Assembly (NCBI RefSeq): GCF_001513975.1
Contig: NZ_KQ947984.1
Span: 558,001 to 622,000 of the forward strand
Direction of reading: 5' to 3'
Length of the DNA: 64,000 bases
Source: Streptomyces curacoi
Lineage (GTDB): Bacteria > Actinomycetota > Actinomycetes > Streptomycetales > Streptomycetaceae
Below are positions 1 to 64,000 of this stretch, one piece after another. The notes beneath the pieces are model-generated. The model did not search any database and was not told where the DNA came from. It saw only the letters and a program-made list of their open reading frames with translations. Position 1 is the stretch's first letter; every line of letters begins with the position of its first letter. The position numbers and the translations under genes are program-made.

Positions 1-565
1 ACTGGCCGGAGGGAGGCTGCGGCTGGAGGCGGCGGTACTGGCCGGAGGGAGGCCGCCGCTGGGGGCGGCACTGCTCGCCGGAAGGGGGCTGCGGCCGGGG
101 GCCGCCGTACTGGCCGGAGCGAGGCTGCGGCTGGGGGCCGCCGTACCAGCCGGAAGAGGGCTGCCGCCGAGGGCCGGATGGCCGGCTGGCGGAGGGCTGC
201 AGCCGGATTCGGGGTGGCTGACCGGCGGAGGGTTGGAGTCCGGCTCCGGGTGACAGGCCGGCCGAGGGTTGCAGGCCGGTTCGGGGTGGCTGACCGACCG
301 AAGCTTGCAGCCCGGTTCGAGGCGGCCGACCGGCTCGTAGGCGCCGCCGGATTCGGGACTGTCGCTGGGGCAAGGACTGCGGCTCGCCACGGGACTCCCG
401 TTCAGCAGAGGACCGCCACTCAGCAGAGGACTGCCGCGCGGCACGAGGCTGCCGCTCGGCCCTCGACCGCCGCCCGGCGCCGGGCTGCCACGCGGTCCCA
501 GGACCCTCACTCGGCAGGGCTTGCCGGGCCGTACCAGCCCTCGGCGCAACTTGCCGACCAGGCAT
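1..565 (-). CDS. Possible partial Pro/Gln/Gly/Tyr-repeat protein, C-terminal side cut by window edge
   Basis: One minus-strand frame is open from an in-frame stop at 1187 to the left edge. Near the edge it reads as a 12-residue repeat, GQYGGPQPQPRS-like, with about 90% GC at third codon positions over roughly 36 codons at 50-155. Further in it becomes LQPSAGQP-type repeats with a weaker bias. Low-complexity proteins of this composition are common in Streptomyces. The start is not known: ATG at 565 is only the nearest in-frame candidate and has no convincing ribosome site. Other frames also look repetitive, so this is a tentative call with no function assigned. Confidence 0.25.
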   Translation of the reverse strand, partial: MPGRQVAPRAGTARQALPSEGPGTAWQPGAGRRSRAERQPRAARQSSAEWRSSAERESRGEPQSLPQRQSRIRRRLRAGRPPRTGLQASVGQPPRTGLQPSAGLSPGAGLQPSAGQPPRIRLQPSASRPSGPRRQPSSGWYGGPQPQPRSGQYGGPRPQPPSGEQCRPQRRPPSGQYRRLQPQPPSGQ

Positions 566-1000
566 GACCGGCTGCACTCGCACACACGGCTGCACTCGAA
601 CAACCGGCTTCTCTTGTACAGCCGGCCCCTCCCGCACGGTCGGCTCTCCCTCGCCGACCGGCTCTCCCTCCACAGCCGGCTCTTCCCGGGCGGCCGACTG
701 CCCCCGCACCAGCGGCTCTCCCCCACCGACCAGCTCTCCTCGCAGGGCGGACTGCTCCCGCCCGCCCGACACTCCCCGCAGGGCCGACTGCTCCCGCCCG
801 CCCGCCTCTCCCCGCCCACCCCCCGACACACGCGAGCCACCGGCCGCCCCCGCATCCAGCGGTGTCCGTCGCACATCCGACGCTCCCCCGCCCGCCCCCG
901 CGGCAGCCCCCTCCGCCCAGCCCGGCTCCCTATCCGGCTCCACCGCCCAGCCCGCCCCCGGCGCACGCTCCGCCCCAGCCACCCCTCCTACGCGGGCGGC
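1..1000. repeat. Degenerate 36-bp (12-codon) tandem repeat region
   Basis: The first kilobase is built from imperfect units of 33-39 bp, mostly 36. Near the left edge, units begin with ACTGGCCGGAGSGAGGC and recur at about 1, 37, 70 and 109. A cleaner pair lies at 741 and 777, where CGCAGGGCSGACTGCTCCCG returns exactly 36 bp later. A period divisible by three suggests a protein repeat, but no frame keeps a consistent third-position GC bias along the whole stretch. The region from 1 to the protease start at 1283 therefore has no gene I can call with confidence. It could be a decayed low-complexity coding sequence or non-coding repeat DNA. Confidence 0.6.
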
Positions 1001-1282
1001 CCACGGTATTCGTACGGCACGTGGTCTTCGGCGCCCCCGTGTTCTGCGGAAGACCCTTCGGGTGACCCGTCGGAAGACACGCATGGTCCCACTGTCCGCC
1101 CGAACCGCTGCGCCCGCGATGTGTGGTGTGCCACCCGGAGGAACCATCGCCCCGGTCCGGGGCGTTTCTCCAGGTGCACGCACGGTTCACGCAGCGTGGC
1201 CGATTCCCTGCGGCGGGCACGCGCGTGCTGATCAACGGGCGCCTCCCACGCGTACTAAGGGGTCCGAGAGAAAGGCGGCTCC

Positions 1283-2467
1283 GTGGACCTGCTCGACATC
1301 CTGCTGTTGCTGGTCGTCCTGGCCTACGCGGCGTCCGGCTACCGGCGCGGGCTGGTGGCCGGCTGCGTCTCGCTGGCCGGTTTCGTGGGCGGCGCGGTGA
1401 TCGGCGTATGGCTGCTGCCATGGATGATGGACCTGGTCACACCGGGTACGACGCAGGCGACGGTGACCGCGGTGCTGACCGTGCTGCTCCCGGCGGTGCT
1501 GGTGCACGAGCTGGCGGGGCGGCTGGCGCTGCGGCTGCGCCGGGAGCTGGACCGGGGGCCGCTCAGGGTGGCCGACGGGATCGGCGGGGCCGTGGCCAAC
1601 TCGGTGGCCGTGCTGATCGTGGCGTGGGTGGCCGCGAGCGTCCTGGCCGCGTCCTCCTCGCCGCTGCTCACGACGGCGATCCGGGACTCCCGGCTGCTCG
1701 GGACCGTGCAGGAGGCGATGCCGGACACGACACCGGCCTGGTTCTCACGGGCCACCTCCGCGCTCACCGAGGCGGGCTTCCCGCAGGTCTTCAACCCGTT
1801 CGAGAACGAGTCGACCGCCGAGGTCGCCAAGCCCTCCGGTGACAGCGTCACGGCGGCGGCGACGAACGCCGCCAAGCGCAGCACGGTCAAGATCGAGGGC
1901 GTCGCGGGCACCCAGGGCCGCGAGGGCAGCGGCTTCGTGTACGCGCCGCGGCATGTGATGACCAACGCCCATGTGGTGGCCGGCATCGATGAGCCGGGCG
2001 TGCGGGTCGGCGGCGTGGGGCGGTCGTACGAGTCGCGGGTGGTGCTCTTCGACCCGCAGCGGGACGTGGCCGTGCTGTACGTGCCCGATCTGCGCGCCCC
2101 CGTCCTGCGGTTCGACGACGCCGCCACGCGCGGCGACTCGGCGGTCGTGGCGGGCTATCCGGAGGACGGCGACCTGAACCTCCAGGCGGCGACGGTCGCG
2201 AACCGGGTGCGGGCGACGGGCCAGAACATCTACAGCGACGAGACCGTCACCCGCGAGATCTACTCGATACGCTCCACCGTCCGCCCCGGCAACTCCGGCG
2301 GCCCGCTGCTGACCACGGACGGCAAGGTGTTCGGCGTCGTCTTCGCCCGCTCCACCTCCGACGACGAGACGGGCTATGTCCTGACCGCGGCCGAGGTCGC
2401 CTCCGACGCGCAGCGCGCGGCGAAGGCGACGGCGCCGGTGGACACGGGGGACCTCGTCACGTCGTGA
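1283..2467 (+). CDS. MarP-like membrane-anchored serine protease (CvpA domain + trypsin-like domain)
   Basis: The 394-residue protein has an N-terminal CvpA-type membrane domain (about residues 1-130, four hydrophobic segments) followed by a chymotrypsin-fold protease domain. The catalytic triad is readable: His230 in TNAHVV, Asp261 in RDVAVL and Ser338 in GNSGGPL. This is the architecture and length of mycobacterial MarP (Rv3671c), a periplasmic protease needed for acid and oxidative stress survival; that role here is inferred. The GTG start at 1283 is chosen because AGAAAGG lies just upstream and the protein begins with the hydrophobic MDLLDILLLL run expected of CvpA. It stands alone, reading toward a convergent GNAT gene. 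Confidence 0.9.
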   Translation: MDLLDILLLLVVLAYAASGYRRGLVAGCVSLAGFVGGAVIGVWLLPWMMDLVTPGTTQATVTAVLTVLLPAVLVHELAGRLALRLRRELDRGPLRVADGIGGAVANSVAVLIVAWVAASVLAASSSPLLTTAIRDSRLLGTVQEAMPDTTPAWFSRATSALTEAGFPQVFNPFENESTAEVAKPSGDSVTAAATNAAKRSTVKIEGVAGTQGREGSGFVYAPRHVMTNAHVVAGIDEPGVRVGGVGRSYESRVVLFDPQRDVAVLYVPDLRAPVLRFDDAATRGDSAVVAGYPEDGDLNLQAATVANRVRATGQNIYSDETVTREIYSIRSTVRPGNSGGPLLTTDGKVFGVVFARSTSDDETGYVLTAAEVASDAQRAAKATAPVDTGDLVTS

Positions 2468-2560
2468 CGCTACCGTTCCGTCGTCTCCGTCTCCGTCTCC
2501 GTCGCCCCAGCCGCCCCGCCGTCTCCGCCGCCCCCGTCGTCTCCGTCGTCGACGGCCAGG

Positions 2561-3061
2561 TCAGAGACCGCGCCCCATGAACACGTCGTCCACGTACTCC
2601 CCGCCCAGGAGGAACTCCTCGGGCAGCACTCCCTCCACCACGAACCCCTCGGACTCGTACAGCTTGCGGGCCGGTGTGTTGTGGGCGAGGACGCGCAGGG
2701 TGACACGACGGGCACCCCCGCGCCGGGCCTCCTCCAGGGCCGCGCGGATCAACGCCCGGCCGACTCCTCGACCGCGCGCCTCGTCGGAGACGGCGAGACC
2801 CTGGATCTGCCGCACATGCGCGTTGGACGCGAGCGGGGTGGGGAATCCCAGGCGGACGTAACCGACGATCCGGCGGTCGAGTTCGGCGACCAGACAGCCG
2901 TCCGGCGAGTGACGCTCGCTGAAGAAGGGCGGATACGGCGGCTGCGGCTTCGGCGTTACCGCGTGCAGGTACGACCACGTGAGACGGTCGAGCTCGGCCA
3001 GTTCCTCGTCGTCGTCCGGAAGAGCGGCGCGTATGTGCGGCGGCTGGATCATGTCGGGCAT
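2561..3061 (-). CDS. GNAT family N-acetyltransferase
   Basis: This 166-residue protein has the GNAT fold from end to end. The acetyl-CoA pyrophosphate-binding loop RGRGVG is at about residues 96-101, after the beta strand IQGLAVS. The later HNTPARKLYESEGF segment is the usual motif B region. The substrate is unknown. A GTG three codons earlier (3070) would also be open, but AGGGTGG sits five bases before the ATG at 3061, so that start is preferred. The gene is divergent from the epimerase at 3131, and the roughly 70-bp gap must hold both promoters. Confidence 0.85.
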   Translation of the reverse strand: MPDMIQPPHIRAALPDDDEELAELDRLTWSYLHAVTPKPQPPYPPFFSERHSPDGCLVAELDRRIVGYVRLGFPTPLASNAHVRQIQGLAVSDEARGRGVGRALIRAALEEARRGGARRVTLRVLAHNTPARKLYESEGFVVEGVLPEEFLLGGEYVDDVFMGRGL

Positions 3062-3130
3062 GAGCGCCACCCTACGACCGGGGGCGGGATACCGACCGGG
3101 GTTTTATACGCGCACCGGCAGGATGGTTTC

Positions 3131-4030
3131 ATGGAACATTCAAGAATCGCGGTGGCCGGCTCCTCCGGCCTGATCGGCAGCGCCCTGGTGCGGTCCCTGG
3201 TCGCGGACGGCCACGAGGTGCTGCGTCTGGTGCGGCGGACTCCCGGAGCGGCCGACGAGCTCCAATGGGACCCCGAGCGGAAGTACGTGGACGCCGCGGG
3301 GCTCGCCGGATGCGACGTCGTGGTCAATCTGGCCGGGGCGAACGTGGGTTCGCGGCGCTGGACGGAGGCGTACAAGGCGCGGCTCCGGCGCGGCCGGGTG
3401 CTGGGCACGGCGGCGCTCGCGGAGGCGATGGCCGCGCTGGACACTCCGCCGCGGGTCTTCGTGAACGGCAGCGCGATCGGCTACTACGGCGACACCGGTG
3501 AGCGGGCCGTCGACGAGAGCGCCCCGCCCGGGGAGGGTTTCCTGCCGTCGCTGGTCAAGGAGTGGGAGGGCGCCGCGGCGCCCGCGCAGGATGCGGGCGT
3601 ACGGACGGTGTTCCCGCGCACGGGGCTGGTGGTGGCCCGGCACGGCGGGGCCTGGGGGCGGCTGTTCCCGCTGTTCAAGGCCGGGCTCGGCGGACGGATG
3701 GGGGACGGGCGGCAGTACTGGTCGTTCGTCTCGCTGCACGACGAGGTGGCCGCGATCCGGCATCTGATCGACACCGACGGTCTGTCGGGGCCGTTCAATG
3801 TGACCGCGCCACAGCCGCTGACGAACCGTGAGATCACCGAGGCCATGGGGCGGGTGCTGCACCGCCCGACGCTCTTCGCGGTGCCGGCGCCCGTGCTGCG
3901 GGCCGTGCTGGGTGAGATGGCCGGCGATGTGCTGGGCAGTCAGCGGGTGCTGCCCAGGCGCCTGCTGGAGTCCGGCTTCACATTCGCGTTCCCCGAGATC
4001 GAGGCGGCGATCCGGGCGGCCACCGAGTGA
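3131..4030 (+). CDS. TIGR01777-family NAD(P)-dependent epimerase/SDR protein
   Basis: The 299-residue protein starts with a Rossmann fold: glycines at 10, 13 and 16 in AGSSGLIG. It carries the SDR active-site region NGSAIGYYGD and a C-terminal domain (roughly residues 220-299) with PRRLLESGFTF, typical of TIGR01777 proteins (E. coli YfcH type, plant Giant Chloroplast 1). Members are thought to be NADP-binding sugar-nucleotide-epimerase-like proteins, with no firmly known substrate. The ATG at 3131 is used because the Rossmann strand begins five residues later; GGCAGGA lies upstream. Length is normal for the family. Confidence 0.9.
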   Translation: MEHSRIAVAGSSGLIGSALVRSLVADGHEVLRLVRRTPGAADELQWDPERKYVDAAGLAGCDVVVNLAGANVGSRRWTEAYKARLRRGRVLGTAALAEAMAALDTPPRVFVNGSAIGYYGDTGERAVDESAPPGEGFLPSLVKEWEGAAAPAQDAGVRTVFPRTGLVVARHGGAWGRLFPLFKAGLGGRMGDGRQYWSFVSLHDEVAAIRHLIDTDGLSGPFNVTAPQPLTNREITEAMGRVLHRPTLFAVPAPVLRAVLGEMAGDVLGSQRVLPRRLLESGFTFAFPEIEAAIRAATE

Positions 4031-4200
4031 CGGCCGAGCGATCGCCAGCGTCCGTATGCGACCACCGTGCGACCGTGCTCTGTCGATGCGCGACTGTTCT
4101 TGACCGATCTCGGCCCTAACCTCGTCCCGAACTCGGGTATTCCCGGAGCCTGTTGGGGGCATGACGTCTCCACCGGCCGCGCAACCTCGAGGAGGGGCAC

Positions 4201-5580
4201 GTGCTTGAGCCCGCGTACCAGGCGGACGTCGTCATCGTGGGAGCCGGGGTCGCCGGTCTCTCCGCGGCGCATCGGCTGACCAGCGCAGGAGTAACGACCG
4301 CGGTCCTGGAGGCCGCCCCTTACGCGGGCGGCCGAATGTCGACCGAGAAGATCGACGGGTTCCGGCTCGACCGGATCGGACAGCTCCTTTCGACGTCGTA
4401 TCCCGAACTACGGCTGACTCCCGGCCTCGACACGATGGCGCTGCGCGCCTTCGCGCCGGGCGTACTGCTGCACAGCGACGGGCGCCGGCAGCGCGCGGGC
4501 GCGTTGGCGACCCCGAGCGCACGGCGCGCGAGGGGCGCACTGCACGCGGTGCGCGCCCTGGCAAGCGCCCCTCGGGCGGCGTCCGTGCGGGGTGTTCCGG
4601 GGCAGTCGTCCGTGCCCAGGGCGCGTACGGGCGCCCCGCTCGGTACCGCCGTCGACCAGGCCCGGCTCGGCGCCGCGCTCGCCCGCCTCGCCGGCGCGCC
4701 GGTCGAACGGCTGCTGGCCCGCCCCGAGTCGTCGGCCGCGCAGGCCCTCGCGGCGCGGGGCGTTCCGGCGCGCACCATCGACGGTTTCCTGCGGCCGCTG
4801 CTCGCCGCGCTGCTGTGCGATCCGGAGCTGACGACGTCCAGCCGGTGCGCGGATCTCGCGCTGCGCTCCTTCGCCGGCGGGCGGTTGTGCGTGCCCGAGG
4901 GCGGCGCCGAGGCACTGCCCGAGCTGCTGGCGCGCGCCCTGCCGCCGGGCACCGTGCACACCGGCGTGCGGGTCACGTCGATCGCCACGACGTCGGTGAC
5001 CACCGCGGAGCACGGCGAGATACGCTGCCGGGCCGTCCTGCTCGCGACGGACGCCAGGACCGCCGCCGAGTTGCTGCCGGGCCTGCGTGTACCGGACTTC
5101 CATCCGGTCACGGTCGTCCACCACACGACGGACGAGCCGCCGGCGACCGGCGCCTCGCTGCTGCTCGACGCCGACCGGGGCGGCCCGGTCGCCCATACGG
5201 CGGTGATCAGCCAGGTCGACCCGAGCCGCGCGCCGGCGGGCCGGGCGCTCGTCTCGTCGACGGTCCTCGGCACACCGCCGCCCGACATCGACACGGCCGT
5301 ACGCAGGCACCTGTCCCGCCTCTACGGCACGTCCACGGCACGCTGGGAGACCCTCGCCGTGCACCACACCCCCGAGGCCGTGCCCGCGATGCGCCCACCG
5401 CACGACCTGCGCCGCCCGGTGCGGCTGCTGGCGGGCCTGTACGTGTGCGGCGACCACCGGGACACCAGCACGGTGCAGGGCGCCCTGCACTCGGCCCACC
5501 GGGCCGCCTCGGCGATCCTGACGGACCTCGGGGCGGCCGGGTCCCTGCACCGGGCGGAGCCGTTGCGGGCGGCGGCCTGA
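4201..5580 (+). CDS. FAD-dependent oxidoreductase (amine-oxidase/protoporphyrinogen-oxidase-like)
   Basis: The 459-residue protein opens with a dinucleotide-binding motif GAGVAGLSAAHRL (Gly14, 16, 19). It ends with a flavin-binding C-terminal segment (LYVCGDHRDTSTVQGALHSA) typical of the flavin amine oxidase/phytoene desaturase superfamily. The substrate is not recognisable; the enzyme may be a desaturase or amine oxidase. GTG at 4201 is chosen because GAGGAGGGGC ends just before it and the FAD motif follows at the usual distance. The gene reads convergently into the NsdA-like regulator with only 14 bp between the stops. Confidence 0.85.
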   Translation: MLEPAYQADVVIVGAGVAGLSAAHRLTSAGVTTAVLEAAPYAGGRMSTEKIDGFRLDRIGQLLSTSYPELRLTPGLDTMALRAFAPGVLLHSDGRRQRAGALATPSARRARGALHAVRALASAPRAASVRGVPGQSSVPRARTGAPLGTAVDQARLGAALARLAGAPVERLLARPESSAAQALAARGVPARTIDGFLRPLLAALLCDPELTTSSRCADLALRSFAGGRLCVPEGGAEALPELLARALPPGTVHTGVRVTSIATTSVTTAEHGEIRCRAVLLATDARTAAELLPGLRVPDFHPVTVVHHTTDEPPATGASLLLDADRGGPVAHTAVISQVDPSRAPAGRALVSSTVLGTPPPDIDTAVRRHLSRLYGTSTARWETLAVHHTPEAVPAMRPPHDLRRPVRLLAGLYVCGDHRDTSTVQGALHSAHRAASAILTDLGAAGSLHRAEPLRAAA

Positions 5581-5594
5581 AGCACCCTTACCCC

Positions 5595-7070
5595 TTACCC
5601 CAACGCAGCGACCTTGTCGCGATACCCCCGCACCGGCGCCGCGTCCCGATACGGCTCCAGCCTCCGCTCGAAGTCCCTGACGTACTCGATCGCCCGCACC
5701 GACCGCATCTCCGCGGCCTGCCCGGCGGCCTCCGCGCCGAGCGAGCAGGCCTGGTCGAGCTCGCCCAGGCCCAGACGCGCGGAGGCGAGGACGACGCGGC
5801 AGAAGAGGCGGCTGCGGGCGTAGGCGGGGGCGCGCAGTTGCAGGGAGCGTTCGGCGTGCTGGGCCGCCGCGCGGAACTGCTGCAGGTCGCGGTGGCAGTG
5901 GCCGAACTCGTCGGCGAGCTGTGCCTCGTCGAAGAAGCGCGCCCAGTACGGGACGTCGTCGCCGGGGCGGGCGGCCTCCAGGGCGCGTTCGGCCCGCACG
6001 AGGGAGGCCGTACAGGCGCGCACCTCGCCCAGTACGCCGTGTCCGCGCGCCTCGCACGCGTGCAGCAGGGCCTGCACGACCGGCGGGGCGCTGGTGCCCA
6101 CCCCCTGCTGGGCCACGCGCGCCAGCTGGACGGCCTCGCGGCCGTGGCCCAGGTAGACGGCCTGGCGGCTCATGGTGACCAGGACGTAGGAGCCGTAGGC
6201 CCGGTCCCCGGCGGCCTGGGCGAGGCGCAGCGCCTGGACGAAGTAGCGCTGCGCGAGACCGTGCGCGGCGATGTCGTACGACGTCCAGCCCGCGAGCCTG
6301 GTGAGGTCGGCGGCCGCGGCGAACAGCCGGCGGCCGGTCTGCTCGCCGTAGGTGCCCCGCAGCATCGGCTCGCACTCGTGCTCCAGGTAGCGCACGAGGG
6401 CCTGCCGGGCGTGGCCGCCGCCGTACATGTCGTCCAGGGAGCGGAACAGCTCGCCGACCGAGCGCAGCGCGGCGATGTCACCGCCGGTGACCCGCTGTCC
6501 GGGACCGCGTTCGGCCTGGCCGCGCTGGCGGGCGGACGGTCCGCCCTGTTCGGGCGCAACCGAGAACTTGGGGGCGGCGGGACGGCCCTGGCTGGGGACG
6601 CGGGCGAGGGGCTCGCCGCGGGCGACCTTCTCGTCGGCGCGGCCGATCAGCCAGTCCCGGCTGGGCACGACGAGGCCGGCCGGGGTGAAGGCGATCTTGC
6701 GGAGCTCGGCGTGACTGCCGGAGTCCTTGCGCCACAGGCCGCTGACGATGTCCACGGCCTCCTCGGGGGTCGCGGCGAACTCCAGCCCCGCGTACACGGG
6801 CGCGCAGGCGTCGAGGCCGAGGTCCTGGGCGGTGAGCCGACGGCCGAGGCGGCGGGTGAAGACCTCGGCGATGAGGGCGGGGGTCGTGCCGCGCGGCTGC
6901 TGCCCGCGCAGCCAGCGGGTGACCGATGTCTTGTCGTATCTGAGATCAAGCCCGTGTTCGAGGCCGAGCTGGTCCACCCGGCGGGCGAGACCCGCGTTGG
7001 AGAATCCCGCTTCTGCGATGAGCGCGGCGAGCTGGCGGTTGGGAGTGCGCTGCGCGGGTCGTTCCGTCAT
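5595..7070 (-). CDS. NsdA-like HTH-TPR regulatory protein
   Basis: The 491-residue protein has an N-terminal helix-turn-helix-like segment (about residues 10-75, with KTSVTRWLRGQQPRG as the likely recognition region) and a long alpha-helical, tetratricopeptide-like second half. That arrangement matches the NsdA family of Streptomyces regulators, where NsdA itself negatively affects differentiation and antibiotic production. The role of this paralogue is inferred only from family. The ATG at 7070 (MTERPAQRTPNRQ) is preferred over an open extension to 7220 because GGAGA lies about ten bases upstream and family members start there. It is transcribed divergently from lipB. Confidence 0.82.
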   Translation of the reverse strand: MTERPAQRTPNRQLAALIAEAGFSNAGLARRVDQLGLEHGLDLRYDKTSVTRWLRGQQPRGTTPALIAEVFTRRLGRRLTAQDLGLDACAPVYAGLEFAATPEEAVDIVSGLWRKDSGSHAELRKIAFTPAGLVVPSRDWLIGRADEKVARGEPLARVPSQGRPAAPKFSVAPEQGGPSARQRGQAERGPGQRVTGGDIAALRSVGELFRSLDDMYGGGHARQALVRYLEHECEPMLRGTYGEQTGRRLFAAAADLTRLAGWTSYDIAAHGLAQRYFVQALRLAQAAGDRAYGSYVLVTMSRQAVYLGHGREAVQLARVAQQGVGTSAPPVVQALLHACEARGHGVLGEVRACTASLVRAERALEAARPGDDVPYWARFFDEAQLADEFGHCHRDLQQFRAAAQHAERSLQLRAPAYARSRLFCRVVLASARLGLGELDQACSLGAEAAGQAAEMRSVRAIEYVRDFERRLEPYRDAAPVRGYRDKVAALG

Positions 7071-7350
7071 CTGCGGTGCGGTCTCCTGCCTTTCGGGCCT
7101 CGCTGGGCCACTTGGCCGCTGCGGTGCCCGGATTGCCGGTGAGCAGCCCTTTTGGCCTCTCGAACGGCGCGAATGTAGCGGAGAGTAAGCAGCCGATCGC
7201 ACATTTCCCCACCCATTCATCCGATCGTGTGAGGATTGCCCTACCGAGCTGACGCGGGGCCGCGCGGCATCACCCGAACGAGCCGGTCGTACAGTGGCGT
7301 GGGCACGCTTTGTGCCTTACGACCTTCCAGGGCTTCCAAGGAGGCTTGCC

Positions 7351-8148
7351 GTGAGTGAGTTGCGGTTCGTCCGCATGGGCTTCGGCGCGGACGCCGTCGA
7401 GTACCAGCAGGCGTGGGACGAGCAGCGCCGGGTGCACGCGGCGCGGTTCGCGGACGAGATCCCCGACACGGTCCTGCTGCTCGAACACCCTCCGGTCTAT
7501 ACGGCGGGCCGGCGCACGGCGGACAACGAACGCCCCCTGGACGGCACGCCGGTCATCGACGTGGACCGCGGCGGCAAGATCACCTGGCACGGCCCGGGCC
7601 AGCTGGTCGGCTACCCGATCCAGAAGCTGCCGCGCCCCGTGGACGTCGTCGCCCACGTGCGCCGCCTGGAGGAGGCCCTGATCCGCACCTGCGCCGAGTT
7701 CGGTCTGGAGACCACCCGGGTCGAGGGGCGCAGCGGCGTGTGGGTCCTGGGCGACCCGGTGGAGCAGCGCCCGGCGCTCGGCGGTCTGTCCCTGGACTTC
7801 GACCCCCGGCTGCAGGACGAGGAGTTCGACCCGCGCCTGAACGGCCCCGAGTACGCGCCCTCCAACGCCGGCCAGCGGCGCGAGGACCGCAAGATCGCGG
7901 CGATCGGGATCCGGGTCGCGAAGGGGGTCACGATGCACGGCTTCGCGCTGAATGTGAACCCGGACAACAAATGGTTCGACCGGATCATCCCCTGCGGGAT
8001 CCGTGACGCGGGGGTCGCCTCGCTGGCGGGGGAACTCGGCCGGGACGTGACCATCGACGAGGTCCTGCCAGTGGTCGAGCGGCACCTGAAGGACGTACTG
8101 GAGAACGCGGACCTGAAGCCGCGGGAGGTCGAGAAGGCCTCCGCCTGA
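7351..8148 (+). CDS. lipB: Octanoyl-[acyl-carrier-protein]:protein N-octanoyltransferase LipB
   Basis: LipB moves octanoate from acyl carrier protein to a lysine of lipoyl domains, the first step of lipoate synthesis. The 265-residue product shows the family signature [18 protein letters not shown] (about 73-90), the catalytic Lys181 in DRKIAAIG and Cys215 in IPCGIRDAG. An acidic, proline-containing insertion of about 40 residues (roughly 135-175) lies between the signature and the catalytic lysine. The GTG at 7351 is used because AAGGAGG lies six bases before it. lipA follows after about 107 bp on the same strand, so the two act in one pathway and may be co-transcribed. Confidence 0.96.
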
Positions 8149-8255
8149 GGCAGGGAATGGACCCCGGGGCCCACAGGTTGGCCTCACCGGATGGGCCCAT
8201 CAAACACGGGCGTACCCTGGGGTGCGCCGAAGAATCGAAGCTACAGGGAGCCGAC

Positions 8256-9221
8256 GTGTCCGCAGTCTCACCCGACGGACGCAAGATGCTGCGCCTGGAG
8301 GTCCGCAACAGCCAGACCCCCATCGAGCGCAAGCCCGAGTGGATCAAGACCCGGGCGAAAATGGGCCCCGAGTACACGAAGATGCAGAACCTCGTGAAGA
8401 GCGAGGGCCTGCACACCGTCTGCCAGGAAGCCGGCTGCCCCAACATCTACGAGTGCTGGGAGGACCGTGAGGCGACCTTCCTCATCGGCGGCGACCAGTG
8501 CACCCGGCGCTGCGACTTCTGCCAGATCGACACCGGCAAGCCCGAGGCGCTCGACCGGGACGAGCCGCGCCGCGTCGGCGAGTCCGTGGTCACCATGGAC
8601 CTGAACTACGCCACCATCACCGGCGTCGCCCGCGACGACCTCCCCGACGGCGGTGCCTGGCTGTACGCCGAGACGGTCCGCCAGATCCACGAGCAGACCG
8701 CCTCCCGCGAGGCCGGCCGCACCAAGGTCGAGCTGCTCGCCCCCGACTTCAACGCCGTGCCGGAGCTGCTCCAGGAGGTCTTCGCCTCCCGCCCCGAGGT
8801 CTTCGCGCACAACGTCGAGACGGTGCCCCGGATCTTCAAGCGCATCCGCCCGGGCTTCCGCTACGAGCGCTCCCTGAAGGTCATCACCGAGGCCCGCGAC
8901 TACGGCCTGGTCACCAAGTCGAACCTCATCCTCGGCATGGGCGAGACCCGCGAGGAGGTCAGCGAGGCGCTCAGGCAGCTGCACGACGCCGGGTGCGAGC
9001 TGGTCACCATCACGCAGTACCTGCGGCCCTCCGTGCGGCACCACCCCGTGGAGCGCTGGGTCAAGCCGCAGGAGTTCGTGGAGCTGAAGGAGGAGGCCGA
9101 GCAGATCGGCTTCTCCGGTGTGATGTCCGGCCCGCTGGTGCGGTCCTCGTACCGCGCCGGGCGGCTGTACCGGATGGCCGTCGAGAAGCGTGGGAGCTAC
9201 GTCGCCTCGCAGGCCGTCTGA
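8256..9221 (+). CDS. lipA: Lipoyl synthase LipA (radical SAM)
   Basis: LipA inserts two sulfur atoms into protein-bound octanoate. The 321-residue protein has both iron-sulfur motifs. The auxiliary cluster cysteines are Cys56, Cys61 and Cys67 ([12 protein letters not shown]). The radical-SAM CxxxCxxC is Cys82, Cys86 and Cys89 (CTRRCDFC). GTG at 8256 follows GGGAG and gives the usual length; an open extension upstream to 8157 is not conserved-looking. It lies behind lipB, consistent with a lipoylation unit serving pyruvate and oxoglutarate dehydrogenases and glycine cleavage. Confidence 0.97.
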
Positions 9222-9403
9222 CGGCCGTACGGCCACACCCTCCACTGGCCCTCCGCTGGCACGGAGTGCCATTGCCTCGTGTGAATCCGAGCACAAGCGC
9301 TTACTGATCAGTAGCGGCCGATCGACGCGGCTCTGGGGCGTCCCCGCAGGTGGGGATGCCATCAGGGCCGCGTCAAGGTTTTGGCGCCACGAATCAAGGC
9401 TTC

Positions 9404-9444
9404 ATTGGTGTTTGACCGGTCGGTCACGCCCTGGTAACACCAAT
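9404..9444 (+). promoter_or_regulatory. Promoter inside a nested palindrome, upstream of the small ORF at 9513
   Basis: TTGACC (9412-9417) and TAACAC (9435-9440) are separated by exactly 17 bp, a good sigma-70 (HrdB-like) promoter. The -35 is part of a 14-bp palindrome TGACCGGTCGGTCA (9413-9426). The whole is framed by perfect 9-bp arms ATTGGTGTT (9404-9412) and AACACCAAT (9436-9444). Such symmetry over both promoter elements is what a repressor operator looks like. The regulator is not identified. The rest of the 290-bp gap after lipA shows no gene. Confidence 0.6.
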
Positions 9445-9512
9445 CAGTGACGCTGGTTGTACACCCTGTGCACCGCTCACCAGAGCCGCCATCCCGAGGG
9501 GGGACCTCCATC

Positions 9513-9713
9513 ATGCAGGCCGCGCCGGTTCGCGCCACCGCCATCCCGTCGTTCACCGATGCACTCCGTGCCGTCGAGTCCCTGCTCATGAGCGGCGGCC
9601 AGCGCACCGCCCGCCGCAACGCCTGGACCTCCGTCCTGGAGGACCGCCGCCGCGCCAAGGACCGCGTCGAGGCGCAGCGCGTCCTCGAACAGGCCCTGGC
9701 ACCCCGTCCCTGA
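9513..9713 (+). CDS. Small conserved hypothetical protein (66 aa)
   Basis: This is a short basic, helix-rich protein: its second half, QRTARRNAWTSVLEDRRRAKDRVEAQRVLEQAL, is written here as QRTARRNAWTSV plus LEDRRRAKDR plus VEAQRVLEQAL and looks like one long charged helix. GAGGGGGGAC precedes the ATG, and the frame has strong third-position GC. It sits between lipA and the DUF4191 gene, a position that I recall being conserved in Streptomyces. No domain is recognised and no function is proposed. Expression is likely from the symmetric promoter near 9404-9444. Confidence 0.72.
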   Translation: MQAAPVRATAIPSFTDALRAVESLLMSGGQRTARRNAWTSVLEDRRRAKDRVEAQRVLEQALAPRP

Positions 9714-9794
9714 CGCGTCCCCGTCCCTTCCCGTCGGGGTCGCGCCCGGACACTGCCGTCGTCGGCGCTTCCGGGGCCACGTAGACTTCGTGGC

Positions 9795-10496
9795 ATGGCG
9801 AGGAAGGACACGGCAGCAGACGCTGCGAATCCCGGGCGACTGAAGCAGATCGCCCTGACCTACAAGATGACCCGCAGGGCCGACAAGAAGATCGGTCTTG
9901 TACTCGCGGCAGTAGGAATCGTCACCTTCGGTGTCTTCCTCGCGATCGGTTTCTTGATCGGTCACCCCATCTATCTCGGCATCCTGGGCCTCCTGCTCGC
10001 CTTCCTCGCGACGGCGATCGTGTTCGGGCGCCGGGCCGAGCGGGCCGCCTTCGGGCAGATGGAGGGCCAGCCGGGCGCCGCAGCGGCCGTGCTGGACAAC
10101 ATCGGCCGGGGCTGGACGACGACACCGGCGGTGGCGATGAACCGCAGCCAGGACGTGGTCCACCGGGCCGTCGGCAAGGCCGGCATCGTGCTGGTCGCCG
10201 AGGGCAACCCGAACCGGGTGAAGAGCCTGCTGGCGGCCGAGAAGAAGAAGATGAACCGCATCGTCGCGGACGTGCCGGTGCACGATCTGATCGTCGGCGT
10301 CGGCGAGGGCCAGGTCGAGCTGAAGAAGCTGCGGACCACCATGCTGAAGCTGCCGCGCGTGCTGACCGGTCCCCAGGTGACCGCCACCAACGACCGGCTG
10401 CGGGCCATGGGTGACCTGATGAGCAACATGCCGCTGCCGAAGGGCCCGATGCCCAAGGGCATGAAGCTGCCGAAGGGCGGGCCGAAGGCCCGCTGA
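9795..10496 (+). CDS. DUF4191 integral membrane protein
   Basis: The 233-residue protein has two adjacent transmembrane segments (about residues 35-80, IGLVLAAVGIVTFGVFLA and YLGILGLLLAFLATAIVFG). A soluble C-terminal half follows, ending in a Lys/Pro/Gly-rich tail. This is the DUF4191 architecture of actinobacteria, usually found near lipA and glnA. The biochemical function is unknown. The ATG at 9795 is close to the front of the hydrophobic part and the frame is strongly coding. A strong terminator follows at 10511-10547. Confidence 0.88.
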   Translation: MARKDTAADAANPGRLKQIALTYKMTRRADKKIGLVLAAVGIVTFGVFLAIGFLIGHPIYLGILGLLLAFLATAIVFGRRAERAAFGQMEGQPGAAAAVLDNIGRGWTTTPAVAMNRSQDVVHRAVGKAGIVLVAEGNPNRVKSLLAAEKKKMNRIVADVPVHDLIVGVGEGQVELKKLRTTMLKLPRVLTGPQVTATNDRLRAMGDLMSNMPLPKGPMPKGMKLPKGGPKAR

Positions 10497-10510
10497 CTCT
10501 CCTCGTACGA

Positions 10511-10547
10511 GAAGGGGGGCGCCCGGTTCACTCCGGGCGCCCCCTTC
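10511..10547. terminator. Strong hairpin terminator after the DUF4191 gene, shared with RDD gene
   Basis: GAAGGGGGGCGCCCGG (10511-10526) pairs with CCGGGCGCCCCCTTC (10533-10547) across a 6-base loop, a nearly perfect 15-16 bp GC stem. It lies between the stops of two convergent genes (10496 and 10602), so it can work in both directions. As usual in Streptomyces there is no long U tract. Confidence 0.8.
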
Positions 10548-10601
10548 GTCGTACGACCGTCAGAGGTCGTCGTGCGACCGCCGGCTGCCGTCGTACGACC
10601 G

Positions 10602-11069
10602 CTAGATGCGCACTTCCACGGTGCGGGCAAGCCGGTCGTGCAGGCCGCGGCCGTCGCGGTCCCAGATCAGGGCCGGGACGGCGAGGCACAGCAGGGCCGT
10701 GCGCAGCAGGGCGCGCAGCGGGTTGACCGTGCCGGTCTCCAGGGCCACCACGCGGAGGCCGAAGAGGCGCTTGCCCGGGGTGAAGCCGACCGTGCCGACG
10801 GTCAGGACGCTCATCACGAAGAAGAGGAGCAGGGCCCAGTTGCTGGTCGCCTGGCCGTAGCCGTCGGTGATGAGACCGTATGCGATCAAGAGGCAGACAC
10901 CCCAGTCGACGGCGAGTGCGCCGAGCCTCCGCCCCGGGCGGGCGATCGACCCCGGCCCCTCCTCCGGCAGGCCGAGCTGCCGGCCCCGGTATCCGAAGTC
11001 GACACCGGCTTCCTCGGCGGCCGCGCGGGGGCCCGAGAGCCAGGATCCGATTGCTTGCCTCTTGTCCAC
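10602..11069 (-). CDS. RDD family membrane protein
   Basis: The 155-residue protein has the RDD layout. An Arg precedes the first hydrophobic segment (RRLGALAVDWGVCLLIAYG), an Asp lies within it, a second hydrophobic segment follows (LLLFFVMSVLTVGTVG), and then the FTPGKRLFGLRVV loop and the WDRDGRGLHDRLART end. RDD proteins are small membrane proteins, some linked to ion exchange; the role here is unknown. GTG at 11069 is the start, with GGTGGG upstream. It is divergent from glnA, and the GlnR box lies between them, so nitrogen control could touch this gene too. Confidence 0.88.
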   Translation of the reverse strand: MDKRQAIGSWLSGPRAAAEEAGVDFGYRGRQLGLPEEGPGSIARPGRRLGALAVDWGVCLLIAYGLITDGYGQATSNWALLLFFVMSVLTVGTVGFTPGKRLFGLRVVALETGTVNPLRALLRTALLCLAVPALIWDRDGRGLHDRLARTVEVRI

Positions 11070-11132
11070 GAGCCCACCGTACTGTGCCCGTTTTGCGATG
11101 TGGACAGGTGGGGTGAGGTACGGGATGTCCGG

Positions 11133-11170
11133 TTAACGTGTGCGAAACAAATGGGTCACGCCCGAGAAAC
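11133..11170 (+). promoter_or_regulatory. GlnR box upstream of glnA
   Basis: TTAAC-N6-GAAAC-N6-GTCAC-N6-GAAAC runs from 11133 to 11170. This is the complete a-b-a-b arrangement of the actinobacterial GlnR consensus (gTnAc-n6-GaAAc, twice) with exact 11-base steps. It ends about 97 bp before the glnA ATG. GlnR, the OmpR-type global nitrogen regulator, activates glnA in Streptomyces under nitrogen limitation. The same spacing and sequence class recur before glnII. Confidence 0.88.
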
Positions 11171-11267
11171 CACCCGTCCCTAGGGTCGAGGTCAGCGTGT
11201 GCCACCGCACTGGCCGCACGAACGAACTACCACCCCGGCACGGACGGTCGGGAGTAGGAGGAGCTGG

Positions 11268-12677
11268 ATGTTCCAGAACGCCGACGAGGCCAAGAAGTTC
11301 ATCGCGGACGAGGACGTCAAGTTCGTCGACGTCCGCTTCTGCGACCTGCCGGGCGTCATGCAGCACTTCACGGTGCCCGTCGAGGCGTTCGACCCGGACG
11401 AGGAGCTCGCCTTCGACGGATCGTCGATCCGTGGTTTCCAGGCCATTCACGAGTCCGACATGGCGCTGCGCGCGGACCTGTCGACCGCCCGGGTCGACCC
11501 GTTCCGCCGTGACAAGACCCTCAACATCAACTTCTTCATCCACGACCCGATCACGGGCGAGCAGTACTCCCGTGACCCGCGCAACGTGGCCAAGAAGGCC
11601 GAGGCCTACCTCGCCTCCACCGGTATCGCGGACACCGCGTACTTCGGTCCGGAGGCCGAGTTCTACGTCTTCGACAGCGTGCGCTTCAAGACGTCCGAGA
11701 ACGAGTCCTTCTACCACATCGACTCCGAGGCGGGCGCCTGGAACACCGGTGCGCTGGAGGACAACCGCGGTTACAAGGTCCGCTACAAGGGCGGTTACTT
11801 CCCGACCCCGCCGGTCGACCACTTCGCCGACCTGCGTGCCGAGATCTCCCTGGAGCTGGGGCGGGCCGGTCTGCAGGTCGAGCGTCAGCACCACGAGGTG
11901 GGCACCGCCGGCCAGGCCGAGATCAACTACAAGTTCAACACGCTGCTCGCCGCCGCCGACGACCTTCAGCTGTTCAAGTACATCGTGAAGAACGTCGCCT
12001 GGCGCAACGGCAAGACGGCGACCTTCATGCCGAAGCCGATCTTCGGTGACAACGGCTCGGGCATGCACGTGCACCAGTCGCTGTGGTCGGGCGGCTCCCC
12101 GCTCTTCTACGACGAGGCCGGTTACGCGGGCCTGTCGGACACCGCCCGCTACTACATCGGCGGCATCCTCAAGCACGCCCCGTCGCTGCTGGCCTTCACC
12201 AACCCCACGGTGAACTCGTACCACCGTCTGGTGCCGGGCTTCGAGGCGCCGGTCAACCTGGTGTACTCGCAGCGCAACCGCTCCGCGGCCATGCGTATCC
12301 CGATCACGGGTTCGAACCCGAAGGCCAAGCGCGTCGAGTTCCGCGCGCCCGACTCCTCCGGCAACCCGTACCTGGCCTTCTCGGCCCTGCTGCTCGCGGG
12401 CCTGGACGGCATCAAGAACAAGATCGAGCCGGCCGAGCCGATCGACAAGGACCTGTACGAGCTCGCTCCCGAGGAGCACGCGGGTGTCCCGCAGGTCCCG
12501 ACCTCGCTCCCGGCCGTCCTCGACTCCCTTGAGGCCGACCACGAGTTCCTCCTCCAGGGCGACGTGTTCACGCCGGACCTGATCGAGACGTGGATCGACT
12601 ACAAGCGCACGAACGAGATCGCGCCGCTGCAGCTGCGTCCGCACCCGCACGAGTTCGAGCTCTACTTCGACGTGTGA
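11268..12677 (+). CDS. glnA: Glutamine synthetase type I (GlnA)
   Basis: GlnA makes glutamine from glutamate, ammonia and ATP in the cytoplasm as a dodecamer. The 469 residues carry the class I landmarks: the DGSSIRGF latch region (about 50-57), the metal-binding EAEFYVFD, the ATP-site [12 protein letters not shown] (256-267), and the adenylylation site with Tyr397 in KDLYEL. Tyr397 is the residue that GlnE (at 56323 in this window) modifies. The ATG at 11268 follows AGGAGG and gives the standard length. Regulation is visible: a full GlnR box lies about 100 bp upstream and a strong terminator follows at 12735. Confidence 0.98.
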
Positions 12678-12734
12678 GCCGAAGCTCGCTCTGCCCCGCG
12701 GTGACGCCGGTCGGACTGCGCTCTGACCGAACCG

Positions 12735-12772
12735 AGGCCACCGGCCATGCGGAAACGCATGGCCGGTGGCCT
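12735..12772. terminator. Terminator after glnA (17-bp perfect stem)
   Basis: AGGCCACCGGCCATGCG (12735-12751) pairs perfectly with CGCATGGCCGGTGGCCT (12756-12772) around a GAAA tetraloop. It lies between the convergent glnA and isochorismatase-like genes and probably serves both. Confidence 0.9.
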
Positions 12773-12786
12773 TCGTCGTGCGGTGG

Positions 12787-13380
12787 TCACGCCAGGTCGG
12801 CCACCGTGTCCACGACGACCCCGTACCGGTCGGAGATCGTGGCGAGCGCAACGTCGTGCACATCGCGCGCCCTGATCACGCCGGTGACCGTACGGATGTC
12901 ACGCGTGGCCGAAGCGCCCGCGACGACCACGGTGTGGTAGCCCTTCAGGGAGGCGTCCGCGGCGGTGTACTGCACGCACATATGGGTCATGAAGCCGGCG
13001 ACCACGACGTTCTTCTTCCCGGTCCTCCTCAGCACCTCGCCGAGGTTCGTGCCCAGGAAGGCGCTGGGGGCCTCGGTCTTGGTCACCACGGTCTCGCCGG
13101 CGACCGGAGCGACGTCGGCGTGGATGCGGCCGATCTCGGCGTTCACGTCGTAGGGCGTGCCCTCGCCGCCGTCGTGCTGGACGTGGATGACCGGGGCGCC
13201 GGCCTCGCGGGCGGCCCGGAGCAGCTTCTCGGCCTCGGCCAGCGCCTCCTTCCAGCCCTCAAGCTCCAGGGCACCCCGGGTGTAGGTGTTCTGGAGGTCG
13301 ACCAGCACCACGGCGGAGTCGGCGAGGGCGGGCGCGGAGGTGTTCAGGCCGAACATCTCGCGGAGGGTCGTGCCGGACAT
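12787..13380 (-). CDS. Isochorismatase-family cysteine hydrolase
   Basis: The 197-residue protein has the cysteine-hydrolase fold with the catalytic triad in the expected order: Asp28 in VLVDLQN, Lys101 in VTKTEAPSAF and Cys135 in THMCVQYTA, next to the usual cis-peptide region AGFMTHMC. Members hydrolyse isochorismate, nicotinamide or related amides; the substrate here is not predictable. It is divergent from a GlxA-type regulator with about 115 bp between starts, a pairing that suggests the regulator controls it. Confidence 0.9.
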   Translation of the reverse strand: MSGTTLREMFGLNTSAPALADSAVVLVDLQNTYTRGALELEGWKEALAEAEKLLRAAREAGAPVIHVQHDGGEGTPYDVNAEIGRIHADVAPVAGETVVTKTEAPSAFLGTNLGEVLRRTGKKNVVVAGFMTHMCVQYTAADASLKGYHTVVVAGASATRDIRTVTGVIRARDVHDVALATISDRYGVVVDTVADLA

Positions 13381-13496
13381 GTGGGTTCCTTTCGGAGGTG
13401 ATCGCGTGCTCTCGACGCTACGTACCGTCCGGCGATGTCGGCAACGACGACTAACATGCAGATTCCGACATCCACAGAGTCAGGCGGGAGAGGCGC

Positions 13497-14474
13497 ATGC
13501 TGCGGCGACTGGCGGTGATCGTCCTGTTCGACGGCGTCGACCTGCTCGACGTCACCGGGCCGCCCGAGGTCTTCGCGCTGCTCGACCGTGAACTCGGCCA
13601 GGAGTCCGGCTACCGCGTCCGGCTCGCCGCCGAGACCCTCGAACCGGTCCGCACGTTCGCCGGGGTCAGGGTCGTACCCGACACCACCTTCGACGACCTG
13701 GCCGGGCAGGACATCGACACCCTGCTGGTCCCCGGCTCCGTCGAGGTCGACCACCAGGGCCGCGTGCGCGCCCTGGCCGACCCGGACGTGGTCGACCGCG
13801 TCAAGCAGCTCGCCTCCACCGCCCGCCGGGTCGCCTCCGTCTGCGTCGGCGCCCACGTCCTGGCCGCCGCCGGGCTCCTGGACGGCAAGCGCGCCACCAC
13901 CCACTGGTCGACCGCCGCCCAGCTCGCCGCCGACCACCCCGAAGTCACCGTCGACGCCGACCCGATCTTCATCCAGGACGGCGACATCTGGACCGGCGCC
14001 GGCATCAGCTCCTGCCTCGATCTCTCCCTGGCCCTGGTGGCCGCCGACTTCGGCGAGACCATCGCCCTGCGCGTGGCCCGCCAGCTGGTCATGTACCTCA
14101 AGCGGCCCAGCGGCCAGAGCCAGTTCTCCGTCCCCCTCCGACCGCTGTCCACCGCCCCCCGCATCGGCGAACTGCGCCACTACATCGCCGAGCACCTGGC
14201 CGGCCCGCTCACCGTCACCGACCTCGCCCGCCACGCCCGCATGGGCGAGCGGCAGCTCACCCGCGTCTTCAAGAGCGAACTCGGCACCACTCCCGCCGTC
14301 TACATCGAGTCGGCCCGGGTGGAGGTCGCCCGCCACCAGCTGGAGACCACCGACGCCACCCTGGACCGCATCGCCACCACCTGCGGCTTCGGCACCACCG
14401 ACACCCTCGTCCGCGCCTTCCGCAGGCAGCTGGGCGTCACCCCGACCGAATACCGCAACCGGTTCCGCCACTGA
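13497..14474 (+). CDS. GlxA family transcriptional regulator (DJ-1/PfpI + AraC HTH)
   Basis: Residues 1 to about 190 form a DJ-1/PfpI-like glutamine-amidotransferase fold (VIVLFDGVDLLDVTGPPEVF at the start, and the nucleophile-elbow region SVCVGAHVLAAAGLL). Residues about 220-325 are a double AraC helix-turn-helix ending with GVTPTEYRNRFRH. GlxA-type regulators sense small metabolites through the DJ-1 domain; the effector here is unknown. GGGAGAGG precedes the ATG. The likely target is the divergent cysteine hydrolase at 12787. Confidence 0.92.
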   Translation: MLRRLAVIVLFDGVDLLDVTGPPEVFALLDRELGQESGYRVRLAAETLEPVRTFAGVRVVPDTTFDDLAGQDIDTLLVPGSVEVDHQGRVRALADPDVVDRVKQLASTARRVASVCVGAHVLAAAGLLDGKRATTHWSTAAQLAADHPEVTVDADPIFIQDGDIWTGAGISSCLDLSLALVAADFGETIALRVARQLVMYLKRPSGQSQFSVPLRPLSTAPRIGELRHYIAEHLAGPLTVTDLARHARMGERQLTRVFKSELGTTPAVYIESARVEVARHQLETTDATLDRIATTCGFGTTDTLVRAFRRQLGVTPTEYRNRFRH

Positions 14475-14598
14475 GTCGGCCCCTCGGCCTCCGTCCGGAC
14501 CCCCTGCTCCGGGAGAGCGTCGGCACTCCCGCCCGACCGTCGGCGGGGCGCGGGCGTATGTTCTATTCTGCCGATGGGACGACACGGGGGTGAACGGA

Positions 14599-14868
14599 AT
14601 GCCGGAGCACGAACACGACGACCAGGAGCGCGAGTTCGACCTGAAGTGGGCGGACAACGCCGAGCACAAGGAGCCCTCGGCCCGGGCCCGTATGCTCGCC
14701 GCGCGCTGGAAGCACAACCCGCCCGGCCCGGTGCCGTTCCGGGCCGACCCCGATCATGTGGCACGGCGGCATCGCCGGTCGGGCTGGATGTCCACGGTCA
14801 TCGTGCTCGGCTGCGTCGTCGGGGTGATCCTGCTGCTCGGCTACCTCAACTCCCGCGGGTCCTACTAG
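14599..14868 (+). CDS. Small membrane protein, hypothetical (89 aa)
   Basis: The first 60 residues are charged and hydrophilic (MPEHEHDDQEREFDLKWADN). They are followed by one transmembrane helix (STVIVLGCVVGVILLLGYL) and a short NSRGSY end, so the bulk is probably cytoplasmic. A GTG three codons earlier (14590) is possible, but GGGGGTG placed six bases before the ATG supports 14599. No known domain. It stands alone between the GlxA-type regulator and htpX. Confidence 0.72.
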   Translation: MPEHEHDDQEREFDLKWADNAEHKEPSARARMLAARWKHNPPGPVPFRADPDHVARRHRRSGWMSTVIVLGCVVGVILLLGYLNSRGSY

Positions 14869-14993
14869 CCGCCCGCCGCACTGCGAGCCCCGGGCCTTTG
14901 CTGGTCCTGGGGCTGATCACGACCCTTTCATGGGCGTGGCCGGGTGCACACTGGGCAGTGGGACGAGTGCCTGAGTGCGCGGGGTGATGCGAG

Positions 14994-15911
14994 ATGCAGA
15001 GCCGCTTCCGAAGTGATCGGCGGTTGACCGCCCGTATGGGGGTCACGCTGTTTCTGCTCGGGTTGTTGTATGTGGGCTTCGTCGCCGCGTTGATCGTGCT
15101 GCTGAAGTCCTGGGTGCTGGTCGTGGTCGTGGCGGCGGGGCTGCTGGGGGCTCAGTACTGGTTCTCCGACCGGGTCGCGCTGTTCGCGATGCGCGGGCGG
15201 GTCGTGGAGCGGGAGGAGTTTCCCGAGCTGCACGGGGTCGTCGACCGCTTGTGTGCCATCGCCGACATGCCCAAGCCGGTCGTCGCCGTGTCGGACATGG
15301 AGATGCCGAACGCGTTCGCCACCGGACGCAATCCCGATCACGCCGTGGTCTGTGTGACGACGGGGCTGCTGCGGCGGCTGGAGCCGGACGAGCTGGAGGG
15401 TGTGCTCGCGCACGAGTTGTCGCATGTCGCGCACAAGGACGTCGCCGTGATCACGGTGGCCTCGTTCCTCGGCGTGATCGCGGGGCTGATCGTGCGGTTC
15501 GCCTTCTACTCGCAGGTGTTCGGCGGCGGGCGCCGGGATCAGAACACCGCTGTCATCTTCGCCGCCGTGATGGGGGTGTCGGCGGCCGTGTACGCGATCA
15601 GCTTCCTGCTCATCCGGGCCCTGTCCCGGTACCGGGAGCTGGCCGCCGACCGGGCCGCCGCCCTGCTCACGGGGCGGCCCTCGGTGCTGGCCTCCGCGCT
15701 CACCAAGGTCTCCGGCGACATCGCCCGGATCCCGACCAGGGACCTGCGGACGGCGCAGGCCTTCAACGCCTTCTACTTCACGCCGGCCCTGGGCCGGGAG
15801 CCGAGCGTCGCGCGGCTGTTCTCGACGCATCCGAGCCTGGAGCAGCGGCTCGACCAACTGGCGCGGATCTCCGCGGAGTTGGGTGAGGCGGCGGCTCCCG
15901 GAGGAGGGTGA
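14994..15911 (+). CDS. htpX: HtpX-like M48 family zinc metalloprotease
   Basis: The 305-residue membrane protein has two N-terminal transmembrane helices (about 16-55), the zinc motif HELSH (His140, Glu141, His144), two more hydrophobic segments after it, and the third-ligand region RYRELAADRAAALL. HtpX degrades damaged membrane proteins with its active site on the cytoplasmic side. The stop overlaps the start region of a PspAB gene, so the two are translationally linked and likely share a role in envelope stress. Confidence 0.92.
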   Translation: MQSRFRSDRRLTARMGVTLFLLGLLYVGFVAALIVLLKSWVLVVVVAAGLLGAQYWFSDRVALFAMRGRVVEREEFPELHGVVDRLCAIADMPKPVVAVSDMEMPNAFATGRNPDHAVVCVTTGLLRRLEPDELEGVLAHELSHVAHKDVAVITVASFLGVIAGLIVRFAFYSQVFGGGRRDQNTAVIFAAVMGVSAAVYAISFLLIRALSRYRELAADRAAALLTGRPSVLASALTKVSGDIARIPTRDLRTAQAFNAFYFTPALGREPSVARLFSTHPSLEQRLDQLARISAELGEAAAPGGG

Positions 15912-15913
15912 GC

Positions 15914-16498
15914 ATGGGGCTGCTGGACATTCTGCTCGGTCGTACGAAGCCGGTCGCGCCCGATCTCGACCAGCTCTTCGGGCTGCCGTCGGCGGCCGTG
16001 ACCCTTGAGGCCGCGGCGGGCTTCCGGCCGACCGGGAGCGGGGCGGTGTGTTTCGCGACGGTCGAGGGCGGCGCCTTCGAGCAGACCCACCGCGAGGTCC
16101 AGGCGCTGCTGGACGCGGACGCCGAGCGCGAGGGACCGCCGGTGCGGCTGTCGAGGGACGGGTACGGCTACTCCTGGCTGGTGTCCGAGCGCACCCCCGA
16201 CCAGCTGCCGGAGCTGGTCAACGACCTGCACGCGGTGAACAGCGCGATGGAGGTCAACGGCTTCGGGCCGCAGCTGCTGTGCTCGCTCGCCGGGTTCGAG
16301 AACCTTGAAGGCCGCCGGCTGGCGCTGGTCTACCTCTACAAGCGCGGCACCTTCTACCCGTTCGCGCCGCTGCCCGGTGCGCAGCAGCGGCGCGACAACC
16401 CGCTGGAGCTGCGGGTGAAGGCGGCCCTCGGCGACGACCTGCGGATCGAGCAGGACCTGAACCGCTGGTTCCCGCTGTGGGGTGCCCCCGGCCTGTGA
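15914..16498 (+). CDS. pspAB: PspA-associated protein PspAB
   Basis: The 194-residue protein starts MGLLDILLGRTKPVAPDLDQ, the signature of actinobacterial PspAB, found next to HtpX or PspA in envelope-stress loci. It has no membrane segment. A GTG at 15908 overlaps the htpX stop, but the ATG at 15914 matches the family start and has GGAGGAGGG at the right distance. Function is known only by association with phage-shock and membrane-stress genes. Confidence 0.85.
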   Translation: MGLLDILLGRTKPVAPDLDQLFGLPSAAVTLEAAAGFRPTGSGAVCFATVEGGAFEQTHREVQALLDADAEREGPPVRLSRDGYGYSWLVSERTPDQLPELVNDLHAVNSAMEVNGFGPQLLCSLAGFENLEGRRLALVYLYKRGTFYPFAPLPGAQQRRDNPLELRVKAALGDDLRIEQDLNRWFPLWGAPGL

Positions 16499-16532
16499 CC
16501 GGGAGCACCTGGGGTCACCAGCAGATGTGGTC

Positions 16533-16820
16533 TCACTTGCTCTTCTCGCGCTCCTGACGACGGGCCTCGAAGGGGCGCTCGCGACGGTAGCGGCGCTCCC
16601 ACTTGGCCTGCATGTCACGGCGCTCGCGGTAGGCGCGGTAGTCCGCGGGCGCGGCTGCTCCGGACGAGGCCCCTCCCCCGGCTCCTCCGCCCGACGCGGA
16701 GGAGCTCCGGCCGTACCGCAGGTAGAGGAAGAGCACGGCGACGGCGGCCAGCCAGTAGACGTGGTTTCCGAATCCCAGGATCACCAGGACGACTGTCCCG
16801 GACATGACGATGGTGCCCAT
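16533..16820 (-). CDS. Small membrane protein with basic C-terminal tail (95 aa)
   Basis: Two close hydrophobic segments (SGTVVLVILGFGNHVYWLA and AAVAVLFLYLRYG) are followed by a Gly/Ser/Ala linker and a highly charged tail (YRERRDMQAKWERRYRRERP). The ATG at 16820 is preferred because GGAGG lies six to seven bases upstream; the frame stays open to 17093 without conserved-looking content. Not recognised further. It converges on pspAB. Confidence 0.72.
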   Translation of the reverse strand: MGTIVMSGTVVLVILGFGNHVYWLAAVAVLFLYLRYGRSSSASGGGAGGGASSGAAAPADYRAYRERRDMQAKWERRYRRERPFEARRQEREKSK

Positions 16821-17070
16821 CACGGGCCTCCGTGGGCGTGGGTTGGATCTGAGCGGTGATCGAATGTCCCCGACGGGCGCTGGGGGAAGGCGGCCGTCCG
16901 TCGGTGCGTAGAGAGTAGCCCCCAGTCCGCAGGGTGACGCCTGCCCTGCGGAAAGCGGCGGGGACAGCTCCGCAACGCGTGTCCAGCGTAGGGACACGGT
17001 CACTCGGGGTGCATCTCCTTTTCCCGCGGGCCCGAGTGGGGCCGGTGCCGTCCATGCGTGAATGGGGCGC

Positions 17071-17844
17071 ATGACCGAGCTCTCCTCATTCACATGCGCC
17101 TACGACGGTGAACTGCTCAGCGGTGTGTACGGCGGTGCCGCCGACGGCCCGGAACCGGCCACCGCCGTTCTGCTGCACGGCGCGGGCAACGGCAGCAAGG
17201 AACGGCTGCTTTCGCTGCTCGCCGAGTTCGTGTCCCGTGGCTGCCGCGGGCTCGCCTTCGACTTCTCGGGGCACGGCGAGAGCACGGGCGCACTGCGGGA
17301 GTTGAGCCTGCGGCGGCGCTTCGAGCAGGCGGTCGCCGTCATCGACGCGCGGGTGCCGGACGGCGGCCCGCTGATCCTGGTCGGGTTCAGCATGAGCGGG
17401 CAGACGGTGGCGGACCTGGCCGGGCACTACGGGGAGCGTGTGGCGGCCGTGGGGCTGTGCGCGCCCGCGGTGTACGCGGCCGAGGCGTGGGATGTGCCGT
17501 TCGGCGAGGGGAACGGGCGGTTCAGCGAGATCATCCGCACACCGGACGGCTGGCGTACGGCACCCGCGCTCGATGTGCTGCGGGCGTACGAGGGACGGGC
17601 GGTGCTCGCGGTGCCGGGCACGGACGCGGTCATCCCGCCGGCCGTGACGGAGGCGGTGCAGCACGCGCTGGCCACCCGCGCGCGGTTCACCCGGTTCGAG
17701 GTGCCGGACGCGGAGCACGGGCTGGGGCTGTGGTTCCAGGAACACGCCGGGGACCGGCGGGAGTTCGTGACCGCGGTGCTGACCGGCCTGGGCGACCCGG
17801 GGTGGACGGCGACCCGGTGTACGGCGTTCGAGGGACGGGAGTGA
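17071..17844 (+). CDS. Alpha/beta hydrolase
   Basis: The 257-residue protein has an alpha/beta hydrolase fold: the oxyanion-side HGAGNGS, the strand AFDFSGHGESTG, the nucleophile elbow GFSMSGQ (a GxSxxG-type elbow) and a late DAEHGLG carrying the catalytic His. It resembles dienelactone-hydrolase/serine-aminopeptidase-like members; the substrate is unknown. Start choice between 17062 and 17071 is uncertain because neither has a strong ribosome site. Confidence 0.85.
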   Translation: MTELSSFTCAYDGELLSGVYGGAADGPEPATAVLLHGAGNGSKERLLSLLAEFVSRGCRGLAFDFSGHGESTGALRELSLRRRFEQAVAVIDARVPDGGPLILVGFSMSGQTVADLAGHYGERVAAVGLCAPAVYAAEAWDVPFGEGNGRFSEIIRTPDGWRTAPALDVLRAYEGRAVLAVPGTDAVIPPAVTEAVQHALATRARFTRFEVPDAEHGLGLWFQEHAGDRREFVTAVLTGLGDPGWTATRCTAFEGRE

Positions 17845-17930
17845 ACGGGCCTGCGGGGGCTGTCGGGTGAGCCAGGGCCCTTGGGCGGGGGCCGGGGGCG
17901 GGGGCCGGTGGGGAGGGCTGGCGGGGACCG

Positions 17931-18127
17931 TTGGGCGAGGGCTGTCGGGCGGGGCCGGTGTGGGCGGAGACCGGTGCGCGAGAACCAGTGGGCGAGAACC
18001 AGTGCGCGAGAACCAGTGCGCGAGAACCGGCGGGCAAGAACCGGCGGGCGACGACCAGTGCCCGGAGACCGTTGCGCGGAGACCGGTGCGTCAGGAGCGG
18101 TGGGCGAGGGCTGTTGGGCGGGCCGTT
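17931..18127. repeat. 14-bp minisatellite, about 14 units
   Basis: Units of 14 bp with consensus GTGCGCGAGAACCR follow each other from 17960 (17974, 17988, 18002, 18016 and so on to 18114) without gaps. More diverged units extend left to 17931, one of them 15 bp. The period is not a multiple of three, and the array lies in the gap between two same-strand genes (17845-18188), so it is very likely non-coding. Nothing else is seen in this gap. Confidence 0.88.
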
Positions 18128-18188
18128 GTCAGTGGGGGCGGGGAAGATGCAGTCACGGGCGGTGTGACGGCATGACGTGGAGGCCGGG

Positions 18189-19379
18189 ATGGGTGACGGG
18201 CTGCGGTACATCGGGGTGGCGGAGCGGCGGGCTCGGCTGGCGCTGCGGCACCGGCTGGCCGGATCGGCGCGGGCGGCGGGCCCGGCCGAGGTCGCCGAGT
18301 CGCTGGTCGCGTTGCACGGCACCGATCCGGCGACCGTGTACCTGGCCGTGGGCGCGCGGCTGACGGACCCGGCGAAGACCGTCGCGGAGACCGAGCGGGC
18401 GCTGTACGAGGACCGGGCGCTGGTCAGGATGCACGGCATGCGGCACACCGTGTTCGTGTTCCCCGTCGGGCTGACGGCCGTCGTGCACGCCTCGACCGGC
18501 CTCGCGGTCGCCGCGCGGGAGCGGGCGGCGCTGGTCAAGGACATGGCGAAGGCGGGGGCTCCGGACGCGGCCTGGCTGGCCGAGGTCGAGCAGTCGGCGC
18601 TGGCCGCGCTGGCGCGGCGCGGGCAGGCGACGGCGGCCGAACTCGCCGAGGACGAGCCGCGGTTGCGCGAGCAGTTCGTCTACGCGGCCGGGAAGAGCTA
18701 CGAGGGGGTGCATACCGTCTCGACGCGGCTGCTGCGGGTGCTGGGAGTCGAGGGGAAGGTGGTGCGCGGACGGCCGCTGGGCTCCTGGACGTCCTCGCAG
18801 TTCCGGTGGGCGGTGGCGCCCGAGCATCCCGAGCTGGACGTGGCCGGGGCGCAGACGGAGCTGCTGCGGCGCTGGCTGGCGGTGTGCGGGCCGGCGACCG
18901 AGGCCGACCTCAAGTGGTGGACGGGGTGGCGGGTGACCGACGTACGCCGGGCGCTGGCGGCGATCGGGGCGCGGGCCGTCTCCCTCGACGAGGGGACGGG
19001 GTACGTCGTCGACGGCGACGTGGACCCGGTGGCCGAGCCCACCGAGCCGTGGGCGGCGCTGCTGCCCGGGCTCGACCCCACGGCGATGGGCTGGCAGCGG
19101 CGGGAGTGGTATCTGGCGCCGGAGCTGTGGCCGTCGCTGTTCGACCGGAGCGGCAACGTGGGGCCGACGGTGTGGTGGAACGGCCGTGTGGTGGGCGGGT
19201 GGGCGCAGCGCGCGGACGGGGAGATCGCCTGGCGGTTGCTGGAGGACTTGGGGGGCGTGGAGCGGCAGGCTGCGGAGGCGGCGATCTCGTGGGAGGCGGA
19301 GCGGTTGCGGGGATGGGTGGGGGCGGCTCGGGTGACGCCGCGCTTTCGGACGCCGTTGGAGCGGGAGTTGTCGGCGTAG
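18189..19379 (+). CDS. Winged-helix DNA-binding domain protein (AlkX/YcaQ-related HTH_42 family)
   Basis: The 396-residue protein belongs to the winged-helix DUF1006/HTH_42 group: VAESLVALHGTDPATVYLA near the N-terminus, TAAELAEDEP and a second WH-like segment VCGPATEADLKWWTG, then a C-terminal domain with PTVWWNGRVVGGWAQR. Related proteins (YcaQ/AlkX and the SCO-type crosslink glycosylases) unhook DNA interstrand crosslinks, but this shorter subgroup is uncharacterised. The ATG at 18189 is preferred over GTG 18177 because GGAGG falls just before it. A shared hairpin terminator follows. Confidence 0.85.
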   Translation: MGDGLRYIGVAERRARLALRHRLAGSARAAGPAEVAESLVALHGTDPATVYLAVGARLTDPAKTVAETERALYEDRALVRMHGMRHTVFVFPVGLTAVVHASTGLAVAARERAALVKDMAKAGAPDAAWLAEVEQSALAALARRGQATAAELAEDEPRLREQFVYAAGKSYEGVHTVSTRLLRVLGVEGKVVRGRPLGSWTSSQFRWAVAPEHPELDVAGAQTELLRRWLAVCGPATEADLKWWTGWRVTDVRRALAAIGARAVSLDEGTGYVVDGDVDPVAEPTEPWAALLPGLDPTAMGWQRREWYLAPELWPSLFDRSGNVGPTVWWNGRVVGGWAQRADGEIAWRLLEDLGGVERQAAEAAISWEAERLRGWVGAARVTPRFRTPLERELSA

Positions 19380-19402
19380 GGCGCGCCGGGTGCGGCGCGG
19401 TG

Positions 19403-19433
19403 CCGGGTGCCCTCGACCACCGAGGGCACCCGG
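19403..19433. terminator. Bidirectional hairpin terminator
   Basis: CCGGGTGCCCTCG (19403-19415) and CGAGGGCACCCGG (19421-19433) form a perfect 13-bp stem with a 5-base loop, between two convergent genes. Confidence 0.82.
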
Positions 19434-19442
19434 TGTCGCGGC

Positions 19443-19769
19443 TTACCTCGAATACCTCATGAGCGCCCGCACCATGTGACAGGTCGTCTCGGACGGCGGG
19501 TGCACGCCGATCATTTCCGCGGTGCTCCGGATCGTCTCGTTGCGGGCCTGGTTGGGCATGTAGACGCCCGAGTCCAGGAGGGCGATCGCGAGGCGCATGG
19601 CCTTCAGACGGCGGTTGTGCGTGATGTACCACTCGCGCGGACGGCCCGGCGGCAGCGGCCGCTTCTCCAGGGGCGCGTACGGCAGCTCCAGCAGGACCGG
19701 GTGCTGGGCGGTGGACTGGGTGGGCAGCGGCTTGCGGGTCGGCTTCGGCTTCAGTGCGGCAGCGGGCAC
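19443..19769 (-). CDS. Conserved hypothetical protein (108 aa)
   Basis: The protein starts with a Lys/Pro/Thr-rich segment (KPKPTRKPLP) and continues with a compact helical part (EWYITHNRRLKAMRLAIALLD). I recognise it as a conserved Streptomyces protein of unknown function. The start is decided by the ribosome site: AGGAGG ends directly against the first ATG (19775), far too close, but lies exactly six bases before the GTG two codons later, so initiation at GTG 19769 is preferred. Confidence 0.75.
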   Translation of the reverse strand: MPAAALKPKPTRKPLPTQSTAQHPVLLELPYAPLEKRPLPPGRPREWYITHNRRLKAMRLAIALLDSGVYMPNQARNETIRSTAEMIGVHPPSETTCHMVRALMRYSR

Positions 19770-20037
19770 AGGCATCCTCCTGTCGCGTACGAGCGCCGGC
19801 CGGGCTCCCCGGTGACGCTCTCGAACACTGCTTACATTCTAGTGCCCGGCACTGACATTCAAGGGGTCCAGGACGTCCATGAAATCCCCTGGTCAGGAAG
19901 GAAACTGTCGCTGTGTCACACACGATCCGGCAGGTGTGTCCGAGGCGGCATCAAATTCGAACACAGCCTCCTCCGTGGACACGACAGGACCCCGGCCGAC
20001 AGGGGCCCGCCAGGTGCCGCGGGATACCGTGGGCCGC

Positions 20038-20397
20038 ATGGAGATCTGGATCAATCCGGCCTGTTCCAAGTGCCGCAGCGCCCTCAGCCTGCTCGACGCC
20101 GAGGGGGCCGACTACACCGTCCGCCGCTATCTGGAGGACGTGCCGACCGAGGACGAGATCCGGGAGGTGCTCGACCGGCTGGGCCTCGAACCCTGGGACA
20201 TCACCCGGACCCAGGAGGCCGTCGCCAAGGAGCTCGGCCTCAAGGAGTGGGCGCGGGACGCGAGTACGCGGGAGCGGTGGGTGAAGGCCCTGGCCGAGCA
20301 CCCCAAGCTGATGCAGCGGCCGATCATCACCGCGGACGACGGTACGGCCGTGGTGGCCCGCACCGACGAGGCCGTACGGGGCGCCCTGTCCCGGTGA
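20038..20397 (+). CDS. ArsC/Spx-family (arsenate-reductase-like) protein
   Basis: The 119-residue protein has the ArsC thioredoxin-like fold: NPACSKCRSALSLL near the N-terminus with the catalytic-type Cys9 and a second Cys12 (a CxxC), then RRYLEDVPTEDEIREVL and the conserved cis-Pro region MQRPIIT. ArsC enzymes reduce arsenate with glutaredoxin, while CxxC-bearing YffB/Spx-like members have other redox roles. No ars genes are nearby, so an arsenate function is not established. The ATG at 20038 starts the first strand directly. Confidence 0.85.
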   Translation: MEIWINPACSKCRSALSLLDAEGADYTVRRYLEDVPTEDEIREVLDRLGLEPWDITRTQEAVAKELGLKEWARDASTRERWVKALAEHPKLMQRPIITADDGTAVVARTDEAVRGALSR

Positions 20398-20499
20398 TGT
20401 GACGCACGTTACTACGGTGACTCCTGTAAACCGCTGAGTAGCTTCGTTCGGTATCTCGTACATAGCGGCGTACGCTCCCCTATCTCTCAGGAGGCGCGC

Positions 20500-21213
20500 A
20501 TGTCGCGCAGGAGAACGCTCAGCACGAAGAAGAAGCTCGCGCTGCTGGTGAGTGCGGCGACCGTGGCGGGAGGCGGTGCCTTCGTCATGGCGAGCACCTC
20601 GAACGCCGCGCCGCCGAAAACGGCCGCGGAGTCGAGTGTCTGCCAGGGCCTGGCCACCGCCCTCGGCAACAACCAGCGGTTCATCGAGGGGCAACGGGCC
20701 AATGCCGACGCGCAGTCGGAGGCACGGATCGCCAATCGCGAGGCCGTCATCGAGCAGATCAAGCGCCAGCAGGAGGCGTCCGGGTGCGTCGTCGGGGAGT
20801 CGGCTCAGGGCTCCCAGGCTTCACAGCCGGCGCAGGGCGGGCAGGATGGCGGCCAGCAGGCCGGACAGCAGGGTGGCGGCCAGCAGGGTGGCGGTCAGCA
20901 GGCGGGGGGTGCCGCGCCGTCGCAGAGTGCTCCTGTGGGGAACGGCGGCGGTGCCGCGGCCTCCGGCCGGCAGGTCTGCAACGGCTCCACCGTCACGCTC
21001 TCGGGTGAGGGCGGCGCCCCGGCCGCTTCCAGCAACCAGTTCCCGGCGGGCACGAAGCTGAAGGTCACCAACCTGGACAACAACAAGTCCACGACGGTGG
21101 AGGTCACTTCGGTCTCCGGCAGCTGTGCCCTGCTCAACAACGCGGCTTTCGAACAGGTCCGCGAGCCCGGCAAGTTCCTGATCCGCCGGGCCCTGATCGA
21201 GAAGGTGGGGTGA
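20500..21213 (+). CDS. Secreted protein with Cys-coil, Gly/Gln-rich linker and C-terminal domain
   Basis: The 237-residue protein has a classical signal peptide (MSRRRTLSTKKKLALLVSAA, cleavage near SNA-AP). A short helical segment flanked by cysteines follows (SVCQGLATAL to ASGCVVG), then a GGQQGGGQQAGG linker (about 105-140), and a beta-rich C-terminal domain with two cysteines (VCNGSTVTL, SGSCALL) that could adopt a double-psi beta-barrel fold. AGGAGG lies about seven bases before the ATG. It shares layout with the larger secreted protein at 28008. Function unknown; likely exported to the cell wall or medium. Confidence 0.82.
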   Translation: MSRRRTLSTKKKLALLVSAATVAGGGAFVMASTSNAAPPKTAAESSVCQGLATALGNNQRFIEGQRANADAQSEARIANREAVIEQIKRQQEASGCVVGESAQGSQASQPAQGGQDGGQQAGQQGGGQQGGGQQAGGAAPSQSAPVGNGGGAAASGRQVCNGSTVTLSGEGGAPAASSNQFPAGTKLKVTNLDNNKSTTVEVTSVSGSCALLNNAAFEQVREPGKFLIRRALIEKVG

Positions 21214-21239
21214 TCCTCAGGAACCGAGGAAAGCGGTGA

Positions 21240-21400
21240 GGCGGCGGCCCGCCCCGGTCGCCACCTCGCACGTGAGGGAGGGTCCTGCTGTTCGCGGCCA
21301 CGAGCAGCAGGACCGGCAGGGCATGCAGCAGGTACGCCGCCTTGTACCCGGCGAGGCACTGGGCCGGGTCCAGGAGGAACAGGCGGCGTACGCGGGCGGG
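21240..21400 (-). pseudogene. Possible gene remnant in the region before glnII
   Basis: Between 21213 and the glnII start at 21753 there is no full gene. One minus-strand frame reads VRRLFLLDPAQCLAGYKAA then YLLHALPVLLLVAANS with nearly all codons ending in G or C, which looks like genuine coding sequence (a hydrophobic helix). It has no in-frame start nearby and no recognisable partner upstream. It may be a decayed gene or the broken end of a membrane protein. The rest of this 540-bp stretch holds the GlnR box at 21614 and otherwise nothing that I can support. Confidence 0.3.
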
Positions 21401-21613
21401 GGTGGCGGCCGGCCTGGGCGTACCAGGACGCGGAGGTCGCTCCCCCGCCGCCCGGCAGCAGGGGCAGCGGGTGCCCGGCGCGCACCCTCCCCGTCACCGT
21501 CCTCATTCCCATCGCATACGAGCCGCCGGACCGGCCTGCCCGGCGGCACCGGATGTTTCCCTGTCGACTTTGTACGGCCGCTCACAGCGTGAGTCGCGCC
21601 ACATCGCCCCCAG

Positions 21614-21651
21614 GTAACACGGGGTTCACATTCGAGCAATGACCGGGAAAT
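21614..21651 (+). promoter_or_regulatory. GlnR box upstream of glnII
   Basis: GTAAC-N6-TTCAC-N6-GCAAT-N6-GAAAT spans 21614-21651 with the same 11-base steps as the glnA box, though less close to consensus at the second and third elements. It ends about 100 bp before the glnII start, the same distance as for glnA. GlnR control of glnII is known in Streptomyces. Confidence 0.75.
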
Positions 21652-21752
21652 CGCCTGTTGACAGGCTCGCGAGCAACAAAGGCGGCGCCCCAGTGCCGCA
21701 GCGCCGCAGCACCCGCAAACGCGCCTAGACCCACCCCCGAAGGATGTGGCCC

Positions 21753-22784
21753 GTGACCTTCAAGGCTGAGTACATCTGGATCGACGGCACCGAGCCGACG
21801 GCCAAGCTGCGATCGAAGACGAAGATCATCGCGGGCTCCCCCGCCGGTCTCGACGCGCTGCCGATCTGGGGCTTCGACGGGTCCTCCACCAACCAGGCCG
21901 AGGGCCACGCCTCGGACTGCGTGCTCAAGCCGGTCTTCACCTGCCCGGACCCGATCCGCGGCGGCGACGACATCCTGGTGCTGTGCGAGGTCCTGAACAT
22001 CGACCTCACCCCGCACGTCACCAACACCCGCGCCGCGCTCGTCGAGGTCGCCGAGAAGTTCGCCGCTCAGGAGCCGATCTTCGGCATCGAGCAGGAGTAC
22101 ACCTTCTTCAAGGACGGCTACCCGCTCGGCTTCCCCAAGGGCGGCTTCCCGGCCCCGCAGGGCGGCTACTACTGCGGTGTCGGCGCGGACGAGATCTTCG
22201 GCCGTGACGTCGTCGAGGCCCACCTCGACAACTGCCTGAAGGCGGGCCTGGGCCTCTCCGGCATCAACGCCGAGGTCATGCCCGGCCAGTGGGAGTTCCA
22301 GGTCGGCCCGCTGGCCCCGCTGGAGGTCTCCGACCAGCTGTGGGTGGCCCGCTGGCTGCTCTACCGCACCGCCGAGGACTTCGACATCGCCGCGACGCTG
22401 GACCCGAAGCCGGTGAAGGGCGACTGGAACGGTGCCGGTGCGCACACCAACTTCTCCACGAAGGCGATGCGCGAGGGTTACGACGCGATCATCACCGCGT
22501 GCGAGGCGCTCGGTGAGGGCTCCAAGCCGCTCGACCACGTCAAGAACTACGGCGCCGGCATCGACGACCGTCTGACCGGCCTGCACGAGACCGCCCCGTG
22601 GGACAAGTACTCCTACGGCGTCTCCAACCGCGGCGCGTCCGTCCGCATCCCGTGGCAGGTCGAGAAGGACGGCAAGGGCTACATCGAGGACCGCCGTCCG
22701 AACGCCAACGTCGACCCGTACGTGGTGACCCGCCTGCTCGTCGACACCTGCTGCTCCGCGCTGGAGAAGGCCGGCCAGGTCTGA
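21753..22784 (+). CDS. glnII: Glutamine synthetase type II (GlnII)
   Basis: This is the eukaryote-like, heat-labile glutamine synthetase found in Streptomyces beside GlnA. The 343-residue length is the expected one. Landmarks include KAEYIWIDG at the start, IWGFDGSSTNQAEGHASDC, the metal-binding GIEQEYTFF, the GLGLSGINAEVMPGQWEFQV segment and the ATP-site NGAGAHTNFSTKAMR. Class II enzymes lack the Tyr397 adenylylation loop, so GlnE does not control it. GTG at 21753 is chosen over ATG 21744 because GAAGGA is correctly spaced and the family starts MTFKAEY. A GlnR box and a very strong terminator frame the gene. Confidence 0.97.
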   Translation: MTFKAEYIWIDGTEPTAKLRSKTKIIAGSPAGLDALPIWGFDGSSTNQAEGHASDCVLKPVFTCPDPIRGGDDILVLCEVLNIDLTPHVTNTRAALVEVAEKFAAQEPIFGIEQEYTFFKDGYPLGFPKGGFPAPQGGYYCGVGADEIFGRDVVEAHLDNCLKAGLGLSGINAEVMPGQWEFQVGPLAPLEVSDQLWVARWLLYRTAEDFDIAATLDPKPVKGDWNGAGAHTNFSTKAMREGYDAIITACEALGEGSKPLDHVKNYGAGIDDRLTGLHETAPWDKYSYGVSNRGASVRIPWQVEKDGKGYIEDRRPNANVDPYVVTRLLVDTCCSALEKAGQV

Positions 22785-22800
22785 TCCGCCCAGTAGCTCC

Positions 22801-22837
22801 CGAAGGGGCGCCCACCAGGACGGTGGGCGCCCCTTCG
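22801..22837 (+). terminator. Terminator after glnII (16-bp perfect stem)
   Basis: CGAAGGGGCGCCCACC (22801-22816) pairs perfectly with GGTGGGCGCCCCTTCG (22822-22837) around AGGAC. It starts 17 bases after the glnII stop. Confidence 0.92.
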
Positions 22838-22853
22838 CGTTGCCGGTGATCGC

Positions 22854-22949
22854 GGTGGTCGGTGCTCGCGGTGGTCGGTGCTCGCGGTGGTCGGTGCCGG
22901 CGGTGGTCGGTGCCGGCGGTGGTCGGTGCCGGCGGTGGTCGGTGCTCGC
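22854..22949. repeat. 16-bp minisatellite, six units
   Basis: GGTGGTCGGTGCTCGC or GGTGGTCGGTGCCGGC repeats six times without gaps (starts at 22854, 22870, 22886, 22902, 22918, 22934). Only the dinucleotide at unit positions 13-14 varies (TC or CG), which points to recent copying. It lies between the glnII terminator and the next start at 22996. Confidence 0.92.
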
Positions 22950-22995
22950 GTCTGCCGCTGATCGCGTTGTCAGTGGGGCGTGCCATGGTGGGGGC

Positions 22996-23919
22996 ATGGA
23001 GATCGACGGGGGGCATCTCGACATCAAGGTCGAGACCGAGAACTGGCAGACGCATGCGCGGATTCCGGCGGCGCGGCTGCGGGAACTGGTGGAGCGGATC
23101 GGGGGTGCCGGAGACCGGTTCCTGGTCGTCCAGCGGATACCGGACATCCCTGATGTGTTCGCTCAGGTGTGGCACGAGGAGGACGGGGACTACCGGCTGG
23201 AGCACCGGCTGGGCGAGGACGGGTTCTACGGCACGAATCTCGCCGCCGCCGGACAGGTGGCGGACCTCATGACCGGCTGGGCACGGCAGGACGCCGGCTG
23301 GGACGCGGGTGTGGTGTGGGAGCCGATCGACCTGGGGCCCCGGGATGAGGTGCCCGAGCTGCCGGACGCGGTGCGGGAGAAGGTCGAGGGGCGCGTCCGG
23401 GCGCGGCTGCGCTGCGGGTACGACAGCCGCAGGACGCTCGTCGAGATCGCCGAGGACTTTCTCGTCGACGGTGACGAGCGGCCGGTGTCCAGGGCCCAGG
23501 CGTGGCGGCTGGTGGACCGGCTGTGGCTGGAGCGGCTCACCGAGCAGGAGGCGTGGGAGGGCGTCACCGACCCGGAGCGGCTCACCGGAGCCTTCCGGGC
23601 GCTGGAGGCGAGCGGCATCACCGCCAGGGAGAACTTCGCGTGCTGCCGGGGCTGCGGGATGGCGGAGATCGGCGCCGAGCGGGAGGGCGCGCGGGGTTTC
23701 GTCTTCTTCCATCAACAGGTCACCGAGCAGGCGGCCGAGGGCTACGGGCTGAGCCTCTACTACGGCGGGTTCGACGGCTCGGAGGAGACCACCGCCGGCG
23801 TCGGACACGAGGTCGTCGCCGCGCTCCGTGCCGTCGGGCTGTCCGCGCAGTGGGACGGCTCCCCGGAGAAGGCGATCACCATCACACCCCTGACCTGGCA
23901 CAGACGGCTGGAGGGATGA
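22996..23919 (+). CDS. DUF6891-type hypothetical protein
   Basis: The 307-residue soluble protein contains a cysteine cluster (ENFACCRGCGMAEIG, about residues 214-228) followed by GFVFFHQQVTEQAAEGYGLSL. I associate this pattern with DUF6891, a family without known function. The Cys-Cys-x-x-Cys arrangement could bind metal. GGTGGGGGC precedes the ATG at 22996. It is alone downstream of glnII, separated by a terminator and a minisatellite, so it needs its own promoter. Confidence 0.7.
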   Translation: MEIDGGHLDIKVETENWQTHARIPAARLRELVERIGGAGDRFLVVQRIPDIPDVFAQVWHEEDGDYRLEHRLGEDGFYGTNLAAAGQVADLMTGWARQDAGWDAGVVWEPIDLGPRDEVPELPDAVREKVEGRVRARLRCGYDSRRTLVEIAEDFLVDGDERPVSRAQAWRLVDRLWLERLTEQEAWEGVTDPERLTGAFRALEASGITARENFACCRGCGMAEIGAEREGARGFVFFHQQVTEQAAEGYGLSLYYGGFDGSEETTAGVGHEVVAALRAVGLSAQWDGSPEKAITITPLTWHRRLEG

Positions 23920-23963
23920 CCAGCGGGGTCCCGCACCGGACAGGCGTCTGCTTCAATGGGGAC

Positions 23964-24086
23964 ATGGCCAGCTTCCAGAAGCACGACGCGACAGGTCGCC
24001 ATGACCTTGAGCCCTTCTGGCCTTCCCGTCAGCACCACGACTTCGACCGGGTGTGTTGCCGCGCGGTGAACGCGCGGGCCCTGTAA
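23964..24086 (+). CDS. Putative leader peptide ending in a Cys-Cys-Arg motif (40 aa)
   Basis: This short frame encodes MASFQKHDATGRHDLEPFWP followed by SRQHHDFDRVCCRAVNARAL. The end (H-x-D-x-x-R-V-C-C-R) resembles the actinobacterial leader-peptide family with H-[VI]-D-L-x-R-V-x-x-x-x-C-R that precedes sulfur-metabolism genes and is thought to act as a cysteine-responsive attenuator. ATGGGGAC precedes the ATG. It ends 87 bp before a winged-helix regulator gene. The link between leader and regulator is inference from position and motif. Confidence 0.6.
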   Translation: MASFQKHDATGRHDLEPFWPSRQHHDFDRVCCRAVNARAL

Positions 24087-24173
24087 AGCCGTATCCCCGG
24101 CCTTCGGCCAGCGCGAAAACGACGTACGTCCTCCACGTCCGACGGACCTCTCGCGCGAAAGAGCTGACCTCTC

Positions 24174-24728
24174 ATGGCGACCACTCGTCCTCTGTCCACC
24201 GCCGCCACGCTCAACTCCCCTGCTCCGACCGGTTCACGGCATCATCTGCGTGCCGTGGACCGGGACGGGACGATCGACGTGGCCGACCTGCTGCCGCCGG
24301 GCGCCACCTGGCTGCCCGCACCGCAGCACTCCCTGCCCGCGCTGCCGGGGCAGCCGCCGATGATCGGCTACCTGGTGCTCGTCCCGGCCGACCAGCAGCC
24401 GCCGGTCCCGGGCCCGGCCCGGGGCGGCGACGGCGACCCGCTCGTCACCGTCGACACCGTGCGGCGCACCGCCTCGGTCGACGGACGTGAACTCGACCTC
24501 ACCTACCTGGAGTTCGAGCTCCTCGCCCACCTGGTGGCCCACCCGCACCGCGTGCACACCCGTGACCAGCTGGTCACCACGGTGTGGGGGTACGGCCATG
24601 TGGGAGACGGCCGTACCGTCGACGTCCATATCGCCCGGCTGCGCCGCAAGCTGGGCGCCGAGCACCGGGACGCGATCCGGACGGTGCGGCGGGTGGGGTA
24701 CAAGTACGCCCCGCCGGCCGGACGCTGA
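24174..24728 (+). CDS. Stand-alone OmpR-type winged-helix transcriptional regulator
   Basis: The 184-residue protein has a Pro-rich N-terminal half with no receiver domain and a C-terminal OmpR/PhoB winged helix (about residues 90-178): LDLTYLEFELLAHLVAHP, then RDQLVTTVWGYG, GDGRTVDVHIARLRRKLG and IRTVRRVGYKY. Lacking an aspartyl phosphorylation site, it cannot be an ordinary response regulator. A Cys-containing leader peptide (23964) precedes it, which suggests that translation of the leader affects expression. The start is the ATG after a weak GAAAGAG site. Confidence 0.88.
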   Translation: MATTRPLSTAATLNSPAPTGSRHHLRAVDRDGTIDVADLLPPGATWLPAPQHSLPALPGQPPMIGYLVLVPADQQPPVPGPARGGDGDPLVTVDTVRRTASVDGRELDLTYLEFELLAHLVAHPHRVHTRDQLVTTVWGYGHVGDGRTVDVHIARLRRKLGAEHRDAIRTVRRVGYKYAPPAGR

Positions 24729-24817
24729 TCCTCCGCAGGGGTTCGCCGCTCCCCCGGTCTTCTGCTGACGGCAGAGTCCTGTTCCGCGCCGCGCCCGCAC
24801 CGGGCAGAGTCGACGGC

Positions 24818-25843
24818 ATGAGACTTCTGGTGCTGGGTGGTACGGAGTTCGCGGGACGGGCCGTCGTGGAGGCGGCCCTCGGGCGCGGCTGGGAGGTGAC
24901 CGTCTTCCACCGGGGACGGCACGAACCGCCGGCCGGGGTGCGGTCGCTGCACGGCGACCGCACCGCGCCCGACGGGCTCGCCGCCCTCGCCGAGCACACC
25001 GGCGAGTGGGACGCCGTCGTCGACACCTGGTCGGCGGCGCCCCGCGCGGTGCGGGACACGGCGCGGCTGCTGCGGGGCCGCGCCGGGCGGTACGTGTATG
25101 TGTCGAGCTGCTCGGTGTACGCGTGGGCCCCGCCCGCCGGGTACACCGAGGACGCGCCGCTGGTCGAGGGCGCCGCGGCCGACGCGGAGCACACCGACTA
25201 CCCGCGCGACAAGCTGGGCGGCGAGCTGGCCGCCGCCGAGGCCTTCGGGGTGGACCGTTCCGTGCTGGTGCGGGCGGGCCTGCTTCTCGGACCGCACGAG
25301 AACGTCGGCCGGCTGCCCTGGTGGCTTGGCCGGATCGCGCGCGGTGGTCCGGTGCTGGCGCCGGGGCCACGGGACCTTCCCCTTGAGTACGTCGACGTCC
25401 GGGACCTCGCGGAGTGGATCCTGGGGGCGGTGGAACAGGAGCTGAGCGGGCCGTACAACCTGATGAGTCCGCAAGGGCACGCCACCATGGGTGAGTTGCT
25501 CGACGCCTGTGTGGCCACCGTCGGCGGCACCGCCGAACTGCGCTGGACCGAGCCCCAGGTGATCCTGGACGCGGGCATCGAGCCGTGGACCCAGCTGCCG
25601 GTGTGGGTGCCGCCGGGCAGCGACATGCACGACGCCCTGCACTCCGCGGACGTGTCCAGGGCCGTCGCGACGGGGCTGCGGTGCCGTCCCGTCACCGAGA
25701 CCGTCGCCGACACCTGGCGTTGGCTCCAGGACATCGGCGGTACGGCGCCCATGCGGCCGGACCGGACCGCGAAGGGCCTCGATCCGGAGGTGGAGGCGAA
25801 GGTCCTCGCGGGCGCCGGGGGTGTATCCGGCACCACCTCCTGA
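24818..25843 (+). CDS. NAD-dependent epimerase/dehydratase family protein
   Basis: The 341-residue protein is an extended SDR: MRLLVLGGTEFAGRAVVEAA gives the Rossmann glycines (Gly7, Gly8, Gly13), SSCSVYAWA carries the Ser, and YPRDKLGGE the conserved lysine with an unusual Asp-Lys in place of the standard YxxxK (Tyr-Pro-Arg-Asp-Lys fits YxxxK). The substrate is unknown; similar proteins act on nucleotide sugars or on isoflavone-like molecules. No strong ribosome site is seen before the ATG at 24818. Confidence 0.86.
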   Translation: MRLLVLGGTEFAGRAVVEAALGRGWEVTVFHRGRHEPPAGVRSLHGDRTAPDGLAALAEHTGEWDAVVDTWSAAPRAVRDTARLLRGRAGRYVYVSSCSVYAWAPPAGYTEDAPLVEGAAADAEHTDYPRDKLGGELAAAEAFGVDRSVLVRAGLLLGPHENVGRLPWWLGRIARGGPVLAPGPRDLPLEYVDVRDLAEWILGAVEQELSGPYNLMSPQGHATMGELLDACVATVGGTAELRWTEPQVILDAGIEPWTQLPVWVPPGSDMHDALHSADVSRAVATGLRCRPVTETVADTWRWLQDIGGTAPMRPDRTAKGLDPEVEAKVLAGAGGVSGTTS

Positions 25844-25895
25844 TCGGGGGCCTCGCCCCAGTGACCATCGCCGTGCCCTCGGCCAGACTGCCGCC

Positions 25896-27167
25896 ATGAC
25901 CAACGACACGACAAGCGGCCGCAGTCCGAGGACACGGGGCATGGGAGTCGCCGCGCTGCGGGGGCTGGCGCTGGCACTGGTGTCCCTGCCGGGGTCGGTC
26001 CTCTGCTTCGTCCTCTCCCTCGTGTCCATCGCGCTCATCCCGATCGGCGTGGGCATCGTCACCACGCCGTGGGTGCTGACGGGGGTACGGGCGTTCGCCG
26101 ACTGGCGGCGGGTCCTGGCCGCCGAGTGGGGCGGGGTGCGGATACCGCCGGCGTACCGGCCGCTGCCGAAGGACACCAATCCGTGGACCCGCACCTTCGG
26201 GATGCTGGGCGATCCGGCGACGTGGCGGGATCTGCGGTGGCTGCCGGTGGACATGACCGCGGGGTTCGTCACCGCGCTGCTGCCGGCCGCGCTGCTGCTC
26301 TATCCGCTGGAGGGCTTCGCGATCGCGGCCGGACTGTGGCGGGTCTTCCCCGACGGGTACTGGTACGGCTTCCTGCCGGTCACCGGACTGGCGTCCGCGC
26401 TCGGCGCCGGTGCCCTGGCCCTCGTCCTGCTCTTCTTCGCGCACTTCTTCACCGCGCCCCTGCTCCAGGCCCACTTCCGGCTCACCAGGGCCGTCCTCGG
26501 CTCCGACCAGGGTGAACTCGCCGAGCGGGTACGCGTGCTGACCGAGACCCGACGGGACGCCGTCGACACCTCCGCCGCCGAGCTGCGCCGTATCGAGCGC
26601 GATCTGCACGACGGGGCGCAGGCCAGGCTGGTCGCGATGGGCATGGACCTGGGCACCGTCGAGATGCTGCTCGACAAGGACCCCGAGCGGGCCAGGCAGC
26701 TGCTCGCACAGGCCCGCAGGTCCTCCGCCGACGCACTCGCCGAGCTGCGCGACCTGGTGCGCGGCATTCACCCGCCCGTGCTCGCCGAGCGCGGACTCGG
26801 CGACGCGGTAAGGGCGCTGGCGCTGCGGCTGCCGGTCGCGACCGAGGTGAACGTGGAGCTGCCCGGCCGGGCGGAGGCGCCCGTGGAGTCGGCGGCGTAC
26901 TTCGCGGTCAGCGAGGTGCTCACCAACGCCGTCAAGCACGCGGACGCCGAGCGGATCTGGATCGACCTGCATCACCTGGACGACGGCGCCGGCATGCTGC
27001 GCATCACCGTCACCGACAACGGCAAGGGCGGCGCGGTGATCGGAGCCGGTTCGGGACTCTCGGGTGTGGAGCGGCGACTGGGTACATTCGACGGCGTCCT
27101 GGCCGTCAGCAGTCCCGTGGGCGGTCCCACCATGGTCACCATGGAGATTCCTTGCGCGTTGTCCTAG
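25896..27167 (+). CDS. Sensor histidine kinase (NarL/DesK-type, HisKA_3)
   Basis: The 423-residue protein has an N-terminal membrane part with four hydrophobic segments (about 20-70 and 120-190). The dimerisation/phosphoacceptor helix follows, with His238 in RIERDLHDGAQARL, then a HATPase domain: the N box SEVLTNAVKHA and G boxes TDNGKGG and GSGLSGVERRLG. The membrane domain resembles the sensor domain common in Streptomyces kinases of this class. Its stop overlaps the response-regulator start by 16 bp, so the two form a translationally coupled two-component system. The signal is unknown. Confidence 0.94.
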   Translation: MTNDTTSGRSPRTRGMGVAALRGLALALVSLPGSVLCFVLSLVSIALIPIGVGIVTTPWVLTGVRAFADWRRVLAAEWGGVRIPPAYRPLPKDTNPWTRTFGMLGDPATWRDLRWLPVDMTAGFVTALLPAALLLYPLEGFAIAAGLWRVFPDGYWYGFLPVTGLASALGAGALALVLLFFAHFFTAPLLQAHFRLTRAVLGSDQGELAERVRVLTETRRDAVDTSAAELRRIERDLHDGAQARLVAMGMDLGTVEMLLDKDPERARQLLAQARRSSADALAELRDLVRGIHPPVLAERGLGDAVRALALRLPVATEVNVELPGRAEAPVESAAYFAVSEVLTNAVKHADAERIWIDLHHLDDGAGMLRITVTDNGKGGAVIGAGSGLSGVERRLGTFDGVLAVSSPVGGPTMVTMEIPCALS

Positions 27168-27805
27168 CCGAAGACCTGTTCCTGCTGCGCGACGGGCTCG
27201 TCCGGCTCCTTCAGGCCTACGACTTCGAGATCGCGGCGGCCGTGGAGACGGGCCCCGAGCTGGCCCGGGCGCTGGCCGAGCTGGAGCCGGACGTCGCCGT
27301 CGTCGACGTACGTCTGCCGCCGACGCACACCGACGAGGGGCTGCAGTGCGCGCTTCAGGCCCGCCGCAGGAAGCCGGGGCTGCCGGTGCTGGTCCTGTCC
27401 CAGCACGTGGAGCAGCTGTACGCGCGGGAGCTGCTCGCCGACGGCAGCGGCGGGGTGGGGTATCTGCTGAAGGACCGGGTGTTCGACGCGGACCAGTTCG
27501 TGGATGCCGTACGGCGGGTCGCCGCGGGCGGGACCGCGATGGACCCGCAGGTGATCCAGCAGCTGCTGACCCGGCGCGCGGCCGACGACCAGCCGCTGGC
27601 GCGGCTCACGCCCCGCGAGACGGAGGTGCTGGAGCTGATGGCGCAGGGGCGGTCGAACGTGGCGATCGCCGAACGGCTCGTCGTCACGGAACGGGCGATC
27701 GCGAAGCACACCGCCAATATCTTCGCCAAACTGGGCCTTGAGGTCTCGGACGACGACAACCGTCGCGTGCTGGCGGTTCTCGCGTATCTCGACCACGGCC
27801 GCTGA
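27152..27805 (+). CDS. LuxR/NarL-family response regulator (TTG start)
   Basis: The 217-residue protein has a receiver domain with acidic pocket AED near residue 7 and phosphoacceptor Asp52 in AVVDVRLPP, and a LuxR-type helix-turn-helix at about 150-205 (LTPRETEVLELMAQGRSN to IAKHTANIFAKL). It starts with TTG at 27152, inside the kinase gene, with GGAG upstream; no ATG or GTG fits the receiver start. It is the partner of the kinase at 25896. Confidence 0.93.
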   Translation: MRVVLAEDLFLLRDGLVRLLQAYDFEIAAAVETGPELARALAELEPDVAVVDVRLPPTHTDEGLQCALQARRRKPGLPVLVLSQHVEQLYARELLADGSGGVGYLLKDRVFDADQFVDAVRRVAAGGTAMDPQVIQQLLTRRAADDQPLARLTPRETEVLELMAQGRSNVAIAERLVVTERAIAKHTANIFAKLGLEVSDDDNRRVLAVLAYLDHGR

Positions 27806-27865
27806 AACCGGACCCGTCCGTTCACCCGCCGTGGGCGATCAACAACTCCTGGTGTTTCAGAGGCT

Positions 27866-27899
27866 GTTGAGAACACAGCGCGCTCACGAATCTCTCAAC
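27866..27899. promoter_or_regulatory. Inverted repeat upstream of the secreted DUF1996 gene
   Basis: GTTGAGA (27866-27872) and TCTCAAC (27893-27899) are perfect inverted arms 20 bp apart, immediately followed by a second short symmetry TCTCCGAGA. It lies about 110 bp before the gene at 28008 and 60 bp after the response-regulator stop. It could be an operator for that regulator or a weak terminator. Confidence 0.4.
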
Positions 27900-28007
27900 A
27901 ATCTCCGAGACGGCTGAACACCCCTGGGACGCCCTCCGTATGAGAGGGAGCCGCTTCACTCCTGTCGGGCGCCTCGATGCCCCGAAAAAGGAAGTCAGAG
28001 GAGTTCC

Positions 28008-29564
28008 ATGGGACGCAACACACGAAAACGCCGTACGCCGCTGGCCACCAAGGCCATAGCCGCATCGGCGGCCCTAGCGCTCGGTGGGGGCGGGCTTGTC
28101 TGGGCCAACTTCTATGCTTCGGCACACGAGGACAACTCTGGGTGGAACCAGACGAAGTCCACGAACGCCCAGGTCGCGACGATCAACTGCCCGGACGTCG
28201 GCCAGCAGCTGACGAGCGTGCCGGAACGCGCGCGCCAGGGCGTCGCCAAGGAGCTGGCGCTGCTCGACAGGCAGATCACGGACGCCTACACGCGTCTGGC
28301 GGAGACACGCCAGGCCCAGGCGGGGGATCCCGGCTTCGTCAACAACGCCATCCTCGGTCCGCTGAAGTCCAAGCGCGTGGCCACCCTCGACCGGATCGGC
28401 ATCAACATCAACCGCGTCGGCGGCAAGGCTCCGCGCGGGCTGCAGGAGCTCGCCGAGTGCCAGGGCGTCCCGGCCGAGCAGCCGCAGACCAACGACGGCG
28501 GTGGTCAGGACCAGAACAACGACGGCCAGGACAACGACGGCCAGAACAACGACGGCCAGGACCAGAACAACGACGGTCAGGACCAGGGCCAGGACAACGG
28601 TCTCGACCCGGTTCCCGAGGGCAACGGGGGCCAGGCCGGCAACGGCCCGGTGGCCGACGACTTCATCAACATCGAGGACGTCCAGCCGGGCTCCCGCAAC
28701 CTCCCGAACGGTCTGGCCGCCAACGGGGACACCGGTTCCACCGGTTCCTTCACCACGCAGTGCGGTGTGAACGAGAACAACGTGTTCAACACCGACAACC
28801 TGATCGTGGCCCCGGGTGTCGACAACGGCGCGCACCACACGCACGACTACGTCGGCAACCAGGACAACGACGCCTTCTCCAGCGACGAGGACCTCGCCAA
28901 CGCGGACACGTCGTGCCAGAACCAGGCCGACAAGTCCACGTACTACTGGCCGGTGCTCAGGCTCCAGGACGGCACCGACGAGTTCGACGCCAACCAGGCC
29001 GGCGGTGGCGCCGAGGGCAACGTCGGCAAGATCCTGAAGGCCAGCCAGGCGGAGATCAAGTTCGTCGGCAGCCGCCAGGGCGACGTCGTCGCCATGCCGA
29101 AGTTCCTGCGCATCATCACCGGTGACGCCAAGGCGTTCACCAACGGCCTCGCCAACGCCAACACCTCGTTCAGCTGCACCGGCTTCGAGGACCGGCAGGT
29201 GACGGACAAGTACGTGATCTGCCCCGAGGGCAGCTCGGTGGTGCGGACGTCCAACTTCCAGAGCTGCTGGGACGGCCAGAACATCGACAGCGCCAACCAC
29301 CGCACCCACGTGGCGTTCGTCCAGGCCGACGGCACCTGCCCGAACGGCTTCCAGGCCATTCCGCAGCTCCAGGTCCGCCTGGTGTACGACGTGCCGGCCC
29401 CGACCATCGAGAACGGTCAGGTGCAGAACCCGTACGCCGTGGACGGCTTCCCGGAGCAGCTGCACAAGCCGATCACCGATCACAACGACTTCATCAACGT
29501 GATGGACGAGAACCTGATGAACCAGGTGGTCCAGTGCATCAACAGCGGCCAGGACTGCCAGTGA
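28008..29564 (+). CDS. Secreted DUF1996 domain protein with N/D/G/Q repeat linker
   Basis: The 518-residue protein has a signal peptide ([20 protein letters not shown] then ALALGGGG). A helical, cysteine-flanked segment follows (INCPDVGQQ to LAECQGV, about 58-148), then a linker of DGQDQNN-like repeats (about 160-205), and a DUF1996 domain (about 225-500) with the family's histidine motif [12 protein letters not shown]1996 occurs in secreted bacterial and fungal proteins; its activity is not established. A strong hairpin follows at 29589. Layout matches that of the secreted protein at 20500. Confidence 0.88.
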
Positions 29565-29588
29565 CACACTAGGCGTCAAGCCATGAAA

Positions 29589-29619
29589 GAGCCGGCGGTG
29601 GGATCTCCACCGCCGGCTC
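29589..29619. terminator. Bidirectional terminator between convergent genes
   Basis: GAGCCGGCGGTGG (29589-29601) and CCACCGCCGGCTC (29607-29619) form a perfect 13-bp stem with loop GATCT, followed by TCTCGTTT on the plus strand. Confidence 0.88.
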
Positions 29620-29625
29620 TCTCGT

Positions 29626-30024
29626 TTAGTGACCGGAGTGGTCGGTCCCCACCTCCAGAGTGCCGCCGAGCGTGTCGCGCAGCCCCGTCACGACGTCCTC
29701 GTGGCCCACGGCGACCCACTTGCGGCCGACGAGGTAGTACCCGCCGTAGTCCTTGGCCGTATTGATCCACTCGCGCTGGCCCCGGTCGGTGGCGAAGGTG
29801 GCGAGGATGTACTTCTCGTCGCCCTTCTTGCAGATGGCCTGGCGGATCTCGTCGGCGTCGGTCTGCATGTTCGGCCTGCACTTCGCCTCGGCGGCCAGCT
29901 TCTCCAGGCTGCCCGTCGCCGTCTTCGGCACCGCCGCCTCGCCGTCCCCCTCGGATCCGCAGCCCGCCAGTGCCAGGATCGCCGCCGCGCCGGCCAGCGC
30001 GAGCCTCGGTCGGGTCAACCTCAT
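29626..30024 (-). CDS. Small lipoprotein, hypothetical (132 aa)
   Basis: The protein has a lipoprotein signal with lipobox LALAGCGS (Cys22) and a mature part of about 110 residues with two further cysteines (AKCRPN, AICKKGD) that probably form a disulfide, plus WINTAKDYGGYYLVGRKWV. GGAGGA lies six bases before the ATG. It should be anchored to the outer face of the membrane. Function unknown; it converges on the DUF1996 gene. Confidence 0.82.
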   Translation of the reverse strand: MRLTRPRLALAGAAAILALAGCGSEGDGEAAVPKTATGSLEKLAAEAKCRPNMQTDADEIRQAICKKGDEKYILATFATDRGQREWINTAKDYGGYYLVGRKWVAVGHEDVVTGLRDTLGGTLEVGTDHSGH

Positions 30025-30159
30025 CTGTTCCTCCGGTCCCTTCCGGCGACATGCCGTACGGAGCCCCGGCGAGGGGCCCTCGTGTTCGATACGGCTCCGG
30101 CGCCCGGAGCGCTCAAAATACCGCTGCGATCCCGGACGGGGGTGTGCGAGGGTGAGCCG

Positions 30160-30660
30160 GTGAACCAGGACTGGGAAGAGCGCGTCACCGCCGCGTGGGC
30201 CACCTTCGACGGCTACGCGGAGACCGAGGCGGCCGAGTTCCGGGCGGTGATCGACGCCCTCGTCGCCGAACTGCCCGACGACAGCCCCCTGGGCCCCTTC
30301 GAGCAGGCCTGCGCCTGGGACTCCACGGGCCACTCGGACAAGGCGGTGCCGCTGTACCGGGAGGCCCTCGCCCGAGGGCTGACCGGCTACCAGGGACGGC
30401 GGGCCAAGATCCAGCTGTCCAGCTCGCTCAGGAACATCGGGCAGGCCGAGGAGGGCGTCAAGCTGCTGACGCCCGAACTGGACGCGCCCTCCGACGAACT
30501 CGACGACGCGGTACGGGCGACACTCGCCCTGTGCCTGTCGAGCCTCGGGCGGGACCGCGAGGGCCTCTCCCTCGTGCTGGGCGCCCTCGCGCCCCATCTG
30601 CCCCGCTACCAGCGCTCTATGGCGAACTACGCCCGAGCGCTGGTGGAGCCCGGCACCTGA
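30160..30660 (+). CDS. Tetratricopeptide-repeat protein (166 aa)
   Basis: The soluble protein is helical throughout and shows TPR-like pairs such as FEQACAWDSTGHSDKAVPLY, KIQLSSSLRNIGQAEEGVKL and TLALCLSSLGRDREGLSLV. GTG at 30160 is used because GAGGGTGAG precedes it and the first helix follows directly. TPR proteins of this size usually bind partner proteins; none is evident. It is divergent from the lipoprotein gene. Confidence 0.78.
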   Translation: MNQDWEERVTAAWATFDGYAETEAAEFRAVIDALVAELPDDSPLGPFEQACAWDSTGHSDKAVPLYREALARGLTGYQGRRAKIQLSSSLRNIGQAEEGVKLLTPELDAPSDELDDAVRATLALCLSSLGRDREGLSLVLGALAPHLPRYQRSMANYARALVEPGT

Positions 30661-30818
30661 GCCACCCCGCCGTACCGCCCCCGACCCCGTTCGGGCGCTG
30701 CCGAACCCAGCTGTCCTCGCTGGGGCCGCCGGCGGTCCCAGGGCTGGGTCCGCCCGGAAACGCCGCCGGGCGCTCCGGGTGACGGTGACCAACCGACGAT
30801 TCGCTCGTTCTGCTGAAC

Positions 30819-32741
30819 GTGCAGTCACAGGATGTAGCCCCGCGCCCCGCACCCGCCTCGGCCGATCCGGTCGTCGACGTCGAGCGGGCCGAGGCCGCTC
30901 TCGTCGAGCACTACCCGCGTCTCGTCCGGCTCGCCTACCTGGTGCTGCCGCCGAGCCTCGGCCGCAACCGGCGGGTCCTGACCGCGCACTCCCTCACCCA
31001 GCGCGCCCTGCCCCGGGGCCGGGCGGCGACTCCCGTGATCCCGGCCCAGTCGACCGGCCGTGACGGCGACCCGGGGTACGCCTTCCTGCGGCTGCGCATC
31101 CTGCGTGCGGCGCTGGAGGCGGGCCTGCCGCTCAGGCGCCTGGCCTGGCCCAAGCGCTCCCAGCTGCCGCCCCTGCTGCCCCAGGTCTGGGGCCTGCGCC
31201 TCTTCCCCAGGTCGGGCGGCGCCGACGAACTCGCCCTGGACCAGCGGCTGTCGGCGCTGTCCGGCCCGGCGCGGGCGGCCTATGTCCTGCGCGGCCTGGA
31301 CAAGCTCCCGGACGGCGACCTGCGCGAGGTGCTGACGGCGGCCGGCGTGGAGGACGTGGACGACGCGCTGGAGGAGGCCGACACCCTCGCCGAGCAGTAC
31401 GCGCTGCTCGACTCCCCCGAGTTCGACCCCTGCTCGCTCCAGGCCCGGCCCACCGACCTGATGCGGCGCAGGCAGCACGCGAAGGCCGCGCTGGCCGCCG
31501 GGGCCGCCCTCCTGGTGTGCGGGGCGCTGCTCGGCCTGCCCGGCGACGGCTGGGGCCCGGACGGTGCCGCCGCGCCCTCGTACGCGCAGAACCCGGCGGC
31601 CGAGGCCGCCCTCGACCCGGCCCAGTTGACGAGGGTCCCCCCGCTGGCCTGGCAGTCCTCCGCCCGCACCGACTTCTCGGTGTGGCCCGCGCGCGGCGAC
31701 CTCACCGACGACTCGGCCCTGCTGCGCCGCGCCCTCGCCGTCTGGGCCCGCCCCGGCGAGACGGTCGCGGTCTCGGCGACCCCCGGCACCCCGTCGGGCG
31801 GCCCGGCCGGCGCGCCGCAGCTGCTGTACGCCGGGACCGTCGACACCGCGCGCGTGGTCCTCCTCTACGACGGCCTGCGCATCGCCCGCTACGCCGAACC
31901 GACGGACGGCACGGCCGGCGCCGCCCTGGACTTCTCCCGGGTCGACGGCGCGACCAGGGCGGAGGCGAGCGCCGTGGTGCTGAGCCGGGCCGACGGCAAC
32001 GTCCGCTATCTGATGGCGCCCTGGGTGAAGAAGGCGGCCGAGCGAGACCTGCTGAAGCCGCGGGCCGGGGCGATGGACCTCACCGTCTCCGGCGGGGTCA
32101 CCTCGCCGCTGGCGAGCCCCGTCACCCAGCAGACCGGCACCTGCACGTCGTGGAACGTACTGCAGGTGACCGACAGCACCGGTACCCGTCTGCTGACCGA
32201 CCTCGCCGAACTGGTCCCGGCCCGCCTCACCGCCGGCCGTCCCGGGGCGGCCAAGGACGTGACCGGCGTAGCGGCGCTGACCCGCTGGGCGCCGTACTCC
32301 TGCTGGCTGGGCGCGATGCGCTCCGCCGGGGTGCGCACGGTCAACGCCTGGGCGTATGCCAGGCAGCCGCTGCCCGACGGGAGCGGCTCGGCGGACTGGA
32401 TGTGCACGCGCGCCGAGACCTGGCGGGGCGGCGGAGAGCGGGTGCTGGCCCAGTTCCGTGCGCCGGGCACGGCGCGGGCGGCGGTGGCGGCGAAGGCCCA
32501 GAACGTGTCGGCGTGCGGGGCGCGGGACCCCCATGTGCTCGCCGGGGTGCTGTGGAAGGCGAAGGCGGGCGGCTGGTATCTGCTGGCGGCGGGGACCCGG
32601 GACACGGAGTCGATCCGGGCGACGGGCGGGGTCCGCGGCACCTCCCGGGGCAGCCTGCTGACCGTACGGGCCGAGCAGGGGGCACGGGCCGAGCTGAAGG
32701 GCACGCTGGAGAGCGGACGGTCGATCGACGGGCTTCAGTGA
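30819..32741 (+). CDS. Membrane protein with degenerate sigma-factor-like N-terminus (640 aa)
   Basis: Residues about 20-45 (VERAEAALVEHYPRLVRLAY) resemble ECF sigma region 2. Residues about 140-195 (LDQRLSALSGPARAAYVLRG then LDKLPDGDLREVL) resemble sigma region 4. A single transmembrane helix follows at about 222-241, then a roughly 400-residue extracytoplasmic domain with several cysteines. Typical DNA-binding residues of region 4 are not obvious, so it may no longer act in transcription. GTG at 30819 is the only start in the frame after the upstream stop. The similarity is by eye and needs a profile search. Confidence 0.7.
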   Translation: MQSQDVAPRPAPASADPVVDVERAEAALVEHYPRLVRLAYLVLPPSLGRNRRVLTAHSLTQRALPRGRAATPVIPAQSTGRDGDPGYAFLRLRILRAALEAGLPLRRLAWPKRSQLPPLLPQVWGLRLFPRSGGADELALDQRLSALSGPARAAYVLRGLDKLPDGDLREVLTAAGVEDVDDALEEADTLAEQYALLDSPEFDPCSLQARPTDLMRRRQHAKAALAAGAALLVCGALLGLPGDGWGPDGAAAPSYAQNPAAEAALDPAQLTRVPPLAWQSSARTDFSVWPARGDLTDDSALLRRALAVWARPGETVAVSATPGTPSGGPAGAPQLLYAGTVDTARVVLLYDGLRIARYAEPTDGTAGAALDFSRVDGATRAEASAVVLSRADGNVRYLMAPWVKKAAERDLLKPRAGAMDLTVSGGVTSPLASPVTQQTGTCTSWNVLQVTDSTGTRLLTDLAELVPARLTAGRPGAAKDVTGVAALTRWAPYSCWLGAMRSAGVRTVNAWAYARQPLPDGSGSADWMCTRAETWRGGGERVLAQFRAPGTARAAVAAKAQNVSACGARDPHVLAGVLWKAKAGGWYLLAAGTRDTESIRATGGVRGTSRGSLLTVRAEQGARAELKGTLESGRSIDGLQ

Positions 32742-32827
32742 GACCCGGAGTCCCGCTGCTGACAAGAATGTAAATAAGGGCGTGCACGAGGGTTCACCTG
32801 AGCCCTACCCGTCAGTACATTGACGCC

Positions 32828-33730
32828 ATGTCTAATACGCAGGACCGGGTGCACCTCAAAGCCCGCAAGGTGTCCTTCTCCTGGGAGGACACCCCGCTGC
32901 ACTGGGTGCCCGGGGATCCGTTCACCACGCACACCATCAACGTGCTGCATCTGCTCCTGCCCGCAGGTGAGCGCTGGTTCGTGCACGTCTACAAGCAGGT
33001 GCTGCCGTACATCCGCGACGAGCGGCTCCGCGAGGACGTCATCGGGTTCATCGGGCAGGAGGCGATGCACTCGCAGGCCCATGACGAGGTGCTGCCGCAT
33101 CTGCGGGACCAGGGGCTCGACCCGACGCCGTACACCGCCCAGGTCGACTGGCTCTTCGAGAAGCTGCTCGGCGACCGCACGCTCCCGCCGGGCCGCGCGC
33201 GCCGCTGGTGGCTGATGGAGCGGGTGGCGCTCATCGCGGCCATCGAGCACTACACCGCCTTCCTCGGCGACTGGGTGCTCAACGCCGAGGAGCTGGACCG
33301 CCGCGGCGCCGACCCGACCATGCTGGATCTGCTGCGCTGGCACGGCGCCGAGGAGGTCGAGCACCGGTCGGTCGCCTTCGACCTGTTCATGCACGTCGAC
33401 GGGAGCTATCGGCGACGCGTGCGGACATGGGCCACCGCCTTCACGGCACTGGTGTTCCTGTGGCAGCGCGGGGCGCGCTTCTTCATGGAAAACGATCCGA
33501 CGCTCGTCGACGGCCGGGCCACCTTCAGGGACTTCTACCTCCGGGGCAGGCGCGGCACGCTCCCCACGACCGGGGACATGCTCAGGTCCATCCCGCGCTA
33601 CCTCAGCCACGCCTACCACCCCTCCCAGGAGGGCTGCACCGAGCAGGCCGTCGCCTATCTGGCCTCCTCCCCCGCAGCGACGGCCGCGGAGAAGGCCGGA
33701 GAGACAGCCGCAGAGAAGGGTGCCGCCTGA
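32828..33730 (+). CDS. Predicted di-iron metal-dependent hydrolase (PF10118 family)
   Basis: The 300-residue protein is mainly helical and has three metal-ligand-like segments: FIGQEAMHSQAHDEVLP, ALIAAIEHYTAFLGDW and WHGAEEVEHRSVAFD, i.e. repeated E-x-x-H patterns typical of ferritin-like di-iron enzymes annotated as Metal_hydrol. The start is the ATG after GACGCC. Its stop overlaps the start of the ferredoxin-reductase gene by one base, so an electron-transfer partner is made together with it; this suggests an oxygenase or desaturase-like rather than hydrolase activity. Confidence 0.86.
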   Translation: MSNTQDRVHLKARKVSFSWEDTPLHWVPGDPFTTHTINVLHLLLPAGERWFVHVYKQVLPYIRDERLREDVIGFIGQEAMHSQAHDEVLPHLRDQGLDPTPYTAQVDWLFEKLLGDRTLPPGRARRWWLMERVALIAAIEHYTAFLGDWVLNAEELDRRGADPTMLDLLRWHGAEEVEHRSVAFDLFMHVDGSYRRRVRTWATAFTALVFLWQRGARFFMENDPTLVDGRATFRDFYLRGRRGTLPTTGDMLRSIPRYLSHAYHPSQEGCTEQAVAYLASSPAATAAEKAGETAAEKGAA

Positions 33731-34752
33731 TGCCGAAGCTCCGGACCGTCGCCGTCGTCGCCGGTGCCGCCCTGCTCGCCCGGCGGGCGATGCGGCGCCG
33801 TATCCAGACCTCGCCGCTGTGGCCCATGCCCGCCCTGGAGGAGCCGGTCTCCGGGCGGCCCAGGGCGCGGGCGCTGCGGCTGCTGGTGACCTCGCGCGAA
33901 GAGGTCGCCGACGGGGTCGTACAACTGCGGCTGGAGGGTCACGACCTGCCGCGCTGGGAGCCCGGCGCGCATCTCGACCTCGTGCTGCCGTCGGGGCTGG
34001 TACGGCAGTACTCGCTGTGCGGCGACCCCGAGGACACCTCGTCCTACACCGTGGCGACCAGGCTGGTCCCGGACGGGCGGGGCGGCTCGCGTGAGGTGCA
34101 CGAGCAGGTGCGGGAGGGGACGGAGCTGGAGGTGCGGGGGCCGCGGAACCGGTTCCCGCTGGTGGCGGCCCCGTCGTACGTGTTCGTCGCGGGCGGCATC
34201 GGGATCACCCCGATCCTGCCGATGCTGCGGGCGCTGCCCGACGGCGTCGAGTGGCGGCTGCTGTACGGCGGGCGCAGCCGGTCCTCGATGCCGTTCCTGG
34301 AGGAGGTCGAGAAGCTGGGCGAGGACCGGGTGACCGTCGTGGAGGGGCTGCCCGACCTCGACGCGTTCCTCGCGGAGGTGCCCGAGGGTGCCGCTGTCTA
34401 CTGCTGCGGTCCGGAGGGGATGCTGGCCGCGGTGGAGGAGCGGTTCCCGCGGGTCCACCTGGAGCGGTTCACGCCCCGCGCCTCGCAAGGCGGCTCCTTC
34501 GAGGTCGAACTCCGGCGCAGCGGACGGACGCTGACCGTCCCCGCCGACTCCACCGTGCTGGCCGCCGTACGCGCCGAGCTGCCCGACACGGCCTACTCCT
34601 GCGAGCAGGGCTTCTGCGGGACCTGTCAACAGCGGGTGCTGGAGGGCGAGGTGGACCACCGGGACGAACTGCTGACGGACGCGGAGCGGGCCGACTCGAT
34701 GCTGATCTGCGTGTCACGGGCGCGAGGGGGCCGACTCGTACTGGACATGTGA
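33730..34752 (+). CDS. Ferredoxin reductase with C-terminal [2Fe-2S] domain (PDR/VanB type)
   Basis: The 340-residue protein has an N-terminal hydrophobic stretch, an FMN/FAD-binding barrel (RQYSLCGDP), an NAD(P)H domain (FVAGGIGITPILPML and YCCGPEGML) and a plant-type 2Fe-2S domain with CEQGFCGTC and a final Cys in MLICVSRA. This is the reductase type that feeds electrons to Rieske or di-iron oxygenases. TGATG coupling to the upstream gene makes that protein the likely electron acceptor. A TetR gene follows 57 bp downstream. Confidence 0.92.
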   Translation: MPKLRTVAVVAGAALLARRAMRRRIQTSPLWPMPALEEPVSGRPRARALRLLVTSREEVADGVVQLRLEGHDLPRWEPGAHLDLVLPSGLVRQYSLCGDPEDTSSYTVATRLVPDGRGGSREVHEQVREGTELEVRGPRNRFPLVAAPSYVFVAGGIGITPILPMLRALPDGVEWRLLYGGRSRSSMPFLEEVEKLGEDRVTVVEGLPDLDAFLAEVPEGAAVYCCGPEGMLAAVEERFPRVHLERFTPRASQGGSFEVELRRSGRTLTVPADSTVLAAVRAELPDTAYSCEQGFCGTCQQRVLEGEVDHRDELLTDAERADSMLICVSRARGGRLVLDM

Positions 34753-34808
34753 ACGCCTGCGACCGGTCCGGCCCGTTCGGGGCCGGATTCGATCGGTAAG
34801 GTGTTCGC

Positions 34809-35498
34809 ATGACTACCGGGGTACGGCGAAGAATGGGAGTCGAGGAGCGGCGGCAGCAGTTGATCGGCGTCGCCCTCGAACTGTTCAGCCAGCGCTCGCC
34901 CGACGACGTCTCCATCGACGAGATAGCGTCGGCAGCGGGCATCTCGCGGCCGCTGGTCTACCACTACTTCCCCGGCAAACTCAGCCTGTACGAGGCCGCG
35001 TTGAAGCGTGCCTCGGAGGAACTGGCGGGCCGTTTCGTCGAGCCGCACGAGGGGCCGCTGGGGGCGCGGCTGCTGCGGGTGATGCGCCGCTTCTTCGACT
35101 TCGTCGACGAGCACGGTCCCGGTTTCTCGGCGCTGATGCGCGGCGGCCCGGCGGTCGGCTCGACCGCGACGAACGCGCTCATCGACTCCGTGCGGCAGGC
35201 CGCGTATGTCCAAATCCTTTCGCATCTGGACGTGGTGAACCCGCCCGCGCGGCTGGAACTGGTCATCCGCTCCTGGATCTCGCTCGCCGAGTCCACGGCG
35301 CTGATCTGGCTGGACGGCCGGCGCATCCCGCGCGCCGAGCTGGAGGCACAGCTGGTGCACGACTTCGCCGCGCTCACCGCCGTCAGCGCCGCCTATGACG
35401 ACGAGATGGCCGCGCTGCTGCGCCGCATGCTGAAGGAGGAGCCGGCCGACGGTCCGTTCGGCGACCTGGTCGCCCGGCTGATCTCGCTGGCGTCCTGA
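34809..35498 (+). CDS. TetR family transcriptional regulator
   Basis: The 229-residue protein has an N-terminal TetR helix-turn-helix (about 12-60): RRQQLIGVALELFSQRSPDD, IDEIASAAGISRPLVYHYFP. The C-terminal ligand domain is not specific. Its place directly after the di-iron enzyme and reductase suggests that it represses that pair in response to their substrate. The gene ends 17 bp from a convergent tautomerase gene. Confidence 0.92.
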   Translation: MTTGVRRRMGVEERRQQLIGVALELFSQRSPDDVSIDEIASAAGISRPLVYHYFPGKLSLYEAALKRASEELAGRFVEPHEGPLGARLLRVMRRFFDFVDEHGPGFSALMRGGPAVGSTATNALIDSVRQAAYVQILSHLDVVNPPARLELVIRSWISLAESTALIWLDGRRIPRAELEAQLVHDFAALTAVSAAYDDEMAALLRRMLKEEPADGPFGDLVARLISLAS

Positions 35499-35514
35499 GC
35501 AGCCCTGGCGGGTC

Positions 35515-35871
35515 TCAGCTCTCGAACTTCCGGTACGACGGATCCAGGTCCCGCACCTCGGCGGACGCGTGCAGCGCGAGCCCCTCGGCGGGCTTCACAT
35601 ACTGCCGCAGCAACTCCAGTACGGCTTCGGTGAGCCGGACCTTCGTCTCGTCCGTACGACCGGCCAGCAGGCCGAGGGTGACATGCACGACGGCGTGTCC
35701 GTCCGTGTCGTCGCCGACCGTGGTGTGCTCGCCGCGGCGGAACTGCGTCTTGCACGCCGGCGGCTTCGCCGCCGCGATCTCGACCACCGCGGCGTGCAGC
35801 GCCCGCGCGAAGCCGGGCCGGTCGAAGTCGTCCGCCAGCTGTTCCGAGTAGTCGACGGTGATCTGCGGCAT
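35515..35871 (-). CDS. 5-carboxymethyl-2-hydroxymuconate isomerase-like tautomerase
   Basis: The 118-residue protein starts MPQITVDYSEQL; after Met removal the N-terminal Pro is the catalytic base of the tautomerase superfamily, which fixes the start at ATG 35871 (CAGGAG is five to six bases upstream) rather than at the GTG two codons earlier. Size and the second half (HVTLGLLAGRTDETKVRLTE) match CHMI (HpcD) enzymes of homoprotocatechuate degradation. No other genes of that pathway are nearby, so the substrate may differ. Confidence 0.85.
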   Translation of the reverse strand: MPQITVDYSEQLADDFDRPGFARALHAAVVEIAAAKPPACKTQFRRGEHTTVGDDTDGHAVVHVTLGLLAGRTDETKVRLTEAVLELLRQYVKPAEGLALHASAEVRDLDPSYRKFES

Positions 35872-35902
35872 GAGCACTCCTGTTCTACGGCGGCAACAGC
35901 GC

Positions 35903-37624
35903 TCACCCTAACCTCAGCGCCAGCATCGCGATGTCGTCCTCCTGGTCCCGTCCGAAGTGGTCCAGCAGGGTGTCGCACAGCGCCTCCACGCCGGACGGGG
36001 CGTCGGCGGCGGCCGTGCGGAGCTGCTCCAGACAGACGGCGAGGTCGACGCCGCGGCTCTCGATGAGGCCGTCGGTGACCATCAGCAGACGGTCCGCCGG
36101 GGTCAGCACCAGCTCGGTGGGCGCCGGCCGGTCCAGGCCGAGGCCGAGCAGCGGACCGCTCACCGGGACGTACTCGGCATCGCCCCCGTCCCGCAGGATC
36201 AGCGGCGGGATGTGGCCCGCGTTGGCGATACGGCTGCGCCCGGTGCCGGGGTCGACCAGGGCCAGGCAGACCGTCGCGGTGACGTCGGGGTGGTAGTGCT
36301 GGAGCATCCGGTCGAGCCGTTCGGCCAGCGCGCCCGGGTCGCTCTCCTCCACGCAGTAGGCGCGCAGCGCGTGCCGGATCTCGACCATGACGGTCGCCGC
36401 GTCCAGCGAGTGCCCGACGACGTCCCCGACCGCGGTGAGCACCCCGTCCCGGGTGCGCAGGGCGGCGTAGAAGTCCCCGCCGATCTCGGCCTGCGAGGAC
36501 GCCGGAACGTACCGGACGACGACCTCCACCCCGGGCAGCGCGGGAAGACGGTACGGCTGGGGCAGGAAGCTGTGCTGGAGGGTGAGGGCGATGTGCCGCT
36601 CCGCCTGGTACATCAGCAGCGGCTCGGCGGCGAGCGCGGCGGCCTGGGCGAGCCGGGCGAGCAGATCGTCGGCGGCGGGCGCCGGCGCGAGGAGCGGCGT
36701 GGACCGGGGGTGCCGGGCGGACAGGGGGTGGTGGTCCGGATCCGGTACGGCGGCCGGGCGCACCGGAGCGGCGATGCACACCGGTGTCCGGCCCTCCTCG
36801 GTGAGCGCCAGCACCAGGCGGGCGTCCTCCCGGATGCCGGGCCGGAAGAAACCGGCGGGCCACAGCGAGGCGGGCACGACGGTGCTGTGCACCCCGGTCC
36901 GCCCGGTCCGGCCCTGAGCGATCCGGGTGATCAGCCGTGCCGCCGCCACCTGCGGGCCGGTGTCGGGCACCGCGGTGGGGGCTCCCGCGGGACGGGCGAA
37001 GCCATGACCGCGGGGCCGGTTCAGGGAGCTGCCCCAGTGCGGTTCGCCGTCCGGGCCGATGACGAAGACGACGGCGGGCGTGCCGGCCAGCCGGGCCGCG
37101 CCCGCGGCGGCCGCGTCGGCCAGCTCCCCCAGGCAGCGCGCGGTCTGCACGGTGACGATCGCCTCGGACAGCAGCGTCAGCCGGTGGGCGAGCGTCTCGG
37201 CGGCGGTGCGCCGGCGCGCCCGGCGGACGGCGGCCCGTACGACGGCCTCGATCTCGCTCGGCTCGGCCGGCACCGACAGAAAGGCGTCGGCGCCCGCGTC
37301 GAGGCCCCGGCACCGGTCCCCCGCCTCCACGGCCATGGCGGAGAAGTGGACGACGGGCAGCGCGGCCGTGGACGGCCGGGACTTGACCCGGCGGCACAGT
37401 TCGAAGCCGCTCATGTCGGGCAGCCCGACGTCGACGAGGGCGACATCGGGCAGGGCGCCCGCGCGCAGCCGCACATCCAGCTCGCTCAGCGCCTCGCCCG
37501 CGCTGCCGACCGGTACGACATCGTGGCCCGCACGGCGCAGCACGGCACCCATGGCGTAGCGGCTGGCCGGGACGTCGTCGACGACCAGCACGGTCGTCGC
37601 CGCGATCTTGCTGTAACCGTCCAT
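35903..37624 (-). CDS. Receiver-GAF-like-PP2C (SpoIIE) serine phosphatase
   Basis: The 573-residue protein has an N-terminal receiver domain (acidic Asp16-Asp17 in VVDDVPASR, phosphoacceptor Asp65 in LVDVGLPD), a middle region (about 140-330) that may be GAF-like, and a C-terminal PP2C/SpoIIE phosphatase domain (about 375-573) with EIGGDFYAAL, VGDVVGHSLDAA, NAGHIPPLIL and LLMVTDGLIESRG. It resembles RsbU/RsbP-type partners of anti-anti-sigma factors. The receiver's conserved lysine is missing (ADAFLSVPAEP where VKP is usual). The ATG at 37624 has only a weak ribosome site. Confidence 0.9.
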   Translation of the reverse strand: MDGYSKIAATTVLVVDDVPASRYAMGAVLRRAGHDVVPVGSAGEALSELDVRLRAGALPDVALVDVGLPDMSGFELCRRVKSRPSTAALPVVHFSAMAVEAGDRCRGLDAGADAFLSVPAEPSEIEAVVRAAVRRARRRTAAETLAHRLTLLSEAIVTVQTARCLGELADAAAAGAARLAGTPAVVFVIGPDGEPHWGSSLNRPRGHGFARPAGAPTAVPDTGPQVAAARLITRIAQGRTGRTGVHSTVVPASLWPAGFFRPGIREDARLVLALTEEGRTPVCIAAPVRPAAVPDPDHHPLSARHPRSTPLLAPAPAADDLLARLAQAAALAAEPLLMYQAERHIALTLQHSFLPQPYRLPALPGVEVVVRYVPASSQAEIGGDFYAALRTRDGVLTAVGDVVGHSLDAATVMVEIRHALRAYCVEESDPGALAERLDRMLQHYHPDVTATVCLALVDPGTGRSRIANAGHIPPLILRDGGDAEYVPVSGPLLGLGLDRPAPTELVLTPADRLLMVTDGLIESRGVDLAVCLEQLRTAAADAPSGVEALCDTLLDHFGRDQEDDIAMLALRLG

Positions 37625-37649
37625 CGTCCCACAGCCCTTGGATACGCAG

Positions 37650-37685
37650 GAGTGGGGCGGCCCGCTGACCGGGTCCGCCCCACTC
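37650..37685. terminator. Terminator downstream of pulA
   Basis: GAGTGGGGCGG (37650-37660) pairs with CCGCCCCACTC (37675-37685), and the loop itself can form an inner CCCG/CGGG stem. It lies just past the pulA stop on the minus strand and upstream of the phosphatase gene. Confidence 0.82.
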
Positions 37686-37700
37686 AAAGTAGCGGGCGTA

Positions 37701-43112
<5,412 letters not shown>

Positions 43113-43180
43113 GATGTGGACTCCTTGCGGTGTACGGCTCTTCGGGTCCGACCCCGCGCGACCGTATCGCCGACGAAATG

Positions 43181-43223
43181 CTTTCAGCAAGAGTCCTGAA
43201 ACGATCGGTAAGAACTTTCAGCA
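43181..43223 (-). promoter_or_regulatory. MalR-like direct repeats upstream of pulA
   Basis: Read on the minus strand, TGCTGAAAG occurs at 43215-43223 and again at 43181-43189, a 34-bp step, the second inside CTCTTGCTGAAAG. The CTTGC core is the same as in front of amlA, malE and malR in this window, so the same repressor probably binds here, 70-110 bp before the pulA start. Confidence 0.6.
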
Positions 43224-44282
43224 GGGGGAGTTCGTCTGCGTCAGCAGCCCCAGCCGCCAGGGCAGGGTGTTGTAGGGGCCGCTCGCCGAGGGGTTCATGC
43301 CCTGGTAGAGGAACTGCAGGCGGCACGGGTTGATGGTGAGGGTCTGGTTGTTGTAGTGGCGGACCATCTCGCCGTGGCTGATGTCCCGGGTCCAGGGGGT
43401 GCCGCTGAAGGCCACGTTGTTCGACCGCGCGAACGGGTTGGACTCGGTGTCGGCCAGCGGCGTCCAGCTGCCGTTGATGCGGTTCGACGTCCAGGACCGG
43501 AAGTACCGCTTGCCGTCGCCGCCGATCGCCTCGTTGAGCAGCAGATAGGTGTCGGAGTCCTTGAGCTTGTAGACGTTGGAGGCCTCCCACAGGCGGTACT
43601 TGTTGGAGTCCTGCAGCGCGATGACGGTGTTGGTGAAGCCGTTCGGGTAGTTGGCCAGCGTGGTCTCCGACCGGTAGAGATGCCCGTTGTCGTCGGAGGA
43701 GAACAGGTAGCACTTGGCGCTGTCGCAGATGACCCAGAAGTCGACCCAGTAGCCGCTGCCGATGTTGTCCTTGATGATCTGCGGCATGCCGTTCGCGTAG
43801 AACTTCTTCGGAGCGGTCCACGACCTGGGGTTGCTGATGTCCGTCGTGGTGGAGTACGCCGCGTTGTCACCGGTCTGGTAGACGAGGTACCACAGCTTCT
43901 GCGGCTCGAACCAGAACACCTGCGGCGCGGCCTTGTAGCCGGGGCCGATCGCGGTCTGGTCCAGGTAGTGGTGCTGCGCGGCGCCGGCCTCCTGCCAGCT
44001 GGGGAAGTTCAGGTAGACCATGCTGTAGGTGCCGTTGGTGGTCGTGGTGCTGGCGAACACGTGCCACCGGCCGTTGTGGTACACGACCGACGGGTCCTTG
44101 ACCGCGCTGAGCTGGTGGCTCGCGTCGGACTTCGGGGAGATGAGCACTCCGCTCGAATTCCACTGGAAGCTGCCGGGTAACGGGGCCGCCGACGCCGGCG
44201 AGGCGGCCAGAGCGGTCAGGATCACACCCCACAGCAGGGCGAGCCCGCCGGCCAGGATCCCCGTACGTCTCGTCACACGCAT
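43218..44282 (-). CDS. GH62 alpha-L-arabinofuranosidase, secreted
   Basis: The enzyme removes arabinose side chains from arabinoxylan. The 354-residue protein has a signal peptide (GILAGGLALLWGVILTALAA, cleaved near ASA-AP) and a single GH62 five-bladed propeller without a binding module: SGVLISPKSDASHQLSAVKD, DPSVVYHNGRWHVFAST with a catalytic Asp, WFEPQKLWYLVYQTG and LWEASNVYKL with the likely catalytic Glu. AGGAGG ten bases before ATG 44282 sets the start; an upstream ATG lies over that site and is rejected. It follows the GH30 gene by 17 bp, so the two form an operon under the CebR-type operator. Confidence 0.93.
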   Translation of the reverse strand: MRVTRRTGILAGGLALLWGVILTALAASPASAAPLPGSFQWNSSGVLISPKSDASHQLSAVKDPSVVYHNGRWHVFASTTTTNGTYSMVYLNFPSWQEAGAAQHHYLDQTAIGPGYKAAPQVFWFEPQKLWYLVYQTGDNAAYSTTTDISNPRSWTAPKKFYANGMPQIIKDNIGSGYWVDFWVICDSAKCYLFSSDDNGHLYRSETTLANYPNGFTNTVIALQDSNKYRLWEASNVYKLKDSDTYLLLNEAIGGDGKRYFRSWTSNRINGSWTPLADTESNPFARSNNVAFSGTPWTRDISHGEMVRHYNNQTLTINPCRLQFLYQGMNPSASGPYNTLPWRLGLLTQTNSPC

Positions 44283-44299
44283 CGATGTCGTGCCTCCTG

Positions 44300-45715
44300 T
44301 CATTTGATGGTGTAGGTGACCAGTGAGCGGGCCGGCACCGTGGCGGTCATCGAGCCCGCGGTGACCGCGACGGCCGGCTGCCGTGCGGTGCTGTGGGAGC
44401 CGTTGGTCAGGTGCGGGGTCGCCGTGCCGGTGGTGATGCCGGTGTTGCGCAGGCTGTACGACACCTGCTGGGCGCTGGTGGCCGCGTTGAGCGCCACGAC
44501 CGTCAGGGAGCCGTCGGTGTTGCGGAACGCCGACAGCCTGAGGTCGGCGTCGGGCGTGGTGGCGCCGACCCGGACGGCTCCGGGGCGGATGAAGCGGCTG
44601 TAGTTGGCGATCGCCCACAGCCGCTTGGAGACATGGAAGGTGGCGCCGTCCATCTGGATCAGCCCGCGGGTGGCACCGACCGAGGCGCCGTACCAGTAGA
44701 TGTAGCCGTTGGCGTTGCCCTTGGTGAGGGCGTCATGGACGGCCGAGGCGACGGTGAAGCCGTCGTAGCCGCTGCCGTCGTCCCAGTTCGCGTTCCAGGT
44801 GGTGCCGTTGGGGGACCACTCCGACATCCAGGTCCGCTTCGTGGTCGGCAGGGGCCCGTCGACCGGGCTGGCGTAGGTGTGGCCGGCGTGGGTGGCGACG
44901 AGGTTGCGTGCGGTGGCGTCGGCCTCGATCGCAGCGCTGTACTTCTTCTGCTGGTTCCAGCCGAAGGAGTCGCAGCAGACGACCTTGTATCCGGCCGAGT
45001 TCGCCACGGGGCCGAAGACCTTGGTGAACTCGACGGCCTGGGCGGGCGTGAGCCGCATGGAGTCGTAGGTGGCGGTCCAGTCGGGCTCGTTGGTGAACCC
45101 TATGTCGTTGATCCGGATGCCCTCCTGGCCGTAGAACTTCGCCCACTGGACCAGGTAGTTCGCATACGCCCGGCGCCAGTCGCCGCTCGCGCAGGTGGCA
45201 CCCGCGAGGCCGCACAGGGTGCCGCCGTTCGCGTCGGTGCCGTTGGTCTTCATGTAGCCGGGCGCGGTCCAGGCGTCGGCGTAGAAGCGGGTCACGCCGT
45301 AGGCCTTGGCCTGCTGGGCCAGCCATACCTGGCCCTTGTCGCTGCGGTCCCAGACGTACTTGGGGGTGGCGTTCGGTCCGCCGGGGTCGGTCGGCTGGAT
45401 GCCGGAGTCGATGCCGAGCCGCAGGATGCTCAGCCCGGCGCCGGTGGTGCGGCTCAGCAGCAGGTCCAGCAGCTCGCGTTGGCGCTCGGCGGGCAGGCCC
45501 TGCGAGCCGCGCATGATCTCGGCCCGTCCGAAGTGCTCGGAGAAGCCGAAGCCGTCGACGGGCTGGAGTCTGGTCGATCCGTCGATCGTCGCCGAGGTGG
45601 CCGTGGCCTCCGGCGGGGCGGCCGTGGTTTCCGGCGGGGTGGCCGCTGTGACACCGGCGACCGCCAGTAGGACAGCTGTGGACGTCAGGGTCCACTTCCT
45701 GAGTCTGCGCAGCAT
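44300..45715 (-). CDS. GH30 family secreted glycosidase
   Basis: The 471-residue exported protein has a signal peptide (LTSTAVLLAVAGVTAA) and a GH30 (beta/alpha)8 barrel with its side beta domain: DGFGFSEHFGRAEIM, LRLGIDSG, the acid/base in DIGFTNEPDW and the nucleophile in WMSEWSPNG, then the C-terminal beta part ending LVTYTIK. GH30 members hydrolyse glucuronoxylan, beta-1,6-galactan or beta-glucans; the subfamily is not resolved by eye. Pairing with a GH62 arabinofuranosidase favours hemicellulose. The ATG at 45715 sits 14 bp after a perfect CebR-type operator. Confidence 0.9.
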   Translation of the reverse strand: MLRRLRKWTLTSTAVLLAVAGVTAATPPETTAAPPEATATSATIDGSTRLQPVDGFGFSEHFGRAEIMRGSQGLPAERQRELLDLLLSRTTGAGLSILRLGIDSGIQPTDPGGPNATPKYVWDRSDKGQVWLAQQAKAYGVTRFYADAWTAPGYMKTNGTDANGGTLCGLAGATCASGDWRRAYANYLVQWAKFYGQEGIRINDIGFTNEPDWTATYDSMRLTPAQAVEFTKVFGPVANSAGYKVVCCDSFGWNQQKKYSAAIEADATARNLVATHAGHTYASPVDGPLPTTKRTWMSEWSPNGTTWNANWDDGSGYDGFTVASAVHDALTKGNANGYIYWYGASVGATRGLIQMDGATFHVSKRLWAIANYSRFIRPGAVRVGATTPDADLRLSAFRNTDGSLTVVALNAATSAQQVSYSLRNTGITTGTATPHLTNGSHSTARQPAVAVTAGSMTATVPARSLVTYTIK

Positions 45716-45728
45716 GATCCACCAATCG

Positions 45729-45742
45729 TGGGAGCGCTCCCA
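45729..45742 (-). promoter_or_regulatory. CebR-type operator TGGGAGCGCTCCCA
   Basis: A perfect 14-bp palindrome, identical to the published CebR consensus of Streptomyces, lies 13 bp before the GH30 start. CebR is the cellobiose-responsive LacI-family repressor of cellulose-use genes. No cebR gene is in this window, so the repressor must act from elsewhere. Confidence 0.85.
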
Positions 45743-45837
45743 ATCCACTGCGGAACGTAAGGTGGTGTCATGCAACCGTCAACCCCTGGAGTACCGCGCA
45801 TTGTCAGCGGCAACAATGCGCGGTCCCGGAGCCGGGC

Positions 45838-47217
45838 TCAGCAGCTGGCCTTGCCGGCGTAGATCGCCAGGGCGGTGTTCGAGCCGAGAGTGGCCGTGAA
45901 CTGCCCGCTGGAGTTCACCGTCACGGTCGTGTTGTTCTGCACGTTGCAGTACGTCCCCGCGGGCAGCGACGTCTGGTACGTCCGGCTCAGCGAGCCCGAC
46001 TCGTGGTTGATGGCCACGAAGCCCTTGCTGCCCCGCCCGAACGCGATCGCGTCGCCGCCGTTGTCCCACCAGTTGGTGACCGCCGCACCGCGCGTGGCGT
46101 TGCGGAAGGCGACCATCGACTTGATCTCCGGCCAGTTGTGCTGGCACTTCCACCCGTCCTGCCAGCAGGCGTTGACCTGGCCGCCGTTCGGGGGGCCGGC
46201 GTCGTGGTCGGAGAACTCGTAGCCGGAGTTGATGTCGGGAGCGCCGTAGGGCCAGGCCAGCATGAAGACGTTGGCCAGGGTGTAGTTGGCGCCGTCCTTG
46301 TAGTTCAGGGTGGAGCCGTTGCGCTCGGTGTCGTGGTTGTCGACGAAGACGCCGGAGACACCGCTTTTCATGTAGCCCCAGCCCTCGCCGTAGTTCTTCA
46401 GATAGGCGAGGTTCTCGTTGTTGAAGACGCGCTTGAGGTCGTAGGCATAGCGGAATTCCTGGACGTCGCCGTTGCCCGTGTACTCGGTGGGCTGGACGGC
46501 CTCTCCGCTGCCGTAGATGACCTCCTGCTTCCAGTACACGGAGGGGTTGGTCAGCCGGGACTTGATGTTGGCGAGGTCGGCGGCGTCCATGTGCTTGGCC
46601 GCGTCGATGCGGAAGCCGTCGACGCCGAGCGAGAGCAGGTCGTTCATGTAGCCGGCGATGGCACCGCGGACGTAGGACTCGCCGGTGTCCAGGTCGGCCA
46701 GTCCCACCAGCTCGCAGTGCTGGACGTTCCAGCGGTCCTGGTAGTTGGAGATCTGGCTCGTGCAGTCGTCGAAGTCGTACGACGAGTACAGGCCCGGGTA
46801 GTTGTACTTGGTGTACGACGAGCCGCCGGTGCCGGTGCCGCTGCCCGCCGCCATGTGGTTGATGACGGTGTCGACGACGACCTTCACACCGGCCGCGTGG
46901 CAGGTGTTGACCATGTTCTGGAAGGCCGTACGGTCGCCGAGCCGGCCGGCGATCCTGTAGCTCACCGGCTGGTACGACGTCCACCACTGCGCGCCCTGGA
47001 TGTGCTCGGCGGGCGGGGAGACCTGGACGTAGCCGTAGCCGGCGGGGCCGAGGGTGTTGGTGCACTCCTTCGCCACCGAGGCGAACTTCCACTCGAAGAG
47101 GACGGCGGTGACGTCCTTGGTGCCGGGCGGGGAGGCGTGCGCGGTGGTCGCGGGGGCCATGAGGGCTGCCGCCGTGGCGGCGAGCGCGGTCGCGCTGACG
47201 GACCATCTCGATATCAC
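45838..47217 (-). CDS. aml: Secreted alpha-amylase (GH13)
   Basis: The 459-residue enzyme cuts alpha-1,4 bonds in starch outside the cell. After a signal peptide ([20 protein letters not shown]) come the GH13 regions in order: [17 protein letters not shown] with the nucleophile, QEVIYGSGE with the acid and [11 protein letters not shown]. It ends with the typical Streptomyces amylase C-terminal beta domain and a final Cys. There is no starch-binding module. GTG at 47217 is the start (AAGGAG nine bases upstream). CTTGCT direct repeats upstream suggest MalR control and induction by maltodextrins. Confidence 0.95.
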
Positions 47218-47290
47218 TGGCGTGAACTCCTTGCGATGACGGCCAGGCGTCGTTGCCGGGCGCCGGCGTGAACGTACCGCCGCGAAAGGT

Positions 47291-47321
47291 TTACAGCAAG
47301 AGAGTTGAAATTCATAGCAAG
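47291..47321 (-). promoter_or_regulatory. MalR-like direct repeats upstream of the amylase gene
   Basis: Minus-strand CTTGCTATGAA (47311-47321) and CTTGCTGTAA (47291-47300) are spaced 21 bp apart, two helix turns, within an AT-rich stretch about 75-105 bp before the amylase start. The core matches the repeats at pulA and malE/malR. Confidence 0.65.
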
Positions 47322-47436
47322 TAATTTCATCCGCAACCTTGACGTGCCCTTCGCAACTCCGCCACGCTCATGAGTCGTTGAAACCCTGACGGCTGAGTTC
47401 GCGGATCTGGCGCCCCGCCCGGGAGAGGTCGCGGGA

Positions 47437-48276
47437 TCAGTGCGCGGCCTCTCCGGCTGTCGGCGTCGGCGGCTCGTCGGCGGTGATGCGGGCCAGCAGG
47501 GTGTGGACTTCCCGGATACGAGGGTGGTCGGGATGCAGGAACCGCTCGCAGTCGGTGAGCGCCTGACGCGCTGCCGCCTCCGCCTCGTCGAGGCGCCCGA
47601 GGCCATGCAGGGCGCCGGCCGTGGCCAGGCCCAGGCTGCCGCTCTGCCCCCGGTCCCACCGCGGGACGAACCGGCGTGCCTCGGTCAGCGCTTCGTCGTG
47701 CCGCCCCTGGCCGCTCAGGCTGCGCACCAGGGTGCAGTGCAGGGAGGCGAGCGCGGCACCTTCGGCGCGGGGCAGGTTCCCCCGGGCGATGGCCTCGGCC
47801 TCCTCGTAGCGGGCCTGGTCGTACAGCGCGTCCGCCAGGTTGCCCAACGCGCACAACTCGATGTCCCACACCGATGCCAGATGCTTGAGGCGGGCCAGTT
47901 CGCGCAGCAGGTCCAGTCCCGCCGCCTCCGCCTCGCGGTACCGCCCCAGATGGCCGAGGACCATCATGTGATTGTTCCGGACCATGAGCAGCAGCGTCCG
48001 CCCGGATCCGGTCGCCCCCTTCAGCTCCGCCGCGAGGGACTCCAGTTCGGCCAGCACCTGCGCCCCGCGCCCATGAGCACAGGCCGCCGCCGTGGCCAGC
48101 GCCTTGGCGTGCCACTCCACGGCGAGCCCCCGCGCCCGCCGGCGCCGGCGCGCCGCCTGCGCCTCAAGCGCCCTTGCCCCGGCCTCGACCTCCTCGTACT
48201 CACCCTGCTGCCACAGGTGATGGAGACGGTGGAGGGCGACCGCGGCCCGCGAGCGGCGCCGTATCAGCCGTGTCAT
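47437..48276 (-). CDS. TPR-type hypothetical protein
   Basis: The 279-residue soluble protein is built of helical hairpins of the tetratricopeptide type (LHHLWQQGEYEEVEAGARAL, LGNLADALYDQARYEEAEAI, LHGLGRLDEAEAAARQAL). The ATG at 48276 is preferred over an open extension to 48393 because the latter would include the hairpin that ends the aglA transcript. No strong ribosome site is visible and the function is unknown. It lies between the mal operon and the amylase gene but shows nothing that ties it to sugar use. Confidence 0.72.
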   Translation of the reverse strand: MTRLIRRRSRAAVALHRLHHLWQQGEYEEVEAGARALEAQAARRRRRARGLAVEWHAKALATAAACAHGRGAQVLAELESLAAELKGATGSGRTLLLMVRNNHMMVLGHLGRYREAEAAGLDLLRELARLKHLASVWDIELCALGNLADALYDQARYEEAEAIARGNLPRAEGAALASLHCTLVRSLSGQGRHDEALTEARRFVPRWDRGQSGSLGLATAGALHGLGRLDEAEAAARQALTDCERFLHPDHPRIREVHTLLARITADEPPTPTAGEAAH

Positions 48277-48335
48277 CCGTGCGATCTTCACGGGCCGTGA
48301 GAGTACGTGAAGACACCTGTCAAGAACAGATTCGG

Positions 48336-48356
48336 CCGCCTCTCGAACAGAGGCGG
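48336..48356 (-). terminator. Hairpin after aglA
   Basis: CCGCCTCT (48336-48343) pairs with AGAGGCGG (48349-48356) around CGAAC, just past the aglA stop on the minus strand; probable end of the malEFG-aglA transcript. Confidence 0.6.
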
Positions 48357-48417
48357 GGCCCGCCGCCCGGAAACGGACGACGGGCCCCGACATCAGGACG
48401 TGGGCGAGCCTTGGGTG

Positions 48418-50097
48418 TTACACCCGAACCCACCACACCGTGGTGTCGCCCGGCACCTTCACCTCGCCGCCCGCCTCGCTCACCTCACCGCTGGTCAGCA
48501 GCAGACGCCCGTACGCCGGAGTCGTCACCGACTCCTGGCCGGTGTTGGCGACGCACACGAACTCCCCGCGCCGGAAGGCGAGGGCGCCCTCGGGTGCCTT
48601 CAGCCACTCCACCGAGTCGCCGGCGCCGAGGTCGGGCTGCTCGCGGCGGACGGCGAGGGCGGCGCGGTACAGCTCCAGGGTCGAGGCCGGGTCGCCGGTC
48701 TGGGCCTCGACGCTCAGCTCGCCCCAGCCCTGCGGCTGCGGCAGCCAGCTGCCACCCGCGCCGAAGCCGTACGACGATCCCGTGCGCGTCCACGGGATCG
48801 GCACCCGGCAGCCGTCACGGAAGCCGTCCTGGCCCTCGCCGCGGAAGTACGCGGGGTCCTGGCGTACCTCGTCCGGCAGGTCGACGACGTCCGGCAGGCC
48901 GAGCTCCTCGCCCTGGTAGATGTAGGCCGAACCGGGCAGGGCCAGCATGAGCAGGGTCGCCGCCCGTGCCCGCCGCAGACCGAGTGCGCGGTCGCCCGGC
49001 GTGCGGATCTGGGTGCCCAGGCCCGGCGGGTTCGCGAAGCGCGTCGCGTGGCGGGTCACATCGTGGTTGGACAGGACCCAGGTCGCCGGGGCGCCCACCG
49101 GGCGCATCGCCTCCAGCGTGCGGTCGACGACCTTGCGCAGTTCCTCCGCGTCCCAGTCCGTCGACAGGTACTGGAAGTTGAAGGCCTGGTGGAGCTCGTC
49201 GGGGCGGACGTAGTTCGCCGTGCGCTCGACCGTCGGGGTCCAGGCTTCGGCCACGAAGATCCGTTCACCCGCGTACTCGTCCAGGATGCGCCGCCACTGC
49301 CGGTAGATGGCGTGCACGCCGTCCTGGTCGAAGAACGGCATGACATCGTTGCCCAGCAGCTTGAGCTGGTCGTGGGAACCGAGGTCGGGCAGGCCCTCCG
49401 CCTTCACCAGGCCGTGCGCCACGTCGATCCGGAAGCCGTCGACGCCCATGTCGAGCCAGAAGCGGAGGATGGAGCGGAACTCGTCGCCGACGGCCGGGTG
49501 CTCCCAGTTGAAGTCCGGCTGCTCGGGGGCGAAGAGGTGGAGGTACCACTCGCCGGGGGTGCCGTCCGGTTCGGTGACCCGGGTCCAGGCCGGGCCGCCG
49601 AAGATGGACTCCCAGTCGTTGGGCGGGAGTTCGCCGTCCGCGCCCTTGCCGGGGCGGAAGTGGTAGCGGTCCCGGAGCGGGGAGCCGGGGCCTTCCGCGA
49701 CCGCCCGCTTGAACCACTCGTGCTGGTCGGAGGAGTGGTTCGGGACCAGGTCGACGATGATCCTCAGGCCCAGCTCATGGGCGTCGCGGATCAGCGCGTC
49801 GGCGTCGAGCAGGTTGCCGAACATGGGGTCGACGGCCCGGTAGTCGGCGACGTCGTAGCCGGCGTCGGCCTGCGGGGAGGCGTAGAAGGGGCTGAGCCAC
49901 ACGGCGTCCACGCCGAGGTCGCGCAGGTACGGCAGGCGGGAGCGTACGCCTTCCAGGTCGCCCATGCCGTCGCCGTTGCTGTCGGCGAAGCTGCGCGGAT
50001 AGACCTGGTAGATCACCGCGTCCCGCCACCAGTCGCGGCGCTTGACGACGGTGGCGACGGCGGAGTTCGGTGCCGGGTCGGCGGAGTGCTGGCTCAT
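48418..50097 (-). CDS. aglA: Alpha-glucosidase AglA (GH13)
   Basis: The 559-residue cytoplasmic enzyme hydrolyses imported maltose and short maltodextrins to glucose. It starts like oligo-1,6-/alpha-glucosidases (DAVIYQVYPRSFADSNGDGM) and has the four GH13 regions DLVPNHSSD, GFRIDVAHG, VAEAWTP and LSNHDVTRH. There is no signal peptide. The ATG at 50097 is used because AAGGA lies four to five bases upstream; an ATG eleven codons earlier has none. It is the last gene of malE-malF-malG-aglA, about 146 bp after malG. Confidence 0.95.
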   Translation of the reverse strand: MSQHSADPAPNSAVATVVKRRDWWRDAVIYQVYPRSFADSNGDGMGDLEGVRSRLPYLRDLGVDAVWLSPFYASPQADAGYDVADYRAVDPMFGNLLDADALIRDAHELGLRIIVDLVPNHSSDQHEWFKRAVAEGPGSPLRDRYHFRPGKGADGELPPNDWESIFGGPAWTRVTEPDGTPGEWYLHLFAPEQPDFNWEHPAVGDEFRSILRFWLDMGVDGFRIDVAHGLVKAEGLPDLGSHDQLKLLGNDVMPFFDQDGVHAIYRQWRRILDEYAGERIFVAEAWTPTVERTANYVRPDELHQAFNFQYLSTDWDAEELRKVVDRTLEAMRPVGAPATWVLSNHDVTRHATRFANPPGLGTQIRTPGDRALGLRRARAATLLMLALPGSAYIYQGEELGLPDVVDLPDEVRQDPAYFRGEGQDGFRDGCRVPIPWTRTGSSYGFGAGGSWLPQPQGWGELSVEAQTGDPASTLELYRAALAVRREQPDLGAGDSVEWLKAPEGALAFRRGEFVCVANTGQESVTTPAYGRLLLTSGEVSEAGGEVKVPGDTTVWWVRV

Positions 50098-50243
50098 GGC
50101 GTCCTTGGTACGTAACGGAGTTGAGGTCATGGGCGTGCGTGTACGACGTCGGGTGACGAGGCGGCCGCGGTGACAGCGGGGTCGGATGGGCACCGCGGCC
50201 GCCACCCGCGCGGCGAGCGCGCGGGAGTCTCGGGAAGGGGCGG

Positions 50244-51161
50244 TCAGCCCTTTGTGCCGCCCGCGGTGAGGCCGGTCACCAGGTTCTTCTGCACGAGGTA
50301 GAAGAACGCCGAGGCGGGTATCGCGATCAGCACGGCGGTGGCGGCCATCAGGTTGCGCTGGGCGTCGTGCTCGCTGACGAAGGTCTGCAGACCGACGGCG
50401 AAGGTGTACTTGGTGTCGGACAGCATGAACGTCGAGGCGAACGCGACCTCGCCGAAGGCCGTGAGGAAGGTGTAGAAGGCGGCGACCGCGAGGCCCGGCC
50501 TGGCGAGCGGCAGGATCAGTCGGGTGAACGTGCCGAAGGGGCTCAGTCCGTCGACGCGCCCCGCCTCGTCGATCTCGAACGGGATGGTGTCGAAGTAGCC
50601 CTTCATCAGCCACGCGCAGTACGGGACGACGGTCGAGCAGTAGACGAGGATGAGGCCGAGATAGGTGTCGATGAGCTGCAGGCTCGACAGGATCTGGTAC
50701 ATCGGCACCATGAGCACGGCCACCGGGAACATCTGGGTCACCAGGAGTACCCACATGAACTTCCGGTAGCCCGGGAAGCGCATCCGCGAGACCGCGTAGC
50801 CGGTGGTGGCGGAGATGATCACGCCGATGAGCGTGGTGCCGAGCACGACGACCATCGTGGTCAGCAGCCAGTCGAGGAACTTCGTCTCCTGGAGCACGAA
50901 CGTGTAGTTGGCGAACGTCATCTTGCCCCAGATGCCGCCCGGGTGGAGGTAGTCGTCCTTGTCCGGGCCGAGGGACAGGAAGACCAGCCAGGCGACCGGG
51001 AAGAGCGCGATGAGGCTCGCCACGATCAGTACGGCGTGGGAGACGAGGGACGTGCCGAGGCTGTTCTCGCCGCGCCGGCGCGGGCGCAGCCGGAAGGAGG
51101 CGAGGACCTGCGGGGTCACCGGGCGGTCGGCCTTGATCTCGGGGGGCGTAGCGGTGCTCAT
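50244..51161 (-). CDS. malG: Maltose/maltodextrin ABC permease MalG
   Basis: The 305-residue inner-membrane protein has six predicted transmembrane helices and the permease EAA loop (DEAGRVDGLSPFGTFTRLIL, about residue 210), which contacts the ATPase. It pairs with MalF. No ATPase gene is present; in Streptomyces the shared ATPase MsiK serves such transporters. ATG 51161 has CAGGAG at the right distance. The gap to malF is 13 bp. Confidence 0.95.
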   Translation of the reverse strand: MSTATPPEIKADRPVTPQVLASFRLRPRRRGENSLGTSLVSHAVLIVASLIALFPVAWLVFLSLGPDKDDYLHPGGIWGKMTFANYTFVLQETKFLDWLLTTMVVVLGTTLIGVIISATTGYAVSRMRFPGYRKFMWVLLVTQMFPVAVLMVPMYQILSSLQLIDTYLGLILVYCSTVVPYCAWLMKGYFDTIPFEIDEAGRVDGLSPFGTFTRLILPLARPGLAVAAFYTFLTAFGEVAFASTFMLSDTKYTFAVGLQTFVSEHDAQRNLMAATAVLIAIPASAFFYLVQKNLVTGLTAGGTKG

Positions 51162-51174
51162 GGTGACTCCTGCC

Positions 51175-52179
51175 TCAGATCGCGAGCTGCTGGTCATTGC
51201 GGTTCAGCCAGCGGCGGTAGAAGGAGGTGAAGACGATCAGGATGGCCAACAGCAGGATGCCGTAGGCGGCCGACTGCGCGAAGTCGCGCGGCTGCTGTCC
51301 GAAGCCGAGGTAGTAGGCCCAGGTGACGAGGATCTGCGCGTCGGGGGCGGTGTTGCCGAACAGCAGGAAGATGATGGCGAACTGGTTGAAGGTCCAGATG
51401 ATGCCGAGCAGCACGACGGTGGAGCTGACGGTCCGCAGGCCCGGCAGGGTGACATACCTGAAGCGCTGCCAGGCGCTGGCGCCGTCCATCTCGGCCGCCT
51501 CGTACAGCGAGCCGTCGATGGACTGCAGTCCGCCGAGCAGCGACAGCATCATGAAGGGCACGCCGCACCAGGTGTTGACCATGATCGCGGCGAACCGCTG
51601 CCAGAAGGTGTCCTCCAGCCACAGCGGTGTCGGCAGGTGCAGGGTCTCCAGGGCGGAGTTGATGATGCCGCCGTCCGCGAGCATGAACCGCCAGCCGAAG
51701 ACGGTGACGAAGGTGGGCACGGCCCACGGCAGGACGAGGATGATCCGGTAGAGGGTCCGGCCGCGCAGCTTCTGGTTGAGCAGCAGGGCGAGGCTCAGGC
51801 CGATCGTGTAGTGCAGGGTGACGCAGGCGGCCGTCCAGACGATCGTCCAGATGAAGTGCGACCAGAAGCGGTCGTACGCCGTCTCGCCCCACAGGATGTC
51901 GGCGTAGTTGTCGAAGCCGATGAACTTGTAGGTGGCCTCGATCTCGTTGACGCCGATGGTGCGGGCGCTGTTGAGGCTGTTGGCGTCGGTGAGGGTGAGA
52001 TAGAAGCCGTACACCAGCGGGTAGATCACGAGGACGCCGAGGACGATCACGACCGGGGCGATCATCGCATATGCGTACCAGTGCTTCTGGTAGCCGTGCT
52101 TGAGGCGCTGGAGCGGCCCGGGGCGGGGTCCGCGGTCACCTCGGGTTTTCCCTGTCGCACGGTCGATGGCGACTGTCAT
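51175..52179 (-). CDS. malF: Maltose/maltodextrin ABC permease MalF
   Basis: The 334-residue membrane protein has six main hydrophobic helices starting with WYAYAMIAPVVIVLGVLVIY, and the EAA loop YEAAEMDGASAWQRFRYVTL. Together with MalG it forms the channel for maltodextrins delivered by MalE. It lies 112 bp after malE, with a large hairpin in between. Confidence 0.95.
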   Translation of the reverse strand: MTVAIDRATGKTRGDRGPRPGPLQRLKHGYQKHWYAYAMIAPVVIVLGVLVIYPLVYGFYLTLTDANSLNSARTIGVNEIEATYKFIGFDNYADILWGETAYDRFWSHFIWTIVWTAACVTLHYTIGLSLALLLNQKLRGRTLYRIILVLPWAVPTFVTVFGWRFMLADGGIINSALETLHLPTPLWLEDTFWQRFAAIMVNTWCGVPFMMLSLLGGLQSIDGSLYEAAEMDGASAWQRFRYVTLPGLRTVSSTVVLLGIIWTFNQFAIIFLLFGNTAPDAQILVTWAYYLGFGQQPRDFAQSAAYGILLLAILIVFTSFYRRWLNRNDQQLAI

Positions 52180-52235
52180 GGTTCGACAACCTTCTCGAAG
52201 ATCAGCAGATCAAGGGGTGTACGGCGCGCAGGCCG

Positions 52236-52284
52236 GTGACCACCGGATCGCTCCCCCCATGATTCAGGGCGATCCGGTGGTCAC
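52236..52284 (-). terminator. Intercistronic hairpin between malE and malF
   Basis: GTGACCACCGGATCGC (52236-52251) is perfectly complementary to GCGATCCGGTGGTCAC (52269-52284), a 16-bp stem with a 17-base loop starting seven bases past the malE stop. Such hairpins after binding-protein genes protect or partially end the transcript, raising MalE over MalF and MalG. Confidence 0.82.
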
Positions 52285-52290
52285 TCGGGG

Positions 52291-53559
52291 TCACTTGCTG
52301 AAGTCCGGCACCAGCTTGGCGATGGCGACCTCGGCGTTGCTCAGGCCCTTGTCCAGGGACTCCTTGCCGCCGGCGACCTTCAGCAGCTCGGTGTCCAGCG
52401 GGCCCCACAGGGAGCTGTACTCGGGCAGGGCCGGGCGCGGCTGGGCGGCGCCGAGGACGGTCTGGTAGCCGGCGATGCCCGGGTCGGCCTTGACCTTGGC
52501 GGTGTAGGCGTCGTCGCGGGTGGGCAGCGTGGAGTTCTTCAGGGCGATGGTCTCCTGGGCCTTCGCCGAGGTCATGAACTTCACGAACTTCAGCGCGGCC
52601 TCCTGGTGCGCCTTGTCGGAACCGGCGTACACGGAGAGGTTGTGGCCGCCGGTCGGGGCGCCCGCCTTGCCGGCGGAGCCGGCCGGGACGGTGGCGATGC
52701 CGAGGTTGTTCTTGTCCTTGAACGCCGAGCCCTTGTAGAAGTTGGTGATCTCCCACGGGCCCTGCATGATCGCGGCGACCTTGCCGTTGACGAACGCCTC
52801 CTGGATGTGGGCGTAGGCGTCGGCGGTGGTGTCGGCCTTGTGCAGGCCCTTGCCGTCGAAGAGGCTCAGCCAGGTCTGGTAGCCCTTCTTGGCCTCGGGC
52901 GAGGCGACGGTGATCTTCTTGGCGTCGGCGTCGACGGTGTCGGTGCCCTCGCCGTAGAGGAACGTCTGGGCGTAGTAGGCCTGGGTGGAGCCCCAGTAGC
53001 CGTCGACGCCGGTCTTGGCCTTGATCGTGGCGGCGGCCTTCTTCAGGTCGCCCCAGGTCTTGGGGGCCTCGACGCCGGCCTTCTCGAACAGTTCCTTGTT
53101 GTAGACGAGGGCGAGGGTGTCCGTGGTGAACGGAACCCCGTAGACCTTGTCCTCGTACTTGGCCTGCTCGATCAGGTTGGGCTTGAACTTGTCCTGCTCG
53201 GCGAGGGCCTCGGTGCCGTCCAGCGGCAGGAAGAAGCCCTTCTTGGCGAAGGCGGGCGTCCAGCCGACCTCGGAGCGCAGGATGTCCGGGGCGCCCTTGG
53301 AACCGGCGGCGGTGTCGAACTTGTTCTGGGCCTGGTCGAAGGGGACGTTGACGTACTTGACCTTGATGTCCTTGTTGGCGGCCTCGAACTCCTTGACCAG
53401 GGCCTGGTACGTCGGCGCCTCGTTGGTGGCGTTGGAGGTGTCCCACCAGGTGATGGTGACCGGCCCGTCGGCACTGTCGCCGCTGTCACTTCCGCCGCAG
53501 GCCGTCGCCGCGAGAGCGAGGGACGCCACCAGCGCGGTGGCCGCTATGCCACGCCGCAT
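52291..53559 (-). CDS. malE: Maltose/maltodextrin-binding lipoprotein MalE
   Basis: The 422-residue protein is an ABC solute-binding protein of the sugar-specific SBP family 1. It has a lipoprotein signal with lipobox LAATACGG (Cys21), a Gly/Ser/Asp linker and a two-lobed domain with EFEAANKDIKVKYVNVPFDQ, GVPFTTDTLALVYNKELFEK and AAIMQGPWEITNF. It captures maltodextrins at the membrane surface for MalFG. AAGGAG lies six bases before ATG 53559. It is divergent from malR, and the shared gap carries several CTTGC/TGCAAG repeats. Confidence 0.96.
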   Translation of the reverse strand: MRRGIAATALVASLALAATACGGSDSGDSADGPVTITWWDTSNATNEAPTYQALVKEFEAANKDIKVKYVNVPFDQAQNKFDTAAGSKGAPDILRSEVGWTPAFAKKGFFLPLDGTEALAEQDKFKPNLIEQAKYEDKVYGVPFTTDTLALVYNKELFEKAGVEAPKTWGDLKKAAATIKAKTGVDGYWGSTQAYYAQTFLYGEGTDTVDADAKKITVASPEAKKGYQTWLSLFDGKGLHKADTTADAYAHIQEAFVNGKVAAIMQGPWEITNFYKGSAFKDKNNLGIATVPAGSAGKAGAPTGGHNLSVYAGSDKAHQEAALKFVKFMTSAKAQETIALKNSTLPTRDDAYTAKVKADPGIAGYQTVLGAAQPRPALPEYSSLWGPLDTELLKVAGGKESLDKGLSNAEVAIAKLVPDFSK

Positions 53560-53673
53560 GAGTTCTCCTTGAGGGTGAAAGCCCGTGTGTGCAGGGGCGG
53601 CCCCGTCTGCCTGACCCTGCTGTATTGCCGACCGCGCCGTTGCCGCCGCCGGGCGACGTGAACGTAACAGCGA

Positions 53674-53713
53674 TGCAATCCTTGCGAAAGACCTTGCAGA
53701 AAAAAAGTGCAAG
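53674..53713 (-). promoter_or_regulatory. MalR operator region in front of malE
   Basis: TGCAAT (53674), CTTGCG (53681) and CTTGCA (53693), 12 bp apart, plus TGCAAG (53708-53713) cluster in an AT-richer stretch about 115-155 bp before malE. Direct and inverted copies of CTTGC(A) are the known hallmark of MalR/AglR-type control in Streptomyces. Confidence 0.72.
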
Positions 53714-53799
53714 AGATCTCCGAAGTTATCCGTGCGTGACCTGTCGGCGACCGTCGTGAGACGCTTCTTTTCAGGGGTGGAGCGGTACGGGGCCGGTTG

Positions 53800-53822
53800 T
53801 GCAAGACTCTGCAAGCTCTTGC
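53800..53822 (+). promoter_or_regulatory. MalR operator in front of malR (autoregulation)
   Basis: TGCAAG (53800-53805), TGCAAG (53810-53815) and CTTGC (53818-53822) lie within 23 bp, two direct copies one helix turn apart and one inverted copy, upstream of malR. Confidence 0.7.
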
Positions 53823-53938
53823 CATCACTTTCACGAGGGAGCGCGATGACACAGCAGTCCGGGCCGGGCCGGTCAACAGGTCGCCCACGGCGTCCGATTG
53901 GTGTGCAAGGCGAGACCTGGCCGGTACAGTCCCACCCT

Positions 53939-54973
53939 GTGACCACACGGCTTGCCGACATCGCTGCTCAGGCGGGGGTGAGCGAAGCGACCGTCAGCCG
54001 CGTCCTCAACGGGAAGCCGGGCGTCGCCGCCACCACTCGCCAGTCCGTGCTGGCCGCACTCGACGTGCTGGGCTACGAGCGTCCGGTGCGGCTGCGGCAA
54101 CGCAGCGAGGGCCTGGTGGGCCTGATCACCCCCGAGCTGGAGAATCCGATATTCCCGGCGCTGGCCCAGGTCATCGGCCAGGCCCTGACCCGGCAGGGCT
54201 ACACCCCGGTGCTGGCCACCCAGACGCCGGGCGGCTCGACGGAGGACGAGCTCACCGAGATGCTCGTCGACCGCGGAGTGGCCGGCATCATCTACGTCTC
54301 CGGACTGCACGCGGACACCACCGCCGACATGCAGCGCTACGAGCGCCTGCGCGCGCAGGGCGTGCCCTTCGTCCTGGTGGACGGCTTCTCCCCCAAGGTC
54401 CAGGCGCCGTTCATCTCGCCGGACGACCGAGCGGCCATGACCCTGGCGGTCACCCACCTCGCCTCCCTGGGCCACACCCGCATCGGCCTCGCGCTCGGCC
54501 CCAAGCGTTTCGTCCCGGTCCAGCGCAAGATCGAGGGCTTCGTCCGCACGATGCAGGACCAGCTGAACCTGCCGGCGAACGTCATAGAGACCGAACTGAT
54601 CCAGCACTCCCTGTACACGCTGGAGGGCGGCCAGGCCGCCGCCACGGCCCTCATCGACCGCGACTGCACCGCGGTCGTCTGCGCCAGCGACATGATGGCC
54701 CTGGGCGCGATACGGGCGGCCCGGCAGCGCGGCCTGGAAGTCCCGACGGACATCTCGGTCGTCGGCTTCGACGACTCCCCGCTGATCGCCTTCACCGACC
54801 CTCCCCTGACCACGGTCCGCAAGCCGGTGCCGGCGATGGGGCAGGCGGCGGTGCGCACGCTGCTGGAGGAGATCGGCGGGACCCCGGCCCCCCACAGCGA
54901 GTTCGTGTTCATGCCGGAGCTGGTGGTGCGCGGATCGACGGCTTCGGCACCCGGCAACAAGAAACAAGCCTGA
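53939..54973 (+). CDS. malR: LacI-family maltose regulator MalR
   Basis: The 344-residue protein has a LacI helix-turn-helix at its start (TTRLADIAAQAGVSEATVSR VLNGK, broken here for length) and a periplasmic-binding-protein-like effector domain (GLVGLITPELENPIFPAL onward, with ISVVGFDDSPLIAF). GTG 53939 gives the start position and length I recall for S. coelicolor MalR. An alternative ATG at 53846 has a better ribosome site (GAGGGAG) and would add 31 residues, so the start is not settled. It should repress malEFG-aglA, itself and probably pulA and the amylase gene until maltodextrins are present. Confidence 0.93.
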   Translation: MTTRLADIAAQAGVSEATVSRVLNGKPGVAATTRQSVLAALDVLGYERPVRLRQRSEGLVGLITPELENPIFPALAQVIGQALTRQGYTPVLATQTPGGSTEDELTEMLVDRGVAGIIYVSGLHADTTADMQRYERLRAQGVPFVLVDGFSPKVQAPFISPDDRAAMTLAVTHLASLGHTRIGLALGPKRFVPVQRKIEGFVRTMQDQLNLPANVIETELIQHSLYTLEGGQAAATALIDRDCTAVVCASDMMALGAIRAARQRGLEVPTDISVVGFDDSPLIAFTDPPLTTVRKPVPAMGQAAVRTLLEEIGGTPAPHSEFVFMPELVVRGSTASAPGNKKQA

Positions 54974-55115
54974 GTCGTCCCTAAGACGGAGGCCCCGCAC
55001 CGCCACCCCTGCCCCGGTAGGAGGATGGGGGTATACGCCGGCTGTAGAACATGCGTCCTGAACCCAACCGGGGGATGATCGGTCGGGGAAGGCTTTTCTG
55101 GCAGACTCTGTGCCC

Positions 55116-56090
55116 ATGGGTGACACGACCGTGACGACACTGGGAGGCCGCGAAGCGGCCGTTCCTCCTCCCGTCGCGGACGAGACGGGGCAAAACCCCC
55201 TGCGCCGACCGCGCACCCCGCGCCGCCCTCGCCTCTGGTTCGAGATCCTGCTGATCGCGGTGAGTTACTGGACGTACTCACTCATTCGCAACGCGGTACC
55301 GGAGCAGAAGGCCGAGGCTCTGCGCAACGCCGACTGGCTCTGGAAGCTCGAACACCAACTGGGCATCGCCGTCGAGGAGTCGATCAACCACACCGTGAAC
55401 TCGGTGACTTGGCTCATCGTCGGCATGAACTACTACTACGCGACGCTGCACTTCGTCGTGACCCTCGGCGTCCTGGTCTGGCTCTACCGCAGCCACCCCG
55501 GCCGCTACGCGGCGACCCGCCTGGTCCTCTTCGCCACCACGGGTGTGGCCCTGGTCGGTTACTACCTGTACCCGCTCGCTCCCCCACGGCTGATGGTCGG
55601 CGGCGGCTTCATCGACACGGTGCTGGTCCACGACACCTGGGGTTCGATGGCCTCGGGCGACCTGAAGAACATGTCGAACCAGTACGCCGCGATGCCGTCC
55701 ATGCACATCGGCTGGTCGGTCTGGAGCGGCCTGACGATCTTCGCCCTGGCGAGGATCCCCTGGGTCCGCGTCCTGGGCGTGCTCTACCCGGCGGCCACCC
55801 TCGTCGTGATCGTCGCAACGGCCAACCACTTCTGGCTGGACGCGGTGGGCGGCATCCTCTGCCTGGCCTTCGGCTACACGGTGGCACGCCTCTGGTACGG
55901 AGCGCTGCCGCACGCCCTCCCGAAACGGGTGGGCACGCGCCCGCACCCGCCCACGGCGGAGAGGGAACGCGCCGGGGGGCGTCCGCCCGCAGCGGCCGAC
56001 GTCAACGCCGAGCCCCCCACCGAGGAACCGAGCCACCGGACCGAGGACGGACACCCCCCCGCGCGGCCCCGCCCCACGACCCACGCGTAG
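55116..56090 (+). CDS. PAP2/inositolphosphotransferase-like membrane enzyme
   Basis: The 324-residue protein has about six transmembrane helices and the PAP2 phosphatase/phosphotransferase signatures PLAPPRLM, AMPSMHIGWSVW and ATANHFWLDAVGG (the histidines of the last two form the active site). Close relatives act on lipid-linked phosphates or transfer phosphoinositol. The long N-terminal (about 40) and Pro/Arg-rich C-terminal (about 60) tails are probably disordered. GTG 55110 is an alternative start; neither has a clear ribosome site. Confidence 0.88.
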   Translation: MGDTTVTTLGGREAAVPPPVADETGQNPLRRPRTPRRPRLWFEILLIAVSYWTYSLIRNAVPEQKAEALRNADWLWKLEHQLGIAVEESINHTVNSVTWLIVGMNYYYATLHFVVTLGVLVWLYRSHPGRYAATRLVLFATTGVALVGYYLYPLAPPRLMVGGGFIDTVLVHDTWGSMASGDLKNMSNQYAAMPSMHIGWSVWSGLTIFALARIPWVRVLGVLYPAATLVVIVATANHFWLDAVGGILCLAFGYTVARLWYGALPHALPKRVGTRPHPPTAERERAGGRPPAAADVNAEPPTEEPSHRTEDGHPPARPRPTTHA

Positions 56091-56109
56091 GCGCTACGCG
56101 CGGCCCCAC

Positions 56110-56320
56110 GGAACCCCCGCACGGACCGACGCAGGCATCGACGCGCACTCCCACGCACCGCGCAGGCCGCCGCACGCATCGCGACCCCCACGCACCGCGC
56201 ACAGCCCGCCGCACGCATCGCGACCCCCACGAGCCGCGCACCGGACCGCCGCAGGCATAGCGCGCACCCACCGTCCCCGCACCGGCGGCGCGGGCTCGCG
56301 CGCACCCCACGGAACCGCAG
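56110..56320. repeat. Imperfect 37-39 bp tandem repeats between convergent genes
   Basis: Units beginning CACGCACCGCGCA and containing CCGCCGCACGCATCGCGACC occur near 56152 and 56189, with a diverged copy near 56228 and fragments on both sides. The block fills the gap between the PAP2-like gene and glnE, and I see no gene in it. Confidence 0.7.
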
Positions 56321-56322
56321 CC

Positions 56323-59322
56323 TCACGCCCCGTAGAACAGCTCCTCCACCACGCCCCGAGCCCGACGCGCGGTACGCCGGTAGGCGTCGAGCATGTCGCC
56401 CACGTGACCGGGCCCGTACCCCAGGTACCGCCCCACCGCCGCGAGCTCCCGCCCGTCGGACGGGAAGGTGTCCCCGGCCCGCCCCCGCACCAGCATCACC
56501 GCGTTGCGCACCCGCGTCGCCAGCACCCACGCCTCGTCCAGGATCGCCGCCTCCTCGGCCGGGATGAGCCCGGCCGCACAGGCGGCGGCGAGGGCCTCCC
56601 GCGTCCGTGTGGTCCGCAGGCCCGGCTCCGCCCAGCCGTGCCGGAGCTGCAGCAGCTGGACCGTCCACTCGACGTCGGACAGACCGCCGGGCCCCAGCTT
56701 GGTGTGCAGCTTCGGGTCGGCGCCGCGCGGCAGGCGCTCGGACTCCATACGGGCCTTCAGGCGCCGGATCTCCCGCACGGCGTCCTCGCCGAGGCCCTCG
56801 GCGGGATACCGCAGCGGGTCGACCAGCTCGATGAAACGGCGGCCCAGATCCTCGTCCCCCGCGACCGGCTCGGCCCGCAGCAGTGCGTGCGACTCCCAGA
56901 CCAGGGACCAGCGGCGGTAGTAGGCCGCGTACGACTTCAGTGTGCGCACCAGCGGCCCCGACTTGCCCTCCGGGCGCAGACCGGCGTCGATCAGCAGGGG
57001 CGGGTCCGAACTCGGGATCTGCAGCAGCCGGCGCATCTCCTCGACCACCCGGTTCGCGGCCGCCGCGGCCTCCTGCTCGTCCGCCCCCTCGCGCGGCTCG
57101 TGCACGAAGAGGACGTCCGCGTCGCTGCCGTAGCCCAGCTCGTGCCCGCCGAAGCGCCCCATGCCGATGATCGCGAACCGGGTGGGCAGAGTCTCCCCCC
57201 AGCCGTCCCGCACCACCGCCCGCAAGGTCCCCGCGAGGGTCGCCGCCGTCAGGTCGGACACCGCCGCGCCGACCCGGTCGACCAGGGCGCCCTGGTCGGC
57301 CTCGGCCGGCTTCGTCTCGGTGCCGTAGGAGTCGACGATGTCGGCGGCGGCCGTACGGAAAAGCTCCCGTCGCCGCACGCCACGCGCCGCCGTGACCGCC
57401 TGTACGGCACCGTCCGCGCGCCGCACCGCGGCGAGGATCTCCTGCTCCAGGTGCCCGCGCGAGCGCGGCTCCAGACCGCTGCCGCCGTCGCCGTCACCGA
57501 GCAGCGCCACCGCCTCCGGTGCCCGCATCAGCAGATCGGGGGCGAGACGGCCCGCCGACAGGACACGGGCGAGGTTCTCGGCCGCGGCGCCCTCGTCCCG
57601 CAACAGCCGCAGATACCAAGGGGTCTTGCCGAGCGCGTCCGACACCTTGCGGAAGTTCAGCAGGCCCGCGTCCGGGTCCGCGGAGTCCGCGAACCAGCCC
57701 AACAGGACGGGCAGCAGGGTGCGTTGGATGGCCGCCTTGCGGGTGACGCCGGAGGCCAGTGCCTCCAGGTGGCGCAGGGCGGAGGCCGGGTCGGCGTAGC
57801 CGAGCGCGACCAGCCGTTCCCGCGCCGCCTCCGCGCTCAACCGTGCCTCGCCGGGGGCGAGTTGGGCGACCGCGTCGAGCAGCGGGCGGTAGAAGAGCTT
57901 CTCGTGCAGCCGCCGTACGACGCTCGCGTGCCGTTTCCACTCGCGGTTCAGCTCGGCGACCGGGTCGGCGCGCAGGCCGAGGGAGCGGCCGATGCGGCGC
58001 AGGTCGGCCTCGTCCTCGGGAACCAGGTGCGTGCGCCGCAGCCGGTAGAGCTGGATGCGGTGCTCCATGGAGCGCAGGAAGCGGTAGGCGGCGTCGAGTT
58101 GGGCGGCGTCGGCGCGGCCGACGTAGCCTCCGGCGGCGAGGGCCTGGAGGGCGTTCAGCGTGGTCCCGCTCCGCAGCGACGCGTCGGCCCGCCCGTGCAC
58201 CAACTGCAGCAGCTGTACGGCGAACTCGACGTCCCGGAGACCGCCCGGGCCCAGCTTGAGCTGCCGGTCGAGTTCGGCGACGGGGATGTTCTCCACCACC
58301 CGGCGGCGCATCTTCTGCACGTCGGCGACGAAGTTCTCCCGCTCGGCGGCCTTCCAGACCAGGGGCTCCAGCGCGGCGACGTACTCCTCGCCCAGCTCGA
58401 TGTCGCCCGCCACCGGGCGGGCCTTGAGCAGCGCCTGGAACTCCCAGGTCTTGGCCCAGCGCTGGTAGTAGGCGAGGTGGCTGCTGAGCGTGCGCACCAG
58501 GGGGCCGTTGCGGCCCTCGGGGCGCAGATTGGCGTCGACCGGCCAGATCGAGCCCTCGACGGTGGTCTCGGAGCAGATCCGCATCATGTGCGAGGCGAGC
58601 TTGGTGGCCGACCTGAGCGCCTTGCCCTCGTCGGCGCCTTCGACGGCCTCCCCGACGAAGATGACGTCGACGTCGGAGACGTAGTTGAGCTCGTGGCCCC
58701 CGCACTTGCCCATGGCGATGACGGCGAGCCGGCACAGGGCGGCGTCCTCCGGCGCGGCGGCGCGGGCGATGGCGAGGGCGGCGCGCAGGGTCGCGGTGGC
58801 GAGGTCGGCGAGCTCGGCGGCCGTCTGGGCCACGTCGGTGGTGCCGCAGACGTCGCGCGCGGCGATCGACAGCAGGCAGCGCCGGTAGGCGACGCGCAGG
58901 GACACCGGGTCGGTGGCCTCGGCGAGGCCCCGCTCGAACTCCTCCACCTCCGGGTGCAGGTCCTGCGGCTCGTACCTGACCAGGGCCTGCCAGTCGCCGG
59001 CGTGCCTGGCGAGGTGGTCGGCGAGCGCGGCCGAGGCACCGAGCACGCCGAGCAGCCGGTCGCGCAGGGGCTTGGCCGCTATCACCGTGTCGAGCAGTTG
59101 CCGCTGGGTGACGGGGTCGGGCTGGGCTTCGAGCAGCCGTACGAGGCCGTGCAGGGCCAGGTCCGGGTCGGCGGTGGCGCCCAGGGCCTCCAGCAGCACC
59201 GGGTCGTTCCTGATCGGGGCGAGCTCGACGCTGTCCAGGAGCCGCTCGGCGGCCGACGCGTCGGTGAATCCGTGCCGCAGCAGCCGTGTGAAGGTACTGC
59301 TCCTGCGCCCCGGCCCCGTCAT
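56323..59322 (-). CDS. glnE: Bifunctional glutamine synthetase adenylyltransferase/deadenylase GlnE
   Basis: GlnE adds AMP to, and removes it from, Tyr397 of GlnA, matching glutamine synthesis to nitrogen supply. The 999-residue length is normal. Two nucleotidyltransferase domains are clear: GKCGGHELNYVSDVDVIFVG (about 212-231; removal domain in the family) and GRFGGHELGYGSDADVLFVH (about 727-746; addition domain), each followed by DANLRPEGRNGPLVRTL or DAGLRPEGKSGPLVRTL and a helical domain. Its target GlnA is at 11268 and a GlnA-like protein follows at the right edge. It is divergent from a PPOX-family gene. Confidence 0.97.
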   Translation of the reverse strand: MTGPGRRSSTFTRLLRHGFTDASAAERLLDSVELAPIRNDPVLLEALGATADPDLALHGLVRLLEAQPDPVTQRQLLDTVIAAKPLRDRLLGVLGASAALADHLARHAGDWQALVRYEPQDLHPEVEEFERGLAEATDPVSLRVAYRRCLLSIAARDVCGTTDVAQTAAELADLATATLRAALAIARAAAPEDAALCRLAVIAMGKCGGHELNYVSDVDVIFVGEAVEGADEGKALRSATKLASHMMRICSETTVEGSIWPVDANLRPEGRNGPLVRTLSSHLAYYQRWAKTWEFQALLKARPVAGDIELGEEYVAALEPLVWKAAERENFVADVQKMRRRVVENIPVAELDRQLKLGPGGLRDVEFAVQLLQLVHGRADASLRSGTTLNALQALAAGGYVGRADAAQLDAAYRFLRSMEHRIQLYRLRRTHLVPEDEADLRRIGRSLGLRADPVAELNREWKRHASVVRRLHEKLFYRPLLDAVAQLAPGEARLSAEAARERLVALGYADPASALRHLEALASGVTRKAAIQRTLLPVLLGWFADSADPDAGLLNFRKVSDALGKTPWYLRLLRDEGAAAENLARVLSAGRLAPDLLMRAPEAVALLGDGDGGSGLEPRSRGHLEQEILAAVRRADGAVQAVTAARGVRRRELFRTAAADIVDSYGTETKPAEADQGALVDRVGAAVSDLTAATLAGTLRAVVRDGWGETLPTRFAIIGMGRFGGHELGYGSDADVLFVHEPREGADEQEAAAAANRVVEEMRRLLQIPSSDPPLLIDAGLRPEGKSGPLVRTLKSYAAYYRRWSLVWESHALLRAEPVAGDEDLGRRFIELVDPLRYPAEGLGEDAVREIRRLKARMESERLPRGADPKLHTKLGPGGLSDVEWTVQLLQLRHGWAEPGLRTTRTREALAAACAAGLIPAEEAAILDEAWVLATRVRNAVMLVRGRAGDTFPSDGRELAAVGRYLGYGPGHVGDMLDAYRRTARRARGVVEELFYGA

Positions 59323-59449
59323 CTTCGGCCTCCCGTCCGATCAAGGTCGTACGCGATCGAGCCTAACCGCAGTACCTGGGAGTGGCCCCGATGAGTTCCG
59401 GTGGCCCGCGCGGTCTGCCTTGTGGAGCGACACGTCTGGAGGGCGTCCG

Positions 59450-59995
59450 ATGACCGAGAAGCAACCGCAGACCCGGCTGGATGCGCGCTACAGCGACGAG
59501 CGGGCCACCGCGACCCCCTGGGCCGAGGCTGAGAAACTGCTGGCCGGGGCGGAGCTGTTCTGGATCTCGACGGTACGACCGGACGGGCGGCCGCATGTGA
59601 CCCCGCTGCCGGCGGTGTGGTCGGAGGACGCGCTGCATTTCTGCACGGGCCCGGAGGAGCGCAAGGCGAGGAACCTGGCGGAGAACCCGAACGTCGTGCT
59701 GACGACCGGCACGAACACCTGGAACCAGGGCTTCGACCTCGTGGTCGAGGGCGAGGCGGTGCGGATCACCGACGACGCCCGGCTGCGCGAGCTGGCCGCC
59801 GCGTGGGAGGCGAAGTACGGCAGTTTCTGGCACTTCGAGGTACGGGAGGGGTATTTCCACCACGGTCCGGGACGGGCTGCCGTCTTTTCGGTGGCACCGC
59901 GCACGGTTTTCGGCTTCGGTAAGGGAGAACCGTTCAGCCAGACCCGTTGGCGTTTCACCTTGGAGGATCAGCAATGGACTTCACGCTCGAAGTGA
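59450..59995 (+). CDS. Pyridoxamine 5'-phosphate oxidase family protein
   Basis: The 181-residue protein has the split-barrel flavin fold: FWISTVRPDGRPHVTPLPAVW, CTGPEERKARNLAENPNVVL and a C-terminal TRWRFT. These proteins bind FMN or F420; without more, the reaction is unknown. GGAGG lies eight bases before the ATG. The stop overlaps the start of the VOC gene by 22 bp, so the two are translated together. Confidence 0.86.
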   Translation: MTEKQPQTRLDARYSDERATATPWAEAEKLLAGAELFWISTVRPDGRPHVTPLPAVWSEDALHFCTGPEERKARNLAENPNVVLTTGTNTWNQGFDLVVEGEAVRITDDARLRELAAAWEAKYGSFWHFEVREGYFHHGPGRAAVFSVAPRTVFGFGKGEPFSQTRWRFTLEDQQWTSRSK

Positions 59996-60423
59996 TCCCG
60001 CTGCCCGTGAGCGACATCGACCGGGCCCGCGACTTCTACCGGGACAAGGTCGGTTTCCACGTCGACATCGACCAGGAGGTCATGCCGGGCATGCGGATCG
60101 TCCAGCTGACGCCTCCGGGCTCGGGCTGTTCGATCGCCCTCGGCGACAGCATCTGGGACATGGCCCAGGGCGAGACCAAACCCGAGCCCGGCTCCTACCA
60201 GGGCCTCCAGCTCTGCGTCGCCGACATCAAGGCGGCCCGTGCGGAGCTGGTCGAGCGCGGCCTCGACGTCTCGGAGCCGGTCCAGTACTCCCCCGACGAC
60301 GGCGCCACCTTCATGTACTTCAAGGACCCCGACGGCAACGGCTGGTCCGTCCAGGAGTACCGGCGCAGGAGTGAGGAGCCGCTCCACCGGCTCCTGTCGG
60401 AGCAGGCGGCGCGGCGGGACTGA
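59974..60423 (+). CDS. VOC/glyoxalase superfamily protein
   Basis: The 149-residue protein has two beta-alpha-beta-beta-beta halves: TLEVIPLPVSDIDRARDFYR and LQLCVADIKAARAELVERG, ending FKDPDGNGWSVQEY. The metal-ligand pattern is incomplete by eye. It may be a glyoxalase-like or resistance-type binding protein. GGAGGATC precedes the ATG at 59974, inside the end of the PPOX gene. Confidence 0.86.
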   Translation: MDFTLEVIPLPVSDIDRARDFYRDKVGFHVDIDQEVMPGMRIVQLTPPGSGCSIALGDSIWDMAQGETKPEPGSYQGLQLCVADIKAARAELVERGLDVSEPVQYSPDDGATFMYFKDPDGNGWSVQEYRRRSEEPLHRLLSEQAARRD

Positions 60424-60426
60424 TCA

Positions 60427-60906
60427 TCAGGTACGCCCGCTCTGTGTGAAGGGGCACCCTTGCAACCGCCGGTGCCACCACCGCAGCCGCCGGTCGGCGA
60501 GCGGATCCGGCAGGGTACGGGCGCGGTACTCCGCGTCCAGCGCGGCGACGGTCCGCGCCAGCTCGGCACGGTCCCGCGGGGGCAGGTTCCGCAGGACGGT
60601 GCCGAGCACGTCGCGAGCGTGCCGGACGTCCCGGAGGGAACAGCCGCGGCAGCCGCAGTCGTCGCCGTACGGATAGCGCGGCTTACGCCCCGCGGGCCTC
60701 AGAAAAGCCTCGTATCTCCGCAGGGCATGGTCGGTGACGCCGGGGAAGACGAAGTAGTCGGCCGAGAGCGCCTCATGGCGGTGTACGGCGAGGCTGGTAC
60801 GGGCGGAGAGCCCGTGGATGCGGTCCGGGGCGGGCGTGTCCCACCAGCGCGCCCCCTGTCGAAGCCACTGCGCGGCGCGCAGCGAACCGGGCCGCCTACG
60901 CGGCAT
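60427..60906 (-). CDS. Hypothetical protein with a Cys-x-Cys-x-x-Cys motif (159 aa)
   Basis: This basic, mostly helical protein contains DDCGCRGCSLRDVRHARDVL (about 81-100), which may bind metal, and a helical C-terminal half (RDRAELARTVAALDAEYRAR, DRRLRWWHRRLQ). I do not recognise the family with certainty. Third-position GC is high and the start ATG at 60906 begins MPRRRPGS. Its stop is only three bases from the VOC gene stop. Confidence 0.75.
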   Translation of the reverse strand: MPRRRPGSLRAAQWLRQGARWWDTPAPDRIHGLSARTSLAVHRHEALSADYFVFPGVTDHALRRYEAFLRPAGRKPRYPYGDDCGCRGCSLRDVRHARDVLGTVLRNLPPRDRAELARTVAALDAEYRARTLPDPLADRRLRWWHRRLQGCPFTQSGRT

Positions 60907-61041
60907 CGGCCTTTCGTGATGGCGAGTTCATGAGGATCAGTATGCCGCCGTGCGCCCTGGGTGCTGGGTAGGCCGGGAGGCGAGTCGTTCAGGCATTCGA
61001 TTCTAAGGGCTGTGCCGTAAGTGTGGTTGCGGACAGCCACT

Positions 61042-61107
61042 GTGACTGAGCACTCCAATTGGCCCTTTCGCGCTTGAGTCGGCCCCGCTGAGCGTCGGAG
61101 TTGCCCC
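61042..61107 (-). repeat. Three 21-bp iterons, left arm of an inverted pair
   Basis: On the minus strand three units of exactly 21 bp (61087-61107, 61066-61086, 61045-61065) each begin GGGG(C)C-A/G-ACTC-like. The outermost continues as GGGCCAATTGGAGTGCTCAGTCAC. The matching right arm is at 62058-62123. The surrounding stretch from 60907 to the gene at 61370 holds no other gene; a strong GGAAGGAGG at about 61145 is not followed by a usable start. Confidence 0.75.
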
Positions 61108-61369
61108 GCAGGGCGACGGCCGTGAGCCTGACCGGGGATTTCACGGAAGGAGGTACGAGTCAGCGCTCGCAATGTAGGAGGTCACGGGCTCCCCACAGTG
61201 TGGTGCGCAATGTGCGTGCGTCCGAGTACGGTCCCGTACCGTCCACCATCGGCGCGTCATACGGCCTCTTACGGGTGACGGAAAAGCGTTTCGCCAGGGC
61301 ATCCATGTCTGGTGGCATCGCACGGAGGGGAGGGCGCGGACACAGGCACCTGCTGTGAGAGGACTGGCA

Positions 61370-61924
61370 GTGAGCGATCCGTGTGTGAGCAGATCCGAAT
61401 CGTCGTACCGGGACGTGCAGGAGGCGGCCTTCCGGCGGGTGTGCGACGCCATGGGCAGTCACGATCTGGATGCCTTGGTGTCCGTCTACACCGAGGACGT
61501 CCACTTTGTGGACAAGACGCTCCGGTGGGACCTGCACGGCCGTGACGAGCTCCGTGACCACTTCGGACTCTGGTTCGCCGCCACCTCCAGGCTGGGCATG
61601 TCCGCTCTGGACAGAGTCCATGCTGCGGGCCGGGCCGCCTTTCTGTGGCGCACCTTCGGAACCGTTCTCTCCGGCCAGCGGTTCGACGTCCCAGGAACAA
61701 GCCTGTTCACCTTCACCGCCGCCGGACAGATCAGTCACGAGACCGTGCAGTGGAACCTCGCAGACCTGCCTGACCAGGCCGCAAGGGACATGGGCCTGCG
61801 TCCCGCTGCCGCCTCCGAACTGTTCGTTGCGCCGGTGGCCAATGGACGGGGCACGGAGGCGGCGAGGCTGGTGGAGCGCCACCGGGCTCGACGAAAGGGC
61901 ATCCCGGAACACCATCAGGGGTAA
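61370..61924 (+). CDS. SnoaL/NTF2-like protein
   Basis: The 184-residue protein has an NTF2-like cone fold: EAAFRRVCDAMGSHDLDALV, YTEDVHFVDKTLRWDLHGRD, ELRDHFGLWFAATSRLG, TSLFTFTAAGQISHETVQWN. Members include SnoaL cyclases, dehydratases and stress-linked proteins; no specific reaction can be assigned. GTG 61370 is preferred over GTG 61355 because GAGAGGA lies just before it. It is the only gene inside the 1.1-kb segment bounded by inverted iterons. Confidence 0.82.
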   Translation: MSDPCVSRSESSYRDVQEAAFRRVCDAMGSHDLDALVSVYTEDVHFVDKTLRWDLHGRDELRDHFGLWFAATSRLGMSALDRVHAAGRAAFLWRTFGTVLSGQRFDVPGTSLFTFTAAGQISHETVQWNLADLPDQAARDMGLRPAAASELFVAPVANGRGTEAARLVERHRARRKGIPEHHQG

Positions 61925-62057
61925 GCCCGCCGGGCGCGGCCCTGCACGTGCGGGTAGTCGACGGTGATGCCGCCTCGCCGCGTCCCCGAACACTCGGCTC
62001 GGCATCCGAGGCCGGGCCATTGCCCTTCTCCCTGGCCAACTCGTCTGCTGACCCATT

Positions 62058-62123
62058 GGGCCAACCGCAGCACTCAACCGGGCCAACTCAGCCGCTCAGG
62101 GGCCAACTCAAGTGCTCGGTCAC
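62058..62123 (+). repeat. Three iterons, right arm of an inverted pair
   Basis: GGGCCAAC-type units start at 62058, 62080 and 62100, the last reading GGGCCAACTCAAGTGCTCGG followed by TCAC. This outer unit matches the outer left unit (61042-61065) in inverse orientation at 20 of 24 positions. The remaining bases from 61925 to 62136 carry no gene. Confidence 0.75.
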
Positions 62124-62136
62124 AGCCACGGCCTCA

Positions 62137-62409
62137 TCAGTTGCTCAGGTTCCTCCACAGATGCCGCTCCTCCAGGGTCCCGAACCGCACGTCGCCGCGT
62201 TCGAGGTCGACGAGGATGGGCCAGCAGTCCAACAGCTGCTCCCTCACGTCACGCGAAGCGAGGTACTGCACAGAGTTGTAAGGCACGATCAGGAGGCCGT
62301 TGTGCTCGCGGACTCGTTCCATGTCTATGGCAAGAGGAGGCTCGTCATCGCGCTGGCTGTCGGCGAGAAACGCCACTGCGAGCTGTAGAGCGTCGTCCTG
62401 CTTCATCAT
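62137..62409 (-). CDS. YrhB domain (immunity protein 35-like) protein
   Basis: The 90-residue protein has the YrhB/Imm35 pattern: MMKQDDALQLAVAFLADSQR, PPLAIDMERVREHNGLLIVP, YNSVQYLASRDVREQLLDCW and ILVDLERGDVRFGT. Such proteins are often immunity partners of polymorphic toxins, but no toxin gene is in sight here. GGAG five bases before ATG 62409 sets the start. The frame stays open to 62712, but that extension is antisense to a transposase remnant and is not real. Confidence 0.78.
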   Translation of the reverse strand: MMKQDDALQLAVAFLADSQRDDEPPLAIDMERVREHNGLLIVPYNSVQYLASRDVREQLLDCWPILVDLERGDVRFGTLEERHLWRNLSN

Positions 62410-62451
62410 TCGTCTCCAGTCCGTAGGCCAACCACCAGGTCGTCCTCGTAA

Positions 62452-62661
62452 GAGCTCTCCGGCGCGAAGGCCGCCGTCGGTAAGACGACAGTGATCGCGG
62501 ATGACGGCTACCGGGGCACCGGCCGTGTCATCCCGCACCGCCGCGAACGCGGCCAGGCCGAACTCCCGGCCCGGATCCGAGACTGCCGGCCAAAAGGCGA
62601 CAGCGCCCAACACGCCATGCTCGGATTCGCCCGCCTCCGCAACCTCGTCCTCAGCGGCTGA
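62452..62661 (+). pseudogene. IS5-like transposase remnant, 3' end with internal deletion
   Basis: The plus frame reads TTVIADDGYRGTGRVIPHRR, then ERGQAELPARIRDCRPKGDS, then AQHAMLGFARLRNLVLSG and a stop at 62659. The first and last parts match the C-terminal region of Streptomyces IS5-type DDE transposases (GYxGTG, then CRxKGDxxHHAMLGIARLHNL). The segment that normally links them, about 20-25 residues including the RARVEH helix with the final catalytic Glu, is missing. A stop at 62449 cuts it off upstream, so it is dead. Confidence 0.75.
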
Positions 62662-62870
62662 CCGAGAAGCGAGACGAGCGAGCAGACGACCAACAGGCAC
62701 GTCTCCGATCACTTACGGGACAGCACTTAGGAGCAGGCTGCCCGCGCCCCACAGTGATCCGGCTCGGACGGCCCAGAGACCACCCAGGGCCAGTGACGGG
62801 TGTTCGGGGCCGACATCTCGGCCGTCGGCCCCAACCGCCGAGTCAGCAGAAACGCTGCTCTGGCCTGCCC

Positions 62871-64000
62871 CTACAGCACCGGCAGATTCTTCCGCAGCTC
62901 GAACGCGGTGACCTCGCTGCGGTACTCCTCCCACTCCTGCCGCTTGTTGCGCAGGAAGAAGTCGAAGACGTGCTCGCCCAGCGTCTCGGCGACGAGGTCG
63001 CTGCGTTCCATCAGGGTCAGGGCCTCGCCGAGGTTCTGTGGCAGCGGCTCGATGCCCATGGCGCGGCGCTCGGCGTCGGAGAGCGCCCACACGTCGTCCT
63101 CGGCGCCCGGAGGCAGCTCGTAGCCCTCCTCGATGCCCTTGAGGCCGGCGGCGAGCAGGACGGCGTAGGCGAGGTAGGGGTTGGCGCCCGAGTCCAGCGA
63201 ACGGACCTCGACGCGGGCCGAACCGGTCTTGCCGGGCTTGTACATCGGGACGCGGACCAGGGCCGAGCGGTTGTTGTGGCCCCAGCAGATGTACGAGGGG
63301 GCCTCGCCGCCGGCGCCGGCGGTGCGCTCGGTGCCGCCCCAGATGCGCTTGTAGGAGTTGACCCACTGGTTGGTGACCGCGGAGATCTCCGCCGCGTGCC
63401 GCAGCAGGCCCGCGATGAAGGAGCGGCCGACCTTGGAGAGCTGGTACTCGGCGCCGGACTCGTAGAAGGCGTTGCGGTCGCCCTCGAAGAGCGACAGGTG
63501 GGTGTGCATGCCGCTGCCCGGGTGCTCGGAGAAGGGCTTGGGCATGAAGGTCGCCTGGACGCCCTGCTCCAGCGCGACCTGCTTCATGACCAGGCGGAAC
63601 GTCATGATGTTGTCAGCCGTGGAGAGCGCGTCGGCGTAGCGCAGGTCGATCTCCTGCTGGCCGGGCGCGCCCTCGTGGTGGGAGAACTCCACCGAGATGC
63701 CCATCGACTCCAGCATGGTGATCGCCTGGCGGCGGAAGTCCATGCCGATGTTCTGGGGGGTGTGGTCGAAGTAGCCGGAGTTGTCGGCCGGGGTCGGGCG
63801 GGAGCCGTCGAGGGGCCTGTCCTTCAGCAGGAAGAACTCGATCTCCGGGTGGGTGTAGAAGGTGAAGCCCAGGTCGGAGGTGCGGGCCAGGGCGCGCTTG
63901 AGGACGTAGCGCGGGTCGGCGAAGGACGGGGAGCCGTCCGGCATGAGGATGTCGCAGAACATGCGGGCGGTGCCGGGGGCCTCGGCGCGCCAGGGCAGGA
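62871..64000 (-). CDS. glnA2: GlnA2-like glutamine synthetase family protein, N-terminus beyond window
   Basis: The 376 visible residues are the C-terminal four-fifths of a class I-type glutamine synthetase: FYTHPEIEFFLLKD, VEFSHHEGAPGQQEIDLRYA, FMPKPFSEHPGSGMHTHLSL and RVEVRSLDSGANPYLAYAVL. By position and sequence it corresponds to GlnA2 of S. coelicolor, reported as a gamma-glutamylpolyamine synthetase. The place of the adenylylated Tyr is Trp (DDVWALSD against KDLYELAP in GlnA), so GlnE cannot modify it there. The 209 bp between the transposase remnant and this stop (62662-62870) hold no gene. Confidence 0.93.
   Translation of the reverse strand, partial: LPWRAEAPGTARMFCDILMPDGSPSFADPRYVLKRALARTSDLGFTFYTHPEIEFFLLKDRPLDGSRPTPADNSGYFDHTPQNIGMDFRRQAITMLESMGISVEFSHHEGAPGQQEIDLRYADALSTADNIMTFRLVMKQVALEQGVQATFMPKPFSEHPGSGMHTHLSLFEGDRNAFYESGAEYQLSKVGRSFIAGLLRHAAEISAVTNQWVNSYKRIWGGTERTAGAGGEAPSYICWGHNNRSALVRVPMYKPGKTGSARVEVRSLDSGANPYLAYAVLLAAGLKGIEEGYELPPGAEDDVWALSDAERRAMGIEPLPQNLGEALTLMERSDLVAETLGEHVFDFFLRNKRQEWEEYRSEVTAFELRKNLPVL

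Follow-up and report, generated by a model that had tools for sequence, protein, structure and literature searches.

The GH30-GH62 operon and its surroundings

The window analyzed here, a stretch of 64,000 nucleotides from Streptomyces curacoi, contains a maltose and starch gene block into which two genes for xylan-degrading enzymes are placed. The gene order on the minus strand is alpha-amylase (47217-45838), GH30 (45715-44300), GH62 (44282-43218) and amylase-pullulanase (approximately 43112-37701), and the block around amlA and pulA further includes an alpha-glucosidase gene, genes of malGFE type and, in divergent orientation, a regulator gene of LacI type. The features are as follows:

37701..43112, minus strand: pulA, amylase-pullulanase (Pfam, NCBIfam TIGR02103; start codon placed from the ribosome site)
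43185..43220, minus strand: pulA promoter region, which begins with the three bases of the GH62 stop codon and includes a CTTGCTG half-site
43218..44282, minus strand: GH62 alpha-L-arabinofuranosidase, predicted, 354 aa, second gene of the operon (PF03664, 206.5 bits; 5b6s, 496 bits)
44300..45715, minus strand: GH30 xylanase, predicted, fungal-like subfamily 7, secreted, 471 aa (Pfam PF02055, PF17189; GH30_7 relatives with E ~1e-97)
45729..45742, no strand: CebR-type operator (exact match, 0.0009 expected; at most one mismatch in 25/25 close orthologs)
45754..45759, minus strand: proposed GH30 -10 box, TACGTT (11 bp upstream of the operator)
45777..45782, minus strand: proposed -35 box TTGACG of the GH30 promoter (pattern in 19/24 loci, within the 75 bp before the operator)
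45793..45824, minus strand: hairpin separating amlA from the GH30 promoter, perhaps an insulator or terminator (-30.3 kcal/mol, z -2.86)
45838..47217, minus strand: amlA, secreted alpha-amylase (Pfam)
47294..47300, minus strand: CTTGCTG half-site before amlA, proposed MalR-type (core motif from the available part of PMC5526262)
53732..54973, plus strand: LacI-type regulator, MalR candidate (Pfam; divergent from malE, next to malEFG)

GH30 ends at position 44300 and the GH62 ATG is at 44282, leaving the 17-bp gap that the preliminary description had reported, with an AGGAGG ribosome site inside it. The assignment of both genes to one operon holds at the sequence level, given this gap and a relative in which GH30 is deleted and GH62 lies behind the same promoter and operator. 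Upstream of GH30, the pattern TTGACG-17-TAC(G/C)(T/G)T ends 10-18 bp before the operator in 19 of the 24 loci aligned on the operator. The proposed -10 box matches the textbook consensus at only 3 of 6 bases, and a generic promoter and terminator scan found nothing, the proposed GH30 -35 box included.

The flanking starch genes had been described as MalR-type. The promoters of amlA and pulA do fit the half-site CTTGC(A/T)G, which is present once before each of them and twice around malE-malR, but its total number in the window equals the chance expectation. Half-sites are absent between amlA and GH30, and for this reason a MalR operator at the GH30 promoter was rejected. The regions upstream of pulA (43100-43220) and amlA (47210-47330) share a CTTGCTG stretch, an AAGGAGT ribosome site and similar first codons, as if duplicated. 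A TPR-repeat protein gene (47440-48393) lies between aglA and amlA; among the compared loci, it has homologs at this place only in L008 and L163.

Since amlA and GH30 are on the same strand, with 122 bp from the amlA stop to the GH30 start, the operon might be transcribed mainly by read-through from the MalR-controlled amlA gene, the CebR site then acting as a roadblock in a two-input maltose/cellobiose switch. Such read-through is possible because a stem of at least 12 pairs is found in only 6 of 22 orthologous spacers, the other 16 being without a strong hairpin. In the window, however, a strong hairpin separates the two genes and may insulate their transcripts, GH30 has a conserved promoter of its own just before the operator in 19/24 loci, and a promoter of this kind persists at the locus L007, away from the maltose block. 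We consider predominant read-through unlikely.

The operator and its chance expectation

The perfectly palindromic 14-mer TGGGAGCGCTCCCA at positions 45729-45742 is the sole exact match in the window and is identical to the CebR consensus given in the available parts of PMC4898821 and PMC5332605. It is separated by 13 bp (45716-45728) from the GH30 ATG (45715-45713, minus strand), so that the earlier claim of a perfect CebR operator 13 bp before GH30 was correct in sequence, position and distance. This spacing nevertheless varies across relatives, and what is conserved is the place of the operator behind the -10 box. A conserved operator-ATG distance was accordingly rejected, an ATG overlapping or abutting the operator end in the group of L004, L018, L078, L079 and L080.

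By base composition and by a first-order model, which agree, 0.0009 exact copies of TGGGAGCGCTCCCA are expected in 64 kb and 0.11 in the 8.41-Mb genome. The genome contains eight, and none of the reversed control pattern. Exact copies are present in 89 of 101 sampled genomes of the genus (500 copies altogether), the control pattern in 1 of 101. Sites with up to three mismatches show no excess in the window (7 found vs 8.05 expected), which confines the significance to the exact site. That near matches are as many as predicted would also suit a chance palindrome or an intergenic hairpin without a regulator. This explanation is extremely improbable, as the same sequence is present at seven other cellulose-related places in the genome and the operator is near-invariant among orthologs with diverged flanks; this conservation and the expectation of 0.0009 exact copies in the window led us to reject it.

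CebR-type sites in the genome and candidate regulators

The eight exact sites in the genome are located as follows:

before GH30 (window copy)
before an AA10 oxidase gene
at a divergent pair of CBM2-GH48 and CBM2-protein genes
before an AA10-CBM2 gene
before a GDSL-CBM2 gene
before a GH5-CBM2 gene
before a CE2-type esterase gene
between cebE and cebR

All of them are at cellulose or hemicellulose genes or at cebE/cebR. Two sites with one mismatch precede a second GH62 gene (56% identical to the window GH62) and, at a distance of 11 bp, bglC; the bglC variant is the S. scabies variant in Table 1 of PMC5332605, as far as that source was available. Judged by content, the set of genes at these sites is the known CebR regulon. 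The CebR candidate is the LacI gene adjoining cebEFG-bglC (SBP, permeases and a GH1-like bglC), an assignment that follows gene order.

The genome contains 35 matches to the CebR protein, namely CebR itself and 34 others, and the operator might be bound mainly by another LacI-family protein, with an inducer such as a xylo-, manno- or galacto-oligosaccharide. L090 is 55% identical to CebR, and L091 has the same RG residues of the recognition helix. Moreover, in the available part of PMC12772271 BxlR is given as the regulator of the GH10/GH11 xylanases of strain SirexAA-E, and its authors suggest that CebR may respond to further sugars. Against such a binder, L091 is located within a GH42-ABC transporter cluster and has no site with up to three mismatches within 1.5 kb, L090 has only a three-mismatch site, and the exact site found at the GH30 promoter is repeated identically at cebE/cebR. 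The BxlR motif CGAANNTTTCG is missing around 45700-45800, also when one mismatch is allowed, and a BxlR operator at the GH30 promoter was rejected on this ground. Control mainly by a LacI-family protein other than CebR is quite improbable. Elsewhere in the genome, the BxlR motif has 27 strand-wise matches, some of which adjoin a LacI gene on contig 5. A further sequence, TGGAAGCGCTTCCA, is found in L068 (17487 and 17607) and L076 (17527) beside a LacI gene 45-54% identical to CebR, and is possibly the operator of a CebR paralog.

Conservation of the operator among GH30 orthologs

We collected 25 close orthologs (GH30 identity at least 77%), comprising 20 named loci, the window and the loci G104, G009, G197 and G124. 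The last four come from a sample of 295 genomes of the genus, 24 of which have a GH30 of this kind; the sample entries G153, G062 and G014 were taken as L007, L010 and L024 and counted once. The operator is found upstream of all 25 genes, exactly in 21 and with one mismatch in four (L007, L024, G009 and G124). Together with the identity to the consensus and the presence of the same site at the cebE, AA10, GH48, GH5 and CE2 promoters, this retention in 25/25 argues for the CebR-type operator originally proposed.

Twenty-four loci, all the close orthologs except L007, were aligned on the operator. Averaged over the 19 of them with the promoter pattern, the mean information is 1.98 bits in the operator columns vs 0.51 and 0.48 bits in the flanks. 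The remaining five form a single GH30 clade, in which about 90 bp are inserted between promoter and operator, and we count this distance against regulation by CebR. The inserts of this clade (L004, L018, L078, L079 and L080) contain a palindrome resembling TGAACGCTGTTCA together with a GC-rich hairpin, and may hold a further regulatory site.

GH30 is located between amlA and pulA in 22 of the 25 loci. The exceptions are G124, where no amlA was found upstream, L024, with broken genes and no amlA between, and L007, which is elsewhere in its genome. In L007 (S. spinoverrucosus, ~9915-9952), GH30-GH62 outside the maltose block is preceded by two imperfect operators, one of them inside the promoter spacer.

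Beyond the close orthologs, five further loci from Microbacterium/Arthrobacter (GH30 identity 45-48%) lack exact and one-mismatch sites alike. Sites with up to one mismatch are also missing from the 300 bp upstream of all 16 distant Streptomyces GH30 genes (51-69% identity). Ten of these 16 genes are clustered with ABC permeases and a gene of LacI type. For the distant GH30 L062 (genome G022), an exact site lies 1.8 kb upstream; it precedes a gene for a glucuronoyl esterase-CBM2 protein, and GH30 follows that gene. The order is reversed, GH62 then GH30, in L061 (7272-9618, genome G099), and the 17 kb read there contain no CebR site.

A gene cassette at the amlA-pulA junction

An N-terminal pullulanase query was matched in 110 of 150 genomes of the genus, and the best 30 of these 110 were read as loci. 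GH30 and/or GH62 occupy five of the 30 junctions and are missing from the other 25. In 19 of the 25 unfilled loci amlA lies within 1.5 kb upstream of pulA, and a CebR site with up to one mismatch is present in none of the 25 within the stretch read. The 18 empty spacers inspected lead from amlA into a TGAAAG...TTGCTG stretch, the promoter region of pulA, and contain no match to the TTGAC-type promoter pattern. In the window, the GH62 stop codon forms the first three bases of this stretch. The comparison bears out the suggestion of an inserted unit with its own regulation, as neither of the two genes, nor the promoter, nor the site is present in relatives where amlA adjoins pulA.

Of the two genes, GH62 has been kept less stably, being full-length in 11 of the 25 orthologous loci, broken in one (L024) and missing in 13. 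Its 3' end remains after GH30 in four of the 13 GH62-less loci (L012, L019, L077 and L079), while five shuffles of each of 38 stretches gave 0 hits. In genome G022 (L158, ~5260-5400), GH30 is apparently deleted to its last codons and GH62 is found directly behind the same promoter and exact operator. This arrangement amounts to a natural promoter fusion. In L015 and L017, GH30 is separated from pulA by genes of IS type, read as OrfB-like.

Empty junctions without the site, taken with the conserved promoter, operator and genes, point to a cassette before pulA from which GH62 was lost repeatedly and GH30 once. From the GH62 remnants and the GH30 remnant in G022, the ancestral unit was most likely GH30-GH62. 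The operator is retained whichever of the two genes remains.

Mapped on a quick pulA tree with 18 of 46 inner branches open, the filled and empty states require 14 changes vs a shuffled mean of 16.6 (64 of 500 shuffles as low). GH30 and pulA distances are correlated across 23 loci (r 0.63, a value reached in 0 of 2000 permutations). The correlation is in favour of descent that was mainly vertical, accompanied by losses, but recombinational exchange across homologous flanks could produce a similar picture. Since the filled junctions are scattered on the pulA tree despite this correlation, losses, re-entry and exchange are not separable. Tentatively, the junction in Streptomyces may be a presence/absence locus for a portable, self-regulated cassette that came in as a unit from a xylan-type set, was placed under the cellulose switch rather than a local xylan regulator, and was often lost, reduced to GH30 or GH62 alone, or moved with its operator near-invariant. 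If true, this would be a clear natural case of carbohydrate genes rewired from their own sugar to the signal of another polymer.

Predicted functions of GH30 and GH62

The GH62 protein matches Pfam PF03664 with 206.5 bits against a cut-off of 22.1, over profile positions 3-271 of 272. In NCBIfam GH62 is unmatched, and GH30, CebR and amlA have only matches below the cut-off. The best solved matches of both enzymes are of fungal type; for GH62 these scores are 496 bits for 5b6s vs 234 bits for 3wmy, which we take to be from Coprinopsis and S. coelicolor, respectively. Gene transfer between fungi and actinobacteria may have taken place.

Against solved chains, GH30 scores 248-331 bits with those of GH30_7 type and at most 110 bits with those of bacterial GH30_8 type, the placement of individual chains in these subfamilies being partly our assumption. 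Both residues that we take to be the catalytic glutamates are conserved in the alignment. In TcXyn30B, according to the available parts of PMC7262913 and PMC8347883, Arg-46, Glu-345 and Ser-351 hold glucuronic acid, and Cys-241/242 form a pair. The window GH30 resembles TcXyn30B and the fungal GH30_7 enzymes in its best solved relatives, in an adjacent CC aligned with the Cys-241/242 pair and in an equivalent of Arg-46 (residue 64). It differs from TcXyn30B in having Ser at the Glu-345 position, a gap at Ser-351 and a beta2-alpha2 loop 10 residues shorter. The enzyme was not classed as a glucuronoxylanase because Glu-345 and Ser-351 are not kept; with these changes and the shorter loop, both glucuronoxylan and xylobiohydrolase features look weaker. 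From this residue pattern, GH30 is predicted to be an endo-xylanase that depends little on glucuronic acid and acts with GH62 on arabinoxylan.

Proposed regulation and comparison with known systems

CebR, a repressor of the LacI type, dissociates from its sites when it binds cellobiose or cellotriose (PMC4890002), and cebR deletion in SirexAA-E makes cellulases constitutive (PMC4898821), both according to the parts of these papers available. The site at 45729-45742 is very probably a working CebR operator, at which CebR would block GH30-GH62 until cello-oligosaccharides appear, in a cassette with its own control. In the simplest model, sugar-free CebR would sit on the operator just below a sigma-70-type promoter and keep the two-gene operon, GH30 then GH62, silent; with a transcription start 7 bp below the -10 box, the operator would span about +3 to +17. 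The expected role of the operator is hence repression, rather than the driving of the operon ascribed to it in the preliminary description. Import of cellobiose or cellotriose by CebEFG would release CebR, and GH30 and GH62 would then be secreted with the cellulases, so that arabinoxylan would be stripped during the attack on cellulose. On this view, the operon would have arrived between amlA and pulA as a cassette that brought its promoter and operator along, and the maltose switch would not control it. The site, the promoter pattern, the tandem genes, their conservation, the empty junctions and the genes that share the site across the genome are observed, and from these we infer CebR binding, release by sugar, the transcription start and the enzyme activities. 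At the sequence level, the cellobiose-sensing wiring of GH30-GH62 is convincing, and it is conserved in relatives.

The CebR regulon of Streptomyces SirexAA-E and S. scabies, as described in the available parts of PMC4898821, PMC5332605 and PMC4890002, resembles the present system in the 14-bp operator before secreted CAZyme genes and in the cebR-cebEFG-bglC set with sites at cebE and bglC. Table 1 of PMC5332605 contains only cellulose and virulence genes, whereas the targets here are a GH30_7-like xylanase and GH62 inside the maltose/starch block. BxlR control in SirexAA-E (available part of PMC12772271) is similar in being LacI-type control of secreted xylan-degrading enzymes, but its operator CGAANNTTTCG is absent here and the xylan genes of the window carry the cellulose switch instead. 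In the available part of PMC3377646 (2012), CelR palindromes of A. mirum precede genes for two endoxylanases, a xyloglucanase and a pectate lyase, and A. robiniae has one site type common to cellulose and hemicellulose genes. Those cases differ in genera and gene families, and a cassette at the amlA-pulA junction is not mentioned in that part of the paper. Among the titles, abstract openings and text passages covered by the search, we found no published account of CebR-controlled GH30-GH62 at amlA-pulA in Streptomyces. As CebR/CelR sites at xylanase genes are already on record (PMC3377646, as far as available), the wiring of GH30-GH62 is a new instance of a well-known switch and not a new kind of system.

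The understanding of CebR itself would be unchanged, and the evolutionary interest of the cassette is moderate. An arabinoxylan-attacking operon would be added to the cellobiose-sensing regulon, whereas the GH10/GH11 xylanases of SirexAA-E are assigned to a xylobiose regulator (PMC12772271, in the part available). The locus also points to little-studied bacterial relatives of the fungal GH30_7 xylanases, and its states (full cassette, GH30 only, GH62 only and empty) form a natural series in which the rewiring of genes to a new signal can be tested.

Follow-up and report, generated by a model that had tools for sequence, protein, structure and literature searches.

A probable non-autonomous cassette with Tn7-like ends around a SnoaL-type gene in Streptomyces curacoi

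A stretch of 64,000 nucleotides from Streptomyces curacoi (contig NZ_KQ947984.1, positions 558,001 to 622,000, hereafter the window) contains a SnoaL/NTF2-like gene enclosed by clusters of ~21-bp repeats that face each other as mirror images. The question raised by this locus is what such an arrangement represents. The initial annotation, made from the letters of the window alone, proposed either a non-autonomous mobile cassette or its relic, or a pair of operators that loop DNA over the gene. Comparison with other genomes favours the mobile cassette, and with a probability of about 0.92 the segment is a non-autonomous single-gene member of a Tn7-like family of Streptomyces.

The element covers positions 61041-62124 (1,084 bp) and runs from TGTGACTGAG to CTCGGTCACA, so that the limits first assigned, 61042 and 62123, were one base short on each side. 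Its left boundary reads GCCAC followed by TGTGACTGAGCACTCCAATTGGCCC, and the right end, read inwards, begins with TGTGACCGAGCACTTGAGTTGGCCC, with a second copy of GCCAC lying beyond the element. The repeated unit has the consensus GAGCGNNNNAGTTGGCCC and starts at positions 8, 28 and 50 of the left end and at positions 8, 28, 50 and 75 of the right end; the three units originally counted on each side thus hold for the left, and the right has four. The inverted repeat formed by the two ends (arms 61040-61107 and 62058-62125) spans 68 nt with 74% complementarity. In a +1/-1 scan of positions 60501-62700 it scores 32, against a maximum of 30 and a mean of 17.7 in 200 dinucleotide-preserving shuffles, a statistic to be weighed in the knowledge that this scoring was picked after the stricter +1/-2 scan, tried first, had given 17 against a shuffle maximum of 20 and had failed to separate the repeat from the shuffles. 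Taken from this 2.2-kb region alone, the repeat is moderately striking in statistical terms, and it is therefore the comparative evidence that settles its reality. The coordinates of the features are collected in Table 1.

Table 1. Features of the element and its surroundings, in window coordinates.
Feature	Position	Strand	Evidence
Left target duplication copy, GCCAC	61036..61040	.	Relatives have GCCAC/GCCGC once in the uninterrupted site
Left transposon end, TGTGAC terminus and three direct ~21-bp units	61041..61114	+	Profile R1, 65.6 bits (end in training set)
Left-end units, putative TnsB-binding sites	61048-61065, 61068-61085, 61090-61107	+	
Cargo gene, SnoaL_2/NTF2-like protein	61370..61924	+	Pfam SnoaL_2, 55.8 bits, E 7.5e-15
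Right-end units, outermost first, putative transposase sites	62100-62117, 62080-62097, 62058-62075, 62033-62050	-	
Right transposon end, TGTGAC terminus and four ~20-25-bp units	62033..62124	-	Profile R1, 70.2 bits (end in training set)
Right target duplication copy, GCCAC	62125..62129	.	Exact match to left copy
Neighbouring Imm35/YrhB-like gene, outside the element	62137..62409	-	Pfam Imm35, E 5.8e-8

The presence of an NTF2-like gene between the ends is borne out by the Pfam match, and its open reading frame is the sole convincing gene of the element. The frame is intact, with GC contents of 0.70/0.51/0.79 at the three codon positions; translation likely starts at GTG 61370, which is preceded by GAGGA, with GTG 61355 as the alternative. 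No tns homologue was found inside the element. Neither a homologue of the protein nor a second copy of the cassette was detected in the other genomes of a set of 199 Streptomyces at E <= 1e-8; one distant relative is an ester cyclase on a Caballeronia plasmid, matches in the PDB are weak, and the structure model is poor (mean pLDDT 58). Judged by its sequence, the protein is a distant member of the NTF2-like/ketosteroid-isomerase-like group, and it would most simply be an accessory enzyme that plays no part in the transposition mechanism.

Looking for a target duplication outside the boundaries returned an exact one, the 5-bp GCCAC on both sides. When the two flanks are joined with a single GCCAC, they match other Streptomyces across the junction at 81-86% identity. 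The alignment to one empty site (L196) is ungapped over 236 bp, three others (L197, L199, L200) have small gaps at most, and a further three (L195, L198, L201) have small local deletions near the junction. These relatives carry the flanks together and lack the repeats, contrary to what a locus conserved as ordinary regulatory DNA would present. By this alignment evidence, the segment is an insertion beside the Imm35/YrhB-like gene, whose stop codon is 12 bp away from the right end, in a region that is continuous in the empty-site relatives. The surroundings hold an outer inverted pair of their own, CTAAGGGCTGTGCCGTAAGTG at 61003-61023 and CTAAGTGCTGTCCCGTAAGTG at 62710-62730. Besides the cassette and the Imm35 gene, this pair encloses a remnant (~62490-62660, read by eye) similar to the C-terminal portion of an IS5-type transposase; a short stretch of the remnant is matched in many Streptomyces. 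A similar outer pair occurs in L195 at 1501 and 2707. The outer pair and the Imm35 gene possibly constitute an older IS-based module.

The search for further copies of the ends was rewarded with many in Streptomyces. The whole element gave matches in 50 of 393 Streptomyces genomes, the window's own counted, many of them to the ends only, and several of these end matches proved to be short elements with inverted ends and other genes inside. A sequence-only profile of the ends, R1, was built from 25 ends; since both window ends were among them, their scores are not independent, and they rank among the better matches of the family. R1 matches at E <= 0.001 were obtained in 128 of 247 Streptomyces genomes (species), and among 395 genomes of the class, from 137 genera, Streptomyces is the only genus with matches at E <= 1e-6. 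Ends of this type are also found on plasmids of Streptomyces and on a few of Kitasatospora and Embleya. The window's genome contains a single pair of them, that of the element described here.

Inward-facing pairs of such ends at the fetched loci (given here as L numbers) are frequently flanked by exact 5-bp duplications, with 17 of 84 pairs in a first pass (0 of 252 shifted controls) and 27 of 75 after more loci had been added (0 of 300); among the 27, a few pairs combine ends of a single array (L224, L226, L086), so that the independent insertions are somewhat fewer. The elements flanked in this way range from 634 bp to 14.1 kb, and the majority carry one to few unrelated genes and neither a tns homologue nor a transposase. 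The cargo of the short elements includes, besides the SnoaL_2 gene of the window, RibD_C (L021, L228), isochorismatase (L013), DinB_2 (L012), NmrA (L018), an esterase (L080) and an M20 peptidase (L079). L190 combines an LMW phosphatase/arsenate-reductase-type protein, a MIP channel, a glyoxalase and a GNAT protein; its cassette at 9780-12639 (2.86 kb, TSD ACTAT) is transposase-less, and its genes resemble an arsenic detoxification set. The RibD_C cassette occurs at four loci in four genomes, namely at an XRE site (L021), at a dnaE site (L228), at another grouped site (L011/L084) and in L089. Its copies are 87-93% identical inside the element, with L021 missing one internal stretch, and their flanks are unrelated.

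The same ends also bound complete elements. L150, flanked by AGTGC, encodes in this order a TnsA-like nuclease, a 693-aa rve transposase, a TniB-type ATPase and TniQ, and also holds a nested ISL3 element. The rve match of this transposase is below Pfam's cut-off; aligned to TnsB of ShCAST, its catalytic D, D and E fall in register. L174 (8.3 kb, TSD ATCAG) has a TnsA-TnsB open frame and TnsC, and L221, on the Kitasatospora purpeofusca plasmid NZ_CP108563 (TSD GTGGC), has annotated TnsA, transposase, TniB and TniQ between its ends. L150, L174 and L221 are Tn7-like transposons. The similarities to TnsA and TnsB in L174 (5529-8240) share a single open frame of 903 aa, perhaps because the two genes are naturally fused or because an in-frame deletion has joined them. 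In L173, L175 and L184, tns genes, some of them broken, directly adjoin an end, with similarity to tnsA-tnsB-tnsC-tniQ in L175, and L191 too has tns genes beside an end. The 14.1-kb element of L132 (565-14685, TSD CCTCC) bears tns genes as well, and its large open reading frames look by eye like restriction-modification genes. Few R1 ends lie near the TniQ loci of the genus, probably since many of these loci represent different Tn7-like branches, whose TnsB is about 30% identical.

The ends are of more than one architecture. The tnsA-proximal end of L150 and L174 consists of direct units (split in L150 by the ISL3 insertion), and the distal end of one unit followed by an inverted one. Read by eye, this asymmetry is kept in the cassettes L018, L021, L056, L063 and L190; direct-unit arrays are found at both ends of the window element, L012, L013, L076 and L081. 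Such symmetric cassettes could have arisen by gene capture between two inverted copies of one end.

Comparison of the outer flanks of 139 distinct ends shows that elements of different species fall into groups that share a site. One group, with 12 ends, lies at an XRE-type regulator gene, ~31-36 bp past the stop codon in the cases measured, and includes the complete or near-complete elements L184 and L221. Another group, with 7 ends including L173 and L175, is at a fixed distance from a conserved GGCATGACTATACG...TTTTATGCAA upstream of argC. A third is ~121 bp upstream of the plasmid gene dnaE, with L222 (which has all four tns genes), L228 and related sites, and further groups, one of them with L150, surround a TTCGAA-type motif. 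Insertion sites are therefore common to cassettes and complete elements, and the recurrence may reflect target choice of the TniQ/TnsD type. The Imm35 site of the window is absent from the recurrent targets of the family and was not met again at the same distance.

Additional observations concern these motifs. The insertions of L009, L023, L027, L054, L163 and L171 keep a constant distance from a sequence that resembles an ArgR box and lies upstream of argC. Fixed distances from TCGAACA/TTCGAA-type motifs are seen in L222, L228, L087, L053 and L080, in L011, L088, L091 and L150, and in L079, L160, L075 and L215, and in two plasmids the sites with this motif lie upstream of dnaE. The target selector possibly recognises these motifs, which may be operators of the SOS type. 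Neighbouring elements in tandem arrays are often exactly 5 bp apart (L224 3996-6385, L225 4533/4539, L161 7265/7271, L170 4721/4727). The two elements of L224 have the 5-mer CGAAG at all three junctions, as would follow if the second element had inserted at the target position of the first.

The reading of the repeats as paired operators of ordinary regulatory DNA draws on their helical phasing of ~21 bp on both sides of the gene, but is very improbable, as the flanks of other species are continuous where the segment is absent and unrelated genes elsewhere lie between the same repeats, with 5-bp duplications. Operators are thus refuted as the origin of the repeats, which may have a secondary regulatory role. 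An element of the IS21 family (IstA/IstB) is just as improbable. IS21 ends have multiple repeats and a few base pairs are duplicated at insertion; multiple terminal repeats and TG...CA termini give the window element a general resemblance to them. The four IstB-like loci of the window's genome, though, lack clusters of the units, and the complete elements with these ends and duplications carry TnsA, TnsB, TnsC and TniQ. An IS21-family origin was the first hypothesis, and it was dropped on the evidence of the IstB loci and of the TnsA, transposase, TniB and TniQ genes of L150.

A more serious contender, still unlikely, is decay: the segment would be the relic of a Tn7-like transposon that underwent internal deletion, retains the SnoaL gene as leftover cargo and can no longer be mobilised. 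Such decay would fit a genome with one pair of ends only and without recognisable helper genes: a search for TniQ gave no match there, nor did one with the TnsB of L150, which was run without a positive control. The window copy is accordingly an orphan. Against decay stand the good scores of the ends, the exact duplication, the intact frame and the recurrence of similar short cassettes across many species, including one cassette present at several sites. The non-autonomous cassette put forward by the initial annotation is thus upheld by the duplication, the empty sites, further elements with the same ends and transposase-bearing elements among these. Since no second copy was found, the mobility of the SnoaL cassette itself rests on its duplication, its empty sites and its family resemblance.

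We are confident that the window element is a transposon with Tn7-like ends, and the ends and sites shared with complete elements suggest that it was mobilised in trans by Tn7-like machinery. The proposed model is that a TnsB-type DDE transposase would bind the arrays of ~21-bp sites at each end, that a complete element would provide TnsA and TnsB, which, along with TnsC and a target selector of the TniQ/TnsD type, would excise the cassette or copy it, and that its insertion elsewhere would leave the 5-bp duplication.

Like Tn7-like transposons (PMC8649781, PMC10293859), the window element has arrays of putative transposase sites, a 5-bp duplication and TGT..ACA-type termini; its complete relatives carry TnsA, a TnsB-like DDE transposase, TnsC/TniB and TniQ, and its family has recurrent fixed insertion sites. 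Unlike a complete transposon of this kind, in which TnsB and TnsC lie inside, it is ~1 kb long, with one gene and no tns genes, and its end sequence, end architecture and 5-bp duplication are those of a non-autonomous Tn7-like derivative. In PMC8649781, 6,549 Tn7-like transposons were delineated, among them an Actinobacteria-dominated clade that is experimentally uncharacterised according to that paper; as tnsB was required in every element, transposase-less ones would have been missed. PMC10293859 surveys the target selectors of Tn7-like transposons, and the word 'non-autonomous' is absent from the text of both papers. The open-licence literature searched yielded no account of Tn7-like cassettes without a transposase in Streptomyces, and the group is large and apparently undescribed. 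Mobile insertion cassettes (MICs) and MITE-like elements such as the qnrD MIC (PMC3913671) likewise hold a passenger gene between transposon ends, have no transposase and are presumably moved by that of a relative. They have simple IS inverted repeats in place of multi-site Tn7-like arrays, whereas the cassettes related to the window element use fixed sites common to complete elements and form arrays. The window element shares with MICs the passenger gene, the missing transposase and the ends of a known element, but MICs are defined on IS ends, hence the comparison is one of analogy. Integron gene cassettes are also single-gene mobile units able to accumulate in arrays at a fixed site; they insert without target duplication, whereas the window element has inverted transposon ends and a 5-bp duplication, and no attC-type recombination is implied.

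It is somewhat more likely than not that the family as a whole forms a genus-wide cassette economy, in which TnsABC-TniQ transposons mobilise single-gene elements with Tn7-like ends in trans. The elements would be inserted at a small number of fixed sites, namely the 3' side of an XRE-type gene, a sequence resembling an ArgR box upstream of argC, and a TCGAACA-type motif found upstream of a plasmid dnaE and of other genes, and repeated insertion there would build integron-like arrays by DDE transposition. If the cassettes are moved in trans to fixed sites, individual genes for metabolism, resistance and accessory functions would have an unrecognised route of transfer in Streptomyces, one that is naturally recorded in the cassette arrays. 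Integration tools for Streptomyces could also be derived from the ends, from the complete helper elements and from the recurrent sites.
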